DNA of 64,000 nt from Sphingomonas sp. So64.6b (lineage in GTDB: Bacteria; Pseudomonadota; Alphaproteobacteria; Sphingomonadales; Sphingomonadaceae). The notes beneath the pieces are model-generated. The model had not been told where the DNA came from, did no database searches, and worked only from the letters and a program-made list of their open reading frames with translations. The stretch lies in contig NZ_CP048817.1 in assembly GCF_014171475.1 (NCBI RefSeq), positions 2,232,001-2,296,000 of the forward strand, written 5' to 3'. Shown here one piece after another: positions 1-64,000 of this stretch (the first letter of the stretch is position 1; each line of letters starts with the position of its first letter). The translations under genes and the position numbers were made by a program.

Positions 1-1
1 C

Positions 2-673
2 CTGCAGGTCGCCGACCGGGTCCGGGTCTTTTCCGAAGGCGTGCGCGCGTCGGAAGACCTGGCCGCGCAGATCGCACGTCGCGCGTCCGGCGGCGAGGAT
101 GACGGTCCGTCGCGCGCGCTGGCCAAGGCGGTGGATGGTATCGCTGCGACATTGCCCGCCGGTCTCGACGTGTTCGTCGCGCGGCGACCGGATCGCTTCG
201 GACGCGGCGGTGATCATGAGCCGTTCCTGAAACTCGGTTTTCCCGCGATCCGCTTCACCTCGGCGGTGGAGAATTGGGACGCGCAGCATCAGGACCTGCG
301 TACGGAAAAGGGTGTGCGTTATGGCGACACGCTGGACCGGATGGATTTCGCCTATCTCGCCAAGGTCACCGCGATCAACGTCGCGACGATCCGCCGCCTG
401 GCCTCGGCTCCCGCCGCGCCTTCAAGCGTTACCCTGTCAGGCGCCTTGTCGCGCGACACGAGCGTGAAATGGGACGCCGTACCCGGCGCGGCCAGTTACC
501 GCGTGCGCTGGCGTCGCAGCGATGTGCAGGACTGGACCAACAGCCTCGATGTCGCGACGCCGGGCACGATCCTCAAGGAAGTCCCGGTCGACGATAATTT
601 CATCGGCGTCTCGGCGTTATCCGCCAATGGCGACGAGAGCCTCGTCACCTTTGGCGAAAGTGAAAAGCGCTGA
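2..673 (+). CDS. M28-family metallopeptidase, C-terminal part (5' end outside window)
   Basis: The frame is open from the left edge, so only the last 223 residues are seen. The segments GFPAIRFT, QHQDLR and DTLDRMDFAYL match the end of the M28 zinc aminopeptidase fold, where a late His binds metal. The last 90 or so residues (WDAVPGAASYRVRWR) resemble a fibronectin type III-like beta domain, which is common at the C-terminus of exported M28 enzymes. By family it should remove N-terminal amino acids from peptides in the periplasm. Substrate is unknown, and the signal peptide and main zinc ligands lie outside the window. A hairpin terminator follows. Confidence 0.8.
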   Translation: MQVADRVRVFSEGVRASEDLAAQIARRASGGEDDGPSRALAKAVDGIAATLPAGLDVFVARRPDRFGRGGDHEPFLKLGFPAIRFTSAVENWDAQHQDLRTEKGVRYGDTLDRMDFAYLAKVTAINVATIRRLASAPAAPSSVTLSGALSRDTSVKWDAVPGAASYRVRWRRSDVQDWTNSLDVATPGTILKEVPVDDNFIGVSALSANGDESLVTFGESEKR

Positions 674-686
674 TATCCGACAGCGA

Positions 687-721
687 AACGCCGTGCACGG
701 GTCCGACCCTTGCACGGCGTT
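687..721. terminator. Bidirectional hairpin terminator
   Basis: An 11-bp perfect stem (AACGCCGTGCA at 687-697 and TGCACGGCGTT at 711-721) encloses a 13-nt loop between the convergent peptidase and RcnB-like genes. A pyrimidine-rich run follows on the + strand. Confidence 0.7.
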
Positions 722-749
722 CTGCTCTTCTTAGATTTTCAGCCCGGGA

Positions 750-1751
750 TCAGCGGCAACCGCATTGGCGCGGCTTGGCGCGCCACACCTTCTTCTTTGC
801 GCGATAGACCTTGCGCGGCGAATAGGTGACCTCGTCGATATAGGTCGTTGTCGTCTCGATCACCGGCGCGGACTGCACCGTCACCGTCGTCGTGGTGGCC
901 GGCGGATACCAATAACCGCCGCTCACATAACCGCTCGAGGCGTAATTGCCCGAATAGCCCGAGGTTGAATAACCGCTCGAATAACCGCGCTGCTGCACGA
1001 CTTCGCGCGGCGGCGCATAGGCGACCGACGGTTCGTCATAGCCCGGCTCGCCATAGGGGGCGCCATATGGCGGGGGCGGCGCGGACTGATAGTCCTGCTG
1101 CACATAACCCCCGCCAGCGCTCCCCCCAGCGCCTCCATAAGGATATTCGCCATCCTGGCCGTCCGGCCCATAGGCATAACCATCATCATAACCGTCGCGA
1201 TCGTCATAGCGGTCCCAATCAAGGCCGCTGACCGAATCCCAGACCTGGCCGCGACCGTCCGTCAGGACTGCGTCGTCATAATAGCGCGTCCAGTTGTAAC
1301 CGCGCGGCGGGCTCGACAGACCATAGGACGACCAGTCGCTGATGAAGAAGGTCGGCGCGATCCAGTAGCGCGGCAAGGTCCAGCCCCGCACCGGACGGCG
1401 ATAGCTGTTCCAGCCGCCGGGCGCATGCGATCCACCATACCAGCGACCGCCAACCTGAGCGCCCCAGCGCTGGCCGCTGCGATGCTGCCCACCCCAACGC
1501 TGGCCACCATTGTTCTGGCCGCCCCAGCGCTGACCGCCACCATGCTGACTGCCGTTCCAGCGCGCCGGGCGCGGCATGGTCGTGCCGCCCGGCTGCGGAT
1601 GATAGGTGCCCGGCCCGCCGATCTTCGGGGCTGGCAATGGTCGCATCGGGCCGGTCGTCGTGCCCCCTTGTGACCCGAGTCGCTGTGCGTCTGCAGGTGC
1701 CGTGGTGGCGCCGAGCATCACCGCAAAGGCAGCAATCGTGAGGGTTCGCAT
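750..1751 (-). CDS. RcnB-family exported protein with low-complexity Gly/Tyr regions
   Basis: A 333-aa protein with an N-terminal signal peptide ending TAPADAQ. Start ATG at 1751 is preferred because TTGGAG lies 8 nt upstream; an upstream in-frame start lacks this. The N-terminal third contains repeated QRWGGQ-like units. The middle (about residues 120-185, GWTLPRYWIAP to the VWDSVSGLDWDR end) is the RcnB domain, known in E. coli from a periplasmic nickel/cobalt homeostasis protein. The C-terminal half is rich in Gly, Tyr, Ser and Pro and ends with a basic, Cys-containing tail (CGCR). The metal role is inferred from the family only; no efflux pump gene is adjacent. Confidence 0.75.
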   Translation of the reverse strand: MRTLTIAAFAVMLGATTAPADAQRLGSQGGTTTGPMRPLPAPKIGGPGTYHPQPGGTTMPRPARWNGSQHGGGQRWGGQNNGGQRWGGQHRSGQRWGAQVGGRWYGGSHAPGGWNSYRRPVRGWTLPRYWIAPTFFISDWSSYGLSSPPRGYNWTRYYDDAVLTDGRGQVWDSVSGLDWDRYDDRDGYDDGYAYGPDGQDGEYPYGGAGGSAGGGYVQQDYQSAPPPPYGAPYGEPGYDEPSVAYAPPREVVQQRGYSSGYSTSGYSGNYASSGYVSGGYWYPPATTTTVTVQSAPVIETTTTYIDEVTYSPRKVYRAKKKVWRAKPRQCGCR

Positions 1752-1863
1752 GGTAAACACTCCAATCAAGACGCCGCACCCCCGCGCGACTTCGGTTATT
1801 CTTAACGCAAGCGTTACCATTTCCGGCGATTTGTCGCCAGAATTCAGAATGTCCCGGAACGGG

Positions 1864-2349
1864 TCAGCGCGCGATGCGCGACGCGATCAGCGCGACCAGG
1901 GCTTCGCAGCCGGCGGCATCCTCTGCATCGAAACGCGCGGCGCTCGGGCTGTCGAGGTCAAGCACGCCGAACAGCTGCCCATGATGAACGATCGGCACGA
2001 CGAGTTCGGACCGGCTTGCCGCATCGCACGCGATATGACCCGGAAAGGCGAAGACATCTTCGACCAGCTGCGTCTCGCGCGTCTGCGCCGCCGTGCCGCA
2101 CACGCCCTTGCCCATGGCGATGCGGATGCATGCCGCTTTGCCCTGAAACGGCCCGAGCACCAGTTCGCCGTCGATCGCGCGATAGAAGCCGGCCCAGTTG
2201 AGATCGGGCAAATACTCCCAAATCAGCGCGGCGGTGTTGGCCATGTTGGCGATCGGGTCAGGTTCGTCCGCGGTCAGCGCGTCAAGCGCGGCATGGAGGT
2301 CGCGATAGAGTTCGGTCTTGGAGCCGGTGTTGATCGCGAAGTCGAACAT
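1864..2349 (-). CDS. msrC: Free methionine-(R)-sulfoxide reductase (GAF domain, fRMsr)
   Basis: A 161-aa single GAF-domain protein of the usual length. It carries the three conserved cysteines of the family, Cys74 and Cys84 in CIRIAMGKGVC and Cys108 in GHIACDA, with the 10- and 24-residue spacing of E. coli fRMsr. The family reduces free L-methionine-(R)-sulfoxide in the cytoplasm using thioredoxin, and so repairs oxidised methionine. It stands alone, 96 bp downstream of the DUF2971 gene on the same strand. Confidence 0.9.
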   Translation of the reverse strand: MFDFAINTGSKTELYRDLHAALDALTADEPDPIANMANTAALIWEYLPDLNWAGFYRAIDGELVLGPFQGKAACIRIAMGKGVCGTAAQTRETQLVEDVFAFPGHIACDAASRSELVVPIVHHGQLFGVLDLDSPSAARFDAEDAAGCEALVALIASRIAR

Positions 2350-2445
2350 GGGGATTCCTGTGGCTACGGTCGGGCGCGCCGATTCACCTGGAATGCGGCG
2401 TGCGCGAGAGATGAGGGTGGTCGATGGTCAGCGCAAGGCGCCGTG

Positions 2446-3183
2446 TCATCTCGGCGGCAGCTCGGACGGTACCGGATCGCCATAAACCACCCCATGACGG
2501 CGAGGAAATGTCGACAGCGCGCGCTGCCAGCGCTCGCTGTCGGTTAGCCGCGACTGGATGATCTTGAGCTTTTCCCAACCCGCGATGCCATGGATCACGG
2601 CGCGCGCCGAGGCGACGAGCTCTGGGTGCATGAATGGGCTGAAAGTGACCTGGCGCAAAACCGCCGGGCCGATATCGATATGCAGTGCCGTGACCGGCTC
2701 GACCGCATGGCCGACGACGCGCAACTCGGCTTCGTCGATGAAACCACGGCGCTTCAGGAACGGCAGGCTATGGATGTCCGACGCATCGATCTTGGCGATT
2801 TCGTCGATCTTCACATAACGCATCGGTGCGAACATGCAGTGCGGCGTGCCCGCGATCACTTGTTCGAAATTGGCGCGGTCGAACTGGACGCACACCCCCG
2901 ACGTATCGCCTGCGAACACCTGCCAATGATGGAACGTCTCGGGCGCCTCGGTCAGGCAGATCGCGCCGACAAAGGCGTAGTGCATCGTCTCCTGATACAC
3001 TTCCATCGATCGGCGATCATTGGCGTCCTTCCAGGTCGAATAGCTGACCAGGGTCAGCCGCCGATTGAGCAGCGTATCGAGCAGCACGGGCAGGCTGGTG
3101 TAGCGGCGCAGCGGCTTCGGCGACGGGCTAGGTGAAGGGACGGCGCGCGGCGGCGCGGGCGGCGGTGAAACGGGCTTTGCCAT
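2446..3183 (-). CDS. DUF2971 domain protein
   Basis: A 245-aa protein from ATG 3183; a TTG at 3204 is an alternative, and neither has a strong ribosome site. After a Pro-rich N-terminal tail (about 25 residues) comes the DUF2971 pattern: RRLTLVSYSTWKDANDRR, then FVGAICLTE and CVQFDR further on. DUF2971 proteins are widespread, often encoded near defence or mobile genes, and have no established activity. The neighbours here (msrC, arfB) are housekeeping genes and give no hint of a role. The start region lies just upstream of the divergently transcribed arfB. Confidence 0.75.
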   Translation of the reverse strand: MAKPVSPPPAPPRAVPSPSPSPKPLRRYTSLPVLLDTLLNRRLTLVSYSTWKDANDRRSMEVYQETMHYAFVGAICLTEAPETFHHWQVFAGDTSGVCVQFDRANFEQVIAGTPHCMFAPMRYVKIDEIAKIDASDIHSLPFLKRRGFIDEAELRVVGHAVEPVTALHIDIGPAVLRQVTFSPFMHPELVASARAVIHGIAGWEKLKIIQSRLTDSERWQRALSTFPRRHGVVYGDPVPSELPPR

Positions 3184-3248
3184 GGAGGCGACATACACCG
3201 CCAAACCGGGCTATGGAACGCCCCACCCTACCCCGCAAAGATGGTTCG

Positions 3249-3671
3249 ATGTCCCTGCTCCCCGTTACCCGATCGATCGCCATCGACAGCGACGAACTGC
3301 AAGAAAGCTTCGCCCGGTCGTCCGGGCCGGGCGGGCAGTCGGTCAACACCACTGATTCCGCCGTGATGCTGCGCTTCGACGTGCGCGGCTCGCCCAACCT
3401 GCCGGAGGCGGTCAGGGTGCGGCTCGAGATCCTCGCCGGCAGCCGGCTGACGCGCGACGGCGTGCTGGTGCTGAAGAGCGAGGGCGCGCGGTCGCAATTG
3501 CTCAACCGCCAGGAAGTGCGCGAACGCCTGTTCGACCTGATCCGCGAGGCGACGATCGTGCCCAAAAAGCGCCGCCCGACCAAGCCGTCCAAGGCGGCAA
3601 AGGCGCGGCGCATGGATGGCAAGACGAAGCGCTCGACAGTGAAGAGTCTGCGCGGCAAGCCGATCGATTAG
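3249..3671 (+). CDS. arfB: ArfB alternative ribosome-rescue peptidyl-tRNA hydrolase
   Basis: A 140-aa protein, the usual ArfB/YaeJ length, with the GGQ motif at residues 28-30 in SSGPGGQSVN. The C-terminal tail is strongly basic (KKRRPTKPSKAAKARR...). By family, the tail enters the empty mRNA channel of stalled ribosomes and the GGQ loop hydrolyses the peptidyl-tRNA. Start ATG 3249 is chosen because it aligns with the E. coli N-terminus; in-frame starts upstream would add a non-conserved basic extension that overlaps the divergent DUF2971 gene. Confidence 0.9.
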   Translation: MSLLPVTRSIAIDSDELQESFARSSGPGGQSVNTTDSAVMLRFDVRGSPNLPEAVRVRLEILAGSRLTRDGVLVLKSEGARSQLLNRQEVRERLFDLIREATIVPKKRRPTKPSKAAKARRMDGKTKRSTVKSLRGKPID

Positions 3672-3817
3672 CGCAAGGCGCTGTTTCTTCGCCTCGAACC
3701 GGCGATTCACAGTGGCTTCCGGTGTCGCCATGCCTGTTTCTCGCCGCGCATGTTGCGCTTCAGGATCGCCATCCGATTCGAGAAATCAGTTGAATCGGAC
3801 GGCACAGAATCGAGCCG

Positions 3818-3965
3818 ATCATGACTTCCACCGATCGATCCCGTCCCACCCGAAAATTCCCGTGCGGTCCTGGCGGAATTCCCGCAGAATTTCCCGTAGA
3901 TTCCCGTAAAACTCCCGAAAAAGCATCTCGCCGCAACAATTCCCGTAACTGCGGGGAATTCCGAT
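3818..3965 (+). repeat. Dispersed TTCCCG-array repeat, copy A
   Basis: A gene-free stretch with five TTCCCG hexamers (3857, 3879, 3891, 3901, 3940) and one CTCCCG (3912). It ends in an imperfect palindrome TTCCCGTA-AC-TGCGGGGAA. The reverse complement of 60243-60401 aligns along most of the length: a start resembling ATGACTTCCACC, then TTCCCGTGCG, two TTCCCGCAG-like units, AAAAAGCAT and the closing palindrome. I estimate about three-quarters identity by eye. No coding potential is apparent. The remainder of the 3672-4111 gap holds nothing recognisable. Confidence 0.65.
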
Positions 3966-4111
3966 GGCGGCAGGGGCGCTCTCACGGCGCCGTAAGCTCA
4001 CCGATTCAAGTGCGATTGTTTAGGCGCTAACGCCTCCTCCCAACGGCGTCTCGCCGATCGCCACGCTCTTTCACATCATGAAACCAACAGGAGGAACGAC
4101 CGCCGACGGTT

Positions 4112-4774
4112 CTAGGCCTCGGGCAGCGCTAGGCTAAACCCGGCCTCCAGGAACCGCTCCGGCAACGGTGCCTCGGCGATGATCGGATCCTTGCCTTCAC
4201 GCGGCACGGTCAATGATGCCGCATGCAGCAAACTATGCTTGCCGCCGCTGCCGTAGATCGGATCGCCGACCACCGGTGCGCCGAGGACCTCGGCGGCATG
4301 GACGCGGATCTGATGGGTGCGGCCGGTTTCCGGCGTGAATTCAACGAAGGAACGCCCATCCTTCACCTCCAGCACGCGCCAGCCGGTGCGTGCCGCCTTG
4401 CCGTTCGGGTCACCGCGCATGCGCCAGCCGTCTTCCGCGGTGCTGGTCTTGCCCAGCGCGAGATCGATCATGCCGCTTTCGCCCTCCGGCACGCCTTCGA
4501 GCACGGCAAGGTACCGCTTCTTGACCAGGCCTTGTTCGAACGCCTGCTGGAATCGCGCATGCGCCTTGGGATTGCGCGACAGCAGCAGGCAGCCAGACGT
4601 GTCGCGGTCGAGCCGATGTACCGGAACGGGCCAGCGCTTGAAGCCGAACTTCAGGCTGTCGAGATGGTTTTCGAGGCTGATCGAGCCGTCGCGCGGACGA
4701 TCGACCGGCAAGCCGGCGGGCTTGTCGATGACCATCGCTTCGCCGTCGAAGAAAAGAACATGATTTGCGAGCAT
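4112..4774 (-). CDS. RluA-family rRNA/tRNA pseudouridine synthase
   Basis: A 220-aa protein with the RluA signature HRLDRDTSG at residues 53-61 (catalytic Asp56) and the later ETGRTHQIRVH motif. There is no S4 RNA-binding domain, so it belongs to the short RluA-like group. The family isomerises specific uridines in rRNA or tRNA; the target base cannot be deduced. It starts at ATG 4774, back to back with the M15 peptidase gene. Confidence 0.88.
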   Translation of the reverse strand: MLANHVLFFDGEAMVIDKPAGLPVDRPRDGSISLENHLDSLKFGFKRWPVPVHRLDRDTSGCLLLSRNPKAHARFQQAFEQGLVKKRYLAVLEGVPEGESGMIDLALGKTSTAEDGWRMRGDPNGKAARTGWRVLEVKDGRSFVEFTPETGRTHQIRVHAAEVLGAPVVGDPIYGSGGKHSLLHAASLTVPREGKDPIIAEAPLPERFLEAGFSLALPEA

Positions 4775-4820
4775 GCACCGCCCTTGCCACTCCCCGCGCG
4801 CTCATGCCAGAGAAACACCG

Positions 4821-5648
4821 ATGGGCCTTCTCCAAAAGACCGCGATCGGTATCGCCGGCTTGATCCTTTGCGCGATGCCGGCGGCGGCGGCCACCGCGCC
4901 GATCGAAATCTGCACGGGACATATCGTCTATCCGTTCATGGACGGGCGCTTGCTCGGGCATTTGCCTTATGGTGACGCGTCGCCATTCGACCTGGTCGCT
5001 GCACCACCCGGATTCGGCATCGGCGAGAACTGCCTGATCCAGCGCGCGGCCGCGATCGATCTCACTCGCCTCCTCAACGCTGCGAACGCGGTGCCGGAGG
5101 TGGCAAACCAGTTGCGCGGCGTGTCCTGTCATCGCTCGATCTCCCGCCAACGCGCGGTTTTCTGTGGGCAGGTCGGACCGGGCCGGCGCTTTGCGACGCC
5201 GGGGCAGCGGGCGCAGTTCGTCGCGCCGCCGGGATTTAGCGAGCATTCCACCGGCTACACGATCGACTTCGGCATCCGTCCGGCACTCAATTGCTTCGAT
5301 GTCGATCCGTGCATCGCCTCGACCGCCGCCGGTCGCTGGTTGGCCGCCCATGCCCGCGAATATGGCTTCGAAATGTCATTTTACTGGCACAACAAACAAG
5401 GCGTGACATGGGAACCATGGCACTGGCGCTGGGTCGGCACCTCGCCCAGCGCGCCGGGCGCCGTTCCGGCGCGGGCGATCTTCGCGCGTGCCCGAACCAC
5501 CTTCGCGGCCAATCCCGCGGTTATCGATGCGTCGGCACCTTGGCCGCAACAGCCGGCCAAACCAGCGACGTCGCCGATTCTGCCAACTCCACCGGGCCAC
5601 GTCGAGATTCCGCCAGGCGTTTTCCCGCCGCCACCGCCAAAACCCTGA
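4821..5648 (+). CDS. M15-family D-alanyl-D-alanine carboxypeptidase-like exported protein
   Basis: A 275-aa protein with a signal peptide (AGLILCAMPAAAAT). It shows both zinc motifs of the VanY/DdcY M15 group: SEHSTGYTID at 140-149 (His142, Asp149) and EPWHW at 198-202 (Glu198 catalytic base, His201 ligand). By family it trims D-Ala from peptidoglycan stem peptides in the periplasm. The C-terminal 45 residues are Pro-rich (PPGVFPPPPPKP) and may span the wall or be disordered. Start ATG 4821 is chosen because it places the signal peptide at the terminus. Confidence 0.88.
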   Translation: MGLLQKTAIGIAGLILCAMPAAAATAPIEICTGHIVYPFMDGRLLGHLPYGDASPFDLVAAPPGFGIGENCLIQRAAAIDLTRLLNAANAVPEVANQLRGVSCHRSISRQRAVFCGQVGPGRRFATPGQRAQFVAPPGFSEHSTGYTIDFGIRPALNCFDVDPCIASTAAGRWLAAHAREYGFEMSFYWHNKQGVTWEPWHWRWVGTSPSAPGAVPARAIFARARTTFAANPAVIDASAPWPQQPAKPATSPILPTPPGHVEIPPGVFPPPPPKP

Positions 5649-5663
5649 ACCATCCCGAATAGC

Positions 5664-5700
5664 AACGGCCGGCCAGCTGGGCATCAGCTGACCGGCCGTT
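5664..5700. terminator. Bidirectional hairpin terminator
   Basis: A long inverted repeat, AACGGCCGG-CAGCTG paired with CAGCTG-CCGGCCGTT, has one bulge on each arm and a 5-nt loop. It lies between the convergent M15 and wrbA genes. Confidence 0.7.
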
Positions 5701-5718
5701 CTGGACGTCGACGGTGCG

Positions 5719-6321
5719 TCAGGCGGCCAGCTTGGCCGCCGTCTCCGCAACGCGCTTACCCTGATAGCGCGCACCATCGAGCTCGGTAGCGCTCGGCTGG
5801 CGGCTGCCATTGCCGTCGGCGATCGTCGTCGCGCCATAAGGCGATCCGCCCTTGACTTCATCGACGCCCATCTGACCCTGGAAGCCATAGTCGAGCCCGA
5901 CGATGGTCAAGCCGAAGTGCAGCAGGTTGGTGATGATCGAGAACAGGGTGGTTTCCTGCCCGCCATGTTGAGACGCGGTCGAGGTGAACGCCGCACCGAC
6001 CTTGCCGTGCAGCGCGCCGCTCATCCACAGCCCGCCGGCCTGGTCGAGGAACGAAGCCATCTGGCTGGGCATCCGGCCGAAGCGGGTCGGTGCGCCGATC
6101 ACGATCGCGTCGTAATTGGCCAGCGCGCTGATCCCCTCGATGACCGGATGCGAGGTGTCCGCCTTGAACCCAGCCGCGGCAGCGACCTCGGGCGGAGCGG
6201 TTTCGGGAACGCGGCGGATATCGACGTCGGCGCCGGCCGAACGCGCACCCTCGGCGACGGCGTCCGCCATCTGCTCGAGATGGCCGTAGGATGAGTAATA
6301 AAGCACAAGGACTTTGGTCAT
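5719..6321 (-). CDS. wrbA: NAD(P)H:quinone oxidoreductase, WrbA type
   Basis: A 200-aa flavodoxin-fold protein of the usual WrbA length. It has the N-terminal FMN phosphate loop ([12 protein letters not shown]), [13 protein letters not shown] and the [11 protein letters not shown] loop. The enzyme performs two-electron reduction of quinones in the cytoplasm and so avoids semiquinone radicals. ATG 6321 gives the family N-terminus [11 protein letters not shown]; a second ATG six codons upstream is possible. It lies downstream of the pirin gene on the same strand, separated by a REP-like doublet. Confidence 0.92.
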
Positions 6322-6349
6322 GGGAAAACTCGCTTTCATTTTGATGGGG

Positions 6350-6457
6350 CCCCTCCCGCAATCAGAGGGCTGGAGCGGGAGGGGTTAGGGGGAGGACCTG
6401 GATTCGTCGGGGAAGCGACCAGGCCCTCCCCGACTTCCCCGTGGGGGGCGGGGAAGT
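6350..6457. repeat. REP-like palindrome doublet
   Basis: CCCCTCCCGC (6350-6359) pairs with GCGGGAGGGG (6375-6384). A second unit has GTCGGGG (6406-6412) with CCCCGAC (6428-6434), and ACTTCCCC (6433-6440) with GGGGAAGT (6450-6457). The first pair has the same arms as the palindromes at 27.7 kb. It sits between the pirin and wrbA genes and could shape or stabilise their mRNA. Confidence 0.7.
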
Positions 6458-6463
6458 ATCGGG

Positions 6464-7180
6464 TTAGGCTGCGTCGACCAGGACGATCTCGGCATCTTCG
6501 ATCGCCTTGATCTCGACCGTCTGGCCACCGCTGATCGCGGCACCGTCGCGGGCGTCGAAACGCACACCATCGATCTCGATCGCGCCGGTCGCGGGGACCA
6601 GATAGGCGTGACGTCCCTCACCCACGCTATGGGTCAGGCTCTCGCCAGCCTTGATCGTCGCCCCGAGCACACGTGCATCGGCACGAATGGGCAGCGCGCC
6701 CTTGTCGTCGGCGAACCCGCTGGCGAGGACCACCAGCGCGCCATCGCGGCCGTCCTTGGGGAAGGGCTTGGCGCCCCAGCTCGGGGCACCCCCGGTGCGG
6801 CTCGGTTCGATCCAGATCTGGAACAGGGTTGTCGTTTCGGGTTCCAGGTTGAACTCGGCATGACGCACGCCGGTGCCGGCGCTCATCACCTGCACGTCGC
6901 CCGCACCGGTGCGGCCCTTGTTACCCATCGAATCCTGATGAGTGATCGCGCCGCTGCGGACATAGGTGATAATCTCCATGTCGCGATGCGGATGCGGCGG
7001 GAAGCCGCTGTTCGCAGCGATCTCGTCGTCATTCCACACGCGGATCGCGCCCCAGCCCATGCGCTTGGGGTCGTGGTAATCGGCGAAGGAGAAATGGTGG
7101 CGCGCGTTGAGCCAGCCATGATCAGCATGGCCGAGACTGTCGAAGCTGCGGCGTTCAATCTTTTCCTGAGTAGCGATCAT
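6464..7180 (-). CDS. Pirin-family cupin protein
   Basis: A 238-aa bicupin of normal pirin length. The N-terminal cupin carries the iron-site residues in FPPHPHRDME, with a later His in GTGVRHAEFN. Pirins of this YhaK/YhhW group can act as quercetin 2,3-dioxygenases in vitro; their cellular role is linked to redox sensing. The neighbours, WrbA downstream and a LysR regulator divergently upstream, suggest a quinone or electrophile response unit, but this is inference. Confidence 0.9.
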   Translation of the reverse strand: MIATQEKIERRSFDSLGHADHGWLNARHHFSFADYHDPKRMGWGAIRVWNDDEIAANSGFPPHPHRDMEIITYVRSGAITHQDSMGNKGRTGAGDVQVMSAGTGVRHAEFNLEPETTTLFQIWIEPSRTGGAPSWGAKPFPKDGRDGALVVLASGFADDKGALPIRADARVLGATIKAGESLTHSVGEGRHAYLVPATGAIEIDGVRFDARDGAAISGGQTVEIKAIEDAEIVLVDAA

Positions 7181-7254
7181 GTCGAAACTCCATTTGGTAT
7201 TGCTGTGTTGCCGCCAAGATAGGCATTTCGATCATGCGGTAAATGGAAACACTG

Positions 7255-7269
7255 GAAACCGATCGTTTC
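7255..7269. promoter_or_regulatory. Candidate LysR operator in divergent promoter
   Basis: GAAAC-CGATC-GTTTC, an interrupted palindrome, lies in the 123-bp gap between the divergent pirin and lysR genes, the usual place for a LysR-type binding site. No experimental support is available. Confidence 0.4.
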
Positions 7270-7303
7270 GTTCTATATCTCCCGGTTCGAAGGATTTTGA
7301 ACC

Positions 7304-8209
7304 ATGCGCCTGCCAGATCTCGAAGCCTGGGCGATCTTCGCCAGCGTCGTCGACCAACGCTCGTTCAGCGGCGCCGCCGATGCGATCGGCGTTTCCAAGG
7401 CAACGGTGTCGAAGGCGATCACCCGGCTGGAGGCGCATCTCGGCCAGTCGCTGTTCCATCGAAACTCGCGCCGGCTGACGCTCACCGAGAGCGGCAAAGG
7501 CTTGGCCGAACATGCCGCGCGCATCCTCGCCGAAGCCAATTCAGCGGAAGAAGCCGCGCGCGATGCCGCGACCGCGCCGACCGGACTGGTGCGCATGACC
7601 GCGCCGATGACGCTCGGGCTGGCCAAGATCGCACCGGCAATTGCGGAATTCCTGGTCGCGCATCCCGGGATCGAGATCGACCTGCATTTGTCCGATGCCA
7701 AGGTCGATATCGTCGCCGAAGGTTTCGACATCGCACTGCGTATCGCCGATCTGCCGGACAGTTCGCTGCGTGCTCGCCGTCTCGGCGCGATCAGGACACA
7801 TATCGTCGCGGCGCCCGCCTATCTCGCCAAACATGGCCGCCCGACCCACCCGGCGCAGCTCGGCGAGCATCCCTGTTTCGGTTATACCAATGTCACCGGA
7901 CCGTGGCGGTTCTCCGGACCGGACGGCGGCGAGGCGGCGGTCCGTCCGACCGGGCCACTCCGTTCCAACAATGGCGACGCGCTGCTCCCCGCTCTCCGTG
8001 CCGGGCTCGGCATCGGTATGCTGCCCGATTTCATCGTCGGCCCCGACCTGTTGGACGGGATATTGGAGGCGATCCTGACCGACTGGCACGGACCGCCCAT
8101 CGCACTGCACCTGATGACGCCGCCCAGCAATCTGCGACCCGCGCGGGTCGAGGCGCTGATCGCATTCCTTTCGGATCGGCTGCGCAACCTGTGCGAGCAG
8201 GCTGGTTAA
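7304..8209 (+). CDS. LysR-family transcriptional regulator
   Basis: A 301-aa protein. It has an N-terminal winged HTH (residues 5-62, FSGAADAIGVSKATVSKAITRLEAHLG split over the recognition helix) and a substrate-binding domain from about residue 90. The sequence resembles the CrgA/PecT-type subgroup with HRNSRRLTLTESG. It is divergent from the pirin/wrbA pair, which it probably controls, as is typical for LysR regulators. Inducer unknown. Confidence 0.9.
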   Translation: MRLPDLEAWAIFASVVDQRSFSGAADAIGVSKATVSKAITRLEAHLGQSLFHRNSRRLTLTESGKGLAEHAARILAEANSAEEAARDAATAPTGLVRMTAPMTLGLAKIAPAIAEFLVAHPGIEIDLHLSDAKVDIVAEGFDIALRIADLPDSSLRARRLGAIRTHIVAAPAYLAKHGRPTHPAQLGEHPCFGYTNVTGPWRFSGPDGGEAAVRPTGPLRSNNGDALLPALRAGLGIGMLPDFIVGPDLLDGILEAILTDWHGPPIALHLMTPPSNLRPARVEALIAFLSDRLRNLCEQAG

Positions 8210-8278
8210 CCCCGCAACGTCAGCGGTACGTGGAATCCCTGGTCAGGGGATTCCCCGCGACTCGTGGAGTCAGGCCGA

Positions 8279-8293
8279 TTAATTCGAAATTAA
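8279..8293. promoter_or_regulatory. CtrA box (TTAA-N7-TTAA) upstream of ctrA
   Basis: TTAA at 8279-8282, seven bases, then TTAA at 8290-8293 followed by CC is an exact match to the known full CtrA recognition pattern. A further TTAA half site lies at 8319-8322. They sit 70-110 bp before the ctrA start, which implies autoregulation. Confidence 0.75.
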
Positions 8294-8389
8294 CCTTTTA
8301 CCTTCATCACTGATCAGGTTAATGGTTTGTTCGCAGTTGGGTCGAGCCGAAGGGGGCATCGAACATTGCGAGTGACAGGGGAACGGCCG

Positions 8390-9097
8390 ATGCGCGTGTT
8401 GCTGATCGAAGACGAGCCGACGACCGCCAAGGCGATCGAGCTCATGCTTACGACCGAAGGGTTTAACGTCTATACAACGGACCTGGGCGAGGAAGGCCTC
8501 GATCTGGGCAAGCTGTATGATTACGATATCATCCTGCTCGACCTGAACCTGCCGGACATGCATGGTTACGACGTGCTGAAAAAGCTCCGCGTCGCCCGCG
8601 TGCAGACTCCGGTGCTGATCCTGTCGGGCATCAACGAGATGGACTCCAAGGTGCGCAGCTTCGGCTTCGGCGCCGACGATTACGTCACCAAGCCATTCCA
8701 CCGCGAAGAACTGACCGCGCGTATCCATGCCGTGGTGCGCCGCTCCAAGGGGCATAGCCAGTCGGTCATCCGCACCGGCAAGCTCGCCGTCAATCTCGAT
8801 GCCAAGACGGTCGAAGTCGATGGCAGCCGGGTCCATCTGACCGGCAAGGAATATGCGATGCTCGAGCTGCTTTCGCTGCGCAAGGGCACCACGCTGACCA
8901 AGGAAATGTTCCTCAACCACCTTTATGGCGGCATGGACGAACCCGAACTCAAGATCATCGACGTGTTCATCTGCAAGCTGCGCAAGAAGCTCAGCCTGGC
9001 TTGCGACGGCGAGAATTATATCGAGACCGTGTGGGGTCGCGGCTATGTGCTGCGCGAGCCCGATGAGGTCGGCGAACCCATTTCCGAAGTCGCATAA
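8390..9097 (+). CDS. ctrA: Cell-cycle response regulator CtrA
   Basis: A 235-aa OmpR/PhoB-type regulator. The receiver domain has the acidic pocket Glu7-Asp8 and the phosphoacceptor Asp51 (LLDLNLPD), with Lys in TKPFHREEL. The C-terminal winged helix contains [12 protein letters not shown] and the [11 protein letters not shown] end. The sequence matches CtrA of alphaproteobacteria, which when phosphorylated by the CckA-ChpT relay controls division, flagella and, in some species, replication origins. The C-terminus ends in small/hydrophobic residues (Val-Ala), like the ClpXP tag of Caulobacter CtrA. Start ATG 8390 follows AGGGGAA. Confidence 0.94.
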
Positions 9098-9123
9098 GGA
9101 ACCTCCCGCGTATCGGGGAGAAA

Positions 9124-9157
9124 GGCCGCGGCCTCCGGGGGGAGCCGCGGCCTTTTT
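9124..9157 (+). terminator. Rho-independent terminator of ctrA
   Basis: GGCCGCGGC (9124-9132) pairs with GCCGCGGCC (9144-9152) and is followed directly by five Ts. It lies 26 bp after the ctrA stop. Confidence 0.9.
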
Positions 9158-9198
9158 GTGTCCGGCGCCGACCGTTCATCGGGATGATGTAAATAATA

Positions 9199-9228
9199 TT
9201 TGACATGTCAAAAATCTTTGACGATATC
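9199..9228 (+). promoter_or_regulatory. Promoter with overlapping 14-bp palindromic operator
   Basis: TTTGACATGTCAAA (9199-9212) is a perfect palindrome and contains the -35 hexamer TTGACA (9200-9205). A weak -10-like GATATC follows at the 17-bp spacing. A repressor binding here would block the promoter; the XRE protein encoded by the second gene downstream is the obvious candidate (inference). Confidence 0.55.
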
Positions 9229-9264
9229 CTGTGTATGAAATTTTTTACACCGCAGGAGATCGCC

Positions 9265-9684
9265 ATGTCGTTCCGGGAGAAATCCGCCTGGGTCATGTCC
9301 GTCATCATCGCCGGCACGGGCGTCTGGTATTATCTCGCTATCACCGCGGCGTCGCGTACGCTCGGATACACCGCGCCGCCGACCGGGCCGTTGATCGGCT
9401 ATACCGTCATCCTCGTCACAGCCTCTGTCGTGGCGCAGATCATCCTGGCGCTGCTCTCCCCCAAAGAGGCGGACGCGCCCGCCGACGAGCGTGAGCGACG
9501 GATCATCGACCGGGCGGGCAATTGGTCGGGTTATGTGCTGGCCACCGGAGTGATCTTCGCGCTTGGCCATTTTCTCTTCTTCGCTGACGGCAATCTGCTG
9601 TTCCATCTGGTGATGGGTGCGATGATCGTCGCGACGCTGGCCGACTATCTGTTCCTGATCCTGCTTTATCACCGGGCCGATTGA
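9265..9684 (+). CDS. Small four-helix membrane protein
   Basis: A 139-aa protein with four predicted membrane segments: VMSVIIAGTGVWYYLAI, IGYTVILVTASVVAQIILAL, WSGYVLATGVIFALGHFLFF and LVMGAMIVATLADYLFLILL. A charged loop (PKEADAPADERERRIIDRAG) lies between helices 2 and 3. Start ATG 9265 is preferred over two upstream ATGs because CAGGAGAT lies 4 nt before it. It overlaps the XRE regulator gene. This arrangement is common for DUF2178-like membrane proteins, whose function is unknown. Confidence 0.8.
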   Translation: MSFREKSAWVMSVIIAGTGVWYYLAITAASRTLGYTAPPTGPLIGYTVILVTASVVAQIILALLSPKEADAPADERERRIIDRAGNWSGYVLATGVIFALGHFLFFADGNLLFHLVMGAMIVATLADYLFLILLYHRAD

Positions 9685-9686
9685 GC

Positions 9687-9902
9687 GTGGCGAAGCGTCC
9701 ACCGATCACCAACCGCGTCCGCGAATTGCGCGAACACCATGACGGGATGAGCCAGTCGGCGCTGGCCGAAGCGATCGGCGTCACCCGACAGACCGTCATC
9801 GCGATCGAGCAAGGGCGTTACTCGCCATCGCTGGAAAGCGCGTTCCGCATTTCGCGCGTGTTTGGGGTTGGCGTCGAAGATGTGTTTGGCTGGGAAGAGT
9901 GA
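9687..9902 (+). CDS. Small XRE-family transcriptional regulator
   Basis: About 71 aa from GTG 9687; a TTG at 9681 overlapping the upstream stop codon is an alternative. It is a single Cro/C1-type HTH: VRELREHHDGMSQSALAEA, then IGVTRQTVIAIEQGRYSPSL and the FGVGVEDVFGWEE end. Small regulators of this type usually repress their own operon. The palindrome over the promoter at 9199 is the likely target. It is co-transcribed with the membrane protein. Confidence 0.85.
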   Translation: MAKRPPITNRVRELREHHDGMSQSALAEAIGVTRQTVIAIEQGRYSPSLESAFRISRVFGVGVEDVFGWEE

Positions 9903-9913
9903 GGCGGACGCCC

Positions 9914-11575
9914 TCACCTCTTCTCCCACACCTTCTCGCCCCCGACCCACGTCTCCTGGACCTTGGTCGCGCGCAACTCGGTGGGTGATGCCAGCAACGG
10001 ATCGCGGTCGACGATGATGAAGTCCGCGCGCTGCCCGACGCCCAACCGTCCGAACTTGTCCTCCGCGAATCCGGCATAAGCCGCACCGCCGGTGAATGCC
10101 CACCAGGCCTGTTCGCGGCTCACGCGTTCTTCCGGTCGCCAGCCGCCGAACGGCTGGCCGCTCGCGTCCATGCGGGTGAAGGCGGCCGCCCAGCCGGCAA
10201 AGGGATCGGGACTTTCGACCGGATAGTCGGAGCCAAAGGCGAGCGCTGCCCCGTTCCTGAGCATCGACGCCCAGGCATAGGCGCCGACGAGGCGCGCTTC
10301 GCCCAACCGTGCTTCGACCATGCCGCGGTCGCTGGTCTGATGGACCGGCTGCATCGAGGCGATGATGCCATGCTTGCCGAAGCGCGGCAGATCGGCCGGA
10401 TCGACAATCTGCGCGTGTTCGATGCGCCAGCGCCGATCGCCCTTGTACGTGTCGGACATGGCGTCGATCGCGTCGAGCGCTTGCGCATTGGCCTTGTCGC
10501 CGATCGCATGGACCGCGACCTGGAAACCATCCATCGCCGCGCGGCTCATCAGGTTGCGGATCACATCCTCCGACAAGAATTGCAGTCCGGTTTCCTTGGG
10601 CGCATCGGCATAAGGTGCCTTCAACCACGCACCGCGCGAACCGAGCGCGCCATCGGCATAGAGTTTCACCCCGATCATGCGCAGCCGGTCGCCATAGAGC
10701 CATGGCGTCGGCCCGTTGCCGGCGATCTGGATCGCGGGCTCGACCCCCGAGGAATAGCTCATGATGCGGACGCGCAGCGAGCCCTTGTCGCCCATCCTGC
10801 GAAAGGCGAGCCAATCGTCGAGCGTGGTGCCCATATCGGCGGTGGCGGTGATGCCGAAGCCGAGCAGAATGTCCTGCGCCTTGAGCAGCGCGCCATTGCG
10901 GTCGCGCGGCAAAGGCGGCGGCACAAGCTTCGCGATCAGCGTCTGCGCCGCGTCGATGAATACGCCGTTCGGCTGCAGGCCGGTCTTTTCGATCCGTCCG
11001 CCCGCCGGCGAAGCGCTCTTCGCGGTGATGCCTGCCAGTTTCATCGCCATGCTGTTGCCCCAGCTGGCATGCCCGTCAGCGCGTGACAGCCACACCGGGC
11101 GGTCGCTGACCACCGCATCGAGATCGGCGGCGGTCGGGAAGCGGCCGAGGTTCCAGACTTCCTGGTTCCAGCCGCCGCCAAGGATCCATTTGCGTTCGGG
11201 GTTGGCCGCCGCATAGGCGGCGATCTTCGACTTGGCTTCCTCGAGGTTTTTCGTGCCGGACAAGTCGAGTTCGAGTGCGCGAAAACCCAGGTCCATTACG
11301 TGGCCATGTGCGTCGATGAAGCCGGGCAGCAAGACCTTGCCCTTCATGTCGGCGCGCCAGTCGAGTTTCTCGGGCCGTTTCTCGCCCTGTTTGAGCAGTT
11401 TCGCGACCTTGCCGTCGGGGGTCATCAACAGGCCGGTAAACTGGATGACCTTACCATCCTTGTCCATCGTGATGCCGTTGACATTATCGACCAGCGCATC
11501 GGCGAAGGCCGGTGTCGTGCCGAGCATCAGCGACATCGTCGCCGCAGCCAGAAAATACCTCGTCCGGGCAATCAC
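9914..11575 (-). CDS. Exported metal-dependent amidohydrolase (amidohydrolase_3/YtcJ type)
   Basis: A 553-aa protein starting at GTG 11575, with GGAG ten nt upstream and a signal peptide (YFLAAATMSLMLGTTPAFAD). The family core shows GFIDAHGHVMD (two metal-binding His), VAVHAIGDKAN, WRIEHAQ and AFGSDYPVE (Asp), in the usual order. Members hydrolyse varied amide or formamide substrates; the true substrate is unknown. The start overlaps the stop of the upstream dehydrogenase gene by four bases, so translation is probably coupled. Confidence 0.88.
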   Translation of the reverse strand: MIARTRYFLAAATMSLMLGTTPAFADALVDNVNGITMDKDGKVIQFTGLLMTPDGKVAKLLKQGEKRPEKLDWRADMKGKVLLPGFIDAHGHVMDLGFRALELDLSGTKNLEEAKSKIAAYAAANPERKWILGGGWNQEVWNLGRFPTAADLDAVVSDRPVWLSRADGHASWGNSMAMKLAGITAKSASPAGGRIEKTGLQPNGVFIDAAQTLIAKLVPPPLPRDRNGALLKAQDILLGFGITATADMGTTLDDWLAFRRMGDKGSLRVRIMSYSSGVEPAIQIAGNGPTPWLYGDRLRMIGVKLYADGALGSRGAWLKAPYADAPKETGLQFLSEDVIRNLMSRAAMDGFQVAVHAIGDKANAQALDAIDAMSDTYKGDRRWRIEHAQIVDPADLPRFGKHGIIASMQPVHQTSDRGMVEARLGEARLVGAYAWASMLRNGAALAFGSDYPVESPDPFAGWAAAFTRMDASGQPFGGWRPEERVSREQAWWAFTGGAAYAGFAEDKFGRLGVGQRADFIIVDRDPLLASPTELRATKVQETWVGGEKVWEKR

Positions 11576-12450
11576 TTCGGCAATCTCCTCACCAGCGAAC
11601 TGGTATCCTGGCGGGCGCCGCCCAATTTCTGCACTTCGGCATAGAATTGATCGACCAGGGCCGCGACCGGCAGCACCGCACCATTCTGCTTCGCCTCGTC
11701 GAGCGCGAGGCCGAGATCCTTGCGCATCCAGTCGACCGCGAAGCCGAAATCGAAACGATCCTCGCTCATCGATTGCCAGCGATTGACCATCTGCCAGCTC
11801 TGCGCCGCGCCGCCCGAGATCGCGTCGAACACCTTGGTCGTGTCGAGCTCGCTTGCCTGAGCGAAGCGCAATGCCTCGGACAGGCCCTGCAATACACCGG
11901 CAATGGCGATCTGGTTGACCATCTTGGTCTGCTGCCCCGCGCCCGGGCCGCCGACATGGATCGTCCGCGCGGCATAAGCGGCGACGATCGCCTCGGCGCG
12001 CGCGAACGCCTGCGGAGAGCGTGCGCCGCACATGATCGACAGCGCACCCTTCTCGGCCCCGGCCTGCCCGCCCGAAACGGGAGCATCGACGAATTCCACG
12101 TCGAGCGCCGCGGCGGCATCGCAAATGCGGCGCGAGATATTTGCGGAGACCGTGGTGTGATCGATGATCAGCCCGCCGCGCAGCCTGGCGATCGCGTCGG
12201 GGCTGTGCAGCAGCAGCGCATCGAGGTCGGCATCGTTGCCTACACACGTGATCAATATCTCGGCGCCATCGATCGCATCAAGCGCTGTCGCGGCCGATTT
12301 ACCGCCATATTGCGCGACCCAGGCAGCGGCTTTTTGGGGCGAGCGATTATAGACGGTGACGTTGTGCCCGGCGGTGACAAGGTGCCCCGCCATCGGCGCG
12401 CCCATCACGCCGGTTCCAATGAATGCGATTTCAGCCATGCGCCAGCGCAT
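11572..12450 (-). CDS. NAD(P)-dependent 3-hydroxyisobutyrate dehydrogenase-family oxidoreductase
   Basis: A 292-aa protein. The Rossmann motif FIGTGVMGAPMAGHL is at the N-terminus, and the family substrate motif FVDAPVSGGQAGAEKG and the active-site Lys in GAGQQTKMVNQ follow. The family oxidises 3-hydroxyisobutyrate or related beta-hydroxyacids (tartronate semialdehyde, 3-hydroxypropionate). ATG 12450 has AAGGAA 8 nt upstream; ATG 12438 is an alternative. It is divergent from the threonine dehydratase gene, with a 46-bp gap. Confidence 0.88.
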   Translation of the reverse strand: MRWRMAEIAFIGTGVMGAPMAGHLVTAGHNVTVYNRSPQKAAAWVAQYGGKSAATALDAIDGAEILITCVGNDADLDALLLHSPDAIARLRGGLIIDHTTVSANISRRICDAAAALDVEFVDAPVSGGQAGAEKGALSIMCGARSPQAFARAEAIVAAYAARTIHVGGPGAGQQTKMVNQIAIAGVLQGLSEALRFAQASELDTTKVFDAISGGAAQSWQMVNRWQSMSEDRFDFGFAVDWMRKDLGLALDEAKQNGAVLPVAALVDQFYAEVQKLGGARQDTSSLVRRLPK

Positions 12451-12496
12451 AAGGCGTGTTCCTTCATCACGCCAGATGGTCTAGGCGCCTTCGCCT

Positions 12497-13750
12497 ATGG
12501 CTACCGATCCTCTGTCCGCCGCTGAACAGCTCCCCGTCACCATCGACGATGTCCGCGCCGCCCATGCGCGGATCGCCGAGTCGATCGTGCGCACGCCGAC
12601 CTTCATCAGCAAGACGCTGTCCGACCTGACCGGCGCGACGGTCTATCTCAAATTCGAGAATCTGCAGTTCACCGCAGCGTATAAGGAACGCGGTGCGCTC
12701 AACACGCTGTTGCAGCTCAATCCGCAGACCAAGGGCGTGATCGCCGCGTCCGCTGGGAATCATGCGCAAGGCCTGGCCTATCACGCGCACCGGCTCGGCA
12801 TTCCCGCGACGATCGTGATGCCGACCAACACGCCGACGGTGAAGGTGACGCAGACCGAGGGGCATCACGCCAACGTCGTGCTGTTCGGCGAGACGTTCGA
12901 CGCCGCCTATGCCCATGCGCGCGAGCTCGAGGCGGGCGAAGGCTTCACCTTCGTCCATCCGTTCGACGATATCCGCGTCATTGCCGGGCAAGGCACGGTT
13001 GCGCTCGAAATGCTCGAGGATGTGCCGACGATCGACACCTTCATCACGCCGATCGGCGGCGGCGGGCTGATCTCCGGCATGGCGGTGGTCGCGCGCGATG
13101 CCAGCCACAGGGCCGGGGGCAAGCCGATCGAAGTGATCGGCGTCGAGGCCGAGCTTTTCCCGTCGATGTACAACCGAATCAACGGCACCGAGATGCCGTG
13201 CGCCGGCGACACGCTGGCCGAGGGCATCGCGGTCAAGGAACCTGGCGCGATCACCAGCGGCATGGTCAAGGTTCTGGTCGATGACATCGTGCTGGTCAGC
13301 GAACGCAGCCTGGAACAGGCGGTAAGCCTGTTGCTGCAGATCGAAAAGACCGTGGTCGAGGGCGCTGGCGCCGCCGGCCTCGCCGCGCTGCTCCAGCATC
13401 CCGAACGCTTCAAGGGCAAGACAGTCGGCGTCGTGCTGTGTGGCGGCAATATCGATACGCGGCTGCTCGCCAATGTGCTGTTGCGCGATCTGGCTCGCTC
13501 GGGCCGGCTCGCACGCCTGCGCATCCGGTTGCAGGATCAGCCTGGCGCGTTGTTCAATGTCGCGCGGATCTTCGATCAGCAACGCGTCAACATCATCGAG
13601 ATCTATCACCAGCGCGTCTTCACCACGCTGCCGGCCAAGGGCCTGATCACCGATATCGAATGCGAGACGCGAGATCGCGCGCATCTCGACCGGTTGATGG
13701 TGGCGTTGCGTGAGGCCGGATACGAGGCGAGCCCGGTCGAGCTCGCTTAG
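12497..13750 (+). CDS. ilvA: Threonine ammonia-lyase (threonine dehydratase) with C-terminal ACT domain
   Basis: A 417-aa fold type II PLP enzyme. The PLP lysine is Lys63 in AAYKERGAL, and the phosphate loop is PIGGGGLISGM. A single ACT-like domain lies at about 330-405 (RLRIRLQDQPGALFNVARIF). The enzyme deaminates L-threonine to 2-oxobutanoate, the first step of isoleucine synthesis or of threonine breakdown. The short form with one ACT domain resembles the catabolic/allosteric type rather than E. coli IlvA with two, so a serine/threonine catabolic role is also possible. Confidence 0.9.
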   Translation: MATDPLSAAEQLPVTIDDVRAAHARIAESIVRTPTFISKTLSDLTGATVYLKFENLQFTAAYKERGALNTLLQLNPQTKGVIAASAGNHAQGLAYHAHRLGIPATIVMPTNTPTVKVTQTEGHHANVVLFGETFDAAYAHARELEAGEGFTFVHPFDDIRVIAGQGTVALEMLEDVPTIDTFITPIGGGGLISGMAVVARDASHRAGGKPIEVIGVEAELFPSMYNRINGTEMPCAGDTLAEGIAVKEPGAITSGMVKVLVDDIVLVSERSLEQAVSLLLQIEKTVVEGAGAAGLAALLQHPERFKGKTVGVVLCGGNIDTRLLANVLLRDLARSGRLARLRIRLQDQPGALFNVARIFDQQRVNIIEIYHQRVFTTLPAKGLITDIECETRDRAHLDRLMVALREAGYEASPVELA

Positions 13751-13844
13751 CACGCCTCATGACCGCACCATTGTGCGTCCCGGCGGCTCATCATAGGGTG
13801 CCGGGTGCGGCGCCAGGCGTGCCGGTAGCAAAGGCTGGGGCGGC

Positions 13845-14183
13845 ATGACGCGTATATTGGTCTTGACCCTGTTGCTTGGCAGTGCACTGCCGCTCGGCGG
13901 CTGTGTCGCCGCCATGGCGACGAGCGCGGTCGGCGCGGCGGTCCGCGGCGCACAAGGCGAACCGCAGAACAATGAACAATTTGCGCCGACGGCAAGACAG
14001 GCCTGCGGTATGCAGGCGTCACAATATGGCACCGTGCATATCATCGACGTCCAGCAGGCCAGCCCGAGCAAAATCATCGTCTGGGGGACGGCGGACGATG
14101 GCAAGCAGCGGCGTTCGTTCGAGTGCCGCTACGGAACGAAAATCACCGGTTTCAAGCTGCGTGAGATCAAGCCGTCGCGCTGA
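13845..14183 (+). CDS. Small putative lipoprotein
   Basis: A 112-aa protein with a lipoprotein-like signal (MTRILVLTLLLGSALPLGGC, lipobox LGGC). The mature part has Ala-rich helices and then a compact segment with two more Cys (QACGMQA, FECRYG) that could form a disulfide. I do not recognise the family. It stands alone behind ilvA. Confidence 0.65.
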   Translation: MTRILVLTLLLGSALPLGGCVAAMATSAVGAAVRGAQGEPQNNEQFAPTARQACGMQASQYGTVHIIDVQQASPSKIIVWGTADDGKQRRSFECRYGTKITGFKLREIKPSR

Positions 14184-14626
14184 ACGGCTGGGGCGATCGC
14201 TATTCGGCTTCGTGATTATCCCCTTCAGCCAAATATCGTCATGCTGACGGCGGTGCTTGTCTCAACGGTATAGCCGCCGAACTAGGCCCGGGTGACGGCC
14301 AACGCAGTGATCAGATCACAGAACTGAATATCGATCAGTTCCTCGATAAATCCATTCGAACGGCGCCGCGTCCCTGGTTCGTGGAAGGATATTCGCTCAA
14401 GCGAATCTGGCATGCGACCAGCCGCACGCGCACCGCTTTCTCCTGTTCGATGCATGCGTTAAGACGGGCGCGGCAGGTTGCGCGTTGCCATGAATGTGAC
14501 ACTTTCTATGTCGCGCGAGTCGCGTTAACCTTCATTCATGGTAAAGCCGCTTTTCATCACGACCTGTACGATTCATAACGCTTCCGAACCGGGCATCTGC
14601 GCGGCAGGAAAAAGGGCATACAGGCG
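14184..14626. other. Gene-free region with two inverted repeats
   Basis: No gene is convincing in these 443 bp, which are less GC-rich than the surroundings. GAACTGA-N7-TCAGTTC (14321-14341) and ATTCGCT-CA-AGCGAAT (14391-14406) are interrupted palindromes of the kind used as operators or small hairpins. A GTTAACC motif lies near 14525. Confidence 0.4.
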
Positions 14627-15415
14627 GTGACTGCGCCATTTCGCTTCCCACGTTTTTTTGTGACCAGCCCGTCGCCTTGCCCCTATTTGCCCGGGCGCCA
14701 GGAGCGCAAGGTGTTTACCGAACTCAACGGCCCACACGCCGGCGAGCTCAACGACGCGCTCGGCCGGATCGGTTTCCGCCGCAGCCAGTCGGTCGCCTAT
14801 CGCCCGAGCTGCGCCAGTTGCACTGCCTGCGTTTCGGTCCGCGTCGTCGCCCATGAATTCGAACCCAATGCGACGCAGCGCAAGCTGATCCGGCGGCACA
14901 GCGATATCGAAGTCACCGCCTGCCGTCCCTGGGCGACCGACGAACAGTTCCAGCTGCTCCGCCGCTACCTCGCCACACGCCACCCAGGCGGCGGCATGGC
15001 AGGCATGGATGAGGGTGATTATGCCGACATGGTCGAGCATTCGCCGGTCAACAGCTTCATCGTCGAATATCGCGAACCGGCGAAGAATGGTCGTCAAGGC
15101 AAGCTGATCGGCGCATGCCTGACCGACCAGCAGGCCGATGGCCTGTCGATGATCTACAGCTTCTTCGATGCCGATCTCGCCGATCGCCCCGGTCTCGGCA
15201 ACTTTATCATCATCGACCATATCCTGCGCGCACGGTCGGCCGCCCTGCCCTATGTCTATCTTGGTTATTGGGTGAAGGGATCGGCGCGGATGGAGTACAA
15301 GACGCGCTATCGCCCGCTCGAAGTGCTCGGCCCATCGGGCTGGACGATGCTGGTTGACGAGCCGGTCGCCGTATCGGCGATGACGCAGGCGGCACTCGAA
15401 GGCGAGTTGGCCTAG
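14627..15415 (+). CDS. bpt: Aspartate/glutamate leucyltransferase (bacterial protein transferase)
   Basis: A 262-aa protein starting at GTG 14627, preceded by AGGAAAAAGG. It has the N-terminal [16 protein letters not shown] motif and the Cys-rich [16 protein letters not shown] motif of the ATE/Bpt family, then the GNAT-like half with YSFFD and [15 protein letters not shown]. Bpt transfers Leu from Leu-tRNA to N-terminal Asp or Glu, marking proteins for ClpAPS degradation. It ends convergent with the transglutaminase-like gene. Confidence 0.92.
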
Positions 15416-15449
15416 CGCTACGCTCGACCCAACGTCGCACAATCCGGGC

Positions 15450-16259
15450 CTATTGCTCCACGTCCACCGTCACATCGACTTCAAGTTCTTCTCTGCCCTC
15501 ACCGAGCCGGGACCCTGCAACCGGCGCTGCACCTGCTGAATCGAGTGCGACGGCGACGCGCACATAGGCTTCATCAGCCGATAATCCGGTGCAGGGATCG
15601 AACGCTACCCAACCAAGCCCGTCAATATGGGCCTCGGCCCAGCCATGCGGCGCGGGCCGGCTGTCGCCCGAAAAACAGGCCGTGCTGTATCCGGAGACAT
15701 AACGCGCAGGCAGGCTCAGTGAACGTGCGCCTGCAACGAACATCTGCGCCAGGTCGCGCGGCGTCACCGCGTCAAGCGCGAACGCCTCAGCAGCGCTACG
15801 TCCCGCGACCGGCCGAGCCTGATCTAGTTCGAAGCGGCGATGAAAGGCGAGATTGAGCGCATGCAGTCGCGCGACCGGGTCGGCGACCGTACCGGCCGCA
15901 GCGCTGGAGAATGCCGCCAGAGCCTCCCCCCCATCGGTCAGCGGCGTGGTGCGCAGGAACACCGCCGGCGGCAGCGGCTCGATCGAGCCGTGCAGTACGC
16001 CGTCGCTGACATTGGTCAGCACTTCGCCGGACACCTCGATCTCGATGTTGTCGATCGGCCCCTCGACATAAAGCATGGTCGTACGATTGCCGAAACCGTC
16101 GCGACCGTGGCGCATCCGCGCGTCGCAATCGACATGGATACCCCAATTGGCAACAGCCTGACCGTCAGTGCCGGCCGGCGTCAGGCGAAGGAGCTGGGTA
16201 AGGCGCCCCTGCGGGACCGAGAAGCGATACGTCGTGCGATGATCGACAGTCAGCCTCAT
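15450..16259 (-). CDS. Transglutaminase-like protein lacking the catalytic cysteine
   Basis: A 269-aa protein with the bacterial transglutaminase N-terminal domain (YRFSVPQGRLTQLLRLTP) and the core at 140-225. The core keeps LPARYVSGY, His205 in HGWAEAH and Asp221 in WVAFDP. In the usual GVCQDFAH motif, however, the aligned residues are VTPRDLAQ, so Pro167 stands where the Cys nucleophile should be. Amidase or transfer activity by the normal mechanism is therefore unlikely. It is the last gene of the ATP-grasp/alpha-E operon and overlaps the alpha-E gene by four bases. Confidence 0.85.
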   Translation of the reverse strand: MRLTVDHRTTYRFSVPQGRLTQLLRLTPAGTDGQAVANWGIHVDCDARMRHGRDGFGNRTTMLYVEGPIDNIEIEVSGEVLTNVSDGVLHGSIEPLPPAVFLRTTPLTDGGEALAAFSSAAAGTVADPVARLHALNLAFHRRFELDQARPVAGRSAAEAFALDAVTPRDLAQMFVAGARSLSLPARYVSGYSTACFSGDSRPAPHGWAEAHIDGLGWVAFDPCTGLSADEAYVRVAVALDSAGAAPVAGSRLGEGREELEVDVTVDVEQ

Positions 16260-17191
16260 CCGAATTTGAACTGCCGGCCGATGGCCTCATGGAGCAGGTC
16301 GTTCTCAGCGTTGAACGCCTGGAGATATTGGTGAAGCCCGTTGGCGATCACTTCGCCCGATCGCGTCTTCGCCAGCCGCGCTTGACGCATGCGCGCCATC
16401 CGGTCCGCCTCACCGTGCAAGCCGGTGCGCTTGGCGAGCAGATTGAGAATCTCCAGCGTCTCCTCGGCCGACGCGGCAAGCGAACGTGGCAATTCGGCGC
16501 GCGATATCAGCAGGTCGATCACATTTGCGGGTTTCAACCCCTCGGAATAGAGCCAGCGATAGGCCGTGACCGCCGAGACGGTCTGCAAAATGGTGGTCCA
16601 TTGATCGCGGTCGACGACACCACCAACCTGCTCGCCTTCGGGCAGCAGCAGGTGATATTTCACGTCGAGCAACCGCGCGGTGTTGTCGGCACGTTCGACC
16701 GCCTGGCCGAGCCGGATGAACCACGTCGTCTGGTTGCGCAGCATGCGGTGAATCGCACCCTCGAACCCTCGTGCCTCGGTCTTGACCGCTTCGACCAGGT
16801 TGAGCGTCGCCATCGCCCCGCCCGGGCTCGACCGGCCATGGAACATCAGCCAGGCGCGGTTGATCGCCGTCCAGGCTTCGCGGGTCAGTGCGGTGCGCAC
16901 CGCCTTGGCATTGTTGCGCGCCCGGTCGAGACAGCGGACGATCGATCCGGAATGAGTTTCATCGAGCGTCAGGAAACGTGCAACATGCTGCTGGGTGATG
17001 GTCTCGCCCGCCGCCTTGAACGCCGTATCGGTCTCGGTCACTGCCAGCGCACTGGCCCAGGCAGCTTCACCCGCGGGACGCGGCGACAGCACGTCGAGCC
17101 GAACCGTGGCTTCGACCAGCCGGGCGATAAAATCCGCGCGCTCGATATAGCGCCCGAGCCAGTAAAGCGAGGAGGCGGTGCGCGAGAGCAT
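16256..17191 (-). CDS. Alpha-E domain protein (DUF403)
   Basis: A 311-aa all-helical protein. It has the typical start MLSRTASSLYWLGRYIERAD and a later FIRLGQAVERADNTARLLD. The alpha-E domain is almost always encoded with circularly permuted ATP-grasp and transglutaminase-like proteins, as here. Aravind and co-workers proposed that such sets make or modify peptides, but no product is known. Its start overlaps the ATP-grasp stop by one base (TGATG). Confidence 0.93.
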   Translation of the reverse strand: MLSRTASSLYWLGRYIERADFIARLVEATVRLDVLSPRPAGEAAWASALAVTETDTAFKAAGETITQQHVARFLTLDETHSGSIVRCLDRARNNAKAVRTALTREAWTAINRAWLMFHGRSSPGGAMATLNLVEAVKTEARGFEGAIHRMLRNQTTWFIRLGQAVERADNTARLLDVKYHLLLPEGEQVGGVVDRDQWTTILQTVSAVTAYRWLYSEGLKPANVIDLLISRAELPRSLAASAEETLEILNLLAKRTGLHGEADRMARMRQARLAKTRSGEVIANGLHQYLQAFNAENDLLHEAIGRQFKFG

Positions 17192-18690
17192 CAGAGCGCC
17201 TCGCTCTGGCTCTGAGTCATGCCACCCAGCGTTTGCGCCTGCGTGCCGGCCGGGATATTGCCGCCGTCCATCAGCACGAAGCTATCCTTGGTCCCGCCGC
17301 CCTGCGACGAGTTCACGACCAGCGATCCCTCCTTCAGCGCCACACGAGTCAGCCCGCCGGGGACCACTTGCACGGTCTTCGATCCCTTCAGCACGAACGG
17401 TCGAAAATCGACATGACGCGGCGCGAGGCCGGCATCGCACAAGGTTGGCACCGTCGACAGCGCCAGTGTGGGTTGCGCGATGTAGCGATGCGGCTCGGCG
17501 ATCAGCGCGGCGCGGAAATCCTCAATCTCCTGCTTGGTCGCGGTCGGCCCAACCAACATGCCATAACCACCCGAGCCATCGACCAGCTTCACAACCACGT
17601 CCTTGAGGTTGTCGAGGACATATTTCAGCGCCTGCGGCTCGCGGCAGCGCCAGGTCTCGACGTTGGGCAGCTTCGGCTCTCCACCCGAATAGAATTTCAC
17701 GATCTCGGGCATGTAACTGTAAATCGCCTTGTCGTCAGCGATGCCGTTACCCGGCGCGTTGATCAGCGCGACATTGCCCGCCGCATAGGCAGAGATCAGC
17801 CCAGGCACGCCAAGCATCGAATCCGGATTGAACACCAGCGGATCGAGATAGTCGTCGTCGATCCGGCGATAGATCACATCGACCTTCACCCGTCCGGCGA
17901 TGGTGCGCATCCACACGATATCGTCGTCGACCACCAGATCGGCCGCTTCGACCAGTTCGACGCCCATCGTATCTGCAAGAAAGCTGTGTTCGTAATAGGC
18001 GGAATTGTAGTGACCCGGCGTCAGCACCACGCATACCGGCGCGGCGATGCCGTTAGGGGCGACCGATTTCATCGTCTCAAGCAGGCGATCGGGATAGCTG
18101 TCGACCGCCGCGACGCGGAATTCGCGGAACAGTTCGGGGCAGAGGCGCAGCATCGCCTCGCGGTTCTCGAGCATATAGCTCACACCCGAGGGGGTTCGCG
18201 CATTGTCCTCCAGCACGAAGAACTCGTCCGGCCCGGTACGTACAAGGTCGATGCCGCAGATATGCGCCCAGATGCCATGCGGTGGCCGGATGCCGGCGAT
18301 CTCCGGGCGGAATTGCGGATTGCCGAAGATAAGGTCGGGCGGCAGCACGCCGGCATCGAGGATCTTCCGCGCACCATAGATATCATCGAGAAATGCGTTG
18401 ATCGCCTCGACCCGCTGGATCAACCCTTCGGAGAGCCGCGCCCATTCGTCTGCAAGGAAGATGCGCGGCACGATATCGAACGGAATGATGCGCTCGCTCG
18501 CGTCGCTATCACCACAAACCGCGAAGGTGATGCCGAGCTGACGGAAGGTCGCTTCGGCGCTTTGCTGGCGGCGGCGCAGCTCGCCATCGGGAGTTTCGTC
18601 GATCCAGCGGCCAAGCGCGGCGAGTTCCGGTCGTGGCGTGACGCTGCCGCCCTGGCCCATGATCTCGTCGAACGCGCGTCGTTTCCCCAT
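17191..18690 (-). CDS. Circularly permuted type-2 ATP-grasp protein
   Basis: A 499-aa protein from ATG 18690, which has AAGG 6-7 nt upstream; an earlier in-frame start adds non-conserved residues. It shows the family pattern FDIVPRIFLADEW, HICGIDLVRTG, VLEDNARTPSGVSYMLENR and the nucleotide-binding KLVDGSGGYGMLVG. ATP-grasp ligases join a carboxylate to an amine through acyl-phosphate. This permuted type is linked to alpha-E/transglutaminase operons and its substrates are unknown. First gene of the three-gene operon. Confidence 0.92.
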   Translation of the reverse strand: MGKRRAFDEIMGQGGSVTPRPELAALGRWIDETPDGELRRRQQSAEATFRQLGITFAVCGDSDASERIIPFDIVPRIFLADEWARLSEGLIQRVEAINAFLDDIYGARKILDAGVLPPDLIFGNPQFRPEIAGIRPPHGIWAHICGIDLVRTGPDEFFVLEDNARTPSGVSYMLENREAMLRLCPELFREFRVAAVDSYPDRLLETMKSVAPNGIAAPVCVVLTPGHYNSAYYEHSFLADTMGVELVEAADLVVDDDIVWMRTIAGRVKVDVIYRRIDDDYLDPLVFNPDSMLGVPGLISAYAAGNVALINAPGNGIADDKAIYSYMPEIVKFYSGGEPKLPNVETWRCREPQALKYVLDNLKDVVVKLVDGSGGYGMLVGPTATKQEIEDFRAALIAEPHRYIAQPTLALSTVPTLCDAGLAPRHVDFRPFVLKGSKTVQVVPGGLTRVALKEGSLVVNSSQGGGTKDSFVLMDGGNIPAGTQAQTLGGMTQSQSEAL

Positions 18691-18785
18691 CGAAACCTTA
18701 AAGCCCCCCAAGCACCGACAAGTTCCATGCTGCGACGAATTGCTGCGGCGCACAAGGGACTTTCGAGCTTGGCTCGAAAAGGCTT

Positions 18786-20804
18786 CTACTTCGCGGCCAA
18801 CCCGCTCAGCAGGCCGGGAGTGAGCACCTGCGGAAGGATCTCCGGTTCGGCCGCGCCGGGGGCATAATAGAGATAGAGCGGGACGCCGGCACGGTTGTGC
18901 CGTTCGATGAAGCGGCCGAGCACCGGATCGCCATCGGTCCAGTCGCCGACCAGCACCGCGACCTTGTCTTTGGCAAAGGCCGCCCGGGTCGACGCCACAT
19001 CAATCGCCGCCGCTTCGTTCACCTTGCAGGTCAGGCACCAGTCGGCGGTGAAATAGGCGAAGACCGGACGCCCTTCAGCGCGGAGCGCGGCCAGCCGCGC
19101 TTCGCTGAACGGCTCGCTTCCCGCCGCCTGGACCGGCGCTGCGGTCGAGCGTTCGACAAAGGCGATCGACCCCCCGGCAATTGCCAGCAGCGCGCCCACC
19201 CAGACGATGCCAAACGCCAGCCCGCGCGCCTGACGCCGCCCGGCGATCCACAAGATCACAGCAATGCCCAGTGCCGCGATCAGGCCGAGCGTCATGCCGT
19301 TAACCCCGGCCTGTCGCCCCAGCACCCAGGCGAGCGCGATCGCAGTGAGCCACATCGGCACGCTGAGGATGTGGCGAAAAAACTCCATCCACGCGCCGGG
19401 CCTGGGCAGCAGTTTGCGCAAGGCGGGCACGAAGCCGAGCGCGAGGAAGGGCAGTGCCAGACCGAGCCCAAGGCCGGCGAACACCGCCAAAGCAGCGGGC
19501 CAGGGTAGAATCAGCGCCGCGCCCAGTGCGACACCCATGAACGGTCCGGTGCACGGCGTGGCGATGAATGCCGCCAGTGCTCCGGTCGCAAAGGCGCCGC
19601 CGACCCCACCGGCATTGCCGACAAAGGCCGGCGTCGGTATCTCGAACAGCCCGGCGAGGTTGAGCGCGATCGCGACGGTCAGAAGCAGGAGCAGCAGGAT
19701 CATGCGCGGATCCTGCAACTGGAAAGCCCAGCCGACCGCGCTGCCCCCGGCGCGGAGCGCGAGAATCGCACCGCCCAGCGCAACGCAGACCGCGACGACG
19801 CCCGCCGTGTAGGCGAGCGCCTCGCGCCGGGCCGCGCGTTCGTCGAGATGCCCGCGCGCCAGGCTGAGCGCCTTGAGGCTGAGGATCGGGAAGACACAGG
19901 GCATGATGTTGAGCAGCAAGCCGCCGAGCAACGCGCCGCCGAGTGCGAGCAACGTCGCCGCCAATATGCCGTCGCCGCCCTTCACCGCGCCTGCCACCAT
20001 GCCCGATTCAGCCGTCACCGCCAGGCCGCGACCATCGCCGATGCGCAGCACGCCGGCCAGTTGCCCGCCAGCCTTGCCCCTCGTTGCAATCAGGACGCGG
20101 TCGCCGTCTCGCGTCACCGTCTGCGGCGCGGCATAGTCGATCACCTGCGTGGTCACCGGGAAGAAATAGGCATCGGCCAGCGGTGCATTGGCCGGATAGG
20201 GTATCGCGATCGTCGCCGCGCCGTTGGTTACCTGCCATGTCGCTTTGGCATCGAGCGGCTTGGGAATCGCACGCCGCCAGGCATCGAAGGTCGCACGCGC
20301 CTGTGGCGTTATGAGACCGTCGCCGATCGTCAGGTCGACGGCGAGTTCAGCCGTCTCCGGCACGCAGATTTGCACGGTGCAGACGAGATAGGCGGTCTTC
20401 AGCCGAACCGGGAGCTTGCTCCCCACCGCCAGGCCGGCAGGCAATTTTAGCGTCACCAGCGGCGCATAGGGTTTCTCGAACACATAGTTCATCAGGCCGG
20501 CGATCAGCAGCGTATCCGGTACCGGATAGGCCGGCGCGCTCGCCGTCACGCCCGCGGGCAAGGTCCAGTCGAGCTTGGCCGGAAAGCCGGCGTCGCCGGG
20601 ATTGAGCCAATAGCCATGCCAACCGGCTTGCGGGCGCGTATCGAGCGCGAGCGTCACGTCGCTCCCCGCCGCCGGGCGTTCGCTTTCCGCGACCAGCTTG
20701 ATCGCGAGGTGCGGCCCGGCCGCGTTCGGATCGGGCAGCTGCGCCCAGGCGGGGGCCGCGAGCAGCGCGAATATCGTCACGATCAAGCAATATAAACCGC
20801 GCAT
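18786..20804 (-). CDS. DsbD/ScsB-family thiol:disulfide interchange protein
   Basis: A 672-aa inner-membrane protein with signal peptide. The N-terminal periplasmic DsbD-alpha-like domain (to about 270) carries a Cys pair in YLVCTVQICVP. The eight-helix transporter domain has LNIMPCVFPILSLK and FIATPCTGPFMG (the two membrane Cys). The C-terminal thioredoxin domain has DWCLTCK (CxxC). By family it passes electrons from cytoplasmic thioredoxin to periplasmic partners. ATG 20804 is chosen because AAGGA lies 6 nt upstream. Confidence 0.9.
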   Translation of the reverse strand: MRGLYCLIVTIFALLAAPAWAQLPDPNAAGPHLAIKLVAESERPAAGSDVTLALDTRPQAGWHGYWLNPGDAGFPAKLDWTLPAGVTASAPAYPVPDTLLIAGLMNYVFEKPYAPLVTLKLPAGLAVGSKLPVRLKTAYLVCTVQICVPETAELAVDLTIGDGLITPQARATFDAWRRAIPKPLDAKATWQVTNGAATIAIPYPANAPLADAYFFPVTTQVIDYAAPQTVTRDGDRVLIATRGKAGGQLAGVLRIGDGRGLAVTAESGMVAGAVKGGDGILAATLLALGGALLGGLLLNIMPCVFPILSLKALSLARGHLDERAARREALAYTAGVVAVCVALGGAILALRAGGSAVGWAFQLQDPRMILLLLLLTVAIALNLAGLFEIPTPAFVGNAGGVGGAFATGALAAFIATPCTGPFMGVALGAALILPWPAALAVFAGLGLGLALPFLALGFVPALRKLLPRPGAWMEFFRHILSVPMWLTAIALAWVLGRQAGVNGMTLGLIAALGIAVILWIAGRRQARGLAFGIVWVGALLAIAGGSIAFVERSTAAPVQAAGSEPFSEARLAALRAEGRPVFAYFTADWCLTCKVNEAAAIDVASTRAAFAKDKVAVLVGDWTDGDPVLGRFIERHNRAGVPLYLYYAPGAAEPEILPQVLTPGLLSGLAAK

Positions 20805-20884
20805 TGGGCGTCCTTGCCGCAAATCCAGAGCTCGCCCATACAGCGCGTCGCGGTAATATGCACCGGACCGAAAAAGGAATCACT

Positions 20885-22555
20885 ATGCAGACCACGGCGT
20901 CGATTTTTGCCCTCGCCGCAATGCTCCTGGTCGCCGCGCCAGCGGGAGCGCAGCAGGTGCCCGACGCCGGTGCGCCAGTGATCGCACCGGTCAAAATGGT
21001 GCCGCCAAAGGATGCGCCCAAGCTGATCGTCGCAATCTCGGTCGATCAATTCTCCGCCGACCTGCTGGCCAAGAATCGCGCCTATTTCACCGACGGTTTC
21101 GCCCGGCTGCTTAAGGGCGCGGTCTTTCCTTCGGGTTATCAGAGCCATGCCGCGACCGAGACTTGCCCCGGCCATTCCACCATTCTGACCGGCTATCGCC
21201 CCGCCAATACCGGCATCATCGCCAATAGCTGGACCGATCAGGCGACGCCACGCCCCGGCAAGTCGGTCTATTGCGCCGAGGACGAGAGCGTGCCGGGCAG
21301 CAGCGCGTCGAACTACACCGTCTCCGCCAAACATCTTAAGGTCCCGACCCTTGGTGAACGCATGAAAGCGGCCGATCCACGCACCCGCGTCGTCTCCGTC
21401 GCTGGCAAGGACCGCGCCGCCGTGATGATGGGCGGGCACAATGTCGATGAGCTGTGGTGGTGGGACGGCAAGGCCTTCGCGTCCTATGCCGGCCGCACCG
21501 AACCCGCAGTGGTGACCCGGGCGACTGCAGCGACGACCGCGCTGCTCGCCATGGCGCAGCCCGCGCTGGAGATGCCCGCATGGTGCGCGAGCCGCGACAA
21601 GGCCGTCTCGATCGGTGGGGACAAGACCGTCGGTACCTGGCATTTCGACCGCGCGGCCGGCGATACCCGCGCCTTTCGCGCCTCGCCCGCTTATGACGCC
21701 GCGGTCATCGCACTCGCCGCCGGGCTGATCCAGGATATGAAACTCGGCCAGGGACCAGCCACCGACATCATCTCGATCGGCGCCTCCGCAACCGATTATG
21801 TCGGGCACAGCTTCGGTACCGACGGCGCGGAGATATGCATTCAACTCGCCAACCTCGACGCGACGCTCGGCGGGTTGTTCGACATACTCGACCGGACCGG
21901 TGTCGATTATGAGGTCGTGCTGACCGCCGACCATGGCGGCAACGACTTGCCCGAACGCGAAATCACGCAGGGCATAACCGAAGCGCAACGCGTCGATGTC
22001 GCACTCGCCCCCGCGGTGATGGGCAAGTCGATCGGCGAGAAGCTCGGCATCGCCACCCCGCTGCTGTTCGGCGACATGCCCAATGGCGATGTCTGGATCT
22101 CGACCGCCCTGACCACCGAACAGCGCAAGACCGTGCTGGCGGAGACGATCGCGCGCTACAAAGCGATGCCGCAGGTCGCCACCGTACTGACCGGCAAGCA
22201 GATCGCCGCGACGCCGATGCCCAAGGGACCGCCCGAGACATGGACGGTGATTCAGAGAGCGCGTGCGTCCTATGATCCGACACGGTCGGGCGACCTGCTG
22301 GTATTCCTGAAGTCGCGCGTCACCGCGATTCCGGTGGCCGGCACCGGTTATGTCGCGACGCATGGCAGCCCTTATGATTATGACCGCCGTGTGCCGATCC
22401 TGTTCTGGCGCAAGGGCATGACCGGGTTCGAGCATGCGGGCAGTATCGAGACTGTCGATATCGCCCCGACGCTGGCCAGAACGATCGGGCTGCCGGTGCC
22501 GGGCGTCGATGGCAAATGCCTGGACCTGGGCGCTCAGGGCAGTCCCTGCCGTTGA
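20885..22555 (+). CDS. Secreted alkaline phosphatase of the SPAP/PhoK type
   Basis: A 556-aa alkaline phosphatase-superfamily enzyme with signal peptide (cleavage near APAGAQQ). Motifs include the metal residues in AISVDQF (Asp54) and TADHGG, and ATETCPGHSTILTG at 90-103 with the nucleophilic Thr. This is the Thr-nucleophile type known from Sphingomonas SPAP and PhoK, which has almost the same length. It releases phosphate from monoesters in the periplasm or medium. AAGGA precedes ATG 20885. It is divergent from the DsbD-like gene. Confidence 0.9.
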   Translation: MQTTASIFALAAMLLVAAPAGAQQVPDAGAPVIAPVKMVPPKDAPKLIVAISVDQFSADLLAKNRAYFTDGFARLLKGAVFPSGYQSHAATETCPGHSTILTGYRPANTGIIANSWTDQATPRPGKSVYCAEDESVPGSSASNYTVSAKHLKVPTLGERMKAADPRTRVVSVAGKDRAAVMMGGHNVDELWWWDGKAFASYAGRTEPAVVTRATAATTALLAMAQPALEMPAWCASRDKAVSIGGDKTVGTWHFDRAAGDTRAFRASPAYDAAVIALAAGLIQDMKLGQGPATDIISIGASATDYVGHSFGTDGAEICIQLANLDATLGGLFDILDRTGVDYEVVLTADHGGNDLPEREITQGITEAQRVDVALAPAVMGKSIGEKLGIATPLLFGDMPNGDVWISTALTTEQRKTVLAETIARYKAMPQVATVLTGKQIAATPMPKGPPETWTVIQRARASYDPTRSGDLLVFLKSRVTAIPVAGTGYVATHGSPYDYDRRVPILFWRKGMTGFEHAGSIETVDIAPTLARTIGLPVPGVDGKCLDLGAQGSPCR

Positions 22556-23553
22556 GTACCGCGCCCGTCACGACCGCCTCGCCGCTCGACCATATTCGCG
22601 GCATCACGACCTATTGGGCGTCGCTGACCGGGCGGTCAGCCGAATCCCTGCCCTACAAGCAATGGCGGATGCTGCTCGATACGCTTGGCCTGGGGATCGA
22701 GCAGGTGATGAGGCATGTCGGCAGCCAGCGGCCCGATTATACCGGTTTCGGTGCCTGGATCATCGAGACCGCGGGACTGCCCGATCCGGTTACGGTGGCG
22801 CGCTACAATGCCCAGGTGGACGGGATCGCGCCCCCCGCTACGGTCGTGGAACGCCTTGCCGCAGTCGATGCCGCGCCGCCGGTGTTCGACGATGCCGATC
22901 TGGCCGACTGGGACGAAAAGGGTGTGATCGTCCTGCGCAATGCGATCACCGCCGCCGAGGCGGCAGCGGCCGCAGACGTGCTGTGGCAGCAGGTCGGCGG
23001 GCACGCCGACGATCCGGACAGCTGGTACGGCGGGCCGCGCGAGAACGGCATCATGATCCAGCATTTCCAGCACCCCGCCCAGACCAGGATCCGCCGGTCG
23101 CCGCGCATCCTGAAGGCATTCGCGCAACTCTGGGGCACCACCGACCTGTGGATGACGACCGACCGGATGAGCTTCAATCCACCCGAGCGACCGGATTATC
23201 GCTTTCCCGGCCCGCATCTTCACTGGGACGCCAGCCTGACTCAACCGATGCCGTTCGGCACGCAGGGCATCCTCTATCTGACCGACACCGCCGCCGATCA
23301 GGGTGCGCTGCAGCTCGTGCCGGGTTTCCATCGCCGCATCGGTGCCTGGCTCGATCGGCTGGACGGTCTCAATCCGCGCCAGGTCGATCTGTCGGCTGAA
23401 GCGGTGACCGTGCCGGCCGGTGCAGGTGAGCTGGTCATCTGGCGTGAAGACCTGCCGCATGGCGCCAGTCCCAATCGCTCGCGCCGCCCGCGCCTCGCCC
23501 AGTATCTGAACATGTATTCGCCGGTGCCCGGCCCCGAGCGGCCATGGTTGTAA
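22552..23553 (+). CDS. Phytanoyl-CoA dioxygenase (PhyH)-family Fe(II)/2-oxoglutarate oxygenase
   Basis: About 333 aa if started at TTG 22552, which overlaps the phosphatase stop (TTGA); ATG 22516 would add 12 residues inside the phosphatase gene. The double-stranded beta-helix shows the iron triad in HLHWDAS (HxD) and a distal His in DLPHGASPN, with an Arg soon after for 2-oxoglutarate. The substrate is not inferable. About 120 residues of helical sequence precede the catalytic core. Co-transcription with the phosphatase is likely. Confidence 0.8.
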   Translation: MSTAPVTTASPLDHIRGITTYWASLTGRSAESLPYKQWRMLLDTLGLGIEQVMRHVGSQRPDYTGFGAWIIETAGLPDPVTVARYNAQVDGIAPPATVVERLAAVDAAPPVFDDADLADWDEKGVIVLRNAITAAEAAAAADVLWQQVGGHADDPDSWYGGPRENGIMIQHFQHPAQTRIRRSPRILKAFAQLWGTTDLWMTTDRMSFNPPERPDYRFPGPHLHWDASLTQPMPFGTQGILYLTDTAADQGALQLVPGFHRRIGAWLDRLDGLNPRQVDLSAEAVTVPAGAGELVIWREDLPHGASPNRSRRPRLAQYLNMYSPVPGPERPWL

Positions 23554-23556
23554 AGC

Positions 23557-24489
23557 TCAGCGTGTCTCGAACGCTCTGACCCCCGCGCCGAGGCGATTGG
23601 CACCGATCGCGAGGCGCTCATGGCTGTAGTCCGCCACGAACGCCGGTGAGCGCGTCTCGCCTGGCGCGAGCGAAGCATCATTGCCCTCGACCCTGAGACC
23701 GGCCGAACGGTATTTACGCGCCTCCGCCGCGATAACGATGAAGCCGGTCCAATTCTCCTTGTTGCGCCCCTGCACGAAGGTATTGCGGGCGATCAGCCCG
23801 GTGCCGCCTTCGGGCAGGTCGATCATGTAATTGGTCTTCTTGCCGGCGGTGTCGTCGAAGCTGTTGTCGGTGATTGACACGTTCGGCACGCGCAGTTTGA
23901 CGTAATGCCCGCCGGTGCCGCGTTCGAAGCGCGAATTGGTGATCGTCACCGACCCCTGATTGGCGAGGTAGATCGCGTGGCTGCAATCGGCCGTCTCGTC
24001 GCACTGGCCGAGCCCGGAAAAGGTCGAACGCTCGATAAGTATCTTCTGGTTGGTCGGCTCACCGCCAAGGATGCCCTCCTGACTATCGAGAAACATCGAG
24101 TTCCGCACGGTGAGGTTGCCTATCTCGGTGCGGATGCCGGCGCCATTGCCGTCGTCGACACGAATGCCGCGGAACACCAGGCCATCGACGATCGATTCCT
24201 GCCCGCGCAGCACGAACGCCGCCTTGCCCTCGCACGGCGTGCCTTCGAAGATCGCGGTGCCGGGCTGCACCGCCTTGAAGGTGATCCGGCCGCCCGCCTG
24301 CACGGTGCATTGGCGATAAGTGCCCGGCGCGATCAGGATCGTCGCCGTGCCCATCCGCACCGCGCTCACCGCATCGTCGATCGTGGCGAAGCCTTGCCCG
24401 GTTTCCTGGATGACGAAAGGCGCGCGCGCTTGCTGCGCGGCGGCGGGTACGGTCAGCGCGAGAGCGGTCAACGGCAGTATGCGGCGCAT
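23557..24489 (-). CDS. Exported right-handed beta-helix protein
   Basis: A 310-aa protein with signal peptide (PLTALALTVPAAAQQ). The body is a succession of beta-helix coils (ITFKAVQPGTAIFEG, SIVDGLVFRGIRVDDGN, LTVRNSMFLDSQEG, VTITNSRFERGTGG, VSITDNSFDD), as in pectate-lyase-like and polysaccharide-binding proteins. Catalytic residues are not evident, so enzyme activity is uncertain. Convergent with the PhyH-type gene, with a 3-bp gap. Confidence 0.8.
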   Translation of the reverse strand: MRRILPLTALALTVPAAAQQARAPFVIQETGQGFATIDDAVSAVRMGTATILIAPGTYRQCTVQAGGRITFKAVQPGTAIFEGTPCEGKAAFVLRGQESIVDGLVFRGIRVDDGNGAGIRTEIGNLTVRNSMFLDSQEGILGGEPTNQKILIERSTFSGLGQCDETADCSHAIYLANQGSVTITNSRFERGTGGHYVKLRVPNVSITDNSFDDTAGKKTNYMIDLPEGGTGLIARNTFVQGRNKENWTGFIVIAAEARKYRSAGLRVEGNDASLAPGETRSPAFVADYSHERLAIGANRLGAGVRAFETR

Positions 24490-24713
24490 GGGCGGCTCCT
24501 TTTCAGCAGCAATGCCGCGTTGGATCCCGCCTGAGAAGGCAAATTGAGGGTTAACCGTAACAACCGGAGCCGCTGTTAATCACGCCCGGCGAGGCGCGTG
24601 TCGAGATACGCGGGCAATCTTGCCGCGCCCGCCCGTTGGGGCAGGATTCAACTATGACGGGAGTCGGCGGCGGCTAGGCCAGTACGCGGAACGTGGCAAT
24701 CAGCCCCTGTCGC

Positions 24714-24980
24714 TCACGCACCGCGGCGATGCTTGCCGCCGTAACGGGCACCAATATACCCACCGATCCGGGCCATTTCCATCGCCGCCACGTTGGCGGT
24801 TTGCTCACTGCACGGGAACGGCGCGCATTCCGCCTGTTTGGCGCGGGTCGAAACGCGGTCGCACAATTCCTCAATATCCGCGCGGGTTAGCAGATTCTTC
24901 TCGCGCAATAAGCAAAGCAGGCTTTGCAGGATGATCAGGCTCTCGTCACCCGAGCCTTCAGACGCATTCAAAGTCCCCAT
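24714..24980 (-). CDS. Small conserved-looking hypothetical protein (88 aa)
   Basis: Start ATG 24980 has AGGAGAG six nt upstream. The protein is mostly helical (ESLIILQSLLCLLREKNLLT, then RADIEELCDRVSTRAK) and ends in a Gly/Arg-rich tail. The ribosome site and codon use suggest a real gene. I do not recognise the family. It lies alone upstream of a gap and the metH genes on the same strand. Confidence 0.6.
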   Translation of the reverse strand: MGTLNASEGSGDESLIILQSLLCLLREKNLLTRADIEELCDRVSTRAKQAECAPFPCSEQTANVAAMEMARIGGYIGARYGGKHRRGA

Positions 24981-25095
24981 CGCATACTCTCCTAATTTTC
25001 TTCTATTTTCTTTGGAGATTATGCTCTTTCCAGCTCTTCGCAAGCCACTTGTCGCAATTTTCGGCTAACGACCGACATGTGCGATCCGGCGACGA

Positions 25096-27690
<2,595 letters not shown>

Positions 27691-27702
27691 TTTTTACTTC
27701 CT

Positions 27703-27811
27703 CCCCTCCCGCTTGCGGGAGGGGATCGAGGGGTGGGCGCCCGGCTCAAGCAGGCGAAAACGTCGGAGGAGAGCGCGAGCCCACCCCGGCCCCTCCCGCG
27801 AGCGGGAGGGG
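27703..27811. repeat. REP-like palindrome doublet between the metH halves
   Basis: Two copies of CCCCTCCCGC-N2-GCGGGAGGGG (27703-27724 and 27790-27811) flank a further inverted pair of GGGTGGGC and GCCCACCCC. The whole can fold as one large stem-loop, like a bacterial interspersed mosaic element. It separates the two metH cistrons. Confidence 0.8.
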
Positions 27812-27818
27812 GGAAAGA

Positions 27819-28865
27819 TCAAGCCGCCATCGTCATCGGCTCCAGCCCCGCCAGCCGGGTCACCACCGGCGGCACCGGCAGTTCACGCGGCGGCAGTTCG
27901 CCGACCGCCCTGGCGATCGCCGCGATATGTTCGGGGGTCGAGCCGCAGCAGCCGCCGAGAATATTGACTTGCCCTTGCGCCGCCCATTCGCGGACCAGAC
28001 CGGCCGTGGTCGCCGGCTGCTCGTCATATTCGCCAAGCTCATTGGGCAACCCGGCATTGGGATAGACCATAATCAAAGTATCGGCGATTTGAGACAGAGT
28101 CTTAACATGTGGCCGCAACTGCTCTGCGCCGAATGAGCAATTGAGCCCGATAGTGATTGGCTTGGCATGCCGTACAGCGTGCCAGAACGCCTCGACCGTA
28201 TGCCCGGACAAATTACGCCCGGACAGGTCGGTCAAGGTCATCGACATCATGATCGGAACGTCACGGCCGAGCGCCTCCGCCGCCTCAAGCACCGCCATGA
28301 CGCCAGCCTTGGCGTTGAGCGTGTCGAACACCGTTTCGATCAGGATGAAGTCGACGCCACCCTCGATCAGCGCGTCGGTCTGTTCGCGGTACACGCCCTT
28401 CAGATAATCAAAGTCGATCTCGCGGAACCCCGGATCGTTGACGTCGGGCGACAGCGACAGCGTCTTGTTGGTCGGCCCGATCGCCCCGGCGACGAAGCGG
28501 GGTCGCCCGTCTTTCGCGGCATATTCGTCGGCCAGCCGCCGCGCAATCTGTGCCGAGGCCAGATTGATCTCGCGTACCAGATGCTCCGCGCCGTAATCCG
28601 CCTGGCTGATCAGGTTCGCGCTGAAGGTGTTGGTCGATACAATGTCCGACCCTGCCTCGAGATATTCGCGCGTAATCCTCTCCGGCACCTCGGGCTTGGT
28701 CAGCGCAAGGATGTCGTTATTGCCTTTCTGGTCCTTCGACAGGCCCAGGTCGCCGGCATAGTCCGCCTCGACCAGTTTCCAGTTCTGGATCTCGGTGCCG
28801 AACGCCCCGTCCGTGATCAGGATGCGCTTGGCGGCTTCGGCCAGCAGTTTTTCACGTATGCTCAT
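27819..28865 (-). CDS. metH: Methionine synthase, homocysteine S-methyltransferase subunit
   Basis: A 348-aa protein equal to the N-terminal domain of MetH. It has [12 protein letters not shown] at the start, [10 protein letters not shown] (first zinc Cys) and [13 protein letters not shown] (the paired zinc Cys). Homocysteine is activated by the Cys-bound zinc. Start ATG 28865 has GAGGA 8 nt upstream and lies 10 bp after metF. MetH is a single chain in E. coli; the split form here needs both gene products. Confidence 0.94.
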
Positions 28866-28875
28866 ATCGAATTCC

Positions 28876-29829
28876 TCAGGCCGCAGCGGCCGTGGCGATC
28901 GTCGCTGGAACGGATTTCGCCCTGATCCCCAGCAAATGGCAGATCGCAAAGCTCAGTTCGGCGCGATTGAGCGTGTAGAAATGGAACCCGCGCACGCCGC
29001 CGGCATAAAGCTTGCGGCACATCTCGGCGGCGATCGTCGCGGCGACCAGCTGGCGCGTGCCGGGATGGTCGTCGAGCCCCTCGAACAACCGTCCCATCCA
29101 GTCGGGAATCTCGGCATTGCACATTGCGGCGAATTTGCGCGTTTGCGCGACGTTCGACACCGGCAGGATGCCAGGCAATATCTCGGCGGTAATCCCGGCC
29201 GCCGCGACCCGGTCGCGAAAGCGGAAATAGGTTTCCGGTGAGAAGAAGAATTGCGTGATCGCCCGGCTCGCACCGGCGTCGAGCTTGCGCTTGAGATTGT
29301 CAAGATCGGCCTCAACGCTGCGCGAATCCGGATGGCATTCAGGATAAGCCGCGACCGACACCTCGAACGGATGAAGCTGTTTCAATCCGGCGACCAGTGC
29401 CGCCGCATTCTCATAGCCGCCAGGATGCGACACGAACTTCGTCCCCATCACTGGCGGATCGCCGCGCAGCGCGACGATATGCCGTATGCCCGCCGCCCAA
29501 TATCCTTCGGCGACTTCGTTGATCTCTTCCTTTGTCGCCTCGACACAAGTGAGATGCGCCGCCGCGGTCAGCGAGGTTTCGCGCTCGATCCGCGCGACCG
29601 CCGCATGAGTCCGTTCACGCGTCGATCCGCCCGCACCATAGGTGACCGAGACAAACTGCGGCCCAAGCGGCTCCAGCGCTTTCACTGCTTCCCATTGCGC
29701 CTCTTCCATCTTGTCGTTCTTGGGCGGGAAGAATTCGAACGAGACCAGCGCATCACCCGCGACATCGGCGAACAACGGCGCCTCCAGCGCGCGGCGCGCT
29801 TCTTCCAGCTGATTGATGGAAATCGTCAT
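28876..29829 (-). CDS. metF: 5,10-methylenetetrahydrofolate reductase
   Basis: A 317-aa FAD-dependent TIM-barrel enzyme. It has SFEFFPPKNDKMEE near the N-terminus, FVSVTYGAGGSTRERT and ALRGDPP. It reduces 5,10-methylene-THF to the 5-methyl-THF used by MetH, which is encoded next in the operon. Its start overlaps the stop of the upstream ArsR-methyltransferase gene by four bases. Confidence 0.95.
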   Translation of the reverse strand: MTISINQLEEARRALEAPLFADVAGDALVSFEFFPPKNDKMEEAQWEAVKALEPLGPQFVSVTYGAGGSTRERTHAAVARIERETSLTAAAHLTCVEATKEEINEVAEGYWAAGIRHIVALRGDPPVMGTKFVSHPGGYENAAALVAGLKQLHPFEVSVAAYPECHPDSRSVEADLDNLKRKLDAGASRAITQFFFSPETYFRFRDRVAAAGITAEILPGILPVSNVAQTRKFAAMCNAEIPDWMGRLFEGLDDHPGTRQLVAATIAAEMCRKLYAGGVRGFHFYTLNRAELSFAICHLLGIRAKSVPATIATAAAA

Positions 29830-30797
29830 GCCGCCTTCACCTCGTGCACCGGAATTTGTTCAGGCCTGGCAGCCTTGCGGCCGAGCCATAATTTCACCGT
29901 CAATTCACCGCCCTCGAGCGTCTCGGTCCGCGCCATCGCAAGACCGCTGGCATCGAACCAGACGGCGATCTGCTCGTCCGAAAAACCGAGCCTTGTATGC
30001 GCATCCTTGGCGCGCAATTCCTCGCGATCATGCGCTGCGAAATCGGCGATCAGCAGTCGGCCGCCGGGCGCCAGCACCCGCGCCGCCTCGGCGATCGCCG
30101 CGCCCGGCTGCTGTGCGAAATGCAACACATGATGGATGATCGCCGCATCGGCCGCGCCGTCGCCGAGCGGCAGCGCATAGAGATCCGCCTGGCGCAATTC
30201 GGCATTGGCCAGCCCGCGCTCGGACAGTTTCGCCCGCGCCAGCCGCAGCATTTCCGAACTGCGATCGATCCCGAGTGCCGCCCTGGCGCGCCCGGCGAAC
30301 AATTCGAGCATCCGCCCGGTCCCGGTACCGATATCGATCAACTGACCGATCGCCGCGTCCCCGAGCACCGCCGACATTGCCGCTTCGACTTCGCTCTCGG
30401 CGATATGGAGCGAACGGATCGCGTCCCATTGTCCCGCATTATTCTCGAACCAGGCCGCTGCCGAGGCGGCGCGATCAGCGCGCACCGCCGCGAGCCGCGC
30501 GACGTCGGCCACCGCCCAATGATCGGGCTCGATCGCCGACCAGCCGTCGAGCGCGGCAAGCACTGGCGCGACCCGTGCCTCCGCACCGACGCCGACGAAT
30601 ACCCAGCTGCCCTCCTTGCGCCGCTCCGCCAGCCCGGCGTCGCACAGGATCTTCACATGGCGGCTGACGCGCGGCTGGCTCTGCCCGAGCACTTGTGCCA
30701 GCTCGCCGACCGACAGCTCCATCGAGCGCAGCAAGGCGAGGATGCGCAGCCGCGTGGTGTCGGCAAGGGCACGGAAGATGTCGAGTGCGATCGTCAT
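29826..30797 (-). CDS. ArsR-family regulator fused to a SAM-dependent methyltransferase-like domain (SahR-like)
   Basis: A 323-aa two-domain protein. Residues 1-80 form an ArsR winged HTH (LADTTRLRILALL, ELAQVLGQSQPRVSRHVKIL). Residues 140-300 are a class I methyltransferase fold with IDIGTGTGRMLELF. There is no CxC metal site of the arsenic sensors. Regulators of this build control methionine-cycle genes in proteobacteria, probably by sensing SAM or S-adenosylhomocysteine (SahR type). The operon position before metF and metH fits that role. Confidence 0.85.
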   Translation of the reverse strand: MTIALDIFRALADTTRLRILALLRSMELSVGELAQVLGQSQPRVSRHVKILCDAGLAERRKEGSWVFVGVGAEARVAPVLAALDGWSAIEPDHWAVADVARLAAVRADRAASAAAWFENNAGQWDAIRSLHIAESEVEAAMSAVLGDAAIGQLIDIGTGTGRMLELFAGRARAALGIDRSSEMLRLARAKLSERGLANAELRQADLYALPLGDGAADAAIIHHVLHFAQQPGAAIAEAARVLAPGGRLLIADFAAHDREELRAKDAHTRLGFSDEQIAVWFDASGLAMARTETLEGGELTVKLWLGRKAARPEQIPVHEVKAA

Positions 30798-30808
30798 GTC
30801 GATACAAC

Positions 30809-30828
30809 ATATAAAGATATCTTTATAT
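30809..30828. promoter_or_regulatory. Perfect 20-bp palindromic operator before the methionine operon
   Basis: ATATAAAGATATCTTTATAT is exactly self-complementary and ends 11 bp before the start codon of the ArsR-methyltransferase gene. It is far more AT-rich than the surroundings. ArsR proteins bind such dyads, so autoregulation of the whole operon is likely. Confidence 0.75.
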
Positions 30829-30943
30829 CAGGTCAACGCAACATGTGCCGCACATGTGGAAACATGCGCTTCGTCGTGCGTATTGAAGCGGCCCCTGCCC
30901 TCCGCTAGCGTCTCCAGCCTATCAACAAGATGGGAATCGCCAC

Positions 30944-31231
30944 ATGAAGAAGATCGTTGCTATCTCTGCCGCCCTTTCCGCTGCCGCGCTTGCCGCCTGC
31001 ACGCCCGCCGCGCAAAACGAAACCGCGCAGGCCGCCGACCAGATCGCCGCCGATGCCAATGCGACGATGGGCGAAGCGGTCAACGACACCGATGCCGCTG
31101 CTGACCGCGCGTTCGGTTCGGCCGAAGCGACCATGGACAATAGCAGCGCAGCAATCGGCAATGCCGCCGATCGCGCAGCCGATTCGACGGGTGCCGCGCT
31201 CAAGGATGCCGGCAACGCGATCGAAGACTGA
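30944..31231 (+). CDS. Small Ala-rich lipoprotein
   Basis: A 95-aa protein with a lipoprotein signal (MKKIVAISAALSAAALAAC, lipobox LAAC). The mature part is Ala/Asp-rich helical heptad-like sequence (ADQIAADANATMGEAVND, AADRAADSTGAAL), likely a coiled coil at the outer membrane. No family function is known. It is divergent from the methionine operon and precedes a second lipoprotein. Confidence 0.75.
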   Translation: MKKIVAISAALSAAALAACTPAAQNETAQAADQIAADANATMGEAVNDTDAAADRAFGSAEATMDNSSAAIGNAADRAADSTGAALKDAGNAIED

Positions 31232-31307
31232 GTCGATATAGGGGCCGTTGCGCGGATGCTCGCGGGCGGCCTTTCGACATGCTGGAAACGAACGGGAGAA
31301 GACGCAG

Positions 31308-31508
31308 ATGTCCGGGCTCAAACCACTGGGTCTAGTCGCCCTTCTCCTGCTTTCCGCATGCGGTGGCGCGCCCGATACGCCCGGGGCCGTTACTTCGGGT
31401 GAGGCGCAAGCGTTGAACGACGCCGCTGCCATGCTCGACGCGAACAGCGTCGATGCCAACGCGATGAACGTCGAAATCGACGGCGAAAACGAGGCTCAAC
31501 CGCAATGA
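31308..31508 (+). CDS. Very small lipoprotein (66 aa)
   Basis: Start ATG 31308 has GGGAGAAG six nt upstream. A lipobox LLSAC (VALLLLSACGG) gives a mature chain of about 45 acidic, Ala/Asn-rich residues. It overlaps the aldo/keto reductase start by four bases, so the two are translated together. No recognised family. Confidence 0.65.
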   Translation: MSGLKPLGLVALLLLSACGGAPDTPGAVTSGEAQALNDAAAMLDANSVDANAMNVEIDGENEAQPQ

Positions 31509-32455
31509 CCGACCTTCGGCGATTAGGCGCGACCGATCTCCACATCGCCCCGCTGGTGCTGGGCGGCAATGTCTTCGGCTGGACCGCCGACAAGGCCACG
31601 AGCTTTGCCGTACTTGATGCCTTCGTCGCGGGCGGCGGCACGATGATCGATACCGCCGATGTCTATTCGGCCTGGGTGCCTGGCCATCAGGGCGGTGAAT
31701 CCGAAAGCGTGATCGGCGAATGGCTCAAGTCGAGCGGCAAGCGCGACAAGGTACAGATCGCGACCAAAGTCGGCATGCTGCCCGGTGAGGGCGGCGTGAA
31801 GCTCGCCCCCGCGCGCATTGCCGCGGCGTGCGACGCGTCGCTCCGGCGCCTCGGGGTCGAGCGCATCGACCTGTATTTCGCGCATCAGGACGATGACGCC
31901 GTTGCCCAGGGCGAGGCACTGGCGGCGTTCGCCAAGCTGGCCGAAGCGGGCAAGATCAACGCGCTGGGCGCGTCGAACTTTCATGCCGCGCGGCTCAAAT
32001 CGGCCAATGAAGCGGCACTTGCCGCGGGCGTGCCGCATTATCAGGTGTTGCAGCCCGAATATAATCTGGTCAGCCGTCACGCCTTTGAAGGCGAGCTGCA
32101 GGATTATTGCGTCACCCACAATATCGGCGCGGTGCCCTATTACGGCCTCGCCTCGGGTTTTCTGACCGGCAAATATCGCAGCGAAGCCGATCTCGGCAAA
32201 AGCGTGCGAGGCGGCCGGATGACCGACCTGCTCAAGGGCAAGGGCCTTGCCGTGCTCACCGCGATGGATGCGATCGCCGCCGAGACCGGCGCCTCGCTCG
32301 CGCAGATCGCGCTCGCCTGGCTCGCCGCACAGCCCGGTGTCACCGCCCCGATCGCCAGCGCGACCAACGTTACACAGGTCGAGGAATTGCTCGGTTCGAT
32401 GACCTTGGCCTTGAGAAAGGACCAGCTCGATCGACTGGACGCCGCCGGGAGTTAG
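31505..32455 (+). CDS. Aldo/keto reductase
   Basis: A 316-aa TIM-barrel protein. It has IDTADVYSAWVPG (catalytic Asp and Tyr), VQIATKVGML (Lys), LYFAHQDD (His replacing the typical site order) and the NADPH-binding end (IASATNVTQVEELLGS). The family reduces aldehydes and ketones with NADPH. The substrate is unknown. It is translationally coupled to the small lipoprotein upstream. Confidence 0.9.
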   Translation: MTDLRRLGATDLHIAPLVLGGNVFGWTADKATSFAVLDAFVAGGGTMIDTADVYSAWVPGHQGGESESVIGEWLKSSGKRDKVQIATKVGMLPGEGGVKLAPARIAAACDASLRRLGVERIDLYFAHQDDDAVAQGEALAAFAKLAEAGKINALGASNFHAARLKSANEAALAAGVPHYQVLQPEYNLVSRHAFEGELQDYCVTHNIGAVPYYGLASGFLTGKYRSEADLGKSVRGGRMTDLLKGKGLAVLTAMDAIAAETGASLAQIALAWLAAQPGVTAPIASATNVTQVEELLGSMTLALRKDQLDRLDAAGS

Positions 32456-32508
32456 AGTCGCTCGCCATCAGCTTTGGTCATCATGCCGGACCCTTCGACT
32501 TCGCTCAG

Positions 32509-32770
32509 GAGAGCCCGAGGGCCCTGGCCCGGCGACATCGGGGCAACCCCAAGACCATCGCCAAGTGGAAGCGACGCACTTCAAGCGCTACCATTACGAC
32601 GGCCACGATCGGCTTCGGCAGCATCTCGACGACTTCATCGCCGCTTACAATTTGGGCTCCGGGCTCAAGACCCTCGAAAGACTCACACCATGCGAAACTA
32701 TCTGCAAAGCATCGAGCCTTGAACCCAAACGATTCATATCAGATCCCACCCACCAATTCCGGGGCGAAAC
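32509..32770 (+). pseudogene. Remnant of an IS481-like transposase with large internal deletion
   Basis: The frame at 32509-32576 reads SPRALARRHRGNPKTIAKWK, the N-terminal HTH of IS481-type transposases. Directly after it, in another frame from about 32571, comes a transposase C-terminus (HYDGHDRLRQHL, DFIAAYNLGSGLKTLERLTP, ICKASSLEPKRF). The integrase core (DDE) between them is missing. No terminal inverted repeats are evident. The family assignment is from memory of the motifs. Confidence 0.65.
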
Positions 32771-33009
32771 CCCTAGGGGTGTAACATATCTCTCCAGCCC
32801 GCACTTCCAGTCCTGACTCTACAGCCTGGACGTTGCCTGTGATTCATCACACAGGATCGGGCATGTCATCTCTTGCCGGCCTGATTACCGGCCCGCTCGT
32901 TCTTTTTGTCGGGTCAGAACCGCTACGGGCTACGCAATGGGCTGGCGCGAACAAACAATGCCTGTCTTATGACACTACCGTCAGTTCGGGCCAGTTGTCC
33001 GGTTGACGG
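32771..33009. other. Gene-free region before the exopolysaccharide locus
   Basis: No coding potential is seen. GTGATTCATCACAC near 32839 is a short inverted pair (GTGA/TCAC) and may be incidental. Confidence 0.3.
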
Positions 33010-34365
33010 TCAGGCCGCGAGGTGGCGGCTGGCGCGGACCGGTTTCTCTTCCGGCTCGACGATGCGCCGCGGCCGCGCCATCACGCCGCAGCACAGGCCG
33101 AAGATCACCGAGATTGCCGCGGTGCGCAACGGATAGTCGACGAACTCGTGTAACATGATGATGCCGGTGACGACCGTCGCCGCTTCCGAAAAGGCGTCGC
33201 GCGTCGATGCGCGCCAAATCACCACCGTGGTGCGCAGCCACCATGCCACGAAGCCGGCCATCAAAATGACCGCCGGCACGCCGCCGGTCATGATCACTTC
33301 CAGAATATCGTTATGCGCATGGTTGGCGAACACGCGGGTCGCCGTCTGCGCATCTTCAAACTGTGGGAAAACCGCACGAAAACCGCCCAGGCCAGATCCG
33401 AATGGCATGAACGCGCCGATCGCCCGCACGGTGCGGCTCCAGAGCTGCGGCCGGCCCATCTCCGATCCGGCGGCGAACTGGTCGCTCGACACATGGCCCC
33501 AGACGATCACCGCCGCAACCACGCCGATCGCCAGTACCGCGACCGCGATCGCACCGATCACGCCCATCCGTATCTTGCTGTCGCCACGCCGAAGGCGAGC
33601 GATCAGGAAGATCGACACCAATCCGATCAGCGACAGGCCGATCCCGGCTAGCGAATTGGCGATCCACACGCCGAACAGCGCGACCAGCACGATCGCGATC
33701 AGAACCAGCCAGCTGGCATTGGGCTTGGTCTTTCCCCGCTGCGCGACGAACAGGGCGGTCGCAGCCGGGATCGACAGCACGCACAGCGTCGCCAGATGAT
33801 TGCTGTTGGCGAACAATCCGGTCGCTTCGCCGCGGTTCGAAATGGCGTAAAGATAAAAGGGCGATTGGATGCCCGTCACACGCTGCGCCAGGCCGACACC
33901 GACCGATACCGTCATCAACAGGATCAGCATGATGAGCAACGCGATCAGGCCGACACGCGGTGCGCGCATGCCGATCAACGCGGCGGCGATCACCGGCAAT
34001 AGCGCGAGCGCGCTGCCGATCGTTCCCTCCGGCGTCAGGCTGATCTGTCGCCAGCCCGGGTCGATCCCGGCAAGCGTCAGGCCCTGCGCCACGGCGCCAC
34101 GTGCCGGCAGCGCCGACCACAAAGCGGGTGGTAGCGGAATCAATTGGAACAGGCAGAGACCGAGTGCGGCGCAGAGCAGCAACAATAGGCCCTTTTGCGT
34201 TCCGCCCGGATAATTGTGCCGCGACACGATGGCCAACGCGATACCCAGCGCGGCCGCGAACTGGATCGCGGCATTAGCGAACACACCGCCGCTGGACGAT
34301 CCGCCCAGGACGATCGCGATACCAAGGAAGATGGTCGCGGGGACGATGGGCGCGGTACGATTCAT
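33010..34365 (-). CDS. O-antigen ligase/polymerase-family membrane protein
   Basis: A 451-aa protein with about 11 membrane helices and the Wzy_C/WaaL-type periplasmic loop (NHAHNDILEVIMTGG with the key HNDxLE). Earlier, GEATGLFANSNHLA is also typical of the family. It polymerises or ligates undecaprenol-linked glycan in the periplasm. Given the Wzc, Wza and sugar-transferase neighbours, a Wzy-type exopolysaccharide polymerase is most likely. ATG 34365 overlaps the upstream stop by four bases. Confidence 0.85.
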   Translation of the reverse strand: MNRTAPIVPATIFLGIAIVLGGSSSGGVFANAAIQFAAALGIALAIVSRHNYPGGTQKGLLLLLCAALGLCLFQLIPLPPALWSALPARGAVAQGLTLAGIDPGWRQISLTPEGTIGSALALLPVIAAALIGMRAPRVGLIALLIMLILLMTVSVGVGLAQRVTGIQSPFYLYAISNRGEATGLFANSNHLATLCVLSIPAATALFVAQRGKTKPNASWLVLIAIVLVALFGVWIANSLAGIGLSLIGLVSIFLIARLRRGDSKIRMGVIGAIAVAVLAIGVVAAVIVWGHVSSDQFAAGSEMGRPQLWSRTVRAIGAFMPFGSGLGGFRAVFPQFEDAQTATRVFANHAHNDILEVIMTGGVPAVILMAGFVAWWLRTTVVIWRASTRDAFSEAATVVTGIIMLHEFVDYPLRTAAISVIFGLCCGVMARPRRIVEPEEKPVRASRHLAA

Positions 34366-35654
34366 GGCAGGACCGATGGCTTGGGCGACGGGATCGCCGA
34401 TGTCGGATTTGCTGCCTGGCTGGGCGGCGCGCCGGTATCTGCCGCGACCTGCTCGAACTGGACGCTCGCGATCCGCGCGTCCAACCGCACCGGAAATTCG
34501 GAGGCCGTCCCGCCCAGCGACAGCAACACCGCCGGACACGTCGCTTCGGGCACGCGGAACGGCGCCGACAGCTGCGGCTTGCCGGTAGCGCTCGTGTTGA
34601 GCGCCAATTCACCCAATGGTTGATTGCCAGGCAGGCAAGAGGCACGCCAAGTCAGCGACGCGCCGCTGTTCGACGGCCCGTCGCTGCTGGCATTGGCTAC
34701 CACGCTACGCAAACGATAGTCCCCGGGCTGCAGCACCACGACCTGACTGGCCAAGGTCGCCGGCTTTCGCCCCGAATAGGACAGGTCGAGCCCATTGTTC
34801 GCCTCGGCCCGATCGCCATCGGCGGCGGTTAGCTGCCAGTTGAACGGCGGCGGTCCAGGCATGCCCCGGAACCGCGCATCATATGGTGTATCGACGCTCG
34901 CAAGCGCGGATTCGGGCAGATACGAAATCCAGGCGAGATAGGCTCGCTCATAATCGGTCTTGGCGATTAGATCAGCCACGAATGCCGCGCGCTCGCGATC
35001 GATCGTGGAGACGTTGCTCTTGCCCGTATCCATGATCGCGAAGCGGATCCCGGGATCGAAGCCGCGGCTTTGCAGCGTGCTCAGGAACGGCTCACGCCAA
35101 CCCGGATTGCCCTGCAGGGCAGTAGCGATTTGCGGAATATTGCGCCGATCCCGCGCCAGCCCGGCAAGGATCGGCACATAGCTTTGATATTGTTCGGGGT
35201 CGACCGCAAGCAACCTGATCGCGCTATTCGCCGCCTCGACCGTTCGCCCATTGCGCATCTGCTGGTCGAGCCGCCACAACCATGCCAGCCGGGTTCGTGG
35301 CTCAAGCGCAAGCGAATGCTCGACAAGCTTCGCCGCTCGCACCTTGTCGCCTTTTGCCGTCGCATCGAGCGCCAGCAACGCAAATGCCGTACCGTCGAGC
35401 GGCTTGCTGGTCAGCCGGCTGTACAAACGCGCCCGCTCCGCCGCGTCGAGCCTGATCGCCAATCCGCCGTTCAGATCGACCAGCCGTGTTCGCAAGATGG
35501 CCGGATCTTCGCCAAGGACGATCGTTACCGCGTCGATTTTGCGGTGCGCACGGCGATAGACATGACTGAGCGAAGCCCAGCCGGTCGCGACCACGAGCGC
35601 ACCCGCGAGCACCCAACGCGTGGCGCTCGAATACAGCAAGTTGCGTTGCTGCAT
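34362..35654 (-). CDS. Membrane-anchored TPR-like protein of the exopolysaccharide locus
   Basis: A 430-aa protein. One N-terminal membrane anchor (WVLAGALVVATGWASL) is followed by helical repeats at 60-200 (ATAKGDKVRAAKLVEHSLAL, GRTVEAANSAIRLLAVDP) and a beta-rich C-terminal domain (VVLQPGDYRLRSVVAN, two Cys). It ends in a Pro/Ser tail. No named family is recognised. Its place between the polymerase and Wzc suggests a periplasmic assembly or scaffold role. It overlaps the polymerase start by four bases. Confidence 0.75.
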   Translation of the reverse strand: MQQRNLLYSSATRWVLAGALVVATGWASLSHVYRRAHRKIDAVTIVLGEDPAILRTRLVDLNGGLAIRLDAAERARLYSRLTSKPLDGTAFALLALDATAKGDKVRAAKLVEHSLALEPRTRLAWLWRLDQQMRNGRTVEAANSAIRLLAVDPEQYQSYVPILAGLARDRRNIPQIATALQGNPGWREPFLSTLQSRGFDPGIRFAIMDTGKSNVSTIDRERAAFVADLIAKTDYERAYLAWISYLPESALASVDTPYDARFRGMPGPPPFNWQLTAADGDRAEANNGLDLSYSGRKPATLASQVVVLQPGDYRLRSVVANASSDGPSNSGASLTWRASCLPGNQPLGELALNTSATGKPQLSAPFRVPEATCPAVLLSLGGTASEFPVRLDARIASVQFEQVAADTGAPPSQAANPTSAIPSPKPSVLP

Positions 35655-35660
35655 GTGCGA

Positions 35661-37898
35661 TCAGTCGGCGTTGACCGAGAGCTGACGCTGCGGATCGGAC
35701 CGGCTGCCCTCTTTTTCGCGGCCATAGCCATAGCCGTAGCCATAACCATAGCCGTACCCATAGCCGTAACCCGAGGTGCGGGCATTGAACTTGGTCAGCA
35801 CGACACCGATCAGGTGCGACCCGGCTTCCTGGAGGCGCGCCACGGAGCGCTTGAGTACTGGCCGGCGGATACGGCCGGCCTGCACGATCAGGATCGTCGC
35901 TTCGCACATCGACGACAGCAGCGGCGCATCGGCCAGCCCAAGAATTGGCGGCGAATCGATGATGACGATGTCGACAATGCCTTCGGCCTCGGTCAGCAGT
36001 TCGCGCATCCGCCGTCCCGCAAGCAATTCCGCCGGGTTGGGCGGAATCGGCCCCGAAGGTACGACGTAAAGCTCGTCGATGCTGGTGCGCGCGATATGGT
36101 TGCGGATGCTGTCATGGCTGGCGAGCAGCGACGACAGGCCGCATTTCTCCTCCAGTTTCACCTTGAAGGTCGGCTTGCGCATGTCCGCATCGATCAGCAG
36201 CACGGTGCGGCCCGAGCGCGCGAACTTCTGTGCGAGCGCAAGCGAACTGACCGACTTTCCTTCGCCTGGTGCACAACTGGTGATCAGGATCGACTTGGCG
36301 ACACCGCCGGAGGTCGCGAAGTCGATCGAGTTGCGCGCCGACGAATAGGCCTCGGATTGCTCCGAAGTCGGGTCGTTGAGCAACTCGGCCACCGCATCGC
36401 CCTTCGGCGCCGTGGGCACCACGCCGAGGAGCGACAGCTTGAGCTTGTCCTTGATATCGTCTGGATTCTTGACCGTGTCGTCGATGAACTCGATCGCGAA
36501 CGCGAGGCCTACGCCGAGCATCAGGCCGAGGAACAGCGCGAAGGCCAGGTTACTGGTGATCGACGGCGCGAACGGGGCGCCGGGCACCCTGGCGCGATCG
36601 ATGATTGACACCAGACTGTTGGAAACGCCGCCGGCAACGCCGACTTCCTTATAGCGCTGCAACAGGCCGTCATAGAGCTGGCGGTTGGTGTCCACCTCGC
36701 GTTGCAGAATCGTGTACTGGATGCTGCGCCCGCGCAGATCCATGACCGACGTCTTCAGGCCGTTGACCTTGCTGCGCAGGTCATTCTCCCGGCCCACCGC
36801 GGAAAGATATTCCGCGCGCAGATCGCCCGCCGCTGCACCCGATATGCTGCCCGAAGTCGCCGTGATCTGGCGCTGCAGCGACTGAATCCGCGAGCGCAAC
36901 TGCTGCATCTCGGGGAAGTCGGGTTTGTAGATGTTGAGCTTGTCCTGATACTCGGCATCGAGCCCCGCCTTTTGCCCGATCAGCGTCTGGACTGCGGCGC
37001 TCTGCACCACCTGCGATTGCGGCGCGGTGCGCAATGCATTGCGATACTTCTGTTCCGCAGCGATCCGATCGCTCTGCGCTGCGGACAAGGCCTCGTTCAG
37101 CGTGACCAGCGACGCGCTGTCGAGCGAGCTGCTCGTCGTATCGCCGCCATCGTCGCCCTTGTTCTGGTTGACGACGATGATACCGGCCTTCTGGGCATAT
37201 TCGACCAGCTGCCGCTCGGATGTTTCGAGCTGACTCTTCACCTTGGCAATGCGGTTTTCCAGGAAGGTCCGCGCATAGGAGGTCGCGCCGTATTGACGCT
37301 CGAGATTGGATGCGATGAACCCGTCCGCGATCGCGTTGGAGACGTCGGCAGCCAGCTTCGGTGACGGGCTGACATAGGTGATGTTGATCAGGCGGCTCGC
37401 CGGCACCGGCACTACCGTCAGATTGCGCTGGATCGTACCGGCATTGACGCGGGGATGATCGGCGGCGCCGCCCTTGCCGTTGAGCCCCAGGTCGGCAACG
37501 ACGCGCTCGGCAAGCGAACGGCTCTTCAGCAGGCCGATCTGGGTGGCGAGATATTGCGGATCGCGGACCGCCGTCTGGCGGTTGCCACGATTGTTGGTAT
37601 CGGTGATGTCATCCTGCGCAAGCGCGATCTCGACTTGCACGGCCGCCTTGTACATCGGCGTCGCGAGCAGCGAGATGGCAAGCCCGACGAGCAAGGCGAG
37701 CACCGTGCAACCGGCGATCAGCCAGCGCCACTTGGTCAGGACGCGCCAGATTTCGTGCGGATCGATCTCCGCGATCGAGCCCTCGGCCGGCGGCGCGGCG
37801 CGGAACGGCACCAGCCCCGCCGAACGCGGATCGACCAGCGCGGTTTGGCCGGGGCCACGCAGGGCGCGGTCGTCGGGTCGCGGTTGATACTCGTTCAT
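35661..37898 (-). CDS. Polysaccharide co-polymerase with BY-kinase domain (Wzc type)
   Basis: A 745-aa inner-membrane protein. The Wzz domain lies between membrane helices at about 58-78 and 449-470, with coiled coils at 215-420. The cytoplasmic BY-kinase has Walker A SCAPGEGKS (541-549), Walker A' LLIDADMRKP and Walker B VIIDSPP (645-651). The C-terminal tail holds eight Tyr, each followed by Gly (711-726), then a charged end. The family controls chain length and export by cyclic tyrosine autophosphorylation. Downstream of wza. Confidence 0.93.
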   Translation of the reverse strand: MNEYQPRPDDRALRGPGQTALVDPRSAGLVPFRAAPPAEGSIAEIDPHEIWRVLTKWRWLIAGCTVLALLVGLAISLLATPMYKAAVQVEIALAQDDITDTNNRGNRQTAVRDPQYLATQIGLLKSRSLAERVVADLGLNGKGGAADHPRVNAGTIQRNLTVVPVPASRLINITYVSPSPKLAADVSNAIADGFIASNLERQYGATSYARTFLENRIAKVKSQLETSERQLVEYAQKAGIIVVNQNKGDDGGDTTSSSLDSASLVTLNEALSAAQSDRIAAEQKYRNALRTAPQSQVVQSAAVQTLIGQKAGLDAEYQDKLNIYKPDFPEMQQLRSRIQSLQRQITATSGSISGAAAGDLRAEYLSAVGRENDLRSKVNGLKTSVMDLRGRSIQYTILQREVDTNRQLYDGLLQRYKEVGVAGGVSNSLVSIIDRARVPGAPFAPSITSNLAFALFLGLMLGVGLAFAIEFIDDTVKNPDDIKDKLKLSLLGVVPTAPKGDAVAELLNDPTSEQSEAYSSARNSIDFATSGGVAKSILITSCAPGEGKSVSSLALAQKFARSGRTVLLIDADMRKPTFKVKLEEKCGLSSLLASHDSIRNHIARTSIDELYVVPSGPIPPNPAELLAGRRMRELLTEAEGIVDIVIIDSPPILGLADAPLLSSMCEATILIVQAGRIRRPVLKRSVARLQEAGSHLIGVVLTKFNARTSGYGYGYGYGYGYGYGYGREKEGSRSDPQRQLSVNAD

Positions 37899-37950
37899 GA
37901 AACCCTCGAATCGTAGAGATCGCTCGTGCTGGACGCGGTGCGAATCATTG

Positions 37951-38691
37951 TCAGAACGGCCTGAAAATGGCGAGCAACGGCACAGTGCTCAGCGCATCCT
38001 TGAAGTTCTGGCGCGCCCTGTTGCCGTCGACAACGATGATGTCGTTGCCGAAAATTTCAGGGTCCGGCTGGATGCCGCGACGAATGTCGGTCAGGTCGAA
38101 CGATGCCGCCTGGCGCTGCCCCTTGATCGTGCGGAACACGACGACGCGGCGCGGATTGGCATCGGTATCGGTGCCACGCGCCAGCGCGATCGCCTGGATC
38201 AGCGTGGTCGATCCTGCGATCGGATAGATACCCGCCTGCTTGACCGACCCGTCGATGGTGACGCGCTGGCTGGTCGCGCTCTTCACAGTCACGCGCACTT
38301 CCGGCGATTGCAGATATTTGGCGCCCAGCTTGGTCGCCAGTTCGCCGGACAGCTGGTCGGTCGTCTTGCCGGTCGCCTCGACCTGGCCGATCAGCGGCAT
38401 GGTAAAGGTGCCCGTCACGTCGACAGTCACATCACCGGTCAGATCGGGCACGCGGAAGACGACCACCGACAGCGTGTCGCCGGGGCCGATATGATAGCTG
38501 TCGTCGGTTTTCAGCGCGACGGGTGCATCGGGCGTTCCGAAATCCTGCACGCCATAAGGCACTGTGCCGCCGCGCTTGTCGGCGCACGCCGCCAAGGCGA
38601 GCGACATCAGTGTGACCAGCCACAATTTGCGGCGAAGCAGCGGAAGGCCGCCAAGGAATTCCCTGCGGCCGCGTTCAGCGTGAGCGATCAA
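37951..38691 (-). CDS. Polysaccharide export lipoprotein (Wza family)
   Basis: About 246 aa from TTG 38691, chosen because GGAG lies 6 nt upstream. It gives a signal RRKLWLVTLMSLALAAC with the lipobox Cys near residue 36; an ATG at 38736 lacks a ribosome site. The polysaccharide export domain (DDSYHIGPGDTLSVVVFRVP) and SLBB domain (VTIDGSVKQAGIYPIAGSTT) follow. The family forms the outer-membrane channel for exopolysaccharide and pairs with Wzc, whose gene follows at 52 bp. Confidence 0.88.
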   Translation of the reverse strand: MIAHAERGRREFLGGLPLLRRKLWLVTLMSLALAACADKRGGTVPYGVQDFGTPDAPVALKTDDSYHIGPGDTLSVVVFRVPDLTGDVTVDVTGTFTMPLIGQVEATGKTTDQLSGELATKLGAKYLQSPEVRVTVKSATSQRVTIDGSVKQAGIYPIAGSTTLIQAIALARGTDTDANPRRVVVFRTIKGQRQAASFDLTDIRRGIQPDPEIFGNDIIVVDGNRARQNFKDALSTVPLLAIFRPF

Positions 38692-38783
38692 TGCCAGCTC
38701 CAATAAATTTTCGACGACGAAGGGGCCCCCTCGCATGTTCGTCGCGGTTTAGCAGCCGTCCCGCTGGAATCAACCCGACAGGA

Positions 38784-38814
38784 GATTTGCAGCGCATCGG
38801 GTCCGCTGCAAATC
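38784..38814. promoter_or_regulatory. Perfect 11-bp hairpin upstream of wza
   Basis: GATTTGCAGCG (38784-38794) pairs with CGCTGCAAATC (38804-38814) across a 9-nt loop. It lies between the sugar-transferase stop and the wza start. It has no T-run on either side, so it could attenuate or protect mRNA rather than terminate. Confidence 0.5.
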
Positions 38815-38852
38815 GCCCCGCCGCCAAAGGCATGGCTGACATTCTTGCGATT

Positions 38853-40151
38853 CTATTTCGACCCGGACCCGGTGATCACGGTCCTGACGGTGCGGAACAG
38901 GATGAGCGCGTCGAGCCAGGCGGACAGATATTTGATGTAATAAAAGTCGTAACACAGCTTGTAGTGTACGTCGCCGATCTCCGCGACATGCCCCTGATTG
39001 ACTTGGGCCCAGCCGGTGATGCCCGGCTTCACGACATGGCGATAGCTGTAGAACGGCAGCTCGCGCTGATACCAGTTCGATAACGATATCGCTTCGGGGC
39101 GCGGGCCGATCCAGCTCATCTCGCCACGCAGGATGTTCAGGATCTGGGGAATCTCATCGATCCGCGTCCGGCGCAGGAAACGACCGACGCCGGTGATCCG
39201 ATGGTCCTCGTCCTGCGTCATCGCCCGTTTGCGTTCATCGTCGCCGCTCGCAATGGCCGCCTCGGGCTGGCGCATGGTGCGGAACTTGTAGACTTGAAAC
39301 GGTTTGCCGCGGAAACCCATACGCTGCTGACGAAACAAGACCGGGCCACGCGAATCGAGCCTGATGGCAATCGCGACGATCGCCAGCAGCGGCAGAAGCG
39401 CGGGCAGCAGAATGATCGCGGTTACGACATCGCTCAGCTGCTTGACCTTGCCATACCCCTCATTCGGCGCGAGCGATCCGAGGCCGTTTTCCGAGATATG
39501 TTCGATCTCGAGCTGCCCGGTGATCGATTCGAGCAATTGTTTCAGATGATAGACCGGAATCCCTTCCAGTGCGGCATCGGCCAAAAGCCGCTCCCACTCG
39601 TCGTCGATATCAGCACGAAGGTCGACGACGATCCCCGAACCCGGCGATGCCGGCAGGGTCGGCTCGAGCATATGGATCCATTCGACATTGCCGATCTGCT
39701 CAAGCCGCGAAACGTCTCCTGCCGGCACGACATGAAACACATAGGCGGTCGAGCGCAGCCCGAAATAACACAGTATGAAAAAGGTGATGATCGACAGGCC
39801 CAGGCTCGCGACCAGCACCGACACGACATAATCGAAGCGGAACGCGAGCAGCACCCCGGTCACCAGACCATAAGAGGTGAAGAAGGATGGCAGCACATAT
39901 TCATAAGCGCGCACGCCCGGGAAATTGCGGAATCGCCGGAACAGCATGATGCCCAGCACAACCGCGATCGTCACCGCGATCATCGAATTGAAATTGGTGC
40001 TATATCTGAGGACGCCTTGCGGCATGAAATTGGCGCGCGCGATTACCGGCAGGACGACCGCGACCAGCAGGCCGATCGCCAACTGGACACGCAAACGCTC
40101 CGCCGCCGACTTCACGACACCATGATGCCTCTGCAATCGCGACTGCAGCAT
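38853..40151 (-). CDS. Undecaprenyl-phosphate sugar phosphotransferase (initiating transferase)
   Basis: A 432-aa polytopic protein: about four N-terminal membrane helices and a CoA-binding-like domain, then the bacterial sugar transferase domain. The last has VLFRQQRMGFRGKPFQVYKF, RRTRIDEIPQILNIL (catalytic Asp-Glu) and SWIGPRPE. It transfers a sugar-1-phosphate to undecaprenyl phosphate to begin the repeat unit. By family glucose-1-P is likely, and galU lies nearby. ATG 40151 has AAGGGG about 9 nt upstream. Confidence 0.9.
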   Translation of the reverse strand: MLQSRLQRHHGVVKSAAERLRVQLAIGLLVAVVLPVIARANFMPQGVLRYSTNFNSMIAVTIAVVLGIMLFRRFRNFPGVRAYEYVLPSFFTSYGLVTGVLLAFRFDYVVSVLVASLGLSIITFFILCYFGLRSTAYVFHVVPAGDVSRLEQIGNVEWIHMLEPTLPASPGSGIVVDLRADIDDEWERLLADAALEGIPVYHLKQLLESITGQLEIEHISENGLGSLAPNEGYGKVKQLSDVVTAIILLPALLPLLAIVAIAIRLDSRGPVLFRQQRMGFRGKPFQVYKFRTMRQPEAAIASGDDERKRAMTQDEDHRITGVGRFLRRTRIDEIPQILNILRGEMSWIGPRPEAISLSNWYQRELPFYSYRHVVKPGITGWAQVNQGHVAEIGDVHYKLCYDFYYIKYLSAWLDALILFRTVRTVITGSGSK

Positions 40152-40495
40152 TGTTGAAAGCCCCTTGTTAGGCCCCGACCGACACTTTAGCGCGGGCCGG
40201 GCATATAGATATTGCCCGATTGGGTCCACATGATTGCGGTTCCCCATACAAGTCTTTTAGATCAACAACATACATCAAGTCTTCGTTCCGACATCGTAAG
40301 AATTCGGACTCGATGGCAACGCGATTGAGCGACCGCGCCCGTCATACGCCATTATCCGGGACACTTACAAACCCTTCGCAGGTGCAGCGTTCTCGCCGCG
40401 GGACGGATCGCATCAGCGTCGAAAAATCGCCCCGCACATCGCCCCGGATCGGATCAGCCCGTTGATCAACACGGTCCGTTTGTGCTTTGGCGCGC
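40152..40495. promoter_or_regulatory. Divergent promoter region of the exopolysaccharide locus
   Basis: A 344-bp gene-free stretch separates the minus-strand export genes from the plus-strand glycosyltransferase. The central part is AT-rich and contains a direct repeat of CAAGTCTT (40249-40256 and 40276-40283, 27 bp apart), a possible regulator site. No clear sigma factor boxes are identifiable. Confidence 0.4.
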
Positions 40496-41782
40496 ATGAT
40501 GACGGTCAGCGAACCAAAGTCGGGCGCGACGCCGCCCGTCATTTTCTTCAACCGCTTCTATGCGCCCGATCACAGCGCGACCGCGCAGATCCTTTCCGAC
40601 CTTGCCGAGCACCTCGCCGGACATGGCCGCACCGTCACGGTGGTCACCAGCCGGGCGATTTACGGCCAGGACCAGGGGCTGTTGCCGGCCCGCGAAGAAC
40701 GCGGTGGTGTAACGGTCGTGCGCACCGCCACGCCAGGGCGGCGGCGCGGCATGGCCGGCCGGATCGGCGCATATCTGGCATATTACGTCATGGCGTTCTT
40801 TGCGGCGCTGCGGCTGGGGCGTCGGGGCACGATCTTCGTCGTCAAGACCGATCCGCCGTTGCTGTCCGTGCCGCTCGCCATCGCCGCCCGCCTGCGCGGC
40901 GCAACCCTGGTCCACTGGGTGCAGGATCTCTATCCGGAAATCGCCGGCGCCTATGGCATGCGGATCGCCGACGGTCCGGTCGGCAAATTTCTTGCCGCGC
41001 TGCGCAACTGGTCCTTTCGGCGCGCAGCACGCGTCGTTGCGATCGGCGACCTGATGGCCGAAAGGGTCGAACGAATGGGTGTGGCGCGGGACAGGATCGC
41101 GATCATCCCCAACTGGTCGAACGATGTCGATATCACGCCCTCCCCGACCCGCTCGCCCGCGCTCCGGCAGGACTGGAATATTCCCCACGGCGCGTTCGTG
41201 CTCGAATATTCGGGCAATCTCGGCCGAGCGCACGAATATGACACGCTGATCGAGGCAGCGATCACGCTTCGCGAGCGGCGCGATATCGTCTTCCTGTTCA
41301 TCGGCGGCGGCCATATGTCGGATCAACTGGCCGCGCGCGTCGCCGAACTGGGCCTGACCAGCTTCCGCTTCGCACCTTATCAGCCGCGCGAGCGGCTTTC
41401 CGAATCGCTTGGCGCCGGCGATGCGCACTGGGTCTCGCTCCGGCCGGAATTCGAAGGCCTGATCGTGCCGAGCAAGGTGTTCGGGATCTGCGCCGCGGCA
41501 CGGCCGGTGATCGCCGTCTGCGCGGCGGACGGCGAACTGATCCGCCTGCTCGAACCCGGCCATGCCTGTCTGTCGGCAGTTCCGGGCGACGCCGCGGCGC
41601 TGACCGAAGCCATCGTCACGCTTGCCGACGATCGGCCGCGCGGCGATCGCATGGGCGCCGTCGCGCGTACGATACTCGATCGCCACTACACAAAAGCGCG
41701 GACGCTCGATCGTTGGCGCACGACACTCGACCGAATGGGCGACCGAATGGGCGACCAAATGGGACCAAATTGGGCGCGATGA
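40496..41782 (+). CDS. GT4-family glycosyltransferase (WbuB-like)
   Basis: About 428 aa from ATG 40496; a TTG at 40487 is an alternative. It is a two-lobed GT-B enzyme with YAPDHSATAQILSDLAEHL near the N-terminus, WVQDLYPEIAGAYG, LEYSGNLGRAHEYDTLIEA and the EFEGLIVPSKVFGI nucleotide-sugar site. It probably adds one sugar to the lipid-linked unit in the cytoplasm. The last codons are a short tandem repeat (GDRMGDRMGDQMG), which may reflect slippage. Confidence 0.9.
   Translation: MMTVSEPKSGATPPVIFFNRFYAPDHSATAQILSDLAEHLAGHGRTVTVVTSRAIYGQDQGLLPAREERGGVTVVRTATPGRRRGMAGRIGAYLAYYVMAFFAALRLGRRGTIFVVKTDPPLLSVPLAIAARLRGATLVHWVQDLYPEIAGAYGMRIADGPVGKFLAALRNWSFRRAARVVAIGDLMAERVERMGVARDRIAIIPNWSNDVDITPSPTRSPALRQDWNIPHGAFVLEYSGNLGRAHEYDTLIEAAITLRERRDIVFLFIGGGHMSDQLAARVAELGLTSFRFAPYQPRERLSESLGAGDAHWVSLRPEFEGLIVPSKVFGICAAARPVIAVCAADGELIRLLEPGHACLSAVPGDAAALTEAIVTLADDRPRGDRMGAVARTILDRHYTKARTLDRWRTTLDRMGDRMGDQMGPNWAR
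41733..41770 (+). repeat. 12-bp tandem repeat at the 3' end of the glycosyltransferase gene
   Basis: CGAATGGGCGAC is present about three times in tandem, with drift in the last copy (CAAATGGGACCA). It is in frame and encodes the repeated tetrapeptide RMGD. Confidence 0.7.
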
Positions 41783-41926
41783 TATCGGTGTCCGATCTTG
41801 ACCGCATCGCGATCGTTAGCGCAGCGCAACAAAATCGCGCAGCGGGCGTATATGCGGCGCATGTAAGAGTTAGCGGCTTATCGGATCACAGATCAGGTAG
41901 GGCGGTTAAGCGGGATTTTTGAGCAC

Positions 41927-42691
41927 GTGGGAATTTTCGGAAATATCGGGCGCAAGCCCAAGCCAGCCCGCGTACCGAGCGGCCCGCCCGACGCGCGCGC
42001 TTATGCGATCGGCGACGTGCATGGCCGGCTCGACCTGTTGCGCGCCCTGATCGACGAGATTGCCGCGGATCGGCGCGCCCATCCGTGTCCGCGCGAATAT
42101 ATCATCTTTCTCGGCGATCTGATCGATCGCGGCCCCGATTCGCGCGGCGTGCTTGATTTTCTGCTGCAGGCGCGAAATTTTCTGCCTACGCCGGTCTTCG
42201 TCATGGGAAATCACGAGGAAATGCTGTTGCGTGTTCTGGATCGGGACACCGATCAGTTTCGCGATTGGCTACGCTATGGCGGCTATGAATGTGCGCAGAG
42301 CTATGGCGTGGAGGTCGGACGACTCGCATTGCTCGATCCGCCGTCCGCTGCGGCTTTTGTGCGGCGCGCAATTCCCGACGATCATTTGACGTTTATCGAC
42401 AGTTTTGTGGATAGTTTTCAGTTCGGAGATTATCTGTTCGTCCATGCCGGCATCAGGCCTGGCGTTCCAATACAAGAACAGACAATTCAAGACTTGCGCT
42501 GGATTCGCGAAGATTTCCTGGACAGCACAGTCGATCATCAGCTTGTTGTTGTTCATGGACATACCATTAGCGATGGACCTGACGAACATTTCAATCGAAT
42601 TGGTATTGATACAGGCGCCTATACATCGGGTATTTTGACAGCTTTGTGTATTGAGGGGACCGGACGACGCTACCTGACCGCCCGTTTTTGA
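41927..42691 (+). CDS. Calcineurin-like metallophosphoesterase (serine/threonine phosphatase type)
   Basis: A 254-aa protein starting at GTG 41927. Metal-binding motifs are in the family order: AIGDVHGRLD, LGDLIDRGPDS, VMGNHEEM, HAGIRPG and VVHGHT. The family dephosphorylates proteins or nucleotides; here a link to the tyrosine-kinase Wzc is imaginable but not shown. The second half (from about 42360) is clearly richer in A+T and uses rarer codons than the first half. Confidence 0.9.
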   Translation: MGIFGNIGRKPKPARVPSGPPDARAYAIGDVHGRLDLLRALIDEIAADRRAHPCPREYIIFLGDLIDRGPDSRGVLDFLLQARNFLPTPVFVMGNHEEMLLRVLDRDTDQFRDWLRYGGYECAQSYGVEVGRLALLDPPSAAAFVRRAIPDDHLTFIDSFVDSFQFGDYLFVHAGIRPGVPIQEQTIQDLRWIREDFLDSTVDHQLVVVHGHTISDGPDEHFNRIGIDTGAYTSGILTALCIEGTGRRYLTARF

Positions 42692-42836
42692 TTGGAACCT
42701 TGTGACATGTCGCGCGTTGCGCCCTCGAATTTCGATCTTTATCAGGTTCAAGATCGATTTTCCGGTGGACAAATCGACATGCGGCCGGTATCGGACTCAA
42801 GAGCCTACAAATTGAAGCGGTTAAAGGGAGACTGAA

Positions 42837-43277
42837 ATGAAATTTTCGCGGGTGACCGCCGCCGTCCTGATGGCGAGCCTTTCGTCGCCGCTGTTCGCGG
42901 CGTCGGAGCAATCTGTTGGCAAGCTGACCTCGGCTACCCAGGGCACGTTCGTTGCTCGTGAGGGCAAGCTGATTGCAGCCTATCCTGGCCAGACGCTTTA
43001 TGCTGGTGACCGCGTCCTGACGCGCGGCAAGGCGAACGCCAAGGTCGCGATGACTGGCTGCAGCTACGCGCTCAAGCCAACGTCGATCCTGTCGGTCGGC
43101 AAGTCGGCATGCCTCACCGCACCGAAATCCTTCGCAGTTGCCGAGGATGGCAGCGATGAAGGCACTGGCGACGACAATGGCGGCGGCACGATCGTTGCGG
43201 TTCTCGCAGCTATTGCTGTGGGTGCCGGCATCTATGTCGCTGTCGACAACAACGACAGCGCTCCTGCCAGCCCGTAA
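42837..43277 (+). CDS. Secreted/membrane protein of unknown function
   Basis: A 146-aa protein; GGGAGA lies 7 nt before ATG 42837. It has a signal peptide (VLMASLSSPLFAAS) and a small beta domain (SATQGTFVAREGKLIAAYPG, QTLYAGDRVLTRGKANAKVA) resembling the FecR-type fold. A Cys pair (GCSYAL, SACLTA), a Gly/Asp-rich linker and a C-terminal membrane helix (TIVAVLAAIAVGAGIYVAV) follow. The position in the exopolysaccharide locus suggests an envelope role. A terminator follows at once. Confidence 0.7.
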   Translation: MKFSRVTAAVLMASLSSPLFAASEQSVGKLTSATQGTFVAREGKLIAAYPGQTLYAGDRVLTRGKANAKVAMTGCSYALKPTSILSVGKSACLTAPKSFAVAEDGSDEGTGDDNGGGTIVAVLAAIAVGAGIYVAVDNNDSAPASP

Positions 43278-43300
43278 TCGTTTTTGCGATACAAGAATTG

Positions 43301-43334
43301 AACGGGGTCGAACGAAGTTCGGCCCCGTTTCTTG
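43301..43334 (+). terminator. Rho-independent terminator
   Basis: AACGGGGTCGAAC (43301-43313) pairs with GTTCGGCCCCGTT (43317-43329) through a GAA loop with one G-T wobble. A TTTCTT run follows. It ends the plus-strand exopolysaccharide unit. Confidence 0.85.
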
Positions 43335-43419
43335 CGTTATGGGCTCTTTGAACCTGTTATGGGGCCCTGTGAACCGCGCCCATTTTTGTAGTGGTCAACG
43401 CTGTGCGCGCTCGGTGAGA

Positions 43420-44481
43420 TTAGCTCTGTATAGCTGAAGCCGCTTCGCAATCGGCGACCTGCTTCGCCAGATACCAGTCGATGGTCCCCGCCAAACCTTC
43501 CCGAAAGCGTATCTCCGGATACCAATCGAGCGCCTGCTCGATACGGGATGGGTCGATCGCATAGCGCCGGTCATGCCCTGCCCGATCCTCGACGAACCGA
43601 ATCAGACTTCGCCGCCGCCCTGCAGACGATGGCATCCGTTCGTCGATCAGGTCACAGATCATCGCAACGACCGCGATATTGCTATGCTCTTCGCGTCCCC
43701 CCACGACATAGGTCGCGCCCGGCGCGCCGCGCGTCATCACCATGTCCAGAGCCCGCGCGTGATCCGCCACATGCAGCCAGTCGCGCACGTTCGCGCCGGT
43801 ACCATAGACCGGCAAGGTCTCGCCTGCGGCGGCGCGCGTGATGGTCAGCGGAATCAGTTTCTCGGGATATTGATGCGGCCCGTAATTGTTGCTGCAATTG
43901 GACAGGACGACCGGCAACCCATAGGTATGATGCCAGGCACGAACGAGATGATCCGCGGCCGCCTTTGACGCCGAATAAGGCGATGATGGCCGATACGCGG
44001 AGTCTTCGCTGAATTTGCTGTCGTCGAACGGCAGGTCGCCGAACACTTCATCGGTCGATACATGATGGAAGCGGAAATCGGCTCGCGCCGCGCCGCTCAG
44101 CGAGCGCCAATGATCAAGTGCCGCCTCCAGCATATGGAAAGTGCCGGTGATATTAGTCTCGATGAACACTGCCGGCCCGTCGATCGACCGGTCGACATGG
44201 CTTTCCGCGGCCAGATGCATGATCGCATCGACCCGTTCGGTCGCCAGCACATCTGCGACGAGGCGCCGATCGGCGATATCTCCCTGAACGAACCGATAAT
44301 TCGGCGATGCCTCGATCTCGGCAAGTGCCGCATGCGACGCGGCATAGGTCATCAAGTCGAGATTGATCACCCGGGTGCGCCCGTCGGCAATCAGGTGCCG
44401 GCATACCGCCGAGCCGATGAATCCTGCGCCGCCGGTGACCAGCACGATCCGCTCGGGCGGGGTGGAGATGACGCGCATCAT
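43420..44481 (-). CDS. rmlB: dTDP-glucose 4,6-dehydratase
   Basis: A 353-aa extended SDR enzyme. It has [11 protein letters not shown] (NAD site), [25 protein letters not shown] (Thr-Asp-Glu active site) and the catalytic Tyr-Lys in SPYSASKAA. It converts dTDP-glucose to dTDP-4-keto-6-deoxyglucose. ATG 44481 overlaps the rmlA stop by four bases. rmlC and rmlD are not in the window, so the product may go to rhamnose made elsewhere or to another 6-deoxysugar. Confidence 0.94.
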
Positions 44482-45356
44482 GCCGCCTGCGCCGCACAAT
44501 AGCGCAGATAGCGCGCATAGTCCGTCTTGCCGAGCAAGTCGGCGCGGGTCATCAGCGCCGCCGGATCGAGATAACCGAGATCGAGCGCGATCTCCTCCGG
44601 GCAGGCGATCTTGATGCCCTGGCGTCGTTCGATCGTGCGCACGAAAGACGATGCGTCGTGCAGCGAATCATGCGTGCCTGTGTCGAGCCAGGCATAACCA
44701 CGCCCGAGCCGCCCAACCTCTAGGATGCCCGCCGCGAGATAGGCGCGAAGCACATCGACAATTTCCAGCTCGCCCCGCGCCGACGGGGTCAGGCCCTGGG
44801 CGATCTTCACGACCTCTGCGGTGCAGAAATAAAGCCCGGTCAGTGCCCAGTTCGACGCCGGAACCTCGGGCTTTTCCTCGATCGAAGAGGCCCGACCCTC
44901 GGCATCGAACGACACCACCCCGTAACGCTCCGGATCGTCGACCTGATAGGCGAACACCGTCGCGGCACCCGCCTCGGCCGCTTGCGCGGCGGCGCGGCAC
45001 TTTCCGCCCAGTCCGTCGCCGTGAAAGATATTGTCGCCAAGGATCAGCGCGCACGGTTCGCCGGCAAGGAACTCCTCGGCGATCAGAAACGCCTCGGGCA
45101 GGCCGCGCGGCGAATCCTGCTCGGCATAAACCAGGTTGATCCCGAACATCGAGCCGTCGCCCAACAACAGCCGGAACATCGGCAGGTCGCGCGGTGTCGA
45201 GATGATCAGAATGTCGCGAATGCCGGCGAGCATCAGCACCGACAGCGGATAATAGATCATCGGCTTGTCGAACACCGGCAGCAGCTGCTTCGATATCGCC
45301 AACGTCGCTGGGTAGAGCCGCGTGCCGCTGCCTCCCGCCAGAATAATACCCTTCAT
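44478..45356 (-). CDS. rmlA: Glucose-1-phosphate thymidylyltransferase
   Basis: A 292-aa nucleotidyltransferase, the normal length from ATG 45356. It starts [20 protein letters not shown] and continues with [26 protein letters not shown] and [12 protein letters not shown]. It makes dTDP-glucose from glucose-1-P and dTTP, the first step of the 6-deoxyhexose branch, and feeds RmlB encoded next. Confidence 0.95.
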
Positions 45357-45417
45357 CGCCCCGACTTGTCCTCTCACGGAATGGCCGGTCTAACGCGGAT
45401 AGGTTAAAGGTGTCTGG

Positions 45418-46287
45418 TCAGCGCAGCAGATCGACCGCAAAGGCGCGCACCGCTTCGCCGATATCGTCACGGCCCAGCGCCACCGCCAGATTGGCTTGGA
45501 CATAACCGGCCTTGTCGCCGCAGTCGTAACGCTGCCCGTTAAAGGTCACGCCGTGGAATGGCTGATCGCCAACCATTCGCGCCATCGCATCGGTCAGCTG
45601 GATTTCCCCACCCGCGCCCTTTTCCTGTGTCTCCAGGATACGCATCACCTCCGGCTGGAGAATGTAGCGGCCGATCACCGACAGGTTGGACGGTGCGGTG
45701 CCCGGTTTCGGTTTTTCGACCAGGCCGCGCACTTCGGTCAGTGCACCGTCGCGCTTGCCCGGCGTGATGACGCCATACATATGCGTCTGATCCTCGGGCA
45801 CTTCCTGTGCACAGATCAGGTTTCCGCCGACCTGATTATACGCCTCGACCATCTGTTTCAGGCAGCCGGGTTCACCGACCATGAAATCATCGGCGAGCAA
45901 TACCGCGAACGGCTCGTCACCGACGATGTCGCGCGCGCACCATACGGCATGGCCCAGGCCCATCGGTTCCTGCTGGCGGACATAGGCGACCGCGCCGGGT
46001 TTCAACCGCGTCTGGTGGAGCAGGTCCATCGACTTGCCACGATGCGCCATGGTCGTTTCGAGCTCATAGGCAATGTCGAAATGGTCCTCGATCGCCGATT
46101 TGCCCCGCCCGGTGACGAAGATCATCTGCTCGATCCCGGCTTCGATCGCTTCGTCCACCGCATATTGGATCAGCGGCCGATCGACCACCGGCAACATTTC
46201 CTTGGGCAACGCCTTGGTCGCCGGCAGGAAACGCGTACCCAGCCCCCCGACGGGAAATACGGCCTTGCGAAGCGGCTTGAAGCTCAT
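45418..46287 (-). CDS. galU: UTP-glucose-1-phosphate uridylyltransferase
   Basis: A 289-aa protein with VFPVGGLGTRFLPATKALPKE, LIQYAVDEAIEAG and EMLPVVDRP. It makes UDP-glucose, a precursor for exopolysaccharide repeats and the donor for many glycosyltransferases. It is upstream of rmlA on the same strand with a 61-bp gap, so it closes the sugar-nucleotide supply block of the locus. Confidence 0.95.
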   Translation of the reverse strand: MSFKPLRKAVFPVGGLGTRFLPATKALPKEMLPVVDRPLIQYAVDEAIEAGIEQMIFVTGRGKSAIEDHFDIAYELETTMAHRGKSMDLLHQTRLKPGAVAYVRQQEPMGLGHAVWCARDIVGDEPFAVLLADDFMVGEPGCLKQMVEAYNQVGGNLICAQEVPEDQTHMYGVITPGKRDGALTEVRGLVEKPKPGTAPSNLSVIGRYILQPEVMRILETQEKGAGGEIQLTDAMARMVGDQPFHGVTFNGQRYDCGDKAGYVQANLAVALGRDDIGEAVRAFAVDLLR

Positions 46288-46380
46288 CGGGTTCGATCCT
46301 GAAACACTGTGCGTGCGAGCCGTAAGAGCCTTGCAGCGCTATTGGAAGGGGGAGTTGCGCTCGGCCGGGCGCGCGACGGG

Positions 46381-46500
46381 TCAGCCCATCAGCCACCAGC
46401 GGATCAGTATCGCGACCAACCCGAGCGCGGCCACGCTGCCAGCCCAGATCGCCGCCATCCAGGCGAGACGTTTCCATAATGGGCCGGCGTCGCTTTCCAT
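46381..46500 (-). CDS. DUF2474 small subunit of cyanide-insensitive bd oxidase (39 aa)
   Basis: Sequence MESDAGPLWKRLAWMAAIW followed by one membrane helix (AGSVAALGLVAILIRWWLMG). The start overlaps the cydB stop by one base (TGATG). Short single-helix proteins of the DUF2474 or CydX/CbdX type are encoded after cydB and stabilise the oxidase; in this family they accompany the CioAB form. It is easily missed because of its length. Confidence 0.85.
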   Translation of the reverse strand: MESDAGPLWKRLAWMAAIWAGSVAALGLVAILIRWWLMG

Positions 46501-47507
46501 CAATGATAACCGTCGGTGCCGACCTTGCCGCGGAACACCCAATAGGCCCAGCCGGTATAGGCGAGGATGATCGGCACCATCACACCAGCCCCGATGAGCA
46601 TGAAGATCTGGCTCGATTCGGGCGCCGCCGCCTGCCAGATCGTCACCTGGTCGGGCACGATGAAGGGATACATGCTGATCCCCAGGCCGACGAAGCACAA
46701 GGCGAACACGGCAAGGACGAGCAGGAACGGCAAGGATTGCGCACCCCGGCCAAGCGCGCGCCAAAAGGTCAGGCTGAGTATAGCGATCAGCACCGGCACC
46801 GGCGCGGTCAGCAGCAAACCCGGCATCTGAAACCAGCGGCTGTAATAGTCATGATCGAGAAATGGCGTCGCCAGGCTCACCGCAGCGATCGCGGCCAGCG
46901 TGAGCACGCCGGACCATTTGGCGAGCCGATAGGCATGTTTCTGCGCGCCGCCCTCGGTCTTGAGGATCAACCAAGTCGCGCCCAGCAATGCATAACCGGC
47001 CACCACGCTGAGCCCGGTCAGGGCGGTAAAGGGCGTCAGCCAGTCGAGCCAGCCGCCACCATAAGCGCGGCCATCGACCTCGATTCCCTGCAACAACGCG
47101 CCAAGCGCGATACCCTGGGCCAGCGCTGCGATGACCGATCCGGCGGTAAAAGCGAAATCCCAGAACGCCCGGTGCCGTGGATCGCGCCAGCGGAATTCGA
47201 ATGCGACGCCGCGGAACACAAGTCCGAGCAGCATCGCGATGATCGGCGGATAGAGCGCTGGCATTACGATCGCAAAGGCCAGCGGAAACGCTGCCATCAG
47301 ACCGCCGCCGCCGAGCACCAGCCAGGTCTCGTTGCCATCCCATACCGGCGCGATCGCATTCATCGCCTGGTCGCGCTCTTCGCCGACGCCAAATGCGGGG
47401 AAGAGGATTCCGATCCCCAGGTCGAAACCATCGAGCACGACATAAGCGAACACGGCAAAGGCGATGATGAACGCCCAGACTGTCGCAAGATCCATATTGA
47501 CGTTCAT
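46500..47507 (-). CDS. cydB: Cytochrome bd ubiquinol oxidase subunit II (CioB/CydB)
   Basis: A 335-aa membrane protein with about eight or nine helices. It has the N-terminal VLDGFDLGIGILFP and VWDGNETWLVLGGG patterns typical of subunit II. With subunit I it forms the high-affinity quinol oxidase. ATG 47507 overlaps the cydA stop by four bases. Confidence 0.94.
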   Translation of the reverse strand: MNVNMDLATVWAFIIAFAVFAYVVLDGFDLGIGILFPAFGVGEERDQAMNAIAPVWDGNETWLVLGGGGLMAAFPLAFAIVMPALYPPIIAMLLGLVFRGVAFEFRWRDPRHRAFWDFAFTAGSVIAALAQGIALGALLQGIEVDGRAYGGGWLDWLTPFTALTGLSVVAGYALLGATWLILKTEGGAQKHAYRLAKWSGVLTLAAIAAVSLATPFLDHDYYSRWFQMPGLLLTAPVPVLIAILSLTFWRALGRGAQSLPFLLVLAVFALCFVGLGISMYPFIVPDQVTIWQAAAPESSQIFMLIGAGVMVPIILAYTGWAYWVFRGKVGTDGYH

Positions 47508-48913
47508 TGCTGAACCTCCGTCGGATGCCGGGCGGGCGATGGCGTGATTCCGGCGGTGCGGATCGGGGCGCTGGTGATTTCCGGCTCGCCGGCCTCGGCC
47601 CCCTTCTGCATCAGCTTCAATATATACCAGGTACCGATCCCGAACACCGCGAAATAGACTATGACGAAGGCGATCAGCGACGCGCCCACCGCCGGCGCAG
47701 CCAGCGGCGAAGCACTGTGCGCAGTCCGCAGCAGATTATAGACCGTGAAGGGCTGCCGCCCGACCTCGGTCGTGATCCATCCGGCAATGACCGCGACGAA
47801 CCCCGCCGGCCCCATCACCAGAGCGGCGCGATGCAGCCACCTCCAGTCATATAGTTTGCGCCGAGCCCGTGCGACCAGGCTCCACAGGCCAAGCCCGAGC
47901 ATCGCCATACCGAGCCCGACCATCACCCGGAACGACCAGAAGACGATCGCTACCGGCGGCTCGCGATCGTCGGGGATAGTATCCAGGCCAGCGAGCGGCG
48001 CGTTGAGGTCGTGCTTCAGGATCAACGAGGAGAGCTTTGGAATCTCGACCGCATAATCGACGCGCTTTTCCCTGGCGTTGGGCAGGCCGAACAGGATCAG
48101 CGGCGCGCCGTCCGGGTGGCTTTCATAATGCCCCTCCATCGCCATGACCTTGGCGGGCTGATGTTCCAGCGTGTTAAGCCCCTGCATGTCGCCTGCGAAG
48201 ATCTGCACCGGCGCGACCAGCGCGGCCATCCACATCGCCATGGAAAACATCTTGCGCGCATGGGCGTTGCCGCTGTCCTTCAGCAAATGCCATGCGCCGG
48301 TCGCGCCGACCACCAATGCGGTCGTCAGATACGCACCGATCACCGTGTGGACGAGGCGATAGGGAAAGCTCGGGTTGAAGATGATCGCGGCCCAGCTTGG
48401 CCCGGGCACGAACTGTCCGGCGGCATTGATCGCAAAACCGGTCGGCGTCTGCATCCAGCTATTCGCCGACAGGATCCAGAAAGCCGAGATGAAGGTACCG
48501 GTCGCGACACAGCAGGTCGCGGCGAAATGCAGGCCCCTTCCGACCTTCTTCATCCCGAACAGCATCACGCCGAGGAAACCCGCCTCGAGGAAGAAGGCGG
48601 TCAGCACCTCATACGCCATCAAAGGCCCGATCACCGGCCCGGTCTTGTCGGAGAACACCGCCCAGTTGGTGCCAAACTGATAGGACATGACGATGCCCGA
48701 GACGACGCCCATCGCAAAGGCGACCGCGAAGATCTTTATCCAGAAGCGGAACAGGTCGAGATAAAGCGGCTTGCCGGTACGCAGCCACAGCCCTTCGAGC
48801 ACCGCGAGGTAACTCGCCAGGCCGATCGAAAAGGCTGGAAAGATGAAATGGAAGCTGACGGTGAAGGCGAACTGGATGCGGGCCAGAAGGATCGGATCGA
48901 CGGCGTCGAACAT
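47504..48913 (-). CDS. cydA: Cytochrome bd ubiquinol oxidase subunit I (CioA/CydA, short Q-loop)
   Basis: A 469-aa membrane protein. It starts with ARIQFAFTVSFHFIFPAFSIG, which includes His ligands, and has GRQPFTVYNLLRTA in the late helices. The quinol-binding Q-loop is short, as in cyanide-insensitive CIO enzymes. It binds the haem groups and oxidises quinol to reduce O2 under low oxygen or in the presence of respiratory poisons. ATG 48913 has GGAGGTG 7-8 nt upstream. Confidence 0.94.
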   Translation of the reverse strand: MFDAVDPILLARIQFAFTVSFHFIFPAFSIGLASYLAVLEGLWLRTGKPLYLDLFRFWIKIFAVAFAMGVVSGIVMSYQFGTNWAVFSDKTGPVIGPLMAYEVLTAFFLEAGFLGVMLFGMKKVGRGLHFAATCCVATGTFISAFWILSANSWMQTPTGFAINAAGQFVPGPSWAAIIFNPSFPYRLVHTVIGAYLTTALVVGATGAWHLLKDSGNAHARKMFSMAMWMAALVAPVQIFAGDMQGLNTLEHQPAKVMAMEGHYESHPDGAPLILFGLPNAREKRVDYAVEIPKLSSLILKHDLNAPLAGLDTIPDDREPPVAIVFWSFRVMVGLGMAMLGLGLWSLVARARRKLYDWRWLHRAALVMGPAGFVAVIAGWITTEVGRQPFTVYNLLRTAHSASPLAAPAVGASLIAFVIVYFAVFGIGTWYILKLMQKGAEAGEPEITSAPIRTAGITPSPARHPTEVQQ

Positions 48914-49029
48914 GGGCACAGCACCTCCGCCGACGGTCTGCGCCCACGACCGATTCTGCGCAAGTGCGTGCGGTGCATTCGCACCTGCATATCGTCGTCG
49001 CCCGTCTCGCCGAAACGGGCGAGCGGCAG

Positions 49030-49680
49030 CTATTGCTTCGGGGCGCTGCCCTGCGGCACGGTCGCGCCCGGCGCACCGCCCTGCCCCTGCATCATCTGCT
49101 GCTGCATTTGCATTTGACGGATTGTCGCCTCGGGCAGGAAATCGACCATCTCGACATCGAACACCAGCACTGAATTGGCCGGAATCGGGCCGGTCGCCTT
49201 GTCACCATAACCAAGGCTCGGCTTGATCCAAAAACGGTACTTGCCACCCTTTGGGATCAGCTTCAGCGCTTCGGAGAAGCCCGGCACGACCTCAGTGACC
49301 TTCATCGGGGTCGGCTGTTGCGACTTGTCGAAGGTCGTGCCGTCGGTCAGCTTGCCCTCGTAATTGACCAGCGCGATATCGGTGTCGGTCGGCTTGGCGC
49401 CCTTGCCCGCGGTCAGCACCTTGTACTGCAGGCCCGATGGCGTCTCGACGATCGTCTTGTCGCCACTGCGGTTCTTGGCGAGGAAGGTCGCGCCCGACAC
49501 GCTCTGCGTGTGCAGATAGGCCTGACCCTGGATGACAGCCAGCGTCCCGAGCACGCCGACGATGATGCCGATCAGGCCGAAGATCAACGCCCGGCCATTA
49601 CCCGATTTCGCTGCCGGTGACGACGCCAATGGGGGCGCCACCGGGGGCAGCGTGGAGGGACTGACAGGAGGCGTCGCCAT
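49030..49680 (-). CDS. Membrane-anchored FKBP-type peptidyl-prolyl isomerase (copy 1)
   Basis: A 216-aa protein from ATG 49680; a GTG five codons earlier is possible. A Pro/Ala-rich cytoplasmic tail (residues 1-30), one membrane helix (LIFGLIGIIVGVLGTLAVI) and the FKBP domain (GTTFDKSQQPTPMKVTEVVPG, PKGGKYRFWIKPSLGYGD, PANSVLVFDVEMVDFLP) follow in order. It ends with a Gln/Met-rich tail. By family it speeds cis-trans proline isomerisation in the periplasm. Highly similar to the next gene. Confidence 0.88.
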   Translation of the reverse strand: MATPPVSPSTLPPVAPPLASSPAAKSGNGRALIFGLIGIIVGVLGTLAVIQGQAYLHTQSVSGATFLAKNRSGDKTIVETPSGLQYKVLTAGKGAKPTDTDIALVNYEGKLTDGTTFDKSQQPTPMKVTEVVPGFSEALKLIPKGGKYRFWIKPSLGYGDKATGPIPANSVLVFDVEMVDFLPEATIRQMQMQQQMMQGQGGAPGATVPQGSAPKQ

Positions 49681-49730
49681 CGGCGGATCTTTCACTAAAG
49701 GAGTAACGGTCGCGGCGAAACGTCGCAGGC

Positions 49731-50330
49731 TTATTGGCCCGGAGGCGGTCCACCGGCGCCGGGCGGCATGCCACCCGGCGCGCCGCCCTGCTGTTGCTGC
49801 ATCATCTGCTGCTGCATCTGCATCTGGCGCAGCGTCGCCTCGGGCAGGAAATCAAGCAGTTCGACGTCGAACATTAGCACCGAATTGGCCGGGATCGGAC
49901 CGGTGGCCTTGTCGCCATAACCAAGGCTCGGCTTGATCCAGAAGCGATATTTCGAGCCCTTGGGCATCAATTTCAGCGCTTCCGAAAAGCCCGGCACGAC
50001 ACCGGCAATCGGCATCGGCGTCGGTTGCTGCGACTTGTCAAAGGTCGTGCCGTTGGTCAGCTTGCCTTCGTAATTCACCAGCGCGACATCGGTGTCGGTC
50101 GGCCGGGCATCGCCCTTGCCGGGTTCGATGATCTTGTATTGCAGACCCGATACCGTCTGCACCACGCCCTTGTCGGCGCGATTCTTCGCCAGATAGGTTG
50201 TGACCGGATCGGCCGGCGCCATCTGCGCCAGGGCGACCGCTCCACACATGACAAGCGCGATACCGATCCAGAGATACACCAGCACGCGCCGCTTGACTGG
50301 CTGCAACGGAACCGCGGTGATGGATGACAT
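49731..50330 (-). CDS. Membrane-anchored FKBP-type peptidyl-prolyl isomerase (copy 2)
   Basis: A 199-aa protein with one N-terminal helix (VLVYLWIGIALVMCGAVAL) and the same domain plan as copy 1. The block VNYEGKLTxGTTFDKSQQ and SLGYGDKATGPIPANSV is almost identical in both. Both end in EAT(L/I)RQMQMQQQMM, so the pair arose by tandem duplication. The N-terminal regions have diverged. Only 50 bp separate the two genes. Confidence 0.9.
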   Translation of the reverse strand: MSSITAVPLQPVKRRVLVYLWIGIALVMCGAVALAQMAPADPVTTYLAKNRADKGVVQTVSGLQYKIIEPGKGDARPTDTDVALVNYEGKLTNGTTFDKSQQPTPMPIAGVVPGFSEALKLMPKGSKYRFWIKPSLGYGDKATGPIPANSVLMFDVELLDFLPEATLRQMQMQQQMMQQQQGGAPGGMPPGAGGPPPGQ

Positions 50331-50418
50331 CGGCGCTTAACCCTGACGTGGCGCGACCAGGGCGCCTGAGCTACGGAATCTGGAGAAAGTTATGGGATCC
50401 GAAGACCCCACGGCACAC

Positions 50419-50625
50419 TTACCGTGCGCCGTCACGCTCCAGGCGCTTGCGCTCGAGCTTGCGCGCACGACGGATCGCTGCCGCACGCTCGCGAGCGCGC
50501 TTTTCCGACGGCTTTTCGTAATGCCGGCGCAGCTTCATTTCGCGATAGACGCCTTCGCGCTGCAGCTTCTTCTTCAGGGCACGCAGGGCCTGGTCGACGT
50601 TGTTGTCGCGAACGATGATTTGCAT
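50419..50625 (-). CDS. rpsU: 30S ribosomal protein S21
   Basis: A 68-aa basic protein, the normal length. It starts [20 protein letters not shown] and ends with the Arg/Lys-rich tail ([20 protein letters not shown]). S21 assists initiation on the 30S subunit. It is divergent from cysS with 136 bp between them, and upstream of the FKBP genes on the same strand. Confidence 0.96.
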
Positions 50626-50761
50626 AAACCGGTGCAGCTCCGAATCAATAGATATAGGTCGTCGCAGACATGAGTCCGCGCCGCGAAGGCGTGCGCCCTA
50701 CCAGCGCCTGTCGGGGTTTTCAAGACGAAACGGCAATTTGCGACCTCCGCTCTGCCCCGCT

Positions 50762-52213
50762 ATGCCGCGCGACATGACCGGAACGCCCCTGACCCTATAT
50801 AACAGCCTCACCCGATCGCTCGAAGCGTTCGCGCCGATCGATCCGTCACTGGTGCGGGTCTACACCTGTGGCCCGACGGTCTATAACTATCAGCATATCG
50901 GCAATATGCGCGCTTTCCTGTTCGCCGACACGCTCGGCCGGGTGCTCCGCTGGAAGGGCTGGCCGACCAAGCACATCATCAACATCACCGATGTCGGCCA
51001 TCTGACCTCGGATGCCGATGCCGGCGACGACAAGATGGAAAAGGCCGCTGCTGCTCAGGCCAAATCGATCTGGGAGATCGCCGCGCATTACACCGACGCG
51101 TTCAAGTACGACGTCGCGCGCCTCAATATCGTGCCCCCGGCCGAATGGACCGTCGCAACCGATCATATCGCGCAGATGATCGACTTCGCCGAGAAGATCG
51201 CGCCGGAGCATTGCTACGAAATCGATTCCGGCCTGTATTTCGATTCGACCAGCGTGCCCGACTATGGCCGCCTGGCCCGCGCCGTCTCCGATGAGGGCGA
51301 AAGCCGCATCGACCCGGTCTCGGGCAAGCGCCATCCGCAGGATTTCGCGATCTGGCGCAAGTCGCCGGAGGGCGAGCAGCGTCAGATGGAATGGGACTCG
51401 CCCTGGGGCAAAGGCGCACCGGGCTGGCATCTCGAATGCTCGGTGATGAGTCACCAGCATCTCGGCCATCCGTTCGACATCCATACCGGCGGCATCGATC
51501 ACCGCGAGATCCATCATCCCAACGAGATCGCGCAGAACCAGGCGTTCTGCTCGTGCGGCGACAGCGGTGCGCGCATCTGGATGCACAATAATTTCCTGGT
51601 GGCCAAAGATCCTCAGGGGCGCGGCGGCAAGATGTCGAAATCGACCGGCGAGTTCCTCAAGCTGCAGGTGCTGGTCGATGCCGGTTACCACCCGCTCGCC
51701 TATCGCCTGCTGTGCCTGCAGGCGCAGTATCGCAGCGAGCTGGAATTCACCTGGGACAATCTCGCCGCCGCCGCGACACGCCTCAAGCGCCTCGTCCAGG
51801 CGATCGAGCGCTTGCGCACGGATGCGGTCGGCACCGCGGACAGCGTGACCGCCTATCTCGCGCGCCTCGACGAAGCGGTGTCCGACGACCTCTCTACGCC
51901 CCGCGCTCTGCCTGTGCTGGAGGAGATGATCGCCGACAAGCGCATCCCTGCCGCCGACCGCCTCGCTGCGCTGGTGGCGTTCGACGCGGTGCTCGGGCTC
52001 GAACTCGCCACGCTCACCCGCGCAGATCTGCGCGTCCGTCCGACATCCGCGACATTGACCGCGGAAGAGATCGACGCCCGTCTCGCCGACCGCAAACAGG
52101 CCCGCGCCGACAAGGATTTCGCCCGCTCCGACGCGATCCGCGACGAGCTTGCTGCCTCCGGCGTTGAAGTGATGGACGGCGACCCGTTGGGTTGGGACTG
52201 GAAACTCACGTGA
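50762..52213 (+). CDS. cysS: Cysteinyl-tRNA synthetase
   Basis: A 483-aa class I synthetase. It has YTCGPTVYNYQHIGNMRAF (zinc Cys and the HIGH-like HIGN), the zinc Cys and His in WHLECSVMS and HTGGIDHREIHHPNE, and KMSKSTG. The C-terminal domain is the usual helical DALR. It charges tRNA-Cys. ATG 50762 is taken; ATG 50774 is four codons later. Confidence 0.96.
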   Translation: MPRDMTGTPLTLYNSLTRSLEAFAPIDPSLVRVYTCGPTVYNYQHIGNMRAFLFADTLGRVLRWKGWPTKHIINITDVGHLTSDADAGDDKMEKAAAAQAKSIWEIAAHYTDAFKYDVARLNIVPPAEWTVATDHIAQMIDFAEKIAPEHCYEIDSGLYFDSTSVPDYGRLARAVSDEGESRIDPVSGKRHPQDFAIWRKSPEGEQRQMEWDSPWGKGAPGWHLECSVMSHQHLGHPFDIHTGGIDHREIHHPNEIAQNQAFCSCGDSGARIWMHNNFLVAKDPQGRGGKMSKSTGEFLKLQVLVDAGYHPLAYRLLCLQAQYRSELEFTWDNLAAAATRLKRLVQAIERLRTDAVGTADSVTAYLARLDEAVSDDLSTPRALPVLEEMIADKRIPAADRLAALVAFDAVLGLELATLTRADLRVRPTSATLTAEEIDARLADRKQARADKDFARSDAIRDELAASGVEVMDGDPLGWDWKLT

Positions 52214-52238
52214 TCCTCCCCGGCACGGGGAGGGGATC
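52212..52238. repeat. REP-like palindrome
   Basis: GATCCTCCCC, a short loop and GGGGAGGGGATC form a near-perfect stem that directly follows the cysS stop. The composition is like the elements at 6.3 and 27.7 kb, but the arms differ. It may serve as the cysS 3' hairpin. Confidence 0.55.
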
Positions 52239-52253
52239 CGATAGGAGCCTCGA

Positions 52254-53189
52254 ATGAAAGCCGTTCTCCCCGCCCTCGCCCGCCCTTTGCTCGAACCGCA
52301 TTTGCCCGCCGGCCTCGACGTCGCCTGGTTTACCTCGCGCGAGGATGCCGAACAGATGGTGCTCGATGCCGATATCGCCTGGGTCGATATGCAGCGCTCG
52401 GGCCATTCGGGTGAGGTCGCGGCGCTCGGCACGCGGCTCAAATGGCTTTCGACCATCTTCGCCGGCCTTGACGCCTTTCCGCTCGACCTGCTCAAGGAGC
52501 GCGGAGTCATCGTCACCAACGGCACCGGCATCAATGCCATCGCGGTGGCCGAATATGCGGTGATGGGCGTACTCGCCGCAGCCAAGCGCTTCGACGAAGT
52601 CGTCCGGCTCGCCGACCGCCACGAATGGACCATCGCCGCGCCCGGCCAGGTCGAGCTGCTCGACACGACCGCGCTGATCATCGGTTATGGCGCGATCGGC
52701 AAGCTGATCGGCGACCGGCTCGCAGCGTTCGGCGTGGCCGTGACCGGCGTCACCCGATCGGGCCGCGACGGGACGCTGACCCCGGATGCTTGGCGCGCCA
52801 GACTCGAGGAGTATGACTGGGTAATCCTCGCCGCGCCCTCGACCGGCGAAACCAAGGCGATGTTCGGCGCCGACGAGCTTGCCGCGATGAAGCGCAGTGC
52901 CTGGCTGATCAATATCGCACGCGGCGACATGGTCGATCAGGACGCGCTGATTGAGGCGCTGACCGCGCGGCGTATCGCCGGCGCATTCCTCGACACCGTG
53001 ACCCCCGAGCCGCTGCCGGCCGACCATCCGCTCTGGGATGCGCCAAATGCGATCCACACCATGCATTTGTCGGGCCGTAGCCAGACCAAGATGTTCCAAC
53101 GCGCCGGCGCCCTGTTCCTGAAGAATCTCGATGCCTTCATGGCGGGCCGGCCGATGGAGAATGTCGTCGATCTCGACGCGGGCTATTGA
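52254..53189 (+). CDS. D-2-hydroxyacid dehydrogenase
   Basis: A 311-aa two-domain enzyme. The NAD domain has GYGAIGKLIGDRLAAFG. Catalytic Arg is in LINIARGDMVDQ, Glu in DTVTPEPLPADHPLW and His in HTMHLSG. The family reduces 2-oxoacids such as glyoxylate or hydroxypyruvate to D-hydroxyacids, or works in reverse. AGGAG lies 8 nt before ATG 52254. Co-directional with cysS and the next gene. Confidence 0.9.
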   Translation: MKAVLPALARPLLEPHLPAGLDVAWFTSREDAEQMVLDADIAWVDMQRSGHSGEVAALGTRLKWLSTIFAGLDAFPLDLLKERGVIVTNGTGINAIAVAEYAVMGVLAAAKRFDEVVRLADRHEWTIAAPGQVELLDTTALIIGYGAIGKLIGDRLAAFGVAVTGVTRSGRDGTLTPDAWRARLEEYDWVILAAPSTGETKAMFGADELAAMKRSAWLINIARGDMVDQDALIEALTARRIAGAFLDTVTPEPLPADHPLWDAPNAIHTMHLSGRSQTKMFQRAGALFLKNLDAFMAGRPMENVVDLDAGY

Positions 53190-53241
53190 CCGGCGCGGCG
53201 CGAAGGGAAAAGGATCGCCGCCTGTCGCGGGAGACGATGAC

Positions 53242-53856
53242 TTGCTGCACGCCGCACTCCTGTTCCTCACCATGGCCGGCGCTGACGAGGTTCCCCAACG
53301 CTTCGATGTGAAGACCGTTGGCGACACGAGGAAATGCCGCTTCGTCGCGTTGGACCAACTGACCCTGTCGCAGGGCATCGACCAGTCGCCGTTCCGCGCC
53401 GCGACCTGGGAGGTCAGCGCCGACGGAACCAGCGAAACACAGGGCGGCACGCTCTGGGCGCTGCTCCGCCCGGGCACGTCCGCGGAGCCCCGGCCGGTGC
53501 TGACCGACGCCGGCGCGCAGCTCAGACTCCCGGCTTCGGCCAAGACCCGCATCATCACCGCGACCTTGCTGGTCGACGGACGCGACCTGAAGCTGGCGGG
53601 CAAGGTGGAACCGGTGAAATCGCCTCCTGAACACGGCAATGGTCCGGGTATCCGCCCGGCCATGCTCCCCGACACGGTCGCCTGGCGCATCGCACCTCAG
53701 GAAATGATGCGGCTCCTGCCCATCCTGACCCGGGCGAAACGCGCCGAGATCCACTGGATCGAGGAGTCCGGCAAAGTCGTCACACGCGGCTTCGACACGA
53801 TCGGCTTCCGCCGTGCCGTGCCATTGCTGAAAGCGGCGAACTGGACCTGCGGTTAA
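53242..53856 (+). CDS. Hypothetical protein, probably exported
   Basis: About 204 aa from TTG 53242, with GGGAG 8-9 nt upstream; an ATG upstream at 53131 overlaps the dehydrogenase gene. A short hydrophobic start ([16 protein letters not shown]) may be a signal peptide. The body is a beta-rich domain with [38 protein letters not shown] and a C-terminal Cys. I do not recognise the family. Confidence 0.6.
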
Positions 53857-53897
53857 GACGCCAGCGTCGCTCCATTTATCCTGAGCGCCAGCTCGAT

Positions 53898-53947
53898 TTA
53901 CCCAATCGGGGAAATTATCCCTTGCCCCGATTACCCCAACTGGGTAA
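53898..53947. promoter_or_regulatory. Nested inverted-repeat operator upstream of the HTH/DAHP synthase gene
   Basis: TTACCC occurs at 53898 and 53931. AATCGGGG (53904-53911) pairs with CCCCGATT (53925-53932), and TTACCC-CAACT-GGGTAA (53931-53947) is a second palindrome. They lie 11-60 bp before the HTH start codon at 53958. A regulator site is likely; the HTH domain encoded just after is the natural candidate. Confidence 0.6.
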
Positions 53948-53957
53948 CAGCCGCGTC

Positions 53958-54173
53958 ATGACGACCATGGCTGGCATCAAGATCAAACGCTTTCGTGAGG
54001 AACGCGCGCTGACCCGAGCGGCGTTCGGCGCCTGGTACAGCGCGCCGGGCAGCACGGTTCAGGGCTGGGAAGAAGATGGCAAGCGCGCCAGCGGCCCGGT
54101 CGTCAACCAGATCGCGGCAAACGGCATCGCCAGCCACGCCGACTGGTACATCGCGATACGCACGGAGAATGAC
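53958..54173 (+). CDS. XRE-type HTH domain open in frame into DAHP synthase (possible N-terminal extension)
   Basis: From ATG 53958 or 53967, 72 residues form a small HTH ([40 protein letters not shown]). There is no stop codon before the DAHP synthase start at 54174, so either one fused protein of about 528 aa is made, or the HTH lacks a stop and the ribosome also starts internally. The HTH is a Cro/C1-like fold with the VQGWE signature. Family members usually bind their own promoter. Confidence 0.55.
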
Positions 54174-55544
54174 ATGAGCACCTGGGCCCCCGACAGCTGG
54201 ACCAAGGCCGAGGCGCGGCAGATGCCGACCTATGCCGATCCTGCCGCGCTCGACGCGGCGACCGACGCGCTGGAGAAATTCCCGCCATTGGTCTTCGCCG
54301 GGGAGGCTCGCAACCTTACCGCCGATCTCGCCAAGGTGGTCGAGGGCAAGGCTTTTCTGCTTCAGGGCGGCGATTGCGCGGAGAGCTTTGCCGAGCATAG
54401 CGCGAACAACATCCGCGATACGTTCCGCGTCATCCTGCAGATGGCGGTGGTGCTGACCTATGCGTCGAAGCTGCCGGTGGTGAAACTTGGCCGGATGGCC
54501 GGCCAGTTCGCCAAGCCGCGCTCCGCCGACACCGAGATACAGGGCGATGTCGAACTGCCTGCCTATCGCGGCGACATCGTCAACGATATCGATTTCACCG
54601 CCGCCGGGCGCCAGCCCGACCCGCAGCGCATGATCCGCGCCTATTCGCAATCGGCGGCAACACTCAATCTGCTGCGCGCCTTCGCGACCGGCGGTTATGC
54701 GAACCTGCATCAGGTCCATCGCTGGACGCACGATTATATGGGCCGCAGCCCATGGGCGAAGAAATATTCCGACGTCGCCGACCGGATCGGCGAAGCGCTC
54801 GACTTCATGGAAGCGTGCGGGATCAGCCCGGAGACCGTGCCGCAGCTGAGCCAGACGCAATTCTACACCAGCCATGAGGCGTTGCTGTTGCGCTACGAAC
54901 AAGCGCTGACGCGGCAGGATTCGCTGACCGGCGACTGGTACGACACCAGCGCGCATATGCTGTGGATCGGCGACCGCACGCGCTTCGAGGGCAGCGCCCA
55001 TGTCGAGTATCTGCGTGGCATCGGCAATCCGATCGGCATGAAGTGCGGCCCGAGCCTTGAGCCCGATGCGCCGCTGCGCCTGCTCGACACGCTCAACCCG
55101 GACCGCGTGCCCGGGCGCATGACGCTGATCACGCGTTACGGTCACGACAAGATCGAAGCCGGCCTGCCCAAGCTGGTCCGTGCGGTCCTGCGCGAAGGCC
55201 ATCCGGTGGTGTGGAGTTGCGACCCGATGCACGGCAATGTGGTCAAGGCCGCCAATGGCTACAAGACGCGGCCGTTCGACCGCATTCTCGCCGAGGTACG
55301 CGGCTTCTTCGCCGTCCACCGCGCCGAAGGATCGATCGCCGGCGGCATCCATGCCGAGATGACCGGGCAGAACGTCACCGAATGCACCGGCGGTGCGGTC
55401 GATGTGACCGAACAGTCGCTGGCCGATCGCTATCACACGCATTGCGACCCCCGATTGAATGCCGGGCAGAGCCTTGAGCTGGCCTTCCTGCTCGCCGAAA
55501 TGCTCAATGTGGAGATGGCCGAGCGGCGCCGGGTGGCGGCCTGA
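54174..55544 (+). CDS. Class II (plant-type) 3-deoxy-7-phosphoheptulonate synthase
   Basis: A 456-aa protein, the normal length for class II DAHP synthase, beginning [20 protein letters not shown]. It has [51 protein letters not shown] and WSCDPMHGN (metal Cys/His). It condenses erythrose-4-phosphate with PEP, the first step of the shikimate pathway. CGGAG seven nt before ATG 54174 supports an internal start. The frame is, however, open upstream into an HTH domain. Confidence 0.92.
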
Positions 55545-55564
55545 TCGCACCCGGCCGCCGTTGA

Positions 55565-55589
55565 CCCGGGCCTATAACGTCGGCCCGGG
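55565..55589. terminator. Hairpin terminator between convergent genes
   Basis: CCCGGGCC (55565-55572) pairs with GGCCCGGG (55582-55589) through a 9-nt loop, between the DAHP synthase and TPR genes. Confidence 0.6.
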
Positions 55590-55598
55590 CTGGATCGC

Positions 55599-57110
55599 TC
55601 AGTCGGCATAGGCCGGCTCGAGTTGCACGGCCCGGGCGTGATCGGCTTCGGCGCCGGCCTTGTCGCCGATCGCCTCACGCGCCAGGCTGCGGCGCAAATA
55701 GGCCAGCGCCAGGTCCGGATCGGCATCGATCGCCGCGGTGAATTCCTCGATCGCGCGCAGCTCATCGTCGATCAGGCGATAGGCCTCGCCCTTCGCATTC
55801 AGCGTGACCGGGTCGCCGGGCGAGCGGGCCAGCGACTGGTTGTAGTCACGGATCGCGCGATCGTGGCGGCCCAGCGCGACATAGGCATCGCCGCGATTGT
55901 GATAGGTCGCTTCACGCTCGGGCTCGATCGCCAGCGCCCGGTCGTAAGCGGTGATGGCGCCGGCATAATCCTCTGCATCGGTCAGGAGCAGGCCGAGCAC
56001 GCTGAACGCGTAGCTCGATTTGGCATCGATCCCGATCGCCGCGTCGAGATCGCGCCGCGCCTCGGCGGCGCGATCCATGTCGCGATAGAGCGACGCGCGA
56101 TCGACGAGAAACTCGGCATTGGTCGAATCCGCCGCGATCGCCCGGCCATAATCGGCCAGCGCCTTTTTCCTGTCGCCGGACGCCTCGTACAGCTTGGCCC
56201 GCGACTGAAACGTCTCGCTCGAACGCGGATCGATCCGGATCGCGGCGTCATAGGCCGCGAGTGCGCCCTTGCGATCGCCGGCGCGGACCAGCGCACGTCC
56301 CTCCCACAAGGCAAGGTCGGCGCGCTTGGCCAATATCTTGCGCGCGGCGCGATAACCGCCCACCGCAGCCTGCCAGCGCCCGAGATTATAATTCGCGTCG
56401 GCACCGCCGCTCAGCGCATCGGTATTGCCGGGAGCGATCGCCAGGGCCGCCGTGTAACGCGCCAGCGACTCCTCGTTGCGATCCATCATCAGCAGCGTCG
56501 AGCCGAGCGCGGCGAGCGTATCGACATCCTTTGGATCAAGCGCATGAGCCCGTTCGAAGTCGGCCAGCGCTTTGGCAAAATCCTTGCGTTCGTAGATGAT
56601 CCAGCCGCGATTATAGTACATCCCCGCCGTCGGCTCGGCCGAAATCAGGCGGTCGTAATCGGCAAGCGCCTTGTCCGGTTGCCCGGCCATGGTGAGCGCA
56701 ATCGCGCGTTCGAAACGGACATCGGTATCGTCGCCGGCCGCCAGCAGCGGGTCGAGCAAAACCACCGCACGCTCCGGATGCCCGGCGCGCCGTTCGGCGC
56801 GCGACAGGTCGAAGATGATGTCCCGGTTTTTCGGGTCGAGGGCAAGCGCAAGACGGAAGGCCGCCGCGGCATCGCCAAACCGTCGAAGCGCCACCAAGGC
56901 GCGGGCGCGGGCCAGTTGGCCACCCTTGACCGCGGCATCGAGGCGCAGCGCCTGTTCGCTGGTGCGCAACGCCCGGGCCGGGTCGCTTTCAAGCTCGACG
57001 GTCGACCGGCGCACCAGTTCGACCGCGCCCGGCTCGGTAGCGCTTGCGGGAAGCGCAGCGGCCGGCACCGCAACCAGCAGCACGCAGCCAAGGAGAGTGG
57101 ACCGGATCAT
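55599..57110 (-). CDS. Exported tetratricopeptide-repeat protein
   Basis: A 503-aa protein from ATG 57110, with a signal peptide (LLGCVLLVAVPAAALPASAT). About 12 TPR units follow, for example AAAAFRLALALDPKNRD, KALADFERAHALDPKDVD and ALAIEPEREATYHNRGDAYV. TPRs bind partner proteins. It overlaps the M16 protease gene by four bases, which suggests that the two act together in the periplasm. Confidence 0.85.
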   Translation of the reverse strand: MIRSTLLGCVLLVAVPAAALPASATEPGAVELVRRSTVELESDPARALRTSEQALRLDAAVKGGQLARARALVALRRFGDAAAAFRLALALDPKNRDIIFDLSRAERRAGHPERAVVLLDPLLAAGDDTDVRFERAIALTMAGQPDKALADYDRLISAEPTAGMYYNRGWIIYERKDFAKALADFERAHALDPKDVDTLAALGSTLLMMDRNEESLARYTAALAIAPGNTDALSGGADANYNLGRWQAAVGGYRAARKILAKRADLALWEGRALVRAGDRKGALAAYDAAIRIDPRSSETFQSRAKLYEASGDRKKALADYGRAIAADSTNAEFLVDRASLYRDMDRAAEARRDLDAAIGIDAKSSYAFSVLGLLLTDAEDYAGAITAYDRALAIEPEREATYHNRGDAYVALGRHDRAIRDYNQSLARSPGDPVTLNAKGEAYRLIDDELRAIEEFTAAIDADPDLALAYLRRSLAREAIGDKAGAEADHARAVQLEPAYAD

Positions 57111-60022
57111 CGCACTTGCCCCTTGCGACCGCGCGCCGCAGCAACCGGCGGTGATGCCGGCGGACTGCCCCGAGCCGTGGAGACCGCTTCGATCGGTGCC
57201 CGGGCGAGCCATTTCGCGGCCGCCGCCTTGACCTCATCCAGCGTCACCGACGAGAGCAGCCGGACATAGTCGGTCTGTTCCGCGGTCACCGCCTTGTCGC
57301 GCGCCGATCCGCTCATCGCCGCGGCCCACCAGTCATTCTTGCTCCGTGCCGCGGCCGCCCGGCTCAACAGCGGCTGACGCACCGCCTCCACTTCCTCGGC
57401 GGTGATTGCACCGCTCACCAGCCGTTGCGCCACGGCCTTGCCTTCCGCGACCAGCGCGGCGAGATCGGCGGGCTGGCTTTCGACTTGCGCGATCAGCAAG
57501 CCCTGATCGGCATGGTCGGGCATCGACGTGATCACCATCGGCGCATAGGTCTTGCCCATCTCCACGCGCGCGCGCCGGCGGAATTCGTCGTTGAACACGC
57601 CGGCGACCAGATTGAGCGCATATTCCTCGCGCCGGCGGGCCGGCTCGGCAACGTAGAGCGGCCAGATCAGGCTTGCCGCGGCACGATCCGCAGAGCCGCC
57701 GTGCGTCGCGCGGATCACCGGGAAAGCACGATCCGGAACACGCAGGAAGTGCGCATCCGGGCGTGCGCGATCAGTGGCCGAACGCGGCGGCAGCGCACCG
57801 ATGGTTTTCGCGACCATGCGGATGGCGGTCGCCTCATCGATATCGCCGACCAAGGTCAGTTCGATCGGCGCCTCGGTCAGCGCAGGGCGAAGCAGCCGCA
57901 GGAAATCGGCGCTGCGCAATTTGGCCGCCACCGCCGGCGGCGGCAGGATCTCCGGATGGCCGGGATCGAGCGCCGAGTATAACGCGTCGTTGAGCGACAT
58001 GGTCGGCTCCGTGCCCATCATGCGATACATCATCGACAGCGCGGTCGGCAGGCGCTCGTCGATCGCCGGACGGAAGCCGGGATCGGTCATGAACGCGGCG
58101 AACACCTGAAGTTGCGTTTCGATATTGGCCTTGTTGGTCGAACGCGAGAGCTGGAAGACATCATTGCCGATCTTGTAATCGAATTCCCAGCTGGTGCCGC
58201 GCAGGCTGCGCTCCATATCCCCGTTCGACAGGCGTCCGAGCCCGCCCGCGGTGAGCAGGCTGGCGCCCAGTGTCGCGCCGAAAACACCATCGGCGGGCAG
58301 TTCGCGGCGACCGGCACCCAGTAGCGCGCGCACTTCGATCCCATTGGTTTCAAGCGACGACTGTTTGAAATTCAGGATCGCGCCATTGGCAAAGCGCAAG
58401 CGCACAAAGCCGGGATCAGCGATCACTTCACGACTGGCGACGGTGCCGGGCGTGCCGAAATCGGCATAGGGCCAGACGGTCTTGTCATGATCCGCGAACG
58501 CGGCGAGCGCGGTGCCTGCCTCGTTACGGGCCCAGGCGCTGCGTATCTTCTCGCGATCGAGCGGCGTGGGCAGCACGACCGCGACCAGCGATCCCTTGCC
58601 CGCCCATTTGCTTGCGCCGACCGCCTTGAGCGTCGGCGCGTCGAGCGTTTCCACCGCGACGTCATAAGCGTGCATCGCCTCGCGCGGCGAGACGGCGGGG
58701 CGGTGATCAAGCAACCGGTCGAGGATCATGTTGGCGCGTGTGCCCGCAGTGCGTGAATCGGCGACCGATATGGCGCCGCGCAATACCGCGCGCTTTGCTT
58801 CCATCTGTGCCTCGACCTCCGCCTCGGTCGGCCCGTCCTGAACGAAGCGGCGGAATTCCGCGTGGGCGGCGGCCATGCCCTGTTCCCAGCCATCCTCGAC
58901 CGGCACCGCGATCAGGCACGAGGTGATGAATTCGGGCGCGTCGTTCTCGACCACCATCGCGCCGACCAGCCCGCTTTTCCCGGCATTGACGAGCAGTTTG
59001 AAGCGCTCGGCAAGAATGTCGCGCCAGACCGCGTCGCGTGTTTCGCTGGTGTGGCGCACCATCTCCACCTCGTCACGCGGCGCGGGCGGCAGGATGCGAC
59101 AGGCGGATACGATCGTCGGCATGTCCGGCGCGGCGGTGCTGAAGACATCCAGACCGCGGGCAAAATCGACCTTGCCGGGCGACGCGCGGACCGGCTTTGG
59201 CCCCTTGCCCTGCCATGTGCCGAACCCGGCGCGGACCTGCGCCTCGATCGCATCGAGCGGTTGATCGCCGACCACGACCAGCACGGCGTGTTCCGGCCGG
59301 TACCAGCGATCGTAAAAGGCGCGCAGCGTGTCCGCCCGTGCGGCGGCCAGTGTTGCGGTCGTCCCGCCCGGTTCGCGCGCCACGGTGCGCGATCCCGGCG
59401 CCTGGAAGAGCGAGATTGCGTCACGCACGGCCTGTTGCGGGCCGCCGCGGCTTTGCCGTTCCGCCAGCACCACGCCGCGCTCGATCGCCACCCCGGCATC
59501 AGTGAAGATCACCCCGTCGGCCACGTCGCGCAGCCAGCGGAACCCCTCATCGATGCCCTTCTTGTCGGTCGAGGAGAAGTCGAGCCGGTACGTGGTCGAG
59601 AACAGGGTCGTGGCGGCATTCTGATCGCGCCCGAACGCCACGCCGAGCGCGGCGAAACGGCGGTCAAGATCGCCCTGCGGCGCGGAACGCGTGGTGCGGA
59701 ACGCCAGATGCTCGACGAAATGCGCGTAACCGCGCTCCGCATCCCGTTCCTCGAAACTGCCGACATCGATCCCCAGCCGCATCGACAGGCCGCCGGCCGG
59801 GTTTGCCGCATGCATGATCGCATAACGCATGCCGTTGGGCAGGACGCCCGAGCGGATATCGGGATCGGCAAGCACGGTTTGCCGCGGTGTGACGACGACG
59901 CGCGGCTTGTCCTGACCGCCAAGCGCCGGGCTTGTCGCCATTGCCGCCGCCGCGATCGCGACGAACGCCGTCAACGCGCAGCTAAGGCGCCCCGCAAATG
60001 GCCTGGACTTGAATAACATCAT
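57107..60022 (-). CDS. M16-family zinc metallopeptidase (two-lobed, PqqL/pitrilysin-like)
   Basis: About 971 aa from ATG 60022 with a signal peptide (AFVAIAAAAMATSPALGG). The inverted zinc motif HFVEH is at about 101-105 (His101, Glu104, His105), with the downstream zinc Glu in AIERGVVLAERQSRGG. A second, inactive M16 half follows. The family cleaves short peptides and degraded proteins in a closed chamber. It is coupled to the TPR gene and is 1.1 kb upstream of the RiPP precursor, with no sign of a link. Confidence 0.9.
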   Translation of the reverse strand: MMLFKSRPFAGRLSCALTAFVAIAAAAMATSPALGGQDKPRVVVTPRQTVLADPDIRSGVLPNGMRYAIMHAANPAGGLSMRLGIDVGSFEERDAERGYAHFVEHLAFRTTRSAPQGDLDRRFAALGVAFGRDQNAATTLFSTTYRLDFSSTDKKGIDEGFRWLRDVADGVIFTDAGVAIERGVVLAERQSRGGPQQAVRDAISLFQAPGSRTVAREPGGTTATLAAARADTLRAFYDRWYRPEHAVLVVVGDQPLDAIEAQVRAGFGTWQGKGPKPVRASPGKVDFARGLDVFSTAAPDMPTIVSACRILPPAPRDEVEMVRHTSETRDAVWRDILAERFKLLVNAGKSGLVGAMVVENDAPEFITSCLIAVPVEDGWEQGMAAAHAEFRRFVQDGPTEAEVEAQMEAKRAVLRGAISVADSRTAGTRANMILDRLLDHRPAVSPREAMHAYDVAVETLDAPTLKAVGASKWAGKGSLVAVVLPTPLDREKIRSAWARNEAGTALAAFADHDKTVWPYADFGTPGTVASREVIADPGFVRLRFANGAILNFKQSSLETNGIEVRALLGAGRRELPADGVFGATLGASLLTAGGLGRLSNGDMERSLRGTSWEFDYKIGNDVFQLSRSTNKANIETQLQVFAAFMTDPGFRPAIDERLPTALSMMYRMMGTEPTMSLNDALYSALDPGHPEILPPPAVAAKLRSADFLRLLRPALTEAPIELTLVGDIDEATAIRMVAKTIGALPPRSATDRARPDAHFLRVPDRAFPVIRATHGGSADRAAASLIWPLYVAEPARRREEYALNLVAGVFNDEFRRRARVEMGKTYAPMVITSMPDHADQGLLIAQVESQPADLAALVAEGKAVAQRLVSGAITAEEVEAVRQPLLSRAAAARSKNDWWAAAMSGSARDKAVTAEQTDYVRLLSSVTLDEVKAAAAKWLARAPIEAVSTARGSPPASPPVAAARGRKGQVR

Positions 60023-60242
60023 ATTCCCCCGATCCTTCATCTAGCTGAGGAATGGCGAGCGGCGCCAGCGGGATATCATCGACTTTGGATACGGTTGGGG
60101 AGGCATGGTTTCGGGCATGTCGAGCGTGCGAAAGTCCCTGATGGCCCAGCTTGGGGCGACGGCCCGCGACCGGGGTGGCGCCGGGTGGCGGCCTGAATCG
60201 ACGTGTCGAGCATTTGAGACCGTAATTTCGCGTCACGATCGC

Positions 60243-60401
60243 GTTCAAATTCCCGCAGTTGCGGGAAGTGCTGCGCGAAAATGCTTTTTTGGGTGTTCTG
60301 CGGGAAGCTGCGGGAAAAACTGCGGGAAAACCGGCGAGCGCGCACGGGAAAATTACGGTCGCGCTGCGGGAATATTGGGAAATGTTGGGTTGAAATCATG
60401 G
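60243..60401 (-). repeat. Dispersed TTCCCG-array repeat, copy B (inverted relative to copy A)
   Basis: Six CGGGAA hexamers (60262, 60301, 60311, 60323, 60345, 60367), five of them preceded by TG, and one TTCCCG at 60250. TTCCCGCA-GT-TGCGGGAA (60250-60267) is a strong hairpin. On the minus strand the order of units and spacers matches copy A at 3818-3965. No open frame in it looks real. Confidence 0.65.
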
Positions 60402-60539
60402 CCTGCTCTGTTCCGGTTCTGCTCAGTGCAAATGGTGCAGCGGATGCGCTTTCACGCGCGCTGCGCGCGTTGTGCGGCGGAGAGCAGGCATGACGCAGTC
60501 AGCAAGCCACTTGAATCGAACCACGCGACGGGTTCGGGG

Positions 60540-60572
60540 GGAGATATGGGACACCGGATGTGTCGTATCTCC
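60540..60572. other. Interrupted inverted repeat
   Basis: GGAGATA (60540-60546) pairs with TATCTCC (60566-60572), and GACAC (60550-60554) with GTGTC (60560-60564). There is a small internal loop and a 5-nt apical loop. It could be an operator or RNA structure. Confidence 0.5.
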
Positions 60573-60803
60573 GGCGCGGGACACCCTAGGAGCCAGGAGT
60601 ATATTGCTTTAATTTCAGTAGTTTACCGGAATCGGTTAGCGGATACCTGTAAAAACTGCGCGTTTGATGAAATTGGAATTTTTGTGGCCGCCGATCCGTA
60701 TCCGGCTCGTTCGGTTCGACACGATCCCTCCTCGGCTATCGTGTCACTCAATTATCCTCTCTCACTCAAGGGGTGCACTTGTTCTCTCTGGACGGCCTTC
60801 CTG

Positions 60804-60941
60804 GATCAGCGCGCGCATGTTGCCGATGCCCTGCGCCGCGATCACGCCCAACTTGGCGAGGTGCCCGCGAAAGCCGTTGAGGAGTTGCGTGCGCTGAGCG
60901 ACCAGCATCTCGCGCACCTTGTGCTGCATCCGAACAGCCTG
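60804..60941 (-). pseudogene. IS110-family transposase fragment
   Basis: Translated on the minus strand: QAVRMQHKVREMLVAQRTQL and LNGFRGHLAKLGVIAAQGIG. This is the central segment typical of IS110 transposases (MLVxQRTQLxNxxRGHLAExG). The N-terminal DEDD half and the C-terminal half are absent. The sequence on either side is unrelated. It shows past transposition next to the RiPP locus. Confidence 0.6.
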
Positions 60942-61130
60942 ATTGGCGATTCCAGTGCCGGTCCTGGCGCGATATATATCGGGCGCTATGGGGGCGATGA
61001 GTTGAGTCACGACGACTTGCCTGACATCTGCTGCGCTGCAAAATTTTCTCATTATAGTTGTAAATCTCAGCTGGTTGGTTTAGGTCTGACGACGATAGAT
61101 TAAGCCGGCAATCAATTAAGGGGTTATCTC

Positions 61131-61262
61131 ATGGACAAGATTCAGCAGACCATCGCGACCGAAGCGAAGCCCGTCTGGACCGCTCCGGTAATCGATGTCG
61201 TTTCCGCGCAGACGACCGCTGGCGGCGCGGCCGTTCCGGTTGAGAACCTCACGTCTTCCTGA
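61131..61262 (+). CDS. RiPP precursor peptide with lasso-like leader (43 aa)
   Basis: ATG 61131 has AAGGGG 8 nt upstream. The leader ends VWTAPVIDVVSAQTTA, carrying W16-x-x-P19-x-I21, the aromatic-Pro-aliphatic pattern recognised by lasso B1 proteins, and Thr at -2 of the likely cut. The proposed core is GGAAVPVENLTSS: Gly1 could join Glu8 in an 8-residue ring with a 5-residue tail NLTSS. A 9-residue ring from Ala30 to Glu38 is also possible. The tail lacks a large plug residue, so a true lasso thread is uncertain. A hairpin follows before the cyclase-like gene. Confidence 0.72.
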   Translation: MDKIQQTIATEAKPVWTAPVIDVVSAQTTAGGAAVPVENLTSS

Positions 61263-61272
61263 TTTTCAAGAG

Positions 61273-61301
61273 CTGACAAACGGTTACCGCCGATTTGTCA
61301 G
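61273..61301 (+). other. First hairpin after the RiPP precursor
   Basis: CTGACAAA (61273-61280) pairs with TTTGTCAG (61294-61301), starting 10 nt after the precursor stop. It could protect the precursor mRNA from decay. Confidence 0.5.
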
Positions 61302-61319
61302 TCCGCTACGCTTTACGGG

Positions 61320-61348
61320 CAGCCATCGCTTCGGCGATGGCTGTTTTT
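61320..61348 (+). terminator. Terminator/attenuator between RiPP precursor and cyclase genes
   Basis: CAGCCATCGC (61320-61329), a TTCG tetraloop and GCGATGGCTG (61334-61343) form a perfect stem followed by five Ts. It lies 80 bp before the cyclase-like gene. Partial termination here would give more precursor than enzyme, as is common in RiPP operons. Confidence 0.88.
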
Positions 61349-61427
61349 GTGATTTGACGGGCTGATTGTGCTCGCGCACCCTGACTCCTCATCCTGGCCG
61401 AATCGGCGATGGAGCCGGAGCTAATTC

Positions 61428-63329
61428 ATGTCCATTTGCGGGCGCGCTACCTGTTCCTCCGATGACCCACGGCCAATCGACCGTACGCTCGCCGCGCTGA
61501 CGCTCGGATCACCGCGCCTCCGTGTCCAGACTCTCGTGGACGGCGCACGGATCGCAGGATGCGACGGTGCCTCCGTCGCGGCGGCACCGGGCGGTCGGGG
61601 GGCGGCGTTCGATGGGCGAATCGACAATGGCGAAGATTTACGGCGCGCGCTGAACATCGGCGCTGGCGAAGCGCGCAGCGCCGCACAGCTTGTGCTGGCC
61701 GCCCATGCCGCCTGGGGTGACGCGCTTTGCGACCATGTCATTGGCGATTACGCCCTGGCCGTATGGAACGGCGCAACGCGGCGCATGATGCTGGCGGTTG
61801 ACCCTGGGGCTTTCCGGCCGCTCTTCTACTGGCTCGGTGCCGGACAGATGCTGTTTGCGACCGAGCAGCGCGGCTTATGGGCCGATCCAGAGGTGCCTAA
61901 AGAGGTCGATGAGCGGCAGATGGCGCACTGGCTCGCGATGATGCCGCGCGATCCCGATCGCAGTTTCTTCGTCGATATCTGCAACGTGCCCCCCGGCCAT
62001 CGCGTGGTGTGGGAAGGCGGCAAGGCCCGGAGCGAGCGGTGGTGGCAGCCCGAAACGCTGCCGATCCTGAAACTGAAGACCGATCAGGATTATGAGGAGG
62101 TCCTGCGCGCCACGCTCGACCAAGCCGTACGATGCCGGATCGGCGCGGATGAAAAGATCGGCGTCCAGCTGAGCGGCGGACTCGACAGCACCGCAGTGAC
62201 CGCGATGGCCGCTCGCGCGCTGGACGAACAGGGACGCGGGCTCACCGCCTTCACCGCCGCCCCGGCGAAACCCGTCCAGATCGAAACCCGAAACCGTTTC
62301 AGCGACGAATGGACCCATGCGGCGGCGCTGGCGGCGATGTATCCCAATATCGAACATGTCCGCATCGCGAATGACGAGATGCCGGTATTGGAGGCGGTGG
62401 AAGGACGCGAAGGCGGGCAGGATTGGCCGATCCTGAATGCCAGCAACACCGTGTGGGTCGACGGCATCGACCGCGCGGCGCGAGATCGGCGGATCGACGT
62501 GATGCTGATCGGTGCGATGGGCAATTTCACGATCAGCCATGACGGCATGGCCGCCTTTGGACAACAGTTGCGGCAGGGCCGGCTGTTGACCGCGCTGGAA
62601 ACCGGAATGGCGATGCGGCGCAATGGCGGCCAGCGCTGGTTGAATCTGCTGAACCATGCGGCTGCGGCGTTGCTCCCCAACGCCGCGCTGCGCAGGCTTC
62701 GCTCATTCGCCGGCAAGCGCGACATGGGGCTGTTCGACTATTCGATCGCCAGCCGCGCCTTCCTGAACGAGACCGGGACGGAGGACGACGCCAGAGCGGT
62801 GGCCGGCAATCTCTACAATCTTGCCGGCGGCGATTCGCGCAAATTGCGACTGCTGGCGCTCGCGCGCTCCAGTCATCGTGGTCAACAATATTGGTCGTCA
62901 CGCCGCCTTTATGGCCTCGACGTCCGCGATCCGACCGGCGATCGCCGCCTGATCGAGCTGGCGCTGATGATCCCCGACGAAAAATGGATGCGCGACGGTG
63001 TGCCACGCGCGCTGCTTCGCCACGCGATGGCCGGGCTGGTTCCCGATCTCATTTTGAACGAGCGCCGAAGAGGGCTGCAAGGGGCCGACTGGCAGCTTGG
63101 GTTCGAGGAGGCATTACCCGGCCTGAAAGCGGAACTCGGCAGGCTGCGCCACAGCCCGCTGGCGGCGCGCGCGCTCGATCTCGACCGGATGGAAAAGCTG
63201 CTTGAAGACTGGCCGGGGGCCTATGCGGCAAGTAGCGCGGATGACGCGAACACCGCCTATCTGCTCGCGGTGAGCCGGGGCATCACCGCCGGCCGTTTCA
63301 TCCGCCGGATGGAGGGCGGCAACCAGTGA
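61428..63329 (+). CDS. Asparagine-synthase-like protein, probable lasso-type macrolactam synthetase
   Basis: A 633-aa protein with an N-terminal Ntn-like domain and an ATP-pyrophosphatase domain with SGGLDST at 249-255. Active asparagine synthases begin MCG, with Cys1 as nucleophile; here it is MSICGR, with Cys at position 4, so glutaminase activity is doubtful. That is also typical of McjC-type lasso cyclases, which adenylate an Asp/Glu side chain and let the N-terminal amine attack. It directly follows the precursor gene. GGAG lies 8 nt before ATG 61428. Alternative: a different amide-forming role. Confidence 0.8.
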   Translation: MSICGRATCSSDDPRPIDRTLAALTLGSPRLRVQTLVDGARIAGCDGASVAAAPGGRGAAFDGRIDNGEDLRRALNIGAGEARSAAQLVLAAHAAWGDALCDHVIGDYALAVWNGATRRMMLAVDPGAFRPLFYWLGAGQMLFATEQRGLWADPEVPKEVDERQMAHWLAMMPRDPDRSFFVDICNVPPGHRVVWEGGKARSERWWQPETLPILKLKTDQDYEEVLRATLDQAVRCRIGADEKIGVQLSGGLDSTAVTAMAARALDEQGRGLTAFTAAPAKPVQIETRNRFSDEWTHAAALAAMYPNIEHVRIANDEMPVLEAVEGREGGQDWPILNASNTVWVDGIDRAARDRRIDVMLIGAMGNFTISHDGMAAFGQQLRQGRLLTALETGMAMRRNGGQRWLNLLNHAAAALLPNAALRRLRSFAGKRDMGLFDYSIASRAFLNETGTEDDARAVAGNLYNLAGGDSRKLRLLALARSSHRGQQYWSSRRLYGLDVRDPTGDRRLIELALMIPDEKWMRDGVPRALLRHAMAGLVPDLILNERRRGLQGADWQLGFEEALPGLKAELGRLRHSPLAARALDLDRMEKLLEDWPGAYAASSADDANTAYLLAVSRGITAGRFIRRMEGGNQ

Positions 63330-63333
63330 ATAG

Positions 63334-64000
63334 TTACAGATAGCCGAGCCGGCGCATCGTCGCGCCATGATCGTCGGCGATTCGCGCGGCAACCGTTCCC
63401 GGCATCGCCTCACGCCAACCGCCTGCGCGCCCGGAGCGAAAAAATGGCGCATTCGACCCTCCAAGCCGCTCGGCGAATCCATCACGCGTCTCCTGCCTCA
63501 CAAGGACATCGAACGACGACGATTCAACCGCCCGCGCGATCGTCGCATCATCCTCCTTACGCCCGAGAAACCGCGCAGCGGCGGTGAACGACGCGACCGG
63601 ATCGGTGATCATATCCTCGTAACGTATCAGCCGGACCGGAAAATCAGATTGATCGAGCCAGCTCCGAACGTGCCCGCTCCAGGTCGATACGAACTGGTAG
63701 ATCTGCCGGTTCGAGTGCTTGCCGCTGGTACCCAGCGCGAAATCGGGATCGGCCATGTCGTCGACTATCCTGGCCAATGGTTTGCCGAAATGATGGACGC
63801 AGGACAGCGCCACATCACGTGGGTCACGCACGATCAGGATCGCCCGGTCGATAATGTCGGCGGGAAAGGGCGGCTCGGTCGCGCCGGGCGGGACCAGCCA
63901 GGCGTCATGCGCCTTGACCGGTGCGGCGAATTCGCCTGCCACCCTGCGGCTGATCCAAGGTCGCACCCGCGCGATCTCGGCATTGCTCAGGTCGCCTGTG
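63334..64000 (-). CDS. Sulfotransferase (5' end outside window)
   Basis: The frame stays open to the right edge (residues 222 or so seen). It has the 3'-phosphate-binding motif of PAPS sulfotransferases, LIVRDPRDVALSCVHHF (Arg and Ser), and a C-terminal FFRSGRAGGWREAM matching the RxGxxGxW end. The 5'-phosphate P-loop lies outside. The family moves sulfate from PAPS to hydroxyls or amines. It is convergent with the cyclase gene with only 4 bp between stops. A tailoring role on the RiPP is an inference. Confidence 0.85.
   Translation of the reverse strand, partial: TGDLSNAEIARVRPWISRRVAGEFAAPVKAHDAWLVPPGATEPPFPADIIDRAILIVRDPRDVALSCVHHFGKPLARIVDDMADPDFALGTSGKHSNRQIYQFVSTWSGHVRSWLDQSDFPVRLIRYEDMITDPVASFTAAARFLGRKEDDATIARAVESSSFDVLVRQETRDGFAERLGGSNAPFFRSGRAGGWREAMPGTVAARIADDHGATMRRLGYL

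Follow-up and report, generated by a model that had tools for sequence, protein, structure and literature searches.

A lasso-type precursor-cyclase pair in Sphingomonas sp. So64.6b and a putative leader peptidase encoded elsewhere in the genome

The precursor gene and its relatives

The stretch of DNA analysed here (64,000 nucleotides, hereafter the window) covers positions 2232001-2296000 of the single-contig genome (5,057,175 bases) of Sphingomonas sp. So64.6b. Near its right end, the window contains a short precursor gene (A) and a gene for an AsnB-type cyclase (C), separated by a terminator-like hairpin (Table 1). A preliminary description of this DNA reported a 43-residue gene with a ribosome-binding site, a lasso-type leader motif with Thr at -2 and an AsnB-like gene carrying SGGLDST, all of which were confirmed. 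The sequence AAGGGG directly precedes the ATG of A, and third-position GC is 0.75 for A and 0.77 for C. Precursor A has no family match in Pfam or NCBIfam, and Rfam yielded no match at 60-64 kb of the window.

Table 1. Features of the window pair, its downstream genes and the remote block; positions refer to the window unless marked as genome positions.
Feature	Position	Strand	Remarks
Precursor gene A	61131-61262	+	43 aa, MDKIQQTIATEAKPVWTAPVIDVVSAQTTAGGAAVPVENLTSS; ORF read from the sequence
Leader of A	residues 1-30		W16-x-x-P19-x-I21; Thr29 at -2
Predicted core of A			GGAAVPVENLTSS, 13 residues; Glu38 at position 8, C-terminal Ser43
Terminator-like hairpin, then T-rich sequence	61317-61346	+	between A and C; 1 found against a shuffle mean of 0.6, weak evidence by itself
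AsnB-type macrolactam cyclase C	61428-63329	+	633 aa; GATase-like N-terminal domain lacking Cys2, SGGLDST ATP-binding loop
Sulfotransferase	63334-64000	-	cut by the right edge; start at ~64167 (genome ~2296167)
HprK-like kinase	genome ~2296173-2297083	-	in two frames
B1 (RRE, PqqD-like)	genome 2297088-2297411	-	~1.1 kb past the window edge
Standalone B2	genome 2199696-2200172		158 aa; ~93 kb from the window pair; sole standalone B2 in the genome
Kinase-sulfotransferase-B1-B2 block	genome 2199696-2202271		tight; all genes open

A search with the precursor returned three proteins, the window's own and two homologues with 86% and 67% identity, one of them from Sphingomonas sp. UYAg733, a strain that also encodes a 64%-identical cyclase. 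Conservation of the precursor, on which the preliminary description had made its reading depend, was borne out in a related strain. Both homologues share the leader MDKIQQTVATEAKPVWTAPVIDVV; the leaders are near-identical and the cores variable (...ATAVGAGVPNENLTSS and ...ATAVGGATQNDGVGTSS, compared with ...TTAGGAAVPVENLTSS in the window), which argues that A is more than a chance open reading frame. Thr-Ala (T29, A30) is kept in all three precursors, which places Thr at -2 and points to a core starting with Gly31, with cleavage predicted after Ala30 and Glu38 at core position 8. Both homologues carry Glu or Asp at this position and a C-terminal Ser, in agreement with the proposed role of Glu8 as the likely ring acceptor. 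The aligned -2 residue is Ala in precursors from Ancylobacter and Xanthobacteraceae.

The position of the acidic residue was compared among 22 compiled precursors, which were hand-picked from the search results, some of them trimmed to their ends. The distance from the leader Trp to an acidic residue is 22-24 positions in 21 of the 22 and 21 positions in the remaining one; with Trp at -15, this range corresponds to core positions 8-10. Shuffled cores carried an acidic residue in this range in a mean of 5.2 precursors, and none of 20,000 shuffles reached 21. For two precursors of the window's own genome, the fit improves if Trp is moved away from the core by one or two residues. All 22 precursors end in Ser, a feature that is partly selected because four of the finders required S, one of S/D/N/T or one of S/D/N/T/G as the last residue of an open reading frame. 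A finder without this filter recovered nine plausible precursors ending in Ser (loci L027, L028, L029, L030, L031, L037, L038, L046 and L062) and two that do not (L034 and L044).

Another precursor type, WxxPxLxxLGTxxDVAG..., occurs in many genomes of the family (L134-L151) and was excluded from the 22; several of its cores have no obvious acidic ring residue. It probably represents the Ile/Val(-2) class described in the available part of PMC10368454.

The cyclase

The best NCBIfam model for C is the lasso cyclase NF033535 (206 bits), under its cut-off of 525. An ordinary asparagine synthetase was rejected in view of the absence of Cys at position 2 in 29 of 29 rows of the cyclase family, the adjoining conserved precursor and the lasso cyclase as best model. 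A scan of genome contigs with the single cyclase protein identified no relative. The three same-genus cyclases closest by score (G181, G189 and G209; loci L261, L262 and L263) have a B2 gene 78-90 bp directly behind C; in the 16 kb read there, neither a precursor carrying the leader motif nor a gene for B1, a kinase or a sulfotransferase was picked up.

Genes following the pair

A sulfotransferase gene, convergent to C, begins 5 bp past it, and is followed by a gene for an HprK-like kinase and one for B1. Aligned to the 305-residue kinase of a relative, the kinase reads in one frame to residue 221 and in another from residue 217; its first part retains the P-loop, LHGS and DD stretches. Comparison of the kinase with solved structures by sequence gave weak rows only, HPr kinases among them. 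B1 contains a PqqD domain above the Pfam cut-off, its best NCBIfam model is lasso_PqqD_Bac (48.9 bits, under the cut-off of 80), and its best solved relatives are the TbiB1 structures 5v1u/5v1v (E 1e-9). No ABC transporter was picked up by eye in the 17-kb stretch around the window pair.

The preliminary description had presented the locus as a minimal, lasso-like pair. The analysis supports its lasso-like part, with an AsnB-like enzyme encoded beside the precursor, Thr at -2 and Glu8 as the likely acceptor in the ring; the minimal pair had to be abandoned since the locus runs on past the right edge, where the sulfotransferase, the frameshifted kinase and a lasso-type B1 directly follow.

A remote block with a putative leader peptidase

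The peptidase domain PF13471 was identified at three places in the genome and has no match in the cluster of the window pair. Two of these places are classical clusters in which it stands beside its own AsnB gene. The third is the standalone B2, which forms a block with a kinase, a sulfotransferase and a second B1; no Asn_synthase match or precursor was seen near this block. The lasso reading thereby withstood the search for B1 and B2 proposed in the preliminary description, with B1 just past the edge and B2 elsewhere in the genome.

The remote B2 scores 82.9 bits against the lasso B2 model NF033537 (cut-off 33), and its Cys97 and His132 are invariant in 12 aligned B2 proteins; sequence comparison with solved structures gave one chance-level row. 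The block kinase is unbroken, with an Hpr_kinase_C match of 26.7 bits, under the Pfam cut-off of 33.3. PqqD-family genes occur at two places in the genome, in the block and beside the window, and the two B1 proteins share 28% identity. A gene for a TonB-dependent-receptor-like protein adjoins the block (L005, 5166-7607) and may encode an uptake receptor for a product; a closely matching gene occupies the corresponding position in G169 and G283.

The genome contains ten Asn_synthase matches; the surroundings were read for eight, two short ones being left out. Three further precursor-cyclase pairs were identified at ~307 kb, 924 kb and 3.0 Mb, with no B1 or B2 near them. The C-terminal sequences of their precursors are NVTS, GPFGS and GPYGS, and the leaders have the motif RKPWx[ST]PxV[IF] in common; the window leader reads AKPVWTAPVI. 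The Sphingomonas metagenome-assembled genome (MAG) G003 encodes a B1 with 51% identity to that of the block and a kinase that reaches 383 bits when compared with the block kinase, and this B1-sulfotransferase-kinase set stands with a cyclase and a precursor with the leader RKPWSAPRVI. As an RKPW leader here adjoins a block-like set, the sequences suggest that the leaders of the scattered pairs are recognised by the B1 of the block and that the window leader goes with its own B1.

Phage tail-collar rows (PF07484-type; one was tested) lie beside several of the scattered pairs (L019, 3149-4926; L020, 7998-11561) and in relatives (L269, L270, L271 and L279). The two classical lasso-type clusters, at ~3.49 Mb and 1.46 Mb (L006 and L007), have candidate precursors ending in SDD and TDD; inspection by eye assigned a TonB receptor and an isopeptidase-like protein of the S9 type to one of these clusters.

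Distribution in public genomes

Among 80 loci kept from public genomes, those of Ancylobacter dichloromethanicus (L027) and Xanthobacteraceae 501b (L028) show the layout of the window, with A and C followed by convergent sulfotransferase, kinase and B1 genes and no B2; their kinases are unbroken. PF13471 was run on 12 of these genomes, ten of which have a match. Eight of the 12 contained C and B1 without B2 at the locus according to phmmer; B2 lies far away in G001-G004, on the same contig at a distance of ~32 kb in G006 and next to B1 in G009, and no PF13471 match was found in the genomes G007 and G008, both MAGs. Since phmmer with nine query proteins missed the divergent B2 beside B1 in G009, which PF13471 finds, the linkage counts rest on PF13471; further loci without a phmmer hit for B2 (e.g. 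L038, L047, L057, L059, L073, L081, L093 and L099) were left aside. No other pathway gene was detected by phmmer in the 17 kb around the remote B2 of G001, G002, G003 (contig C4) and G004. G003 encodes two further B2 genes, one of which adjoins B1 and the kinase. Tistrella mobilis (G004) has ten PqqD matches and a single B2; nine stretches cover its ten PqqD genes (L156-L164), and five of the nine hold a cyclase with B1.

At family level, C (E 1e-60) occurs in 21 of 149 genomes, the window's own included. B2 is present in all 20 other genomes with C, within 15 kb of C in 13 and not so in the other seven, as judged by eye from the coordinates; overall it occurs in 63 of 149 genomes and in 42 of the 128 without C. 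At genus level, C (E 1e-100) was identified in 39 of 295 genomes, own included, and B2 is present in 39 of 39 genomes with C compared with 91 of 256 without (130 of 295 overall). The 38 other genus genomes contain 58 C loci, 19 within 15 kb of B2 and 39 not, and half of these genomes (19 of 38) have no C locus within 15 kb of B2. Contig edges can mimic such separation and fragmented assemblies inflate the 19, seven of which consist of 1-5 contigs (G255, G256, G442, G169, G337, G407 and G335). In Fisher tests of co-occurrence, which ignore kinship and take in the B2 genes of classical clusters, the values were 3e-16 with all 39 genomes and 4e-9 with the 20 split ones, own included. At most eight (family C), four (genus C), 28 (family B2) and 14 (genus B2) first-look candidates were scored per genome; absences and locus numbers are therefore uncertain, and 58 is a lower bound for the cyclase loci. 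G003 and G355 have an identical cyclase and the same B2 places and are very probably one genome, thus not independent.

Seven B2 loci from split genomes differ in their content. In G283, an open kinase-sulfotransferase-B1-B2 block occurs without a cyclase; G169 combines the same four genes with a cyclase, and G256 with tail-collar genes, a cyclase and a precursor lying ~3 kb away. In G337 and G264, B2 is accompanied by B1, a kinase and a further cyclase that is weakly related; it stands with B1 only in G407 and alone in G335. The locus of the remote B2 thus frequently belongs to a more complete cluster, and the term 'unlinked' applies to cyclases above the survey threshold.

A tree was built from 39 cyclases, with 29 taken from the 58 genus loci, four from the window's own genome and six from G001-G004. 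It groups the window C with those of Ancylobacter and Xanthobacteraceae (support 94/80, not starred), and these three fall into a set of six (100/99) whose other members are Sphingomonas cyclases directly followed by B2. The window locus may therefore have been acquired by transfer. Mapped on the tree, the linked or unlinked state requires six changes, five of them forced by well-supported branches; the separation thus arose or was reversed repeatedly.

Proposed pathway and alternatives

We lean towards the view that the window pair belongs to a lasso-type RiPP system of the kinase class (paeninodin/SyanA-like) with dispersed genes, in which the leader peptidase acts in trans and probably serves several pairs. 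In this system, the adjacent B1 would bind the WxxPxI leader, and the B2 cysteine peptidase from the remote block would cut after Ala30. C, with ATP, would then join the N-terminal Gly1 to the side chain of Glu8, yielding an 8-residue macrolactam ring with the tail NLTSS. A kinase, and perhaps also a sulfotransferase, would tailor the C-terminal end; because the local kinase is frameshifted, the intact kinase of the block is proposed for this step. The same block would probably serve the three scattered pairs. The combination of the window's layout with a B2 elsewhere, which recurs in Ancylobacter and Xanthobacteraceae, supports this reading. Against it stand the scores of C and B1 under the NCBIfam lasso cut-offs, the two MAGs with C and B1 and no PF13471 match, the two other B proteins in classical clusters of the genome and the presence of a cyclase of its own beside the 'hub' B2 in several genomes.

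About as likely as not is the broader proposal that an unclustered B2 matures several unrelated, scattered lasso-type pairs in numerous Sphingomonas and in certain other alphaproteobacteria (Tistrella and Ancylobacter), as a hub which in some genomes lies within a kinase-sulfotransferase-B1-B2 block lacking precursor and cyclase.

Three alternatives were weighed. The first concerns topology only and is compatible with the dispersed system: the same enzymes would form the same ring, and the short tail would remain unthreaded. We regard this as rather unlikely. The closest precursors have tails of 5-6 residues without bulky plugs (NLTSS in the window, GVGTSS, GTGTS and SGVSS), which recur in relatives and are thus a family trait, and C scores far under the lasso model cut-off; on the other hand, the spacing of the acidic residue is lasso-like, B1 and B2 are of the lasso type, and a C-terminal phosphate or sulfate could, speculatively, serve as a plug.

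An unlikely alternative is a decaying cluster that yields no mature product now, its local kinase being broken and B2 lost from behind C. B2 is directly behind C in G181, G189 and G209, and so may simply have been lost at the window locus, where the sulfotransferase occupies this place; the kinase frameshift fits such decay as well, but could be a sequencing error. In contrast to the expectation for a decaying cluster, A, C, the sulfotransferase and B1 are all open, the same layout occurs in Ancylobacter and Xanthobacteraceae, where the kinase is unbroken and B2 remote, and the block without its own A and C is open both here and in G283.

Less probable still is removal of the leader by other means, by a classical-cluster B protein, by a C39-type transporter or without a dedicated peptidase. 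The genome has two classical B genes, and in some fully unlinked genomes all B2 frames listed exceed 200 codons (e.g. G399). Precedents are a bifunctional peptidase/transporter for cochonodin I and pseudomycoidin, which is made without leader and leader peptidase, as mentioned in the accessible part of PMC10885120. Against transport-coupled cleavage speak the absence of a C39 domain from three ABC transporters beside related pairs and the lack of any ABC transporter visible by eye in the 17 kb around the window pair.

Searches for lasso peptides generally look for A, B and C genes that adjoin each other. If a core peptidase acts in trans for scattered pairs, some pathways have been judged incomplete or missed, and a hub-and-spoke lasso system would be overlooked by cluster-based genome mining. 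One peptidase would then have to accept several unrelated cores, and the short cores made by this common machinery, which includes a kinase and a sulfotransferase, would form a natural set.

Comparison with known systems

With its AsnB-type C, B1 and B2 as separate proteins and an HprK-like kinase, the proposed system resembles those of paeninodin (PadeK), ThcoK, SyanK of Sphingobium yanoikuyae and BsfK, as far as the accessible parts of the sources describe them (PMC8498205, PMC9266682, PMC10368454). In this class, the kinase phosphorylates the C-terminal Ser of the precursor before folding, sometimes several times (PMC8498205, PMC9266682), and lasso kinases carry a His-Lys-Asp-Asp motif (PMC9266682). 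The window precursor shares the terminal Ser of this class; in the bsf system, the kinase target in BsfA is Ser3, and B1 aids kinase and peptidase alike (PMC10368454). Unlike in kinase-class systems, B2 is remote from the window pair, the core has 13 residues and the tail five. The sulfotransferase also sets the locus apart; one is mentioned for a Firmicutes cluster in the part of PMC8498205 that was available.

Classical sphingomonad lasso clusters, including the two of this genome and that for sphingocin in Sphingomonas BPH (PMC11006600, in part), likewise encode a precursor, a B peptidase and an AsnB-type C. Unlike the window locus, they have B beside C, and the two candidate precursors of this genome end in Asp-Asp; inspection by eye of the sequence around these two clusters revealed no kinase gene.

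We found no report of an unclustered lasso B2 in the open-access literature searched, where SyanK was covered through reviews, so that this is no proof of absence. The closest parallels are other maturation enzymes encoded away from their clusters. The PAD gene of citrulassin is also distant (PMC9266682, in part), but encodes an optional tailoring enzyme and not the core leader peptidase. Unclustered lanthipeptide proteases, as presented in the available part of PMC8960859, share the separation of a maturation enzyme from its cluster with the system proposed here and belong to another class.
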